Both the position numbers and the translations under genes were made by a program. Shown here in pieces: positions 1-26,951 of a DNA stretch of 26,951 nucleotides. The notes under the pieces are model-generated. The model did not search any database and was not told the DNA's origin. It was given only the letters and a program-made list of their open reading frames with translations. Position 1 is the first letter of the stretch, and the number at the start of each line of letters is the position of its first letter. This DNA is from a virus: the IMG/VR virus record IMGVR_UViG_3300030098_005581, positions 1-26,951 of that record; one strand, given 5' to 3'.

Positions 1-566
1 CACCACTCATCAAGAAGAGTGTAGCTGAATGTCTTGCACCCGGTTGTCGCAATTTGCAACCGAGCCAAGCGCATCATCTCTTCAAAGTCCGACTCGTTGG
101 CTAACACCTGGCAGCCTGCGCTCCACCTATCAACTCGAGTACTGTGCTCGCCCGCTTTGTGCAGATTGATACCGAAGAAACCAGTGTCCACCTTGCCTGT
201 CTTGTCGAGCTCACCATCTCTATCGGCATCCCGCCAGACAGCGACCTCACCGCCACGCTGACACAGCGCTTCGTATTTTCCTGCGTGTGAATCAATCTCC
301 CATATACCACGGTAGTGACCAGGGCACAGAATTGCGGTGCCTTTAACCTGCAGTGGGTTAAGAAGGTAGTACTGACCTGGGTCCGTGGTGGCGGTCCAGT
401 AGTGGCCCACCCACTGCCCATCCTTGCGGTAGGTGCAGGTCAGCATGTCGTCGAATTTGTTTGGGGTGCCGTTTCGTTTTCGGACACCGACGATATTCAA
501 ATCATATTGGCCGTCGAAGACGGGGTGGCCCAAGGATTTCTTTCGGGCCAGTATTGGCGGCAACAT
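1..566 (-). CDS. Putative endolysin-like enzyme with L,D-transpeptidase-type His/Ser-Gly-Cys motif (3' end off the window)
   Basis: The reading frame is open from the ATG at 566 to the window edge (188 codons seen, no stop), so the C-terminus is missing. His136 in GINLHKAGEH is followed by SAGC at residues 149-152 (Ser149, Gly151, Cys152). This resembles the H-x(n)-S/T-H-G-C active site of YkuD-type L,D-transpeptidases, with a shorter spacer and Ala in place of His. Residues 113-121 read DADRDGELD, a DxDxDG calcium-loop pattern. There is no signal peptide, which fits an enzyme that needs a holin to reach the peptidoglycan. The start lies 1 base after the stop of a Lys/Pro-rich mini-ORF, and the Shine-Dalgarno is weak (AAGG, about 12 nt away), so translation is probably coupled. 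Its place directly after the holin supports a lysis role. The family link is motif-based inference; a conserved phage protein of another catalytic class is possible. Confidence 0.75.
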   Translation of the reverse strand, partial: MLPPILARKKSLGHPVFDGQYDLNIVGVRKRNGTPNKFDDMLTCTYRKDGQWVGHYWTATTDPGQYYLLNPLQVKGTAILCPGHYRGIWEIDSHAGKYEALCQRGGEVAVWRDADRDGELDKTGKVDTGFFGINLHKAGEHSTRVDRWSAGCQVLANESDFEEMMRLARLQIATTGCKTFSYTLLDEW

Positions 567-567
567 C

Positions 568-654
568 TCAACGCTTCACCTTTTTAGGTTTGGTTTTCTT
601 TGGCTTCACCTTCTTCGGCTTCGGCTTCGGCTTCCATGTTGGTCTTGCTACCAT
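568..654 (-). CDS. Lys/Pro-rich 28-residue mini-ORF in the lysis cassette
   Basis: A short ORF from an ATG at 654 to a TGA at 568. It has 12 Lys, 2 Arg, 6 Pro and no acidic residue (net charge about +14). The centre is a run of KP and KPKK units built on an imperfect GAAGCC DNA repeat. Its ATG overlaps the TAG of the upstream -1 frame ORF (ATGGTAG), and its TGA lies 1 base before the ATG of the endolysin-like gene. That is the overlap style of a translated, coupled gene. Against it: no good Shine-Dalgarno is seen, and repeated DNA can make simple peptides in any frame. If made, it could be a small cationic lysis factor or merely a leader that couples translation. No family is recognised. Confidence 0.4.
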   Translation of the reverse strand: MVARPTWKPKPKPKKVKPKKTKPKKVKR

Positions 655-854
655 CTCAATCGCAATCCCCCGAATGCTGCCCAGTCCTTATTCGTATCGA
701 CACTTGCGCTAGCGAATAGGCTGAGCGCATCAGAAGCTCTTGACTCAACACTGCCAACAAGCCGACCGACATCGCCATCGATGCTACCGCTAAGCTCAAG
801 CAAACCTGAGCCTGGGTTAAGGGTTTCGACTCGCGCCAGTGCATCACTTACTGC
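648..854 (-). CDS. -1 frame extension of the holin-like ORF (possible frameshift product)
   Basis: Just where the holin-like frame stops, the -1 frame becomes the one that looks coding. It gives 68 residues ending in DWAAFGGLRLRW and a TAG at 648, with many G-first codons and an ordinary residue mix. It contains no ATG or GTG. The only usual alternative starts are a TTG inside it (49-residue product) or a CTG, both with poor ribosome sites. If reached by -1 slippage at C CCA AAG, the fused product would be 144 residues: the two membrane segments of the holin plus a soluble tail containing ELSGSIDGDVGRLVGSV. A one-base sequencing error in the CCC or AAA run would give the same picture, in which case the true gene is a single 144-residue ORF. 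Function of the extension is unknown. Confidence 0.55.
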   Translation of the reverse strand, partial: AVSDALARVETLNPGSGLLELSGSIDGDVGRLVGSVESRASDALSLFASASVDTNKDWAAFGGLRLRW

Positions 855-1081
855 TTTGGGACCTTGGCCGCCTCCTTGACGGCTTCGGTTGAGGCAAGAG
901 CTCTTTTAACAGTTGCTCGGGACTGAGAGTAGCTAGCTCCACAAACGGCAGCAAGGATAGGCCCGCCGACTTGCGCCCATTGGGAGTCAGAAAAGATAGC
1001 GCACAAACAGCCGCCAATCATCCCTAAGAGAGTCATCAGAAACTCTGAGCTTTTAAGCCCGTTGGTCTTACCCTGTATCAT
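848..1081 (-). CDS. Putative holin, two membrane segments
   Basis: A 77-residue protein from the ATG at 1081, chosen because AGGAG lies 8 nt upstream; longer in-frame starts lack this. The N-terminus is soluble and Lys-containing. Two hydrophobic segments follow, at about residues 12-30 (EFLMTLLGMIGGCLCAIF) and 35-50 (WAQVGGPILAAVCGASY), with a short SDSQ turn between. A charged Ala/Lys tail follows. Size, two-segment topology and a neighbouring peptidoglycan-active enzyme fit a class II-like holin, the inner-membrane pore that times lysis. The start overlaps the end of the upstream gene by 14 bp. The stop follows a slippery sequence, and a longer frameshifted form may exist. No specific holin family can be assigned from sequence alone. 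Confidence 0.72.
   Translation of the reverse strand: MIQGKTNGLKSSEFLMTLLGMIGGCLCAIFSDSQWAQVGGPILAAVCGASYSQSRATVKRALASTEAVKEAAKVPKQ
854..877 (-). promoter_or_regulatory. Candidate -1 ribosomal frameshift signal
   Basis: In the sense strand the end of the holin-like ORF reads AAGGAGG, 10 nt, CCCAAAG, then CAG TAA. C CCA AAG has the X XXY YYZ form in the zero frame, so both tRNAs can re-pair after a -1 step. The Shine-Dalgarno-like AAGGAGG exactly 10 nt upstream copies the arrangement that stimulates frameshifting in Escherichia coli dnaX. A downstream structure is less convincing: AGTG-ATG-CACT begins 5 nt after the slip site, and a GCTCA/TGAGC stem lies further on. Confidence 0.5.
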
Positions 1082-1352
1082 CTCGCTCTCTCCTGTCTTT
1101 TTCAACCGCGTCTCGAATATCCATTCTTCGGATAATCTCATAGGTGTTGCTTAGAGCCTCTCTCGTCTTGTCGCTTACGTCGTTGACCCTATCACTTAGC
1201 GCTTCAATCTTTTCTTCGTTGACTGCCAACTTGGACGCCAACCCATTGCCGTTATGCTTCGGGTTCCTTCGATCGTTAAATCGTTCGGCGAGTCTCAATC
1301 CGACCAATACGGCTGCGACTATGCCGCCTGAGGCGACTGATTCAGGGTCCAC
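1068..1352 (-). CDS. Small protein with N-terminal hydrophobic segment and coiled coil, lysis region
   Basis: I start it at the GTG at 1352 (94 residues), 1 base after the stop of the upstream gene, because GAGG lies 7 nt before it. A TTG at 1391 has no usable ribosome site and would overlap the upstream gene by 38 bp. Residues about 5-19 (SVASGGIVAAVLVGL) could be a short membrane segment. A basic stretch follows (RFNDRRNPK), then a heptad-like coil at about 38-75 (EEKIEALSDRVNDVSDKTRE), then a charged tail. The basic flank after the hydrophobic segment favours a cytoplasmic C-terminus, which argues against an i-spanin. It may be a holin accessory or a second small lysis protein. No family is recognised. 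Confidence 0.62.
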   Translation of the reverse strand: MDPESVASGGIVAAVLVGLRLAERFNDRRNPKHNGNGLASKLAVNEEKIEALSDRVNDVSDKTREALSNTYEIIRRMDIRDAVEKDRRERDDTG

Positions 1353-1353
1353 C

Positions 1354-1608
1354 TCAGCCCTCGTCTTCCGCCGGTGGTTGAGCGTCTTCAACCGTATGGC
1401 CGCCCTCGCTCATTTTTACCTTGAGCGCATCAACGGCGTTGTCAATCAACGACGTTACGCCGTCGCCTTCCATTTCAAGATTTACGCCGAAGCGCGTGTT
1501 GTTGATTTCTGGAAGCCTGGCGATTGCTTGACAGTTTGCCGTCACTTTTCCGGTCTCTACGTTTTTGGCGATTGTGACTGTGACTGTGTGAATTATTTTT
1601 TTAGCCAT
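1354..1608 (-). CDS. Small protein of unknown function, 84 residues
   Basis: Starts at the ATG at 1608, overlapping the end of the fibre gene by 8 bp, with GAGG about 9 nt upstream. A start at 1644 is possible but would overlap the fibre gene further. The first half (MAKKIIHTVTVTIAKNVETG) looks like alternating beta strands. The middle contains ARLPEINNTRFGVNLEMEGDG and a short helix (SLIDNAVDALKVKM). The tail is acidic. There is no membrane segment or signal peptide. It sits between the fibre and the lysis genes and is probably co-transcribed with both. Function is not recognised; a small virion or fibre accessory protein is possible. Confidence 0.72.
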   Translation of the reverse strand: MAKKIIHTVTVTIAKNVETGKVTANCQAIARLPEINNTRFGVNLEMEGDGVTSLIDNAVDALKVKMSEGGHTVEDAQPPAEDEG

Positions 1609-3892
1609 TTTCAAGATCCTCGATTCTCGTTTTAAGAGTTTCAATAGTAGCGCTAAGCTCTTGAACGGATTTCACAAGCACCACTGTCAACGCACCATAG
1701 CCGAGCGACTGCATCCCGTTTGGCAAAACAGTGTGACCGTGCCACTCCGGACCATGTTGATCCATGACCGCTTTGACCTCTTGCGCAATCAAGCCGTACT
1801 CAGTCCTAGATTGCCACCCGTCAGGCTTCGTGTCTGGGGGAATTATGTATTCGGTTTCGGCGCCGTTGTCCGCCACATTGAAACCTGTTCTTTCAGACCA
1901 CCTCTCTTCGCGAATCTCTTCTGGAAATTCTGACGGGTGTTTTTTCTGATATTTGACTGGACGCAATGCGTTGATGAAGTCCAAGCCAATGCCTGAATCT
2001 TCGACATTGGTTTTAATGCGGCTATCTGAAGGGCTGGTCACAGTTGTTGTGTAACAATGCAATCCCCCGATCTGACTATCACCGAGCATCACAGTGTCCG
2101 CACCTTGCCCGACCGCATTACTGCCAATAACAATCTCATTGTCGACGCCAGTTGTCGCGGAAGCAGCACAATCTTTCCCCACATAAACGCCGTTGGTGTT
2201 GGTGCTCATCGCATCCGCTGCCTGGTGACCAATGCAAACATTGCCGGTACCGGTACTCACAAGCGTTCCAGCCTTGTGGCCAATTGCCGTGTTGTCAGCT
2301 TTGACGCCTGACGCGTAAAGCGCATTAACCCCAATCGCGACGTTTTGATGAGAAGTGGATAGAGCTTGCCACAACGACCCTCTCCCAATCGCCATATTTT
2401 CTGTTCCGGTTGTGATTTGAGTTGCAGCAAAGCCGCCAATTGCAACATTGAAACCACCCCGAGATCCAACTGGGCTATAATTGAAATTGCTTTTCAGTGC
2501 ATCGGGACCAATTGCAGTGTTGTTTTTTCCGTTTGGTGTGTCCTCGGTGCCTTCGAGGATCATGACAATGCCCCCTTGGCCGTCGTCAGCGTCAACGGTG
2601 GCGCATATTCTACCTGCACCGGGACTGAAAAAACCCGTGTCTCCCGAGGATCCAAAGCGAAGCCCTGGCCGCTTGACGGAACCATCAGGAATCTGAAGCT
2701 GCATTGAAGATTCATTCAGCTCAAGCGCTGTGGCTCCGTCACCCGTCGTAATTTTGAAAAGGCTTGGGTCATGAAAGTAAGTCTTTGTTCCGCGGCTTGC
2801 TCCCGTTGCGCCGGGTGTTTCAGTCAAAACAAGCGCGGTGTCACTGGTCACTGACGAGACCGTTCGAATCTCGGTTGAGCCCGCATCGTTGGTAAATTTG
2901 ATCGCACTCCCTGGGTTGAACTTTGTCAAAAACGACGTACCGGAGCCGGTGACCGTTGCGGTTGAAATTGATTCAATAGTGCCCGCACCTTGGGTTGTGA
3001 GACTTCCAACCGCCTCAACAAGCGAGGATGGCGAGCTGGTGTTGACACCGATCTTGTCCGCGCTTGCGTCAATATGAAGCATATTCGTCAGGTTCGAACT
3101 GGAGTAATTGAAATCGCAATCGTGCTTCTGGATGTTGAACTGGACGGAACCGTTGGATCCATCCCTGCCCATCAGCAAATGCTGATCCAAGTTTTTTGTT
3201 CCACTGGCATTTGGCCCACAGATCCTAACAGCCCCAGCCTCGTTGTCGTAGGCTTCTATTCTAACCGCAATATCCCCGGTTGACGTGCTGGCTGTCAGCA
3301 AATCCTCGTGCTCTGCGCTCGCTGTGATTTCTAGTTTTGTTGCAGGGCTTTGCTCATTAATCCCAATTTTGCCCGCTGAAGAAATCCGCATTCTCTCGGT
3401 GTTGTTTGTTCCCAATTTCAACTCAAGAGATCCGATGGAATAGACGACGGGGCCAGATGAATCCTTGTTTGAGCTTATGTAAAGCCGCTCTGTATCCGCC
3501 TGCCTGAACGAAACGGCTGACCCATCGCCGCCGTCACCGTTAAGCAAAACGAGGCACCTGTCTTTGCTGTTGCCTGTGCTATTTTCGACCACCAAGGTCG
3601 GCGAATAGTTTACGGTTGGATCAATGGAAATTCCGGTTGAGCCGCCCGCGCCGACAATATGTAGCGGGGCTTTGGGCGTGGCTTCGCGAATCCCAACCAT
3701 ACCAGAGGACTCGTTATCAGCAGCCGTGTGAGTGCCTAACAAGACGACCTTGCTAGCGTCGTCAGTTGTGTCGAGAGTAATGTATTTCTCGGCATCAGTT
3801 GACTCAACGTTTACGGCAACCTGGTCGTCTGGAATGACCGTGGTACCTGCACCAATATCTTTGCCGTACGAAATGATTTTTGCATCTGGCAT
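1601..3892 (-). CDS. Tail fibre/spike with YadA-head-like repeats and C-terminal S74 intramolecular chaperone
   Basis: A 763-residue protein with GAGG 6 nt before its ATG. The long N-terminal part is beta-rich, Gly/Ser/Thr/Asn-rich and repetitive (for example KIGINEQSPATKLEI and KIGVNTSSPSSLVEA). At about residues 455-600 come spaced repeats with NxAIG/NVCIG cores (ENMAIGRGSL, QNVAIGVNAL, DNTAIGHKAG), like the head roll of trimeric YadA-type adhesins. The last 142 residues form an S74 peptidase domain: SDSRIKTN at 622-629, with Ser622 and Lys627 as likely dyad, and GLIAQEV in the middle. In this family the chaperone drives trimer folding and then cleaves itself just before the Ser, leaving a stable receptor-binding trimer. 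The C-terminal helix (SVQELSATIETLKTRIEDL) fits the trimeric stalk. Host receptor unknown. Confidence 0.92.
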   Translation of the reverse strand: MPDAKIISYGKDIGAGTTVIPDDQVAVNVESTDAEKYITLDTTDDASKVVLLGTHTAADNESSGMVGIREATPKAPLHIVGAGGSTGISIDPTVNYSPTLVVENSTGNSKDRCLVLLNGDGGDGSAVSFRQADTERLYISSNKDSSGPVVYSIGSLELKLGTNNTERMRISSAGKIGINEQSPATKLEITASAEHEDLLTASTSTGDIAVRIEAYDNEAGAVRICGPNASGTKNLDQHLLMGRDGSNGSVQFNIQKHDCDFNYSSSNLTNMLHIDASADKIGVNTSSPSSLVEAVGSLTTQGAGTIESISTATVTGSGTSFLTKFNPGSAIKFTNDAGSTEIRTVSSVTSDTALVLTETPGATGASRGTKTYFHDPSLFKITTGDGATALELNESSMQLQIPDGSVKRPGLRFGSSGDTGFFSPGAGRICATVDADDGQGGIVMILEGTEDTPNGKNNTAIGPDALKSNFNYSPVGSRGGFNVAIGGFAATQITTGTENMAIGRGSLWQALSTSHQNVAIGVNALYASGVKADNTAIGHKAGTLVSTGTGNVCIGHQAADAMSTNTNGVYVGKDCAASATTGVDNEIVIGSNAVGQGADTVMLGDSQIGGLHCYTTTVTSPSDSRIKTNVEDSGIGLDFINALRPVKYQKKHPSEFPEEIREERWSERTGFNVADNGAETEYIIPPDTKPDGWQSRTEYGLIAQEVKAVMDQHGPEWHGHTVLPNGMQSLGYGALTVVLVKSVQELSATIETLKTRIEDLENG

Positions 3893-3900
3893 AACTTACC

Positions 3901-4230
3901 TCACACCGCTCGTGCATCAATCCGCAAGGCACCACCGCTCATTGACGCGGAGTCGTCATACGTCACGCGCACGGTGCCCATTGGGAAGTCAAAGTTCACT
4001 ATCGTTAAGACGTTCTGTGTCAGATCAATCTGCTGCACTTGAGATTGCTCATCCACCCCATCAGTATCCTCGTGAAAGATGTAGTAGATGGTGATGCGGC
4101 TGTTCGTCGAAGCGCTCAGAGCGGCGATGACAAGCTTGCTCTCCCGCCCGTTCATATCGTAATCAAACGCCGTGGTCTCAGAGATGTTTCCTGCCGCCAA
4201 GGTTGTTCTAAATCGTGTGCCAACTGCCAT
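3901..4230 (-). CDS. Small beta-rich structural protein, 109 residues
   Basis: Lies between the giant ejection-type gene and the fibre. Its ATG is 1 base after the upstream TAG, with a GAGGGA about 8-10 nt away. The sequence alternates short polar and hydrophobic stretches (SRITIYYIFHED, NVLTIVNFDFPMGTVRVTYDD), as in a small beta sandwich. It has no membrane segment, Cys or signal peptide. Position suggests a virion component, perhaps a connector or cap between the tail tip and the fibre. No named family is recognised, so the role is inferred from position only. Confidence 0.72.
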   Translation of the reverse strand: MAVGTRFRTTLAAGNISETTAFDYDMNGRESKLVIAALSASTNSRITIYYIFHEDTDGVDEQSQVQQIDLTQNVLTIVNFDFPMGTVRVTYDDSASMSGGALRIDARAV

Positions 4231-4231
4231 G

Positions 4232-7200
4232 CTATCTATCCCTCACATCTCGTTGTCGGTAGTAAGATTGTTTCAAATCACGGGGGTATGCCTTCATGAA
4301 TCCCCCGGCAACGAACGGTGTCTCGAGTCTCAATGGTCCCTTACTTGGGTCCCATGTCCCTATACTATACAGCCAATCCAGGTTTCCCCAATACCTGGCG
4401 ATCATTGCCCTTGTTTGAAGGTCATACGCCTGGTCATTCATCCCCACATTTGAGTAAAATTCCACAGTTTTCTGCACTGCGTCAGTAATGGGAAGGAAGC
4501 TCTTGACCCCCTGTGCCACAGCCATCTTGGCCCCGGACAGGTTCCACTCAAACATTTCAGCGAAGTCTTCAAAGGACGCAAAGTCCCCCGGATGGGGAAG
4601 CGTGGGCTCAAGCCCCTGAATCTTTCGACCACGGGTATCTTTCCCCGTAAACATCCAGGTGAGAGCTCGGACCTCAGGGCCGCCGAGTTGCATCCACATG
4701 CCTCGCTCATCCTGAAGCAGAGCGCGAAGCGTGTTCTGGGGTGCATCCCAGTAGGCCTGCATGTCCCCGCCATAAGGAACCTTTAGGTGCTTAGGGATAG
4801 CCCACGACGGAAGAGTGAAGCTTGCCTGAGACTGCAGCCACGGTGCCCCGATGCCTGGAAATACGTGCTCTTCCCTTGTCTGCTCGTCAATCAGCCTTGA
4901 TATTCTATCCAGGTTAGCCATCCGCTCGGGATGCTCCATGGTCATTCGCATGGTCCATGGGATGATGTGGCGGTTCCAACTGTAAAAGCCGAAGACGTTG
5001 CGCAGGGTGTTCTTTTCGAACGGGGTCATGCGAAGCCAGTGACCGGCTTCCTTGTGGACGACATCCGCAACCTTGGCCCAGTTCCTTTTGTCCATCCCCT
5101 CAAGCCTGTTGAAGATGGTCACCAGCTTCTGGAAATCATCACCAAACTGGGCCGCTTGCTGCAGGCCAAGCTTCTTCGTGGCGTGCTCAACACCCTTGTA
5201 CAGCCGACCGGCAATGCTTGTTCCCGACCCGTACATGTCCAGGCCGTACTTCATTTCCATCTGGCGTATCAGGCCATACTTCTGAGCGGTATCTAGGACC
5301 TCTCCGATAGACACCTGCTGCCCACTCGAAAACTTCCATAGGTGAGAGCGAGCAGCGTCATCGCCGCCATAGGCCGCAACGAACGCTGTCTTTGATGCAG
5401 CCCCCGAGAGCTCGGGGTTAAACAGCCTCAGCCCGTTGTTTACGTAGGCGAGCCCTATGCCACCCTGCATATTGGTCGTGATGAACGGTAGGCCGCGAGC
5501 GCTGGTGTGGCCAAGCCTCCACAGGCTACCGAGCGGCTGAATGTATTCCTTGTACCACTGCGCCGCCATTTGAACGGGGGAGCTCTCGCTTATCTTGTAG
5601 AGCTCTCGCTCAACCTTGTTCATGCTTTGAAGGCGTTGAAGGTTTGCGGACTGCAGTGGGAGCAGGGTGTCTATCTGCTGAGCAATTGCCCTGGGGACCA
5701 CGACCTTACCGGCGTCCGAAAGAAACGCCCCTTCCCTTCCTGTTGCCTTGAGCCACTCCCTGTTCGCATGGCCATCAAGGATGGTCATCTGCAGCCCATA
5801 CTTCTCACTCTCGACACTTTCACCGAGAGCAGCCTTGGCCCTAGCCTCACCGACAGCAACGCCCCAGTCCTCAAGGACGCCCCTGTGCCTGCGGAGCCTG
5901 GCTTGTGCGGCCTCTATATCCAAAAGCCTTTGCTCTGCTTGTGCGACTGACTCGCCCGCCGCCCTTGCCTTACCGTAAGCCTCAGTGACTCTTGCCCCGC
6001 CCGCCCGCTCGGCAGCAATCCGACGACCTTTCATGGCCTCTTCGATGGCACCCGGAACAGCTTCTGCCAAGCCAGCCTCAAGCCCTTTTGCCGCATCGGC
6101 CATCTCTGCCTTGATGACTTCATCTAGCCCCGTCTCGGGCACCGGCTTCCCTAAGGCCTCCCACATCTTCTCCGTCTCATCGCCGAATCCGGTTGCACGA
6201 GGGAGATCGGTGATGGCTGCCTGGCGTTGAGAGATCGCCTCCGCTTCAGCAGCCAAGGTCTTAAGCTCTTCATCGATGCCATCTATGACCTTTTGATAGG
6301 CGGCTGACTTCTTGGTGAGGTCCTCTGTTTTGCGCCCGAGAGACTCGCTTGCCTTAATCGCCGCCCTCTCTCTGGCATTGGCCTGCATATCGGCACGAGC
6401 AATGTCTTTAGCCAGCTGCGCATCGAATCGCTCCAGCTGATTAAAGTGCATCCCCTCCCCGTAAAGACCCTCTCTCTCAAGAACCTCTCGATAACCCTTG
6501 AGCATCATCGAGGTCTCAACCGAGCGGCCAACCCTGTCGCCGTAGGCCTTGGTCGCCCTTTCTAGGTCCTTGATGGGGAACGCGTCAGCAAGTGCTGTTC
6601 GGGTGTGAGTGTACCGGGTGTTTGCTTTTCCTGCTGACTCAAGACGGCCTGGACCAATTCTGGAGAATGCTGCTTGGTCAATCAGATAGTCAACCAGGGC
6701 CTTGCCTCCGGGCATGTCTTCAACATCAATAAACTTGCCGGTGAGCGTCTCGCGAAACTCGTTGATGTCGGCATCCCGCATGTCTTCGACCTTGCCACCG
6801 GGCCCGTGCTTCTTTCGCATGAAGGCGTTTGCCCTCTTTCGCATACGGTCAACCGCGTTCTGCAGGGGTCGCACGGAGTAAGGTGTGGCTCCGGTCTTAT
6901 TGATAACGCCAAACCCTATCCGGCCAAGCAGGTCCTGGATGAGCTCGAAGTCAACCTCGTGTGGAAGGTAGTTGGCCTTCTCCCCCATCACGGCCACTTT
7001 GCCACGGTTAATCTTTCTGGCAGCCCCGGCATCAACCATTAAGCTCCGAAGCGTTGAGAACACGTCGGCCTCAGCTATCTCCTTGAACCCCTGGAAGAGC
7101 CCAGGGTCTAGGTCAAAGAGCTCACCGGGGCTCATCTTGCCGCTTAGCGTATCCCAGAGAGCCTCTCTTGCTTCGTTCTTATCGGGCAGCTTTGAGCGGC

Positions 7201-9097
7201 GCATCGCTTTCTTCGCGAGCATTACCCCTTGCCGCGAAAGCTCGCGAAACTTCTGAGCCATGACGACCGCTTCGTCCTCGGCGAGCATCAGCTGGTTGAC
7301 AATGTCATCACCGTATCCAGCGGACACAGCATTGAGCTCTTTGCGCAGCCCGTCGAACTGAGAGCCAGACACGAACAGCTTCCGAAACTTGGCAATGGCG
7401 TTTCTCTTGAAATCAGATGCGCCTTCAATGCGACGCATCACACTCTGGGCTCGCCAGTCTCCACCCTCTGCTCGCGCCGCAACCTTTCCGACCGCAGCAC
7501 TCTTTGCGTAAGAGCCAGCCTTAAACGCGGGCTTTGCGACAGCCCACGCCCCCTTGGCCATGTAGAACTCGGGCCCAATGATAAGCCCCCCAAGAAGGGG
7601 CACGAGCTCTGGGTTCTCAATAACGAACTCGCCACCATCCGCGTGAATCATTGCGTTAACGTAGTCGATGGTTCTCTCGTCGGCGTCCTGGTAGGCGGTA
7701 ACCCCTCGGGCAAGCTCAGAATCAACAGCTGCCTGAGCTCTCCGTACCATTCCGTTCCGAAGAGAGCGCACTTCTTCGCTCATCGTGTTGATGTCTTCGG
7801 GCTCGAGTCCGAGCGCATTGAAAAACCCCTTGTGCTTTACGGGGTCGGTGTCCGGCAGCAGCATCTTGTAGAGCCCGCCAATAACACCAGCAGCCATGTC
7901 TTTTCTTGCGGTGCTTTCTTGGCTGAACACTCCAGTGACCGTGTCCACAAGGAACGTGCGAAGAAGGGAGCCTTTATTCATCCCTAAAAAGCCCCGAGTC
8001 TCAATGCTTCGAAGCAGGTCCTTGCGCTGCTTGGCGTACTCAGCCGCCTCTTCGGGAACTATTGCTTCAACGGTTCGATAGCCCCTGCCTGGCATATCCA
8101 TTGCGAGAGTGTACGGGTCTTTAACCTTGTAGGTGGTTATCTCGTCTGCTGCCTTCTTAAGAGCAGATGCTCTCTTAAGCTTCTCAACCATGCCGCCATA
8201 CTCGGCAATAATGTCCTCGGGTCGAAACTCATCAAGGGATGGCGGGCCCTCAATGTTCGCAGGCATAGGGGTTCCTGGCTCTTCGACCCCAACGCGGTCC
8301 CGGAATTGACCAAGGGCTGTGCCCATGCCGCCAGAGAGCAGGCGCATCCCTGAGCCGAGGATGTAGTCAACCAGCCCCGTCTCCTGCATTGGCCTCTCGG
8401 CAGGAGGGGTCTCGTCTGCCATGGTTCTTTGGAGCTCGCGGAACATCTCAGGGTAAGCCTTCGGGTTCACGAAGAAGTCCAGGGCCCTGCTGTCCGGTAT
8501 TCGCCCGGATGCGTACATCTCACCATAGGCGCGGTAAAAGTTAATCTCCGGCGGCAGCCCGGCCTTCGAGCGGCGCATCCCCTCTATTCCCTGCGTTAAT
8601 GTGGCGGGGCCCTTGAGGTAACCAGAGCGCATCATTCTCATGAACTCGTAGTTATCCCGGTCGTACATCTCCTTGTGCTTTTTAATGAGCGACTTCTTGT
8701 GACGCTTCATCTGCGCAATGAACGGCTCATCCTCGAACAGGGGCTCTTTCGCGTACTGGTCTAGCAACCCCTTGGCTTCAATCCATCGAAGGTCATCAAC
8801 ACCGACACCCTCCAAATCTGGCCGGGTTTGCCTTAGGCGAACCTCAGCATAGCTGCGCCGAGCCGCCTTCTCCGACAAATCAAACAGGGTCCTTCGAGAC
8901 TTTTCGTACAGGTCGGCGGGGAGGCTCTGGTCTTGGGTGAGCATCTTGTTTTTGTAGATATCAGTAGCCCAGCCTCGGAACTTGTTGAGCTCCGAAAGAC
9001 CCATAGTAAAAGCTTCCTTGGTCTTCAGGGCATCCTGCTCAGCCTCGGTAAGATACTGACCAAAGAACGGGTCTTCTATGTTGTAGTACTGGGCCAT
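4232..9097 (-). CDS. Giant internal-virion/ejection-type protein, 1621 residues
   Basis: The largest gene of the window. It starts MAQYYNIEDPFFGQYLTEAE at the ATG at 9097, 3 bases after the previous stop, with only a weak GGA ribosome site. The first 500 residues are helical and charged. A hydrophobic stretch rich in Gly/Ala (LVPLLGGLIIGPEFYMAKG) lies near residue 510. Residues about 900-1110 are Ala/Glu/Arg/Lys-rich coiled coil. The last 400 residues are aromatic-rich, with FGFYSWNRHIIPWTM starting near 1369 and many Trp/Tyr/Pro. A giant helical protein downstream of the nozzle gene and two coiled-coil proteins resembles the last ejection protein of podoviruses (T7 gp16 or P22 gp16 role). 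I see no lytic transglycosylase motif and no RNA polymerase signature. Alternatives are another internal core protein or an unknown enzyme. Confidence 0.7.
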   Translation of the reverse strand: MAQYYNIEDPFFGQYLTEAEQDALKTKEAFTMGLSELNKFRGWATDIYKNKMLTQDQSLPADLYEKSRRTLFDLSEKAARRSYAEVRLRQTRPDLEGVGVDDLRWIEAKGLLDQYAKEPLFEDEPFIAQMKRHKKSLIKKHKEMYDRDNYEFMRMMRSGYLKGPATLTQGIEGMRRSKAGLPPEINFYRAYGEMYASGRIPDSRALDFFVNPKAYPEMFRELQRTMADETPPAERPMQETGLVDYILGSGMRLLSGGMGTALGQFRDRVGVEEPGTPMPANIEGPPSLDEFRPEDIIAEYGGMVEKLKRASALKKAADEITTYKVKDPYTLAMDMPGRGYRTVEAIVPEEAAEYAKQRKDLLRSIETRGFLGMNKGSLLRTFLVDTVTGVFSQESTARKDMAAGVIGGLYKMLLPDTDPVKHKGFFNALGLEPEDINTMSEEVRSLRNGMVRRAQAAVDSELARGVTAYQDADERTIDYVNAMIHADGGEFVIENPELVPLLGGLIIGPEFYMAKGAWAVAKPAFKAGSYAKSAAVGKVAARAEGGDWRAQSVMRRIEGASDFKRNAIAKFRKLFVSGSQFDGLRKELNAVSAGYGDDIVNQLMLAEDEAVVMAQKFRELSRQGVMLAKKAMRRSKLPDKNEAREALWDTLSGKMSPGELFDLDPGLFQGFKEIAEADVFSTLRSLMVDAGAARKINRGKVAVMGEKANYLPHEVDFELIQDLLGRIGFGVINKTGATPYSVRPLQNAVDRMRKRANAFMRKKHGPGGKVEDMRDADINEFRETLTGKFIDVEDMPGGKALVDYLIDQAAFSRIGPGRLESAGKANTRYTHTRTALADAFPIKDLERATKAYGDRVGRSVETSMMLKGYREVLEREGLYGEGMHFNQLERFDAQLAKDIARADMQANARERAAIKASESLGRKTEDLTKKSAAYQKVIDGIDEELKTLAAEAEAISQRQAAITDLPRATGFGDETEKMWEALGKPVPETGLDEVIKAEMADAAKGLEAGLAEAVPGAIEEAMKGRRIAAERAGGARVTEAYGKARAAGESVAQAEQRLLDIEAAQARLRRHRGVLEDWGVAVGEARAKAALGESVESEKYGLQMTILDGHANREWLKATGREGAFLSDAGKVVVPRAIAQQIDTLLPLQSANLQRLQSMNKVERELYKISESSPVQMAAQWYKEYIQPLGSLWRLGHTSARGLPFITTNMQGGIGLAYVNNGLRLFNPELSGAASKTAFVAAYGGDDAARSHLWKFSSGQQVSIGEVLDTAQKYGLIRQMEMKYGLDMYGSGTSIAGRLYKGVEHATKKLGLQQAAQFGDDFQKLVTIFNRLEGMDKRNWAKVADVVHKEAGHWLRMTPFEKNTLRNVFGFYSWNRHIIPWTMRMTMEHPERMANLDRISRLIDEQTREEHVFPGIGAPWLQSQASFTLPSWAIPKHLKVPYGGDMQAYWDAPQNTLRALLQDERGMWMQLGGPEVRALTWMFTGKDTRGRKIQGLEPTLPHPGDFASFEDFAEMFEWNLSGAKMAVAQGVKSFLPITDAVQKTVEFYSNVGMNDQAYDLQTRAMIARYWGNLDWLYSIGTWDPSKGPLRLETPFVAGGFMKAYPRDLKQSYYRQRDVRDR

Positions 9098-9100
9098 CGA

Positions 9101-10330
9101 TCAGTCCATCTCATCATAGGCTTTTTGCTTTCCAGCATCTCCACCAAAGCCGCCGCCGCCAGGAACAGGCTCGGGCTCAGGCTCGTACTCGTACTCGGTC
9201 GGAACCACATCCCCTTGCTGGCCCTGCGTTTTAATCTTAGGCATCTCCCCTCCTTCTTTAAGGAAGAGCTCTAGTGTCTTGAACTGAGCAGCCGCCTCGC
9301 CAGAGTTTGCAAGCGCCAGCTGAATCTCGTTTGTCTGCAGGTAGGTGTTGAGGACTTCTCTCCAGTTACCACCACGAGCCTCTACGTCGGACGCCGCTGT
9401 ATCTAGCGCGGCCATTATCTTCATATAGGCCCGGCTCTCGGGGTTGTGCTTCCCGCCGGTGAGGTCCATCATATCCGCGCCCGATGAGGCAGCCGTCATA
9501 ATCCTGTACGTCTTGGCTAGATTGCGAAGGTTCTTGACCTGGCTTTCTCTGGTCGCGTCCGTGTTGCCCGCCTTGAGCCCTGCAATGGCCAGCCTGTTAT
9601 CTCTGTTTAGCTGATTGTCGAGTTCCTTAAAGGTGAGGTTTTGGCGCTGAAGGTACCGCCGCAATGCCCGGCCCTTGCTGGCTGTTTTCTCGGCGCTGGC
9701 AAGCTGATTCTCTTGAAGAGTGGCCCTGAAAGCGCGGTTAAGCTCAGCCTGCTTTGCCTTGAACTCATTCTGACTAGTGCTTAACTTAAGATCGAGGTTG
9801 TGCTTTTTGTTTATCCTCTTTAGATGGGCTGAGTTGTTGAGCTCTGCAAGCTGCAGTTTGCCTGCCAGCCTTACGGCTGCGGTCTCTCGGGTTTGCTCCC
9901 CTCTGGCCACCTCGGTCAATCGCGCCTGTTTGCCTCTGCCCTCAATATCCGCTTGAGACTGCTCGCCCCCTAGAATCTGCCGCCTCATCTTCTCTTGCTC
10001 GATGTATGACTTGAGCGCAAAGTCTGACGCTTGCTTCTCGCGAGCCAACTGCCTCTTATCCTCTTGCTCGCTAAGGAACTTGTACATCTCCAGGGTCTTG
10101 TCGGACTGCTGCTGAGCAGACTTGAGCTGCAGGGACTTGGTCTCAAGTTGCCCCTTGAGCGCATTCTGAAACATCTCGTTGCTAAGCTTCTGAGACTCAA
10201 TCTGCATGAGTTGCTCTTGCTGAGCTCGCTGCGACTCAGCCTGCTGCTGCTTCCGTCTGTGGTTCAGCTCCGCCTGAAGCAGGGTGTTGAACGCCTGCTC
10301 CACATCTGCTGGCATGTCCGATAAAGCCAT
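9101..10330 (-). CDS. Gln-rich coiled-coil protein, likely internal virion protein
   Basis: 409 residues from the ATG at 10330, chosen because AAGGAG lies 6 nt upstream; an upstream start at 10354 lacks this. Residues about 15-240 are almost entirely Gln/Lys/Glu/Arg-rich helix (HRRKQQQAESQRAQQEQ, KLSNEMFQNALKGQLETKS). The middle has an Asn/Leu/Ala-rich helical part. The tail is Pro/Glu/Gly-rich (EYEPEPEPVPGGGGFGG). There is no membrane segment. It lies between a small Gly-rich hydrophobic protein and the giant protein, like the three-gene ejection sets of podoviruses. This suggests it forms part of the internal core or the ejection conduit. No family is recognised. Confidence 0.75.
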   Translation of the reverse strand: MALSDMPADVEQAFNTLLQAELNHRRKQQQAESQRAQQEQLMQIESQKLSNEMFQNALKGQLETKSLQLKSAQQQSDKTLEMYKFLSEQEDKRQLAREKQASDFALKSYIEQEKMRRQILGGEQSQADIEGRGKQARLTEVARGEQTRETAAVRLAGKLQLAELNNSAHLKRINKKHNLDLKLSTSQNEFKAKQAELNRAFRATLQENQLASAEKTASKGRALRRYLQRQNLTFKELDNQLNRDNRLAIAGLKAGNTDATRESQVKNLRNLAKTYRIMTAASSGADMMDLTGGKHNPESRAYMKIMAALDTAASDVEARGGNWREVLNTYLQTNEIQLALANSGEAAAQFKTLELFLKEGGEMPKIKTQGQQGDVVPTEYEYEPEPEPVPGGGGFGGDAGKQKAYDEMD

Positions 10331-10341
10331 GACCCTCTCCT

Positions 10342-10890
10342 TTAGGTGTCCCACATGGGGGAATCATAAGGGTGGTTACTTCTCCCCGTAAAGCCCTCGG
10401 CTGGAAACTGGGGGGCACTAGCATAGGCCGAACGCCCACTCTGTAGCGACTGAAGGATGCTACTCATGTGCGCCTCTTGCGCCGCAAGCTGGCGGTCCAT
10501 TAGCTCCATTTGCTTCTGATGGCCCTGCATTGACTGAGTCATAGCAAGGCCCTGCTGGAGATACGGGTCAACACCTGCAGGCGCAAGGGCACTCATTCCC
10601 CCAGCCAAAAGCCCTCCACCAATAGCCCAAGGGGCAGAGACTCCGCCAGTAGCCAGAAGGCTGCCCACCTTTAAGGCTGTCTGAAGGCCTCGGCCAAACC
10701 CGGAGCCACGCTCTGCGTCTCTTATGCGCTGCTGCTCTTTAGCCTCTGCAAGCTGCTGCTGACGCATGAGCTCACTGCGCGTGCGTTCTCGAGTTCTGTC
10801 GATGTGCTTCTTGCGTGCACCCACACCACCGGCCAGCATCCTGAAAAGATTGTGTCGGCCACGCTGTCGCCTGTTCATTCTCGTTGCCAT
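10342..10890 (-). CDS. Small basic protein with Gly-rich hydrophobic segment, likely ejection-associated
   Basis: 182 residues, with AGGAG 7 nt before the ATG. The N-terminus is strongly basic (MATRMNRRQRGRHNLFRM), followed by an Arg/Gln/Glu helix. A hydrophobic, Gly/Ala-rich stretch lies at about residues 70-105 (ALKVGSLLATGGVSAPWAIG, then GLLAGGMSALAPAG). A Gln/Met-rich helix and a polar tail follow. A glycine-rich membrane-prone segment between coils is a common look for small podoviral ejection proteins that insert in the host envelope, but that is inference. It lies 11 bases before the coiled-coil gene, so the two are probably made together. Confidence 0.72.
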   Translation of the reverse strand: MATRMNRRQRGRHNLFRMLAGGVGARKKHIDRTRERTRSELMRQQQLAEAKEQQRIRDAERGSGFGRGLQTALKVGSLLATGGVSAPWAIGGGLLAGGMSALAPAGVDPYLQQGLAMTQSMQGHQKQMELMDRQLAAQEAHMSSILQSLQSGRSAYASAPQFPAEGFTGRSNHPYDSPMWDT

Positions 10891-10900
10891 CTTTAGTCTC

Positions 10901-12304
10901 CTAGGTCTCGGTTAGAGCCAGCTCTCTGAAGTCGTCATCTAGACCAACCTGCTCCAGGTAAGAATACGTGTCTTCCCCTGACGGAACGATGCCATTCTCT
11001 GCATAGTAGTGCAGGTAGTAGGTGATGATCTGCCGTCCAAGCTCGCTGTTCGGGTCACCCAGCCTCCTCATCAGGTTCTCAGTGTTTATGGTCTTGCCGG
11101 TAAAGGCCTCAAGCCCCATGTCATCAAGCGCCCAGATCAGGCCTCTAAGCCCATCATTGGTCTGATGTTCCCGAAGCCGAACAGGGTTGCCGTTCCTCTC
11201 AAGCCCGTCAATTGAAAACATCCTGCTCGCCTCGTCAAACCGGAAATCATCTTCACCTGTAGTGTCTCCGAGCATTGGCTCAGAGGCGCTTTCGTAGAGC
11301 GGGGTATCCGATGCAATATCGCCACCAGCCCCGCTAAAGTCTCCGCCGCCATCGCCAAATAGCTGGTCAACAATCTCCATGGGGTTAGAGCTCCCATAGG
11401 TCTCCTCAAGAACATCCGGGTCAATGTCCTTAATCATGTCGAGGAACGCCATCTTCATGTCGCGCTCTTCCGCCTCATCGATACCCTGCTGACGAAGCCT
11501 GCGGTCAAGCCAGCCAAGCTGCGCCTGGCGAACGCGATTGCGTGCATCCATCTCAGAGCGGGCCAGCGCCTCCATGCCGCGAGCGGTGGTGGCACCCATG
11601 GCTCCACCAAAGCCCCCTCCAATGCCTCGACCGGCAATCGAGTTAATCTCCGCCTGACGACGCAAAGCCGCGTTCATCTCGTTCATTGCGTTCTGGCGAA
11701 CTTCTGGGATGTCGGACTCGAGACCTTCGATGATGTCCTCGAAGAGTGCGTCGAGCTCGCTGGTGTCGTCTGCGTCCATAGCGCCAGGGAGGCTGATGCC
11801 GCTACCAAGAGCATCGCCAACTTGCCCGAAAAGGCCCCCTAGGTCGGCGGGGTCAACCCCACCCTCGCGAGCCCGCTCGCGGTCTTCTTCGGCCTGAAGC
11901 TCCTCCTCTGTTAAGGGGGCATCCCCTTCATCAACGGGACCCTCGTAACCTTCATCAACGGGGTACCCCTTAACGTTAATCCCTCCGCCATAGGACCCAG
12001 GAGGAATCATTGGCTCATCGGGCAAGCTTACCTCATCCTCGGAGAAACCGTCCCTCGGAGTAATGCGCCTAGGGAGAGACGGCAGGCCACCCGCTTTCTG
12101 AAACATGGCAGAACGTTGGGGCTGAGCTTCCCTGGGTGGAGCTGCGCCACCAGCAGGACCAAGGCCACCAAGGCCACCGGCACCACCCATCATGCGACGG
12201 CGGCGCTCTTCCTCTTCAAGATTTCGACGTGACCGCCCACCACCTCCATTACCCCCAAGTCGAGGCAGGCTAGGAAGCCTGGGCATGTTTGGATTGAAAG
12301 CCAT
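10901..12304 (-). CDS. Gly/Arg-rich, acidic-centred structural protein, 467 residues
   Basis: AAGGAG lies close upstream of the ATG. The first 60 residues are low-complexity: Pro/Gly/Arg-rich with LEEEERRRRMMGG and GGLGGLGPAGGAAPP. An acidic Gly/Glu/Asp-rich part follows to about residue 200. A central helical region contains RGIGGGFGGAMGATTARGM and QLGWLDRRLRQQGIDEAEER. The final third is acidic and ordered-looking (LREHQTNDGLRGLIWALDDM, ITYYLHYYAENG). It has no membrane segment and no known motif. It opens the probable ejection block, so an internal virion or core protein is the best guess. Function is not recognised. Confidence 0.72.
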   Translation of the reverse strand: MAFNPNMPRLPSLPRLGGNGGGGRSRRNLEEEERRRRMMGGAGGLGGLGPAGGAAPPREAQPQRSAMFQKAGGLPSLPRRITPRDGFSEDEVSLPDEPMIPPGSYGGGINVKGYPVDEGYEGPVDEGDAPLTEEELQAEEDRERAREGGVDPADLGGLFGQVGDALGSGISLPGAMDADDTSELDALFEDIIEGLESDIPEVRQNAMNEMNAALRRQAEINSIAGRGIGGGFGGAMGATTARGMEALARSEMDARNRVRQAQLGWLDRRLRQQGIDEAEERDMKMAFLDMIKDIDPDVLEETYGSSNPMEIVDQLFGDGGGDFSGAGGDIASDTPLYESASEPMLGDTTGEDDFRFDEASRMFSIDGLERNGNPVRLREHQTNDGLRGLIWALDDMGLEAFTGKTINTENLMRRLGDPNSELGRQIITYYLHYYAENGIVPSGEDTYSYLEQVGLDDDFRELALTET

Positions 12305-12314
12305 CGTTTACTCC

Positions 12315-12932
12315 TTAAACGCCCACCTGGATGTCTCGCTCCAGAAGAATTGTAACTACGAGAGGAAATGTTGTGCATGCTGTTGAGTCTGCAGTGTCCA
12401 ACAAGAGAGCAAAGAACCGAGGTGCTGATGCGTTAAACGACACTGTAGTTGCGGTTACATTGAGGTTACCCCCGCCCATCGTGTTAGTCGATGCGCCCGC
12501 GTCCATTTTCGCCAGGGTTAACCCATCGTAGAGCTCAACATCGTTGCTGGTGTCCCACGCGCCCGCAGTCGTAAGACCCCCAAACATAACATCAACCTTG
12601 CCAGTGCCAGCCCCGATGTCTCCGCAGACCCAGGCAATCTCAGCAACCTTCCAATTAGCTTGGTCGTCGTCATCGCTACCACCGGGCAAAGCAGCCAAGG
12701 CTTTTACGTCTCCGGCTGAACCGGCAAGCCCGCCTGAGTCCAGTGGAACCGTCAGCTGAACTGACATGTATTCCTTGGACGCGGACAGTTTCGAAATCGC
12801 AATCGCCGCCGCAGCCTTGATGTCTGAGTTGTCGATGTTGCCGAACTTGTTTACGACGTCAGTAAAATTCTGCTCAATCTCAGACTTAGTGATCGTGCTA
12901 GATAGAGTCGTGTTTGTAATCGAGAGTGCCAT
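12315..12932 (-). CDS. Beta-rich structural protein with fibre-like N-terminus
   Basis: 205 residues. AGGAGG lies 4 nt before the ATG, and the upstream gene ends 9 bases earlier. The N-terminal half carries an INNTTLSS-like Ser/Thr region and GNIDNSDIKAAAAIAISKLS, the D-I-x-A-A-A-I-A-x-S-K-L pattern often seen near the start of phage fibre or capsid-fibre proteins. The rest is Gly/Ala/Thr/Asp-rich alternating strands (KVDVMFGGLTTAG, NLNVTATTVSF). There is no membrane segment. It is probably a virion surface or tail accessory protein made just after the nozzle. The match is a pattern, not a family assignment. Confidence 0.75.
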   Translation of the reverse strand: MALSITNTTLSSTITKSEIEQNFTDVVNKFGNIDNSDIKAAAAIAISKLSASKEYMSVQLTVPLDSGGLAGSAGDVKALAALPGGSDDDDQANWKVAEIAWVCGDIGAGTGKVDVMFGGLTTAGAWDTSNDVELYDGLTLAKMDAGASTNTMGGGNLNVTATTVSFNASAPRFFALLLDTADSTACTTFPLVVTILLERDIQVGV

Positions 12933-12940
12933 GTCGCCTC

Positions 12941-13576
12941 CTAGCTTAACACATCCTGCGCCAGGGCAGAGATGAAGGTGATCCAGGGGACATAGGCGCT
13001 GTAGCTGTTAGACATGCTGCTTACTTCCACCTGATTCGGTAGCGCCGCGCTCGCCGACGCAACAGATATGGTCTTTAGCTTAAGAGGAACAACCCGCGTA
13101 GCCGTGTTTGCTCCTGTTGATAATCCGATCTGCGTGTTTGAAACCCATGCCCCTAAGAAATAACGGGCATCTGGATACAGGACTGCAGTGTTACTTAGCT
13201 TAACGGTTTTCACCCCGGTGCTATCCCCCAAAAACGAAATGTCTGTTGACGGCACTTTGATAAACTTCTTCACGTCATGCTTCGTGTCGAGCCTGTAGAT
13301 GCAAGCCTTAACGAATGACCCAGCGTTTGACGTCGTTACCCGCAGCCGACCATAGTCCGCCTCAAGAATACCGTCGAGCCGGGGAAGCATGATGATTCTC
13401 AAGGACTGCCCGTAGTTGGTGCTTGCCGTCTGGTCTGACCCGTAGGCTCTGAACGGAGAGGTGCTCCATTCGTCACGACGAGGTATCTCGCGAGACCGAG
13501 AAGCCCAGCTTTCTGACTGATTCACGCGAGCATCTGGCCCGGTGCGGTAACCTCTTCCGAATGGTAGCTCAGGCAT
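12941..13576 (-). CDS. Beta-rich virion-associated protein of unknown role, 211 residues
   Basis: Starts 2 bases after the stop of the nozzle-like gene, with GGAG 6 nt upstream, so the two are probably coupled. The first 45 residues are Arg/Ser/Pro-rich and polar. The remainder alternates strands and turns (SLRIIMLPRLDGILEADYG, LRVTTSNAGSFVKACIYRL, YFLGAWVSNTQIG) like a lectin- or carbohydrate-binding-type beta sandwich. That fold guess is from appearance only. No Cys pairs, membrane segments or catalytic motifs are seen. A tail accessory or surface-binding protein is likely. Confidence 0.72.
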   Translation of the reverse strand: MPELPFGRGYRTGPDARVNQSESWASRSREIPRRDEWSTSPFRAYGSDQTASTNYGQSLRIIMLPRLDGILEADYGRLRVTTSNAGSFVKACIYRLDTKHDVKKFIKVPSTDISFLGDSTGVKTVKLSNTAVLYPDARYFLGAWVSNTQIGLSTGANTATRVVPLKLKTISVASASAALPNQVEVSSMSNSYSAYVPWITFISALAQDVLS

Positions 13577-13578
13577 GA

Positions 13579-15906
13579 TTATCTCCTGACCCCACCGGCA
13601 AATCCGAGGTCTAGGCTAGAGATCTCCATCGCCTCATCCTTCACGGAATGAGCCACCTTAACCTGGACATAATCACCTTGTTTCCGAAATCCGATACGGC
13701 GTGAGCGCCTTCGGTCCTGAACAAAAGAGTCAACGGCATGAGTGGCAGAACCATACTGAGCCTCGGCAGAGTCGGTGAATGACAAGGACCCAGAGGTTTC
13801 ATTAACCTCGTCATCATTGACTCGAGCACTTACCGTAAGAGACGAACACCTATTGTCCCCTGTCACTTCTACCTGGCGAAGGGTCCTTCGGATATTGTCG
13901 CCCATGCCGATGCGCTGAGTTAGGACGTAGCTACTGATAGCCGCCCTGTTGTCAGCCTGGTCAGCGCCGAGCTCAAACAAATACCCGCTCTCGTTCATGA
14001 AATAAATCTTCTCATCGTCAGAGGCAGACTCGTCCTCTAGCCATGACTCAGCATCGAGACCATCCCACAACCACCACGCATCGTTCTTGTAGTCGTACAC
14101 TAGAACCATGTTGTTGAAGCTAGAGCCATCAACCGAGACAGAAAGAAGATAGCAGCTTTTAACTTTCCAGTGAGCAGCGACAGAGAACGGACGCCTAGCT
14201 GGAACAATAGAGTCAATTGTGTCCTGGATGCGGTCTGATATCTTGCGGACAGATGGGGTGCCGTCGAACACGTAAACGCCATCCTCCGCCAAGAATATCA
14301 GGTTTCCTCGAACCTGCTTGATGCTCGCTTGGCTTACGCACCCAACACCGGAGACAACCTTAATGGGGCTGTAGGACTCCACCTGTGTAGCCGGGTTCTC
14401 ACCCACTGAAACCATCATCCAAATTGAGTCGCTCTTGAATACAACAAGGTGCTCACCAAACCCAGCAATGCCAGTGATGGGGCTTCGGTCATCCTCCATC
14501 AAAGGCTCAGCCGAAAGAGTTGGCCAGACCCTGTGGTAAGGAACAGCGGCGGTCCAGCGAACAACGTAAGGCTCATCCTTGATTCCCGCACACCAAAGCC
14601 TGCCCTTAAAGAAGGTGATGTATTTGCACTCCGGCCAGGCACCAAGCTGGCCAATCAAAGCCGGGTCATAGGGAGCATCCTCGCCTACGGCAAAGTCTCG
14701 ATGCTCAACGGTTGGCTTTACTACGTGGTCAGGCTGGGGATCTCCAAACCCGCTAGGAACATCACCGTCAATTCTTTGCACCCAGTTGTTTGTGGCCACA
14801 TAGGCCTCCCGAAACTGAGGGACAATGGCAACAGTGGCAGGCTCCCCGATAACGGAGTTCGTGTTTGAAGTGCTACCGAAGTTATTGAAATAGTAGATGT
14901 CGGATGAGTTAAGGATGTGCTGGTATTTGTTTATGTCCGACGAGGTCGCACCAAGACCAACGACATACACATACCTTTTCTCGCTTGGAAACTGAATTGC
15001 AAACGCCCCCCGTGGTCGAGTGGCGGCCTCCCATGCCGACGTAGAAACAACCCACCGCTCCTCGGCAGGCAAGCCAACGGTGCAATTCGCATCAATGTCT
15101 TTCCCTAAAACCTGGAAACGAATCCAATACCTCGACTGGCTGTTGATTGTTTTTGCAGCCCAGTCACTCGGAGGGACAAGGTTAAAGTATTGATACCCGT
15201 CTGGCTTTGAAAGGTGGTGAGCCCGAACCCCCTGAGTCTCCCACTCGTTAACACGAAGCCATCGCCATGATGACCCATTCCAATACGTCGCCTTGAAAGA
15301 CGTTGTAGCAACCCCGCTTGAGCGCAGCGAAGCTAATCCGCCGCTTGAGTACGAGCCGTACCCTGTTGAATCAATCCCATTAAGAGAAAAGGAATCGGCG
15401 TTAATCTTAGTAATTGCGTAAGTGTTTGAGTTTAACTGGGACATGCCAGAAACACTCTCAATGTAGACAGTGTCCCCTGTGGAAAACCCGTGGCCAGTAC
15501 ACGTAACAACACACGGCGATGCCTGAGTTGCTCCGCTAATAACAGCAGAACGATTTGCCTGAACAACAATCGGGGCAATAGATGACCACTTGGAGCTATA
15601 CCCTAAATACCAATAAGGGTAGTCGTCATTGATGCCCAGGTTGCTTAAAGCGAGAGTGTTTCCAGTGGGCCCTGTTGGAGATGCCTCGTTGCCTTTTGCA
15701 AGACCAGCCTCACTGTTGGACGTGATAACGTCTCCAAGGCTAAGGGGAGACATGACTCCAAGATAGCCAGGGCGACGCTCTACTTTGCCATTGGGAGCCC
15801 AGACATTCCGAGCGTCAGCGCACTGGTCCGGTTCAGCAAGGTCGGCCTGCTGGTTGATTCCCTTGTTTAACCTCAAGAGAACTCGCTGATAATCCCTCCG
15901 ACCCAC
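13579..15906 (-). CDS. Tail nozzle/stopper-like protein (P22 gp10, T7 gp12 or SU10 nozzle class)
   Basis: 775 residues from a GTG at 15906, fixed by GAGGAG 5 nt upstream; no in-frame ATG lies before the preceding TGA. Residues about 13-48 (LNKGINQQADLAEPDQCADA, then GKVERRPGYLG) match the N-terminal pattern of phage tail-stabilisation/nozzle proteins: a Gly-Ile-Asn start, a D-A-x-N and an R-R-P-G-Y turn. Residues about 121-190 carry a small inserted domain with CTGHGFSTGDTVYIE and a Gly/Ser/Tyr end, like the E1_FCCH-type module found in many phage tail proteins. The rest is repeated four-strand blocks with Trp and Gly (NDAWWLWDGLDAESWL), fitting a beta propeller. It probably closes the portal-adaptor channel and forms the tail end. 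The exact homologue cannot be fixed here. Confidence 0.82.
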   Translation of the reverse strand: MGRRDYQRVLLRLNKGINQQADLAEPDQCADARNVWAPNGKVERRPGYLGVMSPLSLGDVITSNSEAGLAKGNEASPTGPTGNTLALSNLGINDDYPYWYLGYSSKWSSIAPIVVQANRSAVISGATQASPCVVTCTGHGFSTGDTVYIESVSGMSQLNSNTYAITKINADSFSLNGIDSTGYGSYSSGGLASLRSSGVATTSFKATYWNGSSWRWLRVNEWETQGVRAHHLSKPDGYQYFNLVPPSDWAAKTINSQSRYWIRFQVLGKDIDANCTVGLPAEERWVVSTSAWEAATRPRGAFAIQFPSEKRYVYVVGLGATSSDINKYQHILNSSDIYYFNNFGSTSNTNSVIGEPATVAIVPQFREAYVATNNWVQRIDGDVPSGFGDPQPDHVVKPTVEHRDFAVGEDAPYDPALIGQLGAWPECKYITFFKGRLWCAGIKDEPYVVRWTAAVPYHRVWPTLSAEPLMEDDRSPITGIAGFGEHLVVFKSDSIWMMVSVGENPATQVESYSPIKVVSGVGCVSQASIKQVRGNLIFLAEDGVYVFDGTPSVRKISDRIQDTIDSIVPARRPFSVAAHWKVKSCYLLSVSVDGSSFNNMVLVYDYKNDAWWLWDGLDAESWLEDESASDDEKIYFMNESGYLFELGADQADNRAAISSYVLTQRIGMGDNIRRTLRQVEVTGDNRCSSLTVSARVNDDEVNETSGSLSFTDSAEAQYGSATHAVDSFVQDRRRSRRIGFRKQGDYVQVKVAHSVKDEAMEISSLDLGFAGGVRR

Positions 15907-15920
15907 TGAAACTCCTCATG

Positions 15921-16841
15921 CTATGGCTCAGGCTGCACCTCTTTGCTTGCCTTCGAGCGTCGTCGCTTGGTCTTGGCCACGTCCTTCTCGGACTTCTCAA
16001 TCATGCCCATCACAACCTCTTCAGCCGCAATCTCTTGCGGTGGAGCTCCGGTCACAAACTCACGGAACTCAGCCTCAGTCGGCAGAGTGTAGCGAGGGTC
16101 AACGATGCGGAAGAACAGGCGCTTGTAGCAGACGCGCTTCATTGCGTTGACTGCAGCAACGAGGCCCTCATCCCCAGCTTGGCGAATGCGGCTGTCTTTT
16201 TTTGCTTCCTTGATGACATCCTCTTCGCTTGGAACCATCTCAGCATCAGGGTCGATGAGGCGGAGGTAAGCACGCATGTCATTGAGAGACCAGCTCATCG
16301 ATGGCTCAAACGCTGCGGGAGCTCGGCTGGCAATAACCGCACCCCGAGTAGTTGGGCCGCTAGTAGAGTCTCGCATGAGAATCCATTGAGCTACGTCCCT
16401 CTTCACTGCCCGGCGCATGTAGCTGGGGATCTGATACTTCACAGGGAAAAGGTTTCTCGATTCGAGAGCCCCATCCCGTGCGGTGTAGAACTCCTGGCCT
16501 GGGTCATACATCCAGCTCAGGTCGCGAGCGCCCTTGTTGGGGTTCTCTACGTCAACAGTGGTCCATCCCTTGTTAATGAATCGCTTGTCCTTGACCATGT
16601 CAGGCGCATCCATATTGCCAGTGACGTTGGCCAGCCACATGATACTGTCGTCTTTTTCCGCATAGGTACCACCCAAGTCTTCCTCGACAACAGACACGAG
16701 CGGCGCTCTGTTCTCGAGAAACTTGTCTGCGATCTCTTTGGCAAACTGATGCGTCTCGTGTGGCCCCAATGCAATTTGACGGCCCAGGTGGACGATGCTT
16801 TGCGGTACCCCGGTGTTATTCTTAATTCGCGATAATTCCAT
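15921..16841 (-). CDS. Unknown structural-region protein, 306 residues, basic C-terminus
   Basis: AGGGG lies about 8 nt before the ATG. The first 150 residues look like a mixed alpha/beta domain with many acidic and aromatic residues (YAEKDDSIMWLANVTGN, GWTTVDVENPNKGARDLSWM). The second half is helical and includes WSLNDMRAYLRLIDPDAE. The tail is a Lys/Arg cluster (VAKTKRRRSKASKEV) that could bind nucleic acid. It lies between the adaptor and the nozzle. That position is compatible with a head-tail or packaged-DNA-contacting protein, but no family is recognised. A nearly coextensive ORF on the opposite strand looks like a shadow of it. Confidence 0.78.
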   Translation of the reverse strand: MELSRIKNNTGVPQSIVHLGRQIALGPHETHQFAKEIADKFLENRAPLVSVVEEDLGGTYAEKDDSIMWLANVTGNMDAPDMVKDKRFINKGWTTVDVENPNKGARDLSWMYDPGQEFYTARDGALESRNLFPVKYQIPSYMRRAVKRDVAQWILMRDSTSGPTTRGAVIASRAPAAFEPSMSWSLNDMRAYLRLIDPDAEMVPSEEDVIKEAKKDSRIRQAGDEGLVAAVNAMKRVCYKRLFFRIVDPRYTLPTEAEFREFVTGAPPQEIAAEEVVMGMIEKSEKDVAKTKRRRSKASKEVQPEP

Positions 16842-16854
16842 TGCTTTCCCCTTG

Positions 16855-17532
16855 TTAGTAATGAGACCCTATCGTCGGCACGTTTGTGTAAGGCTTGCCC
16901 CTGCTAACGTCCTTGTGAAAGTCTATTCTCAATTCCATCTGCTGTCGCAACCACTCCACTGGAGCAGCCTCATCCGCCCGTGTGCGCAGGTCAATGGCGG
17001 CTGAGTAGAACAATAGTTCATGATGCTCGATTGGAACAAGCTCAGGAACATCATCGTCGTTAATAAGAGTTTCGGCCCTGGACAAGAAATCAACCCGAAG
17101 AGTCTTGTCCTCGCTCGGGCCATCCTCGCCCCACTGCAGGGTATTCCTATCCCTCCAGAAGACAGAGCCAAGTATTGTCTGGTTATCCCATGCAGGGGTT
17201 CCGTAGTCGGGAGGACCGGGGTCTCCCCCATCGTACACAACAATATAGAAGCCGCTGCCCGACTGGTTCTCTGTGATGTCAGTAATCTTGATAATTTGCG
17301 CACCCTTCAACCTTTCGGGAAGGGAGAACGTCAAGCTGCCACTGGGCCAGGTGATGTCGGTTCTTGCCTTGAAGTGACTGGACGAGCCTTCTTGACGCGC
17401 TTTTGTTGTCTCGCGCTGATAGGCCCGATTGATGGACTTCTTAATCTGACTGGTCGTAAAGTCCTGGTCGGTCTGTGAACTATTGAAGTTCAGCAAGTCG
17501 GAGACTTCGTCTTGCAGTTCCTTGAAGTTCAT
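16855..17532 (-). CDS. Head-tail adaptor (P22 gp4 / SU10 adaptor-like)
   Basis: 225 residues with GAGG 6 nt before the ATG, which lies 1 base after the upstream TGA. The N-terminus (MNFKELQDEVSDLLNF, then TTSQIKKSINRAYQRET) is the short helix plus paired-helix start typical of podoviral adaptors: a D/E-x-x-x-L-N leading to I-K-x-x-I-N-x-A-Y. The middle is beta-rich with Gly/Pro loops. The end returns to helix (PIEHHELLFYSAAIDLRTRA, EWLRQQMELRIDFHKDV). Members of this class form a dodecameric ring under the portal after DNA packaging. Gene order (coat, small proteins, adaptor, nozzle) supports the call. It is pattern-based, without a profile search. Confidence 0.8.
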   Translation of the reverse strand: MNFKELQDEVSDLLNFNSSQTDQDFTTSQIKKSINRAYQRETTKARQEGSSSHFKARTDITWPSGSLTFSLPERLKGAQIIKITDITENQSGSGFYIVVYDGGDPGPPDYGTPAWDNQTILGSVFWRDRNTLQWGEDGPSEDKTLRVDFLSRAETLINDDDVPELVPIEHHELLFYSAAIDLRTRADEAAPVEWLRQQMELRIDFHKDVSRGKPYTNVPTIGSHY

Positions 17533-17533
17533 C

Positions 17534-18163
17534 TCAGACCTCTGGAGGCATATAGTAGCTAGCTAAATCCTCGTGTTGTTTTCGCTGCTCAAGCTCAGCC
17601 ATAGCACCCTTGGTGTGCTTGTTTGCCATGACCACTGTTGCAGCGTCAGACTTCTGAGCTTCCTTCCAGACATCCTTGGCCACCTCGTGACCGATGGCGC
17701 TAGCCTTCCGCTTCAAGTCCCTGCCCTGCTCAGCCGCACTCTCGGTGACTCGCTGAACAATTGGGCGCATCCATCTCTTAATGTGCTCAATGATTCGCCC
17801 GGTGAGAATGTCCTCGACACTCACGCCAAACTCCTCATTGAGGGTCGCCACGAAAATGGGAACCCTGAACAAAGGGTCCCAATCCCGAGTCGTTCCGCCA
17901 CGCTTGTTGAAGATGGGGCCCCGGTCGATTTTCTCGAACCGGGTATCCCCATTCTCATCCAGCGTCGGCTGCACATTCCACAAGGTGCGGAAGGTCGAAG
18001 GGTCATCGAGGTCACCCACATCCGAGATGTGGTAAAGCTGAATCAAAGCGAAGTCGCCAGGATTCAGTTCGAGCTCATGCCTCTTCGGCCTGCCTACCCA
18101 GGCAAGACGCAGCTGCGGATGGAGAGCGTGCAAGCTCTCACATACATGCGACGGTGGATGCAT
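17534..18163 (-). CDS. Unknown protein between capsid and adaptor genes, 209 residues
   Basis: Starts at an ATG 2 bases after the upstream TAA. The ribosome site is weak, so coupling is likely. Residues 1-30 contain HVCESLHALHPQLRLAWVGR, a compact start with two His near Leu. The next 100 residues mix beta strands with Asp/Arg-rich loops (RFEKIDRGPIFNKRGGTTRD, WDPLFRVPIFVATL). The last 80 are charged helix rich in Ala/Lys/Glu. It has no membrane segment or signal peptide. Position suggests a head-completion or connector-linked role. I recognise no family. Confidence 0.75.
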   Translation of the reverse strand: MHPPSHVCESLHALHPQLRLAWVGRPKRHELELNPGDFALIQLYHISDVGDLDDPSTFRTLWNVQPTLDENGDTRFEKIDRGPIFNKRGGTTRDWDPLFRVPIFVATLNEEFGVSVEDILTGRIIEHIKRWMRPIVQRVTESAAEQGRDLKRKASAIGHEVAKDVWKEAQKSDAATVVMANKHTKGAMAELEQRKQHEDLASYYMPPEV

Positions 18164-18165
18164 CC

Positions 18166-18456
18166 TTAACCCGGCAGCGCAATGCCGCCATCGGCCTGAG
18201 CGAACCAGATACAGAAAACATCGTACGTTGCCCCTGCACTGTTATCAAAGGTGATGGTGGTCGTGCTCTTAGCTGTGCATGAAATATCAACAGCCGCAGA
18301 TGCAACGGTCTTGCTAATTAAAACCATATCCGGCTCAGCAGCTGGACCGCTATGGGTTACCGCTACCGAGTCCCCGTTATTATCAACAAGAGACAGCTTT
18401 CGAATAAGAAACGGCGTTGCCGCAATCTCCTCGTTTGAACTAACTGTAATCGCCAT
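18166..18456 (-). CDS. Small beta-rich head protein, 96 residues
   Basis: GAGGAG lies 7 nt before the ATG. The sequence alternates Thr/Ser/Val-rich strands (MAITVSSNEEIAATPFLIRK, KSTTTITFDNSAGATYDVF) and ends in a hydrophobic-Gly stretch. Size, composition and position two genes after the major capsid protein suggest a capsid decoration or cement protein. It follows a similar-sized beta-rich gene but has no clear residue identity with it, so duplication is not supported. No named family recognised. Confidence 0.72.
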   Translation of the reverse strand: MAITVSSNEEIAATPFLIRKLSLVDNNGDSVAVTHSGPAAEPDMVLISKTVASAAVDISCTAKSTTTITFDNSAGATYDVFCIWFAQADGGIALPG

Positions 18457-18467
18457 AATCTATCTCC

Positions 18468-18869
18468 TCAAACTCTAATGCAAAGAACGTAAAGGTCAGC
18501 CTCAACTGTTACCGTGTTATAATCCACGGCAACGGTTAGGTCTTCCCCCTTACTTACAAGCATAGTTGCATCGTCAATCTCACCAGCTCTAAAGATGTCT
18601 GTATCCGTAGAGCTGCCCCCGATAGCAAATGCGTCCGTAATTGCGCCGCTAGTAGAAGTAACCGTTAGAGTCTCGCTTGAACTCATGTCAGCATTGGCAA
18701 CTGCCCACACATCAATAACCCGAAAAGAGAACTCAACATCGGTCGCGATGTTAAGCGTAACGTCCGCATCTTCACCAGAAATAGCTTTATGAAAAACAAA
18801 CAAGGGGGTACCTTGCGGGTTATCCATCCGACCAAGCGCTTTACCGCTAATGCCTCTACGATCTGCCAT
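18468..18869 (-). CDS. Putative capsid decoration/cement protein, 133 residues
   Basis: I start at the ATG at 18869, because GGAGGG lies 5 nt upstream; a start at 18887 would leave that ribosome site inside the gene. The N-terminus is MADRRGISGKALGRMDNPQG and the remainder is beta-rich with Thr/Ser/Asp/Val strands (SSETLTVTSTSGAITDAF, EDLTVAVDYNTVTVEADLYV). There are no Cys pairs or membrane segments. It is the first gene after the coat gene, separated by a strong hairpin, which fits a head accessory protein made in different amount from the coat. The decoration role is inferred from place and size. Confidence 0.75.
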   Translation of the reverse strand: MADRRGISGKALGRMDNPQGTPLFVFHKAISGEDADVTLNIATDVEFSFRVIDVWAVANADMSSSETLTVTSTSGAITDAFAIGGSSTDTDIFRAGEIDDATMLVSKGEDLTVAVDYNTVTVEADLYVLCIRV

Positions 18870-18898
18870 AAGAACCCTCCAAACCAACCAACCGAGCA

Positions 18899-18914
18899 GG
18901 GGGCCGAGGCCCCC
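18899..18914 (-). terminator. GC-rich stem-loop after the major capsid gene
   Basis: GGGGGCC-GA-GGCCCCC is a perfect inverted repeat (6-7 bp stem) lying 15 bases past the coat stop and about 30 before the next start. In the transcript it is followed by a T/G-rich stretch (GGTTGGTTGGTTT), not a clean T run. It may be a leaky terminator or an RNA 3' end stabiliser that sets coat mRNA above downstream genes. Strand and structure are clear; function is inferred. Confidence 0.6.
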
Positions 18915-18929
18915 ATGCCCAGATTGTTC

Positions 18930-20177
18930 TTAGTAAACAGTAGACTGAGTGTGATTCAGGTCTTCAATCTTACCGCAAGTGTGTCGCTCTTTAATGTAGA
19001 GCTCAGCGATTTCCATCGCAGTTGCGGTCCAAACGCCACTGACGTCTGAACGCTTGAAGATTTGACCACCCTCACGACGCCACCCAAGCTTCTTCTGAAC
19101 CGCTCGATAAATCTTCGAGAAGTCCACGAAGAACATCTTGTTGTGAGGAGCATCAGTGTCAACCATGATGTCAACGCGACCCAGAGCAGACTGGAATGCA
19201 GCCACTGAGAGGCCGCCAACCTTAGTCTCGGGAGTGAGCCGAAGCTCGCCCTCGTAGAGCTCTTCTACGTTGATTGCCTGCCATGAGTCACAGAGAACTG
19301 TGAGGCCATCAGCAGGACGCTCGCTACCAGACTTCTGCATCAATCCAGCCAGCATCTGGCGGAAGAGGCTAGGAGTCAGGTCACGATTGGTTCCGCTATT
19401 GCTCATCACCAAGGAGGTGTACTTGGGGTAGGTTGCAGTGTTGATGTTCTGGAAAGTTCCAGAGTCACCAATCAGCTTATCCAGGCCCGTGATGGCTCGG
19501 TTCAAAGAACCGTTCCATACGAGGTGGTCATACTGATCAGAGTTCACACTGTTTGCCGCAACCGTTACTGCTGCTGCGCCACCAGATGGGGCACTTGCAA
19601 CACTTGTAACAACAACGTTTCCTCGGCTAGAGCCGGTTGGGTCACTGGAACTCTCGAAGCTAGACGCGGAACTATCGTAAACCTGGTAGGTGCCCCCAGG
19701 CCAAAGACCGCGAGCATCATTCGCAAACAGGGCGGTAGCCCCATCGGCAGCATCCGTAGTCAACTGACACACGGAGCCAGTACCATCGCGGAAGAACATG
19801 AAGTTCTCAAACTTCAGGATGTTGTTCATCATGCCCTGGACTTCAGAGGTGATGACATCCCGAGCTACGTTTGCGCTCTTGGCTGCAGTCGCCATCGCAC
19901 CATCAGTCAGCTGAATGGAGCCAACGATGAAGCGGCGAGTCGCCTGGTACGCCACGTAGTCTTGCTTGTCCGCGACAGGAAAAGCTCCACCATCCTCGAC
20001 GTAACCGAGAGAGGTAGAGTTCGCGACATGAACCTTGCCCTCGATGTGAGAACCAGTCCAGTTGTCGTCCTTGCGTACAAGGTTTCGTGATTTAGAAGTA
20101 TGATTGAGGGTCTCAACTACGCCATCGAGATAGCGCGTAAAGGTGAGCCCAACATTGTCAATGTTAACACCTGCCAT
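18930..20177 (-). CDS. Major capsid protein (HK97-fold type)
   Basis: 415 residues with AAGGAG 6 nt before the ATG, 10 bases after the scaffold stop. Features of podoviral coat proteins are a polar N-arm (MAGVNIDNVGLTFTRYLDGV), a Trp/Gly-rich turn (DDNWTGSHIEGKVHVA), long helices near residues 95-125 and a C-terminal beta part with RREGGQIFKRSDVSG. Residues about 135-215 are Ser/Thr/Ala/Gly-rich (SSASSFESSSDPTGSSRGN) and look like an inserted surface domain, as in several P22-like coats. The call rests on its place directly after the scaffold, size, composition and N-arm. Fold is inferred. It is probably the most abundant product of the window, helped by the promoter before the scaffold. Confidence 0.88.
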   Translation of the reverse strand: MAGVNIDNVGLTFTRYLDGVVETLNHTSKSRNLVRKDDNWTGSHIEGKVHVANSTSLGYVEDGGAFPVADKQDYVAYQATRRFIVGSIQLTDGAMATAAKSANVARDVITSEVQGMMNNILKFENFMFFRDGTGSVCQLTTDAADGATALFANDARGLWPGGTYQVYDSSASSFESSSDPTGSSRGNVVVTSVASAPSGGAAAVTVAANSVNSDQYDHLVWNGSLNRAITGLDKLIGDSGTFQNINTATYPKYTSLVMSNSGTNRDLTPSLFRQMLAGLMQKSGSERPADGLTVLCDSWQAINVEELYEGELRLTPETKVGGLSVAAFQSALGRVDIMVDTDAPHNKMFFVDFSKIYRAVQKKLGWRREGGQIFKRSDVSGVWTATAMEIAELYIKERHTCGKIEDLNHTQSTVY

Positions 20178-20187
20178 GGTTCACTCC

Positions 20188-21189
20188 TTAGCTAATGGGA
20201 GGCTCACCAGCGGCGACCCACTCCACATAGCTGTCATACCCGGCCTTTCTTAAGGACTTAAACTCCGGGTAAGCATTGCCTTTGACAGCTCTCTTGCCAC
20301 CTCTCGATGAGCTCGGGACCTGCCGACTCTTCTGGATTTTCCGACCGCCCTTTTGAGCTCGCCCTGAGAGGCTTGCCTGAACGTATCCGTCCATCCACTT
20401 CTTGAACCTTACGGCGGCATCTTTTGGCTCAACACCAAAGGCACCTGCGTAAGCGAGGATCATCTCATCGGCTTCTTTGCCTAGAGAAGATCTGTGGTCG
20501 TCTGAGAAACCATCGAGAAGAACCTTGTTGGTGGCCTGCCGCGTTTGTGCCTGGTAGTAGGCATAGCGCTGCTGACGCTCCACTTCTTCTCGCTGCTGAG
20601 CACGAGCATCCTTCTCCGCGTTCAGCTCCCTACGAAGTTCATCCAGCTCCGAAGAGACGGCTGACTTCATAGAACCTTCGGCATCCTTCAGGATTTGCCG
20701 CCGGTAAGCCTCCATCGGAGAGAGGTTCGACTCATCCTCTCTCTCCCTCTGCCGCTGCAGAATTTCCAGCTGTCGCCGCTGAAGCTCCAACTGCTCCTGC
20801 TGAGCAGACCTCTCAGACTCTTGCTGACCCTGCTGCATTTGCTGCTGCATCATGGCCAACTGCTGCTGATAGTAGGCATCTCGCTGAGCCATTTGCTCAG
20901 CCAGCTCCTTGTTCTTCTGACTCAGCGATTGAATCCGCTTTTGAGCCCGAGAACCTTTCTCCTTCTTAGGAGGAGCCTGTTCCTCAAGCGCTGCGCTATC
21001 AATAGCGTCATCTGAAAAATCAGCAGCTAAATCGGATTCTGCAAATTCCTCTGCAGTCTCCATGGCATTGCCTATGGCTTCGCCGGTTTCTGCCGCTAGC
21101 GCCATCTGAATTTCCGAGAACGCCGAAAGCTCTTCGTTCCCCTCAGCTGGTGCTTCTACTTCAACCTCTTCCATAGCCGCGTCTGCCAT
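20188..21189 (-). CDS. Capsid scaffolding protein
   Basis: 333 residues from the ATG at 21189, with GGAG 5 nt upstream; a GTG at 21240 is in frame but lacks a ribosome site. The N-terminal 80 residues are acidic (EEVEVEAPAEGNEELSAF). Residues about 85-155 and 180-220 are Gln/Glu/Arg-rich coiled coils (QQQLAMMQQQMQQGQQESER). The last 60 are basic (GRAQKGGRKIQKSRQ, SSSRGGKRAVKGN), as in the coat-binding C-terminal helix-turn of scaffolds. Acidic start, coil and basic end just before the coat gene are the classic look. Such proteins direct procapsid assembly and then leave the head. A distinct leader with promoter lies just upstream. Confidence 0.88.
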   Translation of the reverse strand: MADAAMEEVEVEAPAEGNEELSAFSEIQMALAAETGEAIGNAMETAEEFAESDLAADFSDDAIDSAALEEQAPPKKEKGSRAQKRIQSLSQKNKELAEQMAQRDAYYQQQLAMMQQQMQQGQQESERSAQQEQLELQRRQLEILQRQREREDESNLSPMEAYRRQILKDAEGSMKSAVSSELDELRRELNAEKDARAQQREEVERQQRYAYYQAQTRQATNKVLLDGFSDDHRSSLGKEADEMILAYAGAFGVEPKDAAVRFKKWMDGYVQASLSGRAQKGGRKIQKSRQVPSSSRGGKRAVKGNAYPEFKSLRKAGYDSYVEWVAAGEPPIS

Positions 21190-21198
21190 ATTCACTCC

Positions 21199-21258
21199 AG
21201 CACTTACGGTGCCAATCGATGCAAGGTACCAATGATTCACCTACGCGCTTACGGCGCG
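21199..21258 (-). promoter_or_regulatory. Two leader stem-loops with identical CGUAA loops
   Basis: In the transcript, CGCGC-CGUAA-GCGCG (21244-21258) and GGCAC-CGUAA-GUGCU (21199-21213, one G-U pair) each give a 5-bp stem with the same pentaloop. The stems differ in sequence but still pair, while the loop is unchanged. The second hairpin abuts the scaffold GGAG. They could bind a protein or modulate initiation; function is inferred. Confidence 0.55.
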
Positions 21259-21265
21259 ACTCGGA

Positions 21266-21291
21266 TTAGTGAACCACTAAGCAACGCTTAG
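21266..21291. promoter_or_regulatory. Two overlapping 15-bp palindromes with AAC centres, candidate operator
   Basis: On the plus strand TTAGTG-AAC-CACTAA (21266-21280) and CTAAGC-AAC-GCTTAG (21277-21291) are both perfect 6-bp inverted repeats around AAC. They share CTAA, and their centres are 11 bp apart (one helical turn). They cover about -5 to +20 relative to the predicted transcription start. This is a natural operator position, but they could instead act as mutually exclusive RNA hairpins. Confidence 0.55.
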
Positions 21292-21292
21292 C

Positions 21293-21322
21293 ATTTTAGT
21301 AAGCACCCAGATTAAAAGTCAA
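21293..21322 (-). promoter_or_regulatory. Sigma70-like promoter for the scaffold-capsid transcript
   Basis: Read on the minus strand: TTGACT (21322-21317), an 18-bp spacer, TAAAAT (21298-21293). Each box matches 5 of 6 consensus bases. The start of transcription would be near 21286, giving a leader of about 96 nt. It lies in the only real intergenic gap. The host sigma factor is unknown, so this is a consensus match without experimental support. Confidence 0.65.
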
Positions 21323-21326
21323 CAGA

Positions 21327-21342
21327 CTCTCTGCGCGGAGAG
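21327..21342 (-). terminator. Weak stem-loop just after the portal stop
   Basis: CTCTC-CGCGCA-GAGAG in the transcript, 2 bases after the portal TAA and just before the -35 box. The stem is only 5 bp and no clean T run follows directly (TCTGTTGACTTTT). It may partly end or protect the portal transcript; as a terminator it is weak. Confidence 0.3.
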
Positions 21343-21344
21343 GA

Positions 21345-23675
21345 TTAACCTTCGTGCTGTTGTTGAATTCTTGCCTGAGATTCGCCCGCTTGGTCTGCAG
21401 CGCTGACTTGCTCACGTGCTTCTTGGGCAATGTTTCCGCCGCCACCACCAGGAACCCTGCCCGGTGAGTTAGGCGTGCCGCCAGGGGCGGACTGGTCCGG
21501 GCCACCCAAACCAGCCCCACCTTGATTGGCCGCACCGGCTCCCCCTTGGGGTGGGGCTCCGGTGTGCGCCCATGTAGCATAAAACGCCCAGACCTGTCGA
21601 ACCTGTTCTCTGAGTTGCGGGTCTGCTCGGCGTCCCGGTCCCCTGAGCCAGCCCAGAAGCTCCTCGTTAAACATGTGCGGGTCGTCCTCGAGTCCTGGCT
21701 CGACCGGTTCGCCTCTTTCGATTCGGTAGGGTATCTGGCTTGCGGCTGCTCTCTCGGTAGCCTCGGCATCGTAGCCTGCTCGCGGCAGGTTGAGCTTGGC
21801 GTGACGCATGAATGACTTCACATCGGTGATGCCGGTCATTGGATCTGTAAACACACCCGCGTTCATCAGGTCCAGAGCCTGCGTCAGTCGCACTGCAGGG
21901 TTCCGGCTCAGCCCGTCTTCCTGCTCAACGAGGATATCGAAGCCATCATCGAGGCTTACCTCTGAAAAGCTGTAGGTTTGGAACCCATCAGGGCCTGCCA
22001 CCGTGAAGATTCGGTCCTCTTGGTAGAAGTTTTGGGCCAACAGCAGCGCACATCGGTGCAGTTCGCGCCACTCATCGTTGTTTCGGGCGATAATCGGCCC
22101 AACCTGCTGGTCTGCCTCCGCCTCAATAATAGCCATGGCCCGGCCACTGGTGTCACCCGTGACCAATCCGTGCTCTTGCGCTGTGATTCCCGCCTGCATT
22201 CGGATATCTGCAGCCAATTGCATGTTTCGGCGGAACACATCGGCGGGTACCGGGGGCGGAGTCTCGAAATAGTTGCGTCCAGCTGCAGCATTGTAAGCCA
22301 CAACCTGGGCCGAGGTGGCCGTCAGCTCATCTGCCGTGATTCTAGAGCCGATTGCTTTGAAGAACTTAGGCTTGAGTAAGAGCTCAACGTGCTCACGTAT
22401 CTGAGTTTCGACCTGATTAATCTCTCGCTGGCGGTGCCAAGCCTGCGCAAGAAAGGGTTCGTACCAAAGCTCGCCATCGTTCTTGTCAAACCCGAAGTGA
22501 AAGAAGGGCTGACGCTTGAATAGCTTGAAATAGGGGCTTTCAACCTCATCAACCACCAGGTCATTGACCATCCAGATGACGCGACCGGACGGATAGGCTG
22601 GGGTTTGTTTCTCGTGAAACTCATACACGTAAACGTGGTCGTTGAGGTACTCGACTTCGCCATAGCTATCCACGTTGTTGTAGCGAAGCTCAGCCGTTCT
22701 ATCGGTGTAGAGGTTGCCCTCGGAATGAATGATTGAGCCAAAGGCGGGAAAACGAGACCGCGCCTCTGATACCGTCATCACCTGGCGATAGCAGACAACA
22801 GACGCGGTCTCGATAGACTCAGCACCTGGGTCAACATAGACGTCTCTAGGATCTCTAATGAAAACCTTAACGTCACCCTCGTTTGCAAGAACTAGTGGGG
22901 GTGGTTCTTCATCGAGGGGCAGAGGCCCCAGCTGCTGCGGTTGTGGTGGGGCCATCTCCTCGGGAGGAAGGGCCACCTCGTCATCTCTAAGCCCGGCCTG
23001 GATTGCCATGATCTCTTGCTCTTGGACCATCTGCATCTGCTGCATCTGCGCCTGCATGACCGCCATCTCTTCTTGGCGCTGAGCTTCGCACTGGGGGCAG
23101 GTGATACCCACAAGCTCTGACTGATGAGAATAGAAGTTGCACGTGTCACAGTAGGCAATGTCTCTGCCGCCCGTGTGGTCCCAAACCACCTGAGCAAACG
23201 CATTGCCAGCCCATGGCAGCTTGTTGTTTATATCCAGGTACTTACGGTCTAATCGTTCTTTTCGTCTCAGCACTTCGAGAAACCGGGTGGCTACCCGAGC
23301 CCCGTGCTGCTCATCAAAGTCTGCAGTTGCGGGGAGGACGGTGCATGTGGGGATAGATCGAGAAAGCTTGCCCACTACGGAGCGGGCAGTTGGGCGCAAA
23401 ACGTTGTTCACTGAGCGCAGGCGCTTGGAGTCCTCGGCGGATAAGCGGACAATCTCGCCCGTATCCCGATGACGGACAACCAGCTGGTCACCCTTAACGT
23501 AGAGGCGGTAGAGCTCCCAGTCTCTCTCGTAGGGCTGACGAGCCTCAAACGCGCTCGAAAACCACTCCTTGAGCCGCTTGGCTAATTCCTTGTCGTCTTC
23601 CGGCGCATCGTAAAACTCGCTCTCGGTATGCCCGTCGAGGATACCGGCAAAGTCAACGCTGTCTCGATTCTCCAT
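21345..23675 (-). CDS. Portal protein with inserted four-Cys zinc-ribbon-like motif
   Basis: 776 residues. The ATG overlaps the upstream TAA by 1 base (TAATG), with GGGG 6 nt before it. The N-terminal half fits podoviral portals: a polar helix (AKRLKEWFSSAFEARQPYER), NNVLRPTARSVVGKLSR and a long helical stem (AQAWHRQREINQVETQIREH). Between residues 176 and 196 lies CDTC-x13-CPQC, a zinc-ribbon pattern, followed by a Gln/Met-rich helix (MAVMQAQMQQMQMVQEQE) and a Pro/Glu loop. After that the wing and stem resume, with SRITADELTATSAQVV and TGDTSGRAMAIIEAEADQQ. The last 75 residues are Gly/Pro/Gln-rich and likely disordered. Portals form the dodecameric DNA channel and packaging motor dock. Its place after terminase and before the scaffold agrees. 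The Cys motif could be structural. Confidence 0.9.
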   Translation of the reverse strand: MENRDSVDFAGILDGHTESEFYDAPEDDKELAKRLKEWFSSAFEARQPYERDWELYRLYVKGDQLVVRHRDTGEIVRLSAEDSKRLRSVNNVLRPTARSVVGKLSRSIPTCTVLPATADFDEQHGARVATRFLEVLRRKERLDRKYLDINNKLPWAGNAFAQVVWDHTGGRDIAYCDTCNFYSHQSELVGITCPQCEAQRQEEMAVMQAQMQQMQMVQEQEIMAIQAGLRDDEVALPPEEMAPPQPQQLGPLPLDEEPPPLVLANEGDVKVFIRDPRDVYVDPGAESIETASVVCYRQVMTVSEARSRFPAFGSIIHSEGNLYTDRTAELRYNNVDSYGEVEYLNDHVYVYEFHEKQTPAYPSGRVIWMVNDLVVDEVESPYFKLFKRQPFFHFGFDKNDGELWYEPFLAQAWHRQREINQVETQIREHVELLLKPKFFKAIGSRITADELTATSAQVVAYNAAAGRNYFETPPPVPADVFRRNMQLAADIRMQAGITAQEHGLVTGDTSGRAMAIIEAEADQQVGPIIARNNDEWRELHRCALLLAQNFYQEDRIFTVAGPDGFQTYSFSEVSLDDGFDILVEQEDGLSRNPAVRLTQALDLMNAGVFTDPMTGITDVKSFMRHAKLNLPRAGYDAEATERAAASQIPYRIERGEPVEPGLEDDPHMFNEELLGWLRGPGRRADPQLREQVRQVWAFYATWAHTGAPPQGGAGAANQGGAGLGGPDQSAPGGTPNSPGRVPGGGGGNIAQEAREQVSAADQAGESQARIQQQHEG
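23088..23150 (-). other. Zinc-ribbon-like CxxC-x13-CxxC region of the portal gene
   Basis: Encodes Cys176, Cys179, Cys193 and Cys196 of the portal. The spacing and CPQC end are typical of small zinc ribbons, with aromatic and His residues between. It sits within the clip/wing part, next to a Gln/Met-rich helix. Metal binding is inferred from spacing. Confidence 0.7.
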
Positions 23676-24127
23676 TAGTATCCCCCTGGGGTACCTGGGC
23701 CTAGCTTTGAGAATTTCTGCGAGACCCTCTTGGCTGCAGCTTCGCGCTCGGATGCACGCTGCATCAGCATGTCGCGCATCATCTCATGGATGTTGCTCTT
23801 GTCAAACTGCTGGACGGACACATCGGGTTGGCCCATTCCCATGGGCGGCATTCCGGGTGGGCCCATAGGGGGCATCCCCTGCGGCCCCATCCCCATAGGC
23901 GGCCCCATAGGTGGAGCTCCCGGTGGACCATCCGGAAGGGCTGGCATCCCGCCGGGAGCCCCTGGGAAGCCCCCCATCAGTGGGGAAAGCATAGGGGGCT
24001 CCTGCGCATCTGCAACTGGATTCATCGTGTCGCTGTAAGGCATGTCCTCGAACTGAAGAGGGCCCATCCCCATCCCCATCTCATCTTCATACCCGGCTGG
24101 CTCACCAATTGAATTTCGATATGGCAT
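23675..24127 (-). CDS. Met/Gly/Pro-rich low-complexity protein, 150 residues
   Basis: AGGAG lies 6 nt before the ATG, and its TAA overlaps the portal ATG by 1 base. The start is acidic and Met-rich (EDEMGMGMGPLQFEDMPYSD). Residues about 52-99 are almost only Gly, Pro, Met and Ala, with recurring PPMG and GMPPMG units. They are followed by an ordered-looking helix (NIHEMMRDMLMQRASEREAA) and a Gly-rich end. Pro/Gly runs suggest a flexible linker; no strict Gly-X-Y collagen register is kept. It has no membrane segment. It lies between a virion lysozyme and the portal, so it may be a virion protein coupled to portal synthesis. Function unknown. Confidence 0.75.
   Translation of the reverse strand: MPYRNSIGEPAGYEDEMGMGMGPLQFEDMPYSDTMNPVADAQEPPMLSPLMGGFPGAPGGMPALPDGPPGAPPMGPPMGMGPQGMPPMGPPGMPPMGMGQPDVSVQQFDKSNIHEMMRDMLMQRASEREAAAKRVSQKFSKLGPGTPGGY
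23831..23974 (-). repeat. Degenerate Pro-Met-Gly coding repeat
   Basis: Short GGC/CCC/ATG-rich units encode recurring PPMG, GMPPMG and GPP motifs in the preceding protein. Units vary in length (4-9 residues) and are not identical in DNA, so it is a diverged repeat. Such tracts can expand or contract by slippage. Confidence 0.65.
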
Positions 24128-24136
24128 CTCTGTCTC

Positions 24137-24715
24137 CTAGAAGGTGAAATCCTTAATGGCCTTGGCCCGCTCAAGGCCCTTCTGTCTTCCGTGCTGAGGC
24201 CTCTCCCATCGCTCGGTAAAATAAGCCGACGCCTCTTCCGGTGTTTGAAAGTCTTTCTCCATAAACCTGGACAGGACTTTCCGGTCATAAGGCTGGTCGT
24301 GCTCAAACATGAAGTCTAGCTGACCCTGCCAGTTGGTTTGCCAATCAGGCACATGCTTTTCAAGCAAAGCTCTTCGAGGACCTCGCCATTGAGCCATGCC
24401 CCATGATGGCTTGCCCCTGTCGTCAGGGTTCAGTCCGCCCGGCTTCCACGCAGATTCATGCAGGAAATTAGCAAGCACAGCCCGAGCCTGGGAGTCTTTC
24501 ATCCCTTTGATGTCGGTAAGGTAGTGGTACATCGCTTGGCCTGAGTTTGGATTGGCGCGAACGCCCCCCATGCGCCTGCTTCCTGGCTGATGAAATTGCA
24601 TGTTCAATCGAGCTCGATCCATCATTCTTCTTTGCTCGATCTGGTCCATGAGCTTTTTCTGCGCCTCGTACTTGCGTTGAAGCGACATCCAATCTGGCCG
24701 TTCATAGTCTGACAT
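24137..24715 (-). CDS. Virion-associated tail lysozyme (Phage_lysozyme2-type)
   Basis: 192 residues from the ATG at 24715, which overlaps the upstream TGA by 1 base; AAGGGGG lies 6 nt before it. A GTG one codon earlier is possible. After a basic helical start, residues about 62-180 match the tail-lysozyme pattern: YHYLTDIKGMKDSQARAVLA, then NFLHESAW with Glu87 as likely catalytic acid, then a Gly/Pro loop and WGMAQWRGPRR. In this family the N-L/F-x-x-E-S and G-x-x-Q-W-x-G-x-R blocks are conserved. It probably cuts peptidoglycan during entry. There is no signal peptide. Its place between terminase and portal genes instead of among tail genes is unusual. A lysis role cannot be excluded. Confidence 0.85.
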   Translation of the reverse strand: MSDYERPDWMSLQRKYEAQKKLMDQIEQRRMMDRARLNMQFHQPGSRRMGGVRANPNSGQAMYHYLTDIKGMKDSQARAVLANFLHESAWKPGGLNPDDRGKPSWGMAQWRGPRRALLEKHVPDWQTNWQGQLDFMFEHDQPYDRKVLSRFMEKDFQTPEEASAYFTERWERPQHGRQKGLERAKAIKDFTF

Positions 24716-24990
24716 CACCGCCCCCTTGGAGCATTTTGCATAAACATCTCAGTGGGCAACCGATACTGAGCGGAGCCAAAGTCTAGGCCCGCGTAGTCAC
24801 CGCCAAGCTGAAACGCTGAACGCATAATTTCGTCGGGAGACATTCCGCGCCGCTGGTCGAGCATTTCCATGAAGCGCTGCATTGCAAGTCGCTTCTTCAT
24901 CCGTGCGTTGGCAAACCGCTGCGCCCCCATGTGCTGAGGGGAGGGAGCCCCGAGGTCAGGCTCGTAATAGTGCGCCATAGTTCCTGGCAT
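24715..24990 (-). CDS. Small Met/Arg-rich protein, 91 residues
   Basis: The ATG overlaps the upstream TAA by 1 base (TAATG), with GAGG 6 nt before it. A second ATG four codons in (MAHYYEPD) has AGGA only 3 nt away, so the first is preferred. The start is acidic and Tyr-rich, the middle a basic, Met-rich helix (ARMKKRLAMQRFMEMLDQRR), the end polar. No membrane segment or known motif. It is co-translated with the tail lysozyme and may be a partner. Function unknown. Confidence 0.7.
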   Translation of the reverse strand: MPGTMAHYYEPDLGAPSPQHMGAQRFANARMKKRLAMQRFMEMLDQRRGMSPDEIMRSAFQLGGDYAGLDFGSAQYRLPTEMFMQNAPRGR

Positions 24991-25493
24991 TAGCGGCCTC
25001 GCTTTCTTGGTAGCTTTTCATACATCGAATCAATCAATCGCTGGTTAGGGCCTCCGCCTGGAGCTCTTAGACCCTTGCCCATCATGAGGTCCAACTCCAT
25101 TTGCCCGAGCTCTCCCTCGGGAAAGGGCACCCCTCCCTTGTGTCGCTCGCTCATCATATCCATGATGCTGTAGCCCCGAGGCTGCGGGATCTCGCCAAAC
25201 ATCCCCTGAAGCTCTCTCAGTCTTTCAACAGGCACTGTGAAATATTTGGTGGGGGTAAGGTAGTCCCTGAGATCGAGCAGAGGGGCAAATTGTCGGCGAA
25301 GGCCCTTGTGTATGTCTCGCCCAATCCGACCCAGGAGCCCTTCTTCCTTTCGCCGCTTCTGTATTCTCCGCATTTCTTTAACGTGCCACCGCAACCCCTC
25401 ATCATCGAGATTGAGAAGGTCTTTATGGCTTTGCGGCATCTCGGCAATTTCTTGGTCGATCGATCGACGCTCTTCTTCTGACTCGTAAGCCAT
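24990..25493 (-). CDS. Charged helical protein, 167 residues
   Basis: AGGAG lies 5 nt before the ATG. Residues 1-75 are charged helix (MAYESEEERRSIDQEIAEMP, then WHVKEMRRIQKRRKEEGLLG). A Pro/Gly-containing region follows (LLDLRDYLTPTKYFTVPVER), and the end is Gly/Arg-rich (LRAPGGGPNQRL). No membrane segment or known fold motif. It sits between a membrane-anchored protein and the lysozyme block. Function is not recognised; a virion or packaging-associated role is guessed from position only. Confidence 0.72.
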   Translation of the reverse strand: MAYESEEERRSIDQEIAEMPQSHKDLLNLDDEGLRWHVKEMRRIQKRRKEEGLLGRIGRDIHKGLRRQFAPLLDLRDYLTPTKYFTVPVERLRELQGMFGEIPQPRGYSIMDMMSERHKGGVPFPEGELGQMELDLMMGKGLRAPGGGPNQRLIDSMYEKLPRKRGR

Positions 25494-25501
25494 ACCTGCT
25501 C

Positions 25502-25855
25502 CTACATGATTTCGTAATCGGCCATATCAATTCTGCGCCCATCAACCGTGGTCACCACAACGCTCTCAGGCTCTGGCGGTTTAGCTGCAGCCTCTTTCTT
25601 AATAGCATCTTTGAGCATCTGTATCCGAACATCGTTCTCTTTCTCCATCGCATTAGCGTGGACCCGCTCCTCGAGACTTTGGGACTTGAGGTGGTCCATG
25701 CATCGAGCCAGCAGTCCGGCAATGCGGTCACTGTTGTCGATAGATGCTTTGAGGGTTTTGTGGGTCAGGTAAACGCAGGTCGCCAGACAGGCTAGCGCCA
25801 AAAAGAAAAAGAGCACCGAAGGCTCAGTGATAGTCGAAAGGATCTTGGTCCCCAT
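25502..25855 (-). CDS. Single-membrane-segment protein with coiled coil, overlapping the terminase end
   Basis: I take the ATG at 25855 (117 residues), because GAGGAG lies 7 nt upstream; longer starts lie deep inside the terminase frame. It overlaps the terminase by 32 bp. Residues about 12-31 are a membrane segment (PSVLFFFLALACLATCVYLT), followed by HKTLK and a helical coil to about 90, then an Ala/Lys/Pro tail. The look (short N-terminus, one anchor, charged coil) resembles an i-spanin or a small membrane-anchored accessory, but its place by terminase is unusual for a spanin. Function unknown. Confidence 0.68.
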   Translation of the reverse strand: MGTKILSTITEPSVLFFFLALACLATCVYLTHKTLKASIDNSDRIAGLLARCMDHLKSQSLEERVHANAMEKENDVRIQMLKDAIKKEAAAKPPEPESVVVTTVDGRRIDMADYEIM

Positions 25856-26951
25856 CTGCGAGCTCCTCGTGGATCTTGCGCCATTCGCCAGTGTACTCTT
25901 TCGCTGTATCCTGCTTCCCTTTTGGTACGACCACAGAGAAGTCCAATACTTGCGATGATAACGCGACGGAAGCTCCAATGACAAGCGACATAACCCTGTC
26001 GTCATGGGCCCCATTTACCCCACGGTAACGAGTAGTCATCCCCGACTGAGTGCGCTCCTGCTCAAACGCAACCATCTCGCTGATGGTCGCAGTGCAGGGG
26101 ATATCGATAGCCTCGTCATTGAGGAATTGCTGCAGTGCGGCAACCATGTATGGCTTTGTGCGCATGTTCGTCTCTACGCCAAAGCGGGCATCGAGCCGGT
26201 GCTCAGCCTGGGAGTGACTTGCCTCATCTCGGAACAGATTCCAGTAGCAGAAGTCTTGCCGCATCCGCAGCATTACCGCCTCACCGTAGCCGCCCGTGAG
26301 CTCAATGACCACCAGGGCGGAGTTGTACCAGACGGCCAGCTTGAACACTTCTTCTGCGTAGCTCAGTGGGTTGAGGTGCCCGTGGTACTGCGCCACCATC
26401 CGAAGCTTGAGGGACCCGCCGGATGTATCCACCTTCAGCACACTGGCACAGCTTGCATCACCACCGGCCAGGCCTTTGGCTGTATCCACCGAGACGATGT
26501 ACTGCGCCCCCAGCGCGGGTTCCTCCCATACTCGGAGAGGCCCGTCAGGGCCTTCGGCGTAGCCGAATTTTGAATTTTCAATTACCTCATTGAGGGGAAT
26601 GTCGTCTTCAAGTCGGAGGTTGCCCCGGCGTGGGTCCCGAGCTTTTTTGCGTAGAGCGGCAAGTGCGTGACGGTTGAATACTGGGTTCTTCGCCAGAGGT
26701 GCGGGTCTTCCATACACCCTGCTCTCAATCTCGAACTCATCCATCACCGCCATGGCCATCCTGATTCTCTCAGGAGGAACGAGGCCAGCTTCGAACTGGT
26801 CAATCTCGTGCATACTCACGAAGGGCGGGGAGTCGGGGTTGTTAGGATCTATCCGATTCCTTGGTGGCCCATCTTCGAAGAGGGTGGTCAGACGCTGGTG
26901 CTCCCAAGCCTCATGCCCGTGGAGCGGGGTACCCGTGACAATCAGGCACGC
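25824..26951 (-). CDS. terL: Terminase large subunit (C-terminal part; 5' end off the window)
   Basis: The frame is open to the right edge, so 375 residues are seen. It begins ACLIVTGTPLHGHEAW, where TGTP fits the ATPase coupling motif; the P-loop is beyond the edge. A GTG within the frame is not the start. The nuclease part shows an RNase H-like acidic triad: SVDTAKG with Asp, VVIELTGG with Glu, and HDDRVMS with Asp. These are the metal sites that cut the concatemer when the head is full. The N-terminal ATPase powers packaging into the portal. It is the first gene of the window's transcript, followed at once by an overlapping membrane-anchored gene. No intein or frameshift is seen in the visible part. 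Confidence 0.92.
   Translation of the reverse strand, partial: ACLIVTGTPLHGHEAWEHQRLTTLFEDGPPRNRIDPNNPDSPPFVSMHEIDQFEAGLVPPERIRMAMAVMDEFEIESRVYGRPAPLAKNPVFNRHALAALRKKARDPRRGNLRLEDDIPLNEVIENSKFGYAEGPDGPLRVWEEPALGAQYIVSVDTAKGLAGGDASCASVLKVDTSGGSLKLRMVAQYHGHLNPLSYAEEVFKLAVWYNSALVVIELTGGYGEAVMLRMRQDFCYWNLFRDEASHSQAEHRLDARFGVETNMRTKPYMVAALQQFLNDEAIDIPCTATISEMVAFEQERTQSGMTTRYRGVNGAHDDRVMSLVIGASVALSSQVLDFSVVVPKGKQDTAKEYTGEWRKIHEELADGDQDPFDYH

Follow-up and report, generated by a model that had tools for sequence, protein, structure and literature searches.

A lysis-type cassette at the left end of the window

The window analysed here comprises the 26,951 bases of IMG/VR virus record IMGVR_UViG_3300030098_005581, which comes from an uncultured phage and carries portal, major head, terminase and S74-chaperone tail-fibre genes on its minus strand. 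A 1,621-residue open reading frame (ORF) among these structural genes (4232-9097, minus strand) has no match in a PHROG search at an E-value of 0.001. The left end of the window forms a lysis-type cassette, in which an upstream ORF (1391-1068), a gene that we call A (1081-848) and an endolysin-like gene (566-3) follow one another on the minus strand. The upstream ORF, which overlaps the start of A, encodes a hydrophobic segment and, after it, a coiled-coil-like stretch; it matches phrog_8692, a family of unknown function, with an E-value of 5.5e-5. In the listed relatives, A is always preceded by a comparable ORF of 100-135 residues in the corresponding position. Its outline resembles that of an inner-membrane spanin; its charge pattern is atypical and it received no family assignment.

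Gene A (848-1081, minus strand) encodes 77 residues and ends with TAA at 850-848. Two helices are predicted at residues 12-29 and 34-72 in an AlphaFold model of low confidence (pLDDT 60), and the pN/pS ratio of A in its relatives is 0.15-0.28. Comparison with family profiles matched A to no named family and to no holin family. We infer that A is holin-like from its two predicted helices and its place in the lysis cassette beside endolysin genes; a phrog_33083 endolysin or an M15 peptidase lies downstream, as for a class II holin. Judged from its charge pattern alone, A would have a cytoplasmic N-terminus and a cytoplasmic C-terminus, provided that each helix crosses the membrane.

The endolysin-like gene (3-566, minus strand) lies directly downstream, is truncated by the window edge and matches phrog_3000 (E = 3.5e-35) as well as the endolysin family phrog_33083 (E = 2.3e-18). 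In three relatives (L010, L045 and L060) an M15 peptidase gene takes its place. The endolysin is swapped between unrelated families (M15 versus the phrog_3000/33083 type of the window and L034), while A and the two ORFs described below, B and C, form a constant unit in the style of a modular cassette.

Gene A ends on a conserved slippery heptamer followed by an open -1 frame

Gene A closes with GTC CCA AAG CAG TAA, which contains the heptamer C_CCA_AAG (854-860, minus strand) in phase with A; a Shine-Dalgarno (SD)-like AAGGAGG (871-877, minus strand) lies 10 nt upstream of the heptamer. Beyond this point the -1 frame continues for 68 codons, designated C (651-854, minus strand; stop TAG at 650-648), such that A joined to C would form a 144-residue protein, A-C. 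This frame contains three TTG codons and no ATG or GTG. An earlier, sequence-only reading of this DNA had described the ending of A, the zero-frame heptamer, the spacing of AAGGAGG and the 68 codons lacking ATG or GTG, all of which hold, on a minus strand that the reading had left unstated. A 28-codon Lys/Pro-rich ORF (568-654, minus strand; MVARPTWKPKPKPKKVKPKKTKPKKVKR) starts within the end of C and stops just before the endolysin-like gene, and short Lys-rich ORFs occupy the same place in several relatives, for example L043 and L060.

Searching IMG/VR with A as the query gave 15 true relatives and afterwards nine more; another candidate, L017, was dropped as a chance match. The C domain of L034, used alone as the query, recovered 12 additional contigs, all of which have a diverged A with an in-phase heptamer upstream and the same frame relation of A to C. 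The compared set consists of the window and 35 further IMG/VR loci (n = 36, of which 34 are distinct across the compared region). L047 was excluded from the counts because its contig end falls within C, and L002 and L009, both counted, share one contig. That contig, IMGVR_UViG_3300030099_006113 (68,173 bases), holds two diverged A/B/C units about 34 kb apart, which points to a duplication or to the joining of two related phage genomes during assembly. A comparison of the A-C proteins of the window and of L034 with 50,697 named phage records gave no match, and neither did a search of bacterial and archaeal genome contigs.

Frameshifted homologues, which the sequence-only reading had proposed to seek among relatives, occur throughout the set: every one of the 36 loci combines X_XXA_AAG in phase with A and a -1 frame that stays open past A's stop. 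The heptamers are of three kinds only, G_GGA_AAG (18 loci), A_AAA_AAG (17 loci) and C_CCA_AAG (one locus). They are retained despite changes of their own letters, with the wobble base and the next codon changing together across the contexts GTA AAA AAG, GCA AAA AAG, GTG GGA AAG, CTG GGA AAG, TTG GGA AAG, ATG GGA AAG and GTC CCA AAG. Given the encoded amino acids, the probability of a heptamer at this site is 0.02-0.14 per locus, against an observed 36 of 36; because the loci share ancestry, these chances are not simply multiplied. At the level of sequence, the comparison confirms that the -1 frame relation is real, conserved and more than chance. The same three heptamers are the most efficient of all 64 -1 heptamers measured in E. 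coli, where C_CCA_AAG combined with a strong pseudoknot reached 54% (PMC4066793).

The extension C was examined by a frame test run within groups, as a pooled alignment of all groups is blurred by uncertain alignment. Four groups that align without gaps give pN/pS ratios of 0.16, 0.19, 0.12 and 0.15 over the singly coded part of C, where third positions are the most variable and the ratios of the other two frames are near or above 1. By these ratios C is under purifying selection. No conserved start codon exists in its frame among the loci compared.

An upstream Shine-Dalgarno-like element is frequent

The sequence-only reading had cast the heptamer and the SD-like element together as a dnaX-style signal. 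The heptamer stands as described above, but the SD-like element is not obligatory. GAGG occurs 7-13 nt upstream of the heptamer in 30 of 36 loci: the spacing is 13 nt in 26 of these, 10 nt in the window, L015 and L016, and 7 nt in a single locus. The other six loci lack it. Against random synonymous codons, most loci show ordinary anti-SD pairing (P of about 0.2; 0.31 in the window), and the amino acids encoded there account for the strength of the element; several members of the L032-L045 group stand out, with P = 0.007-0.035. Across 13 close relatives only eight codons of A lack synonymous variation: these include the GCG and GAG codons that carry the SD-like element, and two others are AAA and AAG of the slip site. 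A role for the SD-like element as a stimulator is plausible from these patterns. Downstream of the slip site, no RNA hairpin was consistently better than shuffled sequences.

A further ORF, B, overlaps the extension

The sequence-only reading missed an ORF, B (656-844, minus strand), that lies in the frame of A and overlaps C. Its 62 residues comprise a basic/polar N-terminus and one hydrophobic helix. The start of B is found one codon past A's stop in all 36 loci (ATG in 28, GTG in eight), and its product, with a basic or polar N-terminus ahead of a hydrophobic stretch, ranges in length from 36 to 64 codons. When the amino acids of C are held fixed and codons are drawn at random, the hydrophobicity of B is reached in at most about 3% of draws and usually in fewer than 1% (P = 0.001 in the window); L007 was left out of this scoring because its intervening codon is TGA. 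Codon columns of C with synonymous variation make up 23 of 44 in the B overlap versus 78 of 88 elsewhere in a first group (Fisher, 8e-6), 15 of 43 versus 59 of 88 in a second group (7e-4), and 32 of 44 versus 19 of 20 in a wider set (0.05). In its own frame, B has pN/pS ratios of 0.57 and 0.38 in two groups and of 0.92 in a group of three sequences (L033, L045 and L046), where no own-frame selection is apparent. B is likely a real third ORF on these sequence comparisons, and is less secure than C because of this last ratio.

Programmed frameshifting compared with other origins of C

The layout could also arise if C were translated separately, either through reinitiation following termination at the stop of A or from some weak -1-frame start, with the heptamer incidental. 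Stop-start coupling is common in phages, and the -1 frame does have a start at the junction in some loci, either ATG (L007, L010, L011 and L060) or TTG (L003, L004 and L008), for which reinitiation stays a candidate. However, the window, L015 and L032-L035 have no -1-frame start there, the start kept in all 36 loci is that of B in the other frame, and reinitiation leaves the universal heptamer unexplained; we judge this origin improbable. Slippage of RNA polymerase on an A/G run, rather than of ribosomes, would account for the shift at the half of the loci in which A_AAA_AAG provides six A in a row, slippage on A-runs being known. It is a poorer match to the half with GGGAAAG or CCCAAAG, where runs reach three letters at most and the exact phase and the -1 relation are still retained, and we consider it very improbable. 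Because the evidence consists of assembled contigs, one might suspect that a single-base error in sequencing or assembly, or pseudogene decay, has split a longer gene, and the sequence-only reading had named sequencing error as the main rival. The same layout in 35 further IMG/VR loci leads us to reject it: the -1 relation recurs across many samples and purifying selection acts on both sides of the junction, leaving this explanation next to no probability.

We put the probability of a programmed -1 frameshift that yields a 77-residue A and a 144-residue A-C at roughly 0.88. We infer slippage, and a rate at which most ribosomes would still terminate at A's stop to give the 77-residue holin-like protein. 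Some ribosomes would slip by -1 on C_CCA_AAG, with tRNA-Pro re-pairing with CCC and tRNA-Lys with AAA, and would read on into C to produce the 144-residue A-C as a minor form. B would probably be made by reinitiation past A's stop, as a third small membrane protein.

Predicted fold and possible roles of the extension

An AlphaFold2 model of C built from 23 sequences has a mean pLDDT of 76, rising to 80-89 from residue 21 on. It shows four antiparallel strands, preceded by a start that is modelled poorly. The five best Foldseek matches in the PDB are membrane anchors of trimeric autotransporters (Hia three times, AtaA and YadA), with TM scores of 0.65-0.67 and E-values of 0.0048 (Hia) to 0.34; no Foldseek match to C has an E-value below 0.001. 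Against a viral library, phage-encoded YadA-like anchors lead and cyanophage OMP-like domains rank lower. All 36 C domains end in G[LI][KRQ]x[RK][WF], which we take to resemble the terminal beta-signal of outer-membrane proteins. The four strands, as modelled, and the C-terminal aromatic residue of a YadA-like anchor are both present, a resemblance that is structural only: Pfam scans of 23 members found no YadA-anchor family, a Phage_OMP match to C was marginal (E = 0.047), and hhalign of the C profile with the phiEco32 adhesin, a phage YadA-like protein, gave a probability of 1%. PDB sequence matches to C were to designed repeat proteins and were judged to be chance. The phiEco32 adhesin was also considered as an analogy for a lysis role and set aside; its gene lies outside the phiEco32 lysis region and therefore lends no support of this kind. 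The sequence-only reading had proposed two membrane proteins of 77 and 144 residues, in a ratio that could tune the timing of lysis. Comparison strongly supports the two forms, but the extension is predicted to be a beta-sheet domain and not simply a further stretch of membrane protein.

A-C would combine the two-helix membrane domain of A with a four-stranded beta domain bearing a terminal beta-signal-like motif, and the two forms, sharing the membrane domain, could co-assemble. If C brings an outer-membrane-directed domain, A-C may act in a spanin-like manner in a cassette lacking a recognized lipoprotein spanin, so that disruption of the outer membrane would be coupled to the opening of holes in the inner one. 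A simple-pattern search of the window and nine relatives turned up no ORF around the cassette with a convincing lipobox that could serve as an o-spanin, which would leave the outer-membrane role unfilled. Two features weigh against placing C there: the cytoplasmic C-terminus predicted from the charges of A, if both helices span, would keep C away from the outer membrane, and the stretch that joins A to C appears short for a span across the periplasm. We hold an outer-membrane role of C only tentatively. Nearly as likely is that the frameshift is true and C is a cytoplasmic regulator, with A-C behaving like an antiholin, poisoning oligomers of A and fixing when lysis occurs, and having no outer-membrane role. 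Holin/antiholin pairs that share one sequence are known, and the predicted hairpin of A with positive ends suits a cytoplasmic C-terminus; the terminal aromatic motif in every C domain, the fold matches to outer-membrane anchors and the lack of an o-spanin candidate fit such a regulator less well, and we regard it as possible though somewhat unlikely. The full outer-membrane reading, in which one start gives a hole former and, at a fixed ratio, a frameshifted, spanin-like form with an autotransporter-like beta-anchor, and in which the DNA of the extension also encodes a third membrane protein, is likewise possible though somewhat unlikely when taken as a whole.

Relation to known systems

Programmed -1 slips are well known in the tail-assembly genes of phages, and the known cases in tailed phages are chiefly in tail genes. 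The tail-assembly chaperones (lambda G/GT, P2 E/E+E' and phiCbK gp93/94) likewise use a heptamer placed close to the end of a small gene, from which a minor, C-terminally extended form arises. Sites of the types A_AAA_AAC and G_GGA_AAC have been reported in phiCbK-like phages (PMC3556154), and P2-like phages have no downstream hairpin (PMC3091744). Here, in contrast, the gene encodes a predicted membrane protein and belongs to a lysis cassette rather than to the interval separating the tail tube gene from the tape-measure gene. Its extension is also overlapped by a second ORF, B. The signals of E. coli dnaX and the IS3 family share the heptamer class (A_AAA_AAG, V_VVA_AAG) and an upstream SD-like element with most loci, but no 3' hairpin or pseudoknot was found here, and the SD spacing is mostly 13 nt where the element is present.

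With two-component and unimolecular spanins (Rz/Rz1, T1 gp11) A-C has in common its position in the lysis cassette, overlapping frames and perhaps a bridge from the inner to the outer membrane. It differs in lacking a lipobox, in that the outer-membrane element would be a C-terminal beta domain, and in its short-looking inter-membrane link. The anchors of YadA, Hia and AtaA and of phage YadA-like proteins resemble C in having four antiparallel strands after a helical stretch and a C-terminal aromatic residue. There is, however, no significant sequence match, A-C is much smaller, C is reached only by the proposed frameshift, and A-C begins with a predicted membrane domain of two helices where those proteins have a plain signal peptide and a passenger.

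The decoding mechanism is already known. In the open-access literature, a scope that excludes most subscription papers, we found no report of a DNA-phage holin or other lysis-cassette gene decoded by -1 frameshifting, and the accessible part of a 2016 review of frameshifting makes no mention of holins; within that literature, use of the mechanism in a DNA-phage lysis gene appears to be new. Of 677 surveyed phages, 91 have no recognizable spanin (PMC6139136). If confirmed, the arrangement would provide fixed-ratio control for lysis proteins and a candidate answer to how some phages that lack recognizable spanins breach the outer membrane. It would also serve as a warning that standard gene calling would overlook both C and B.
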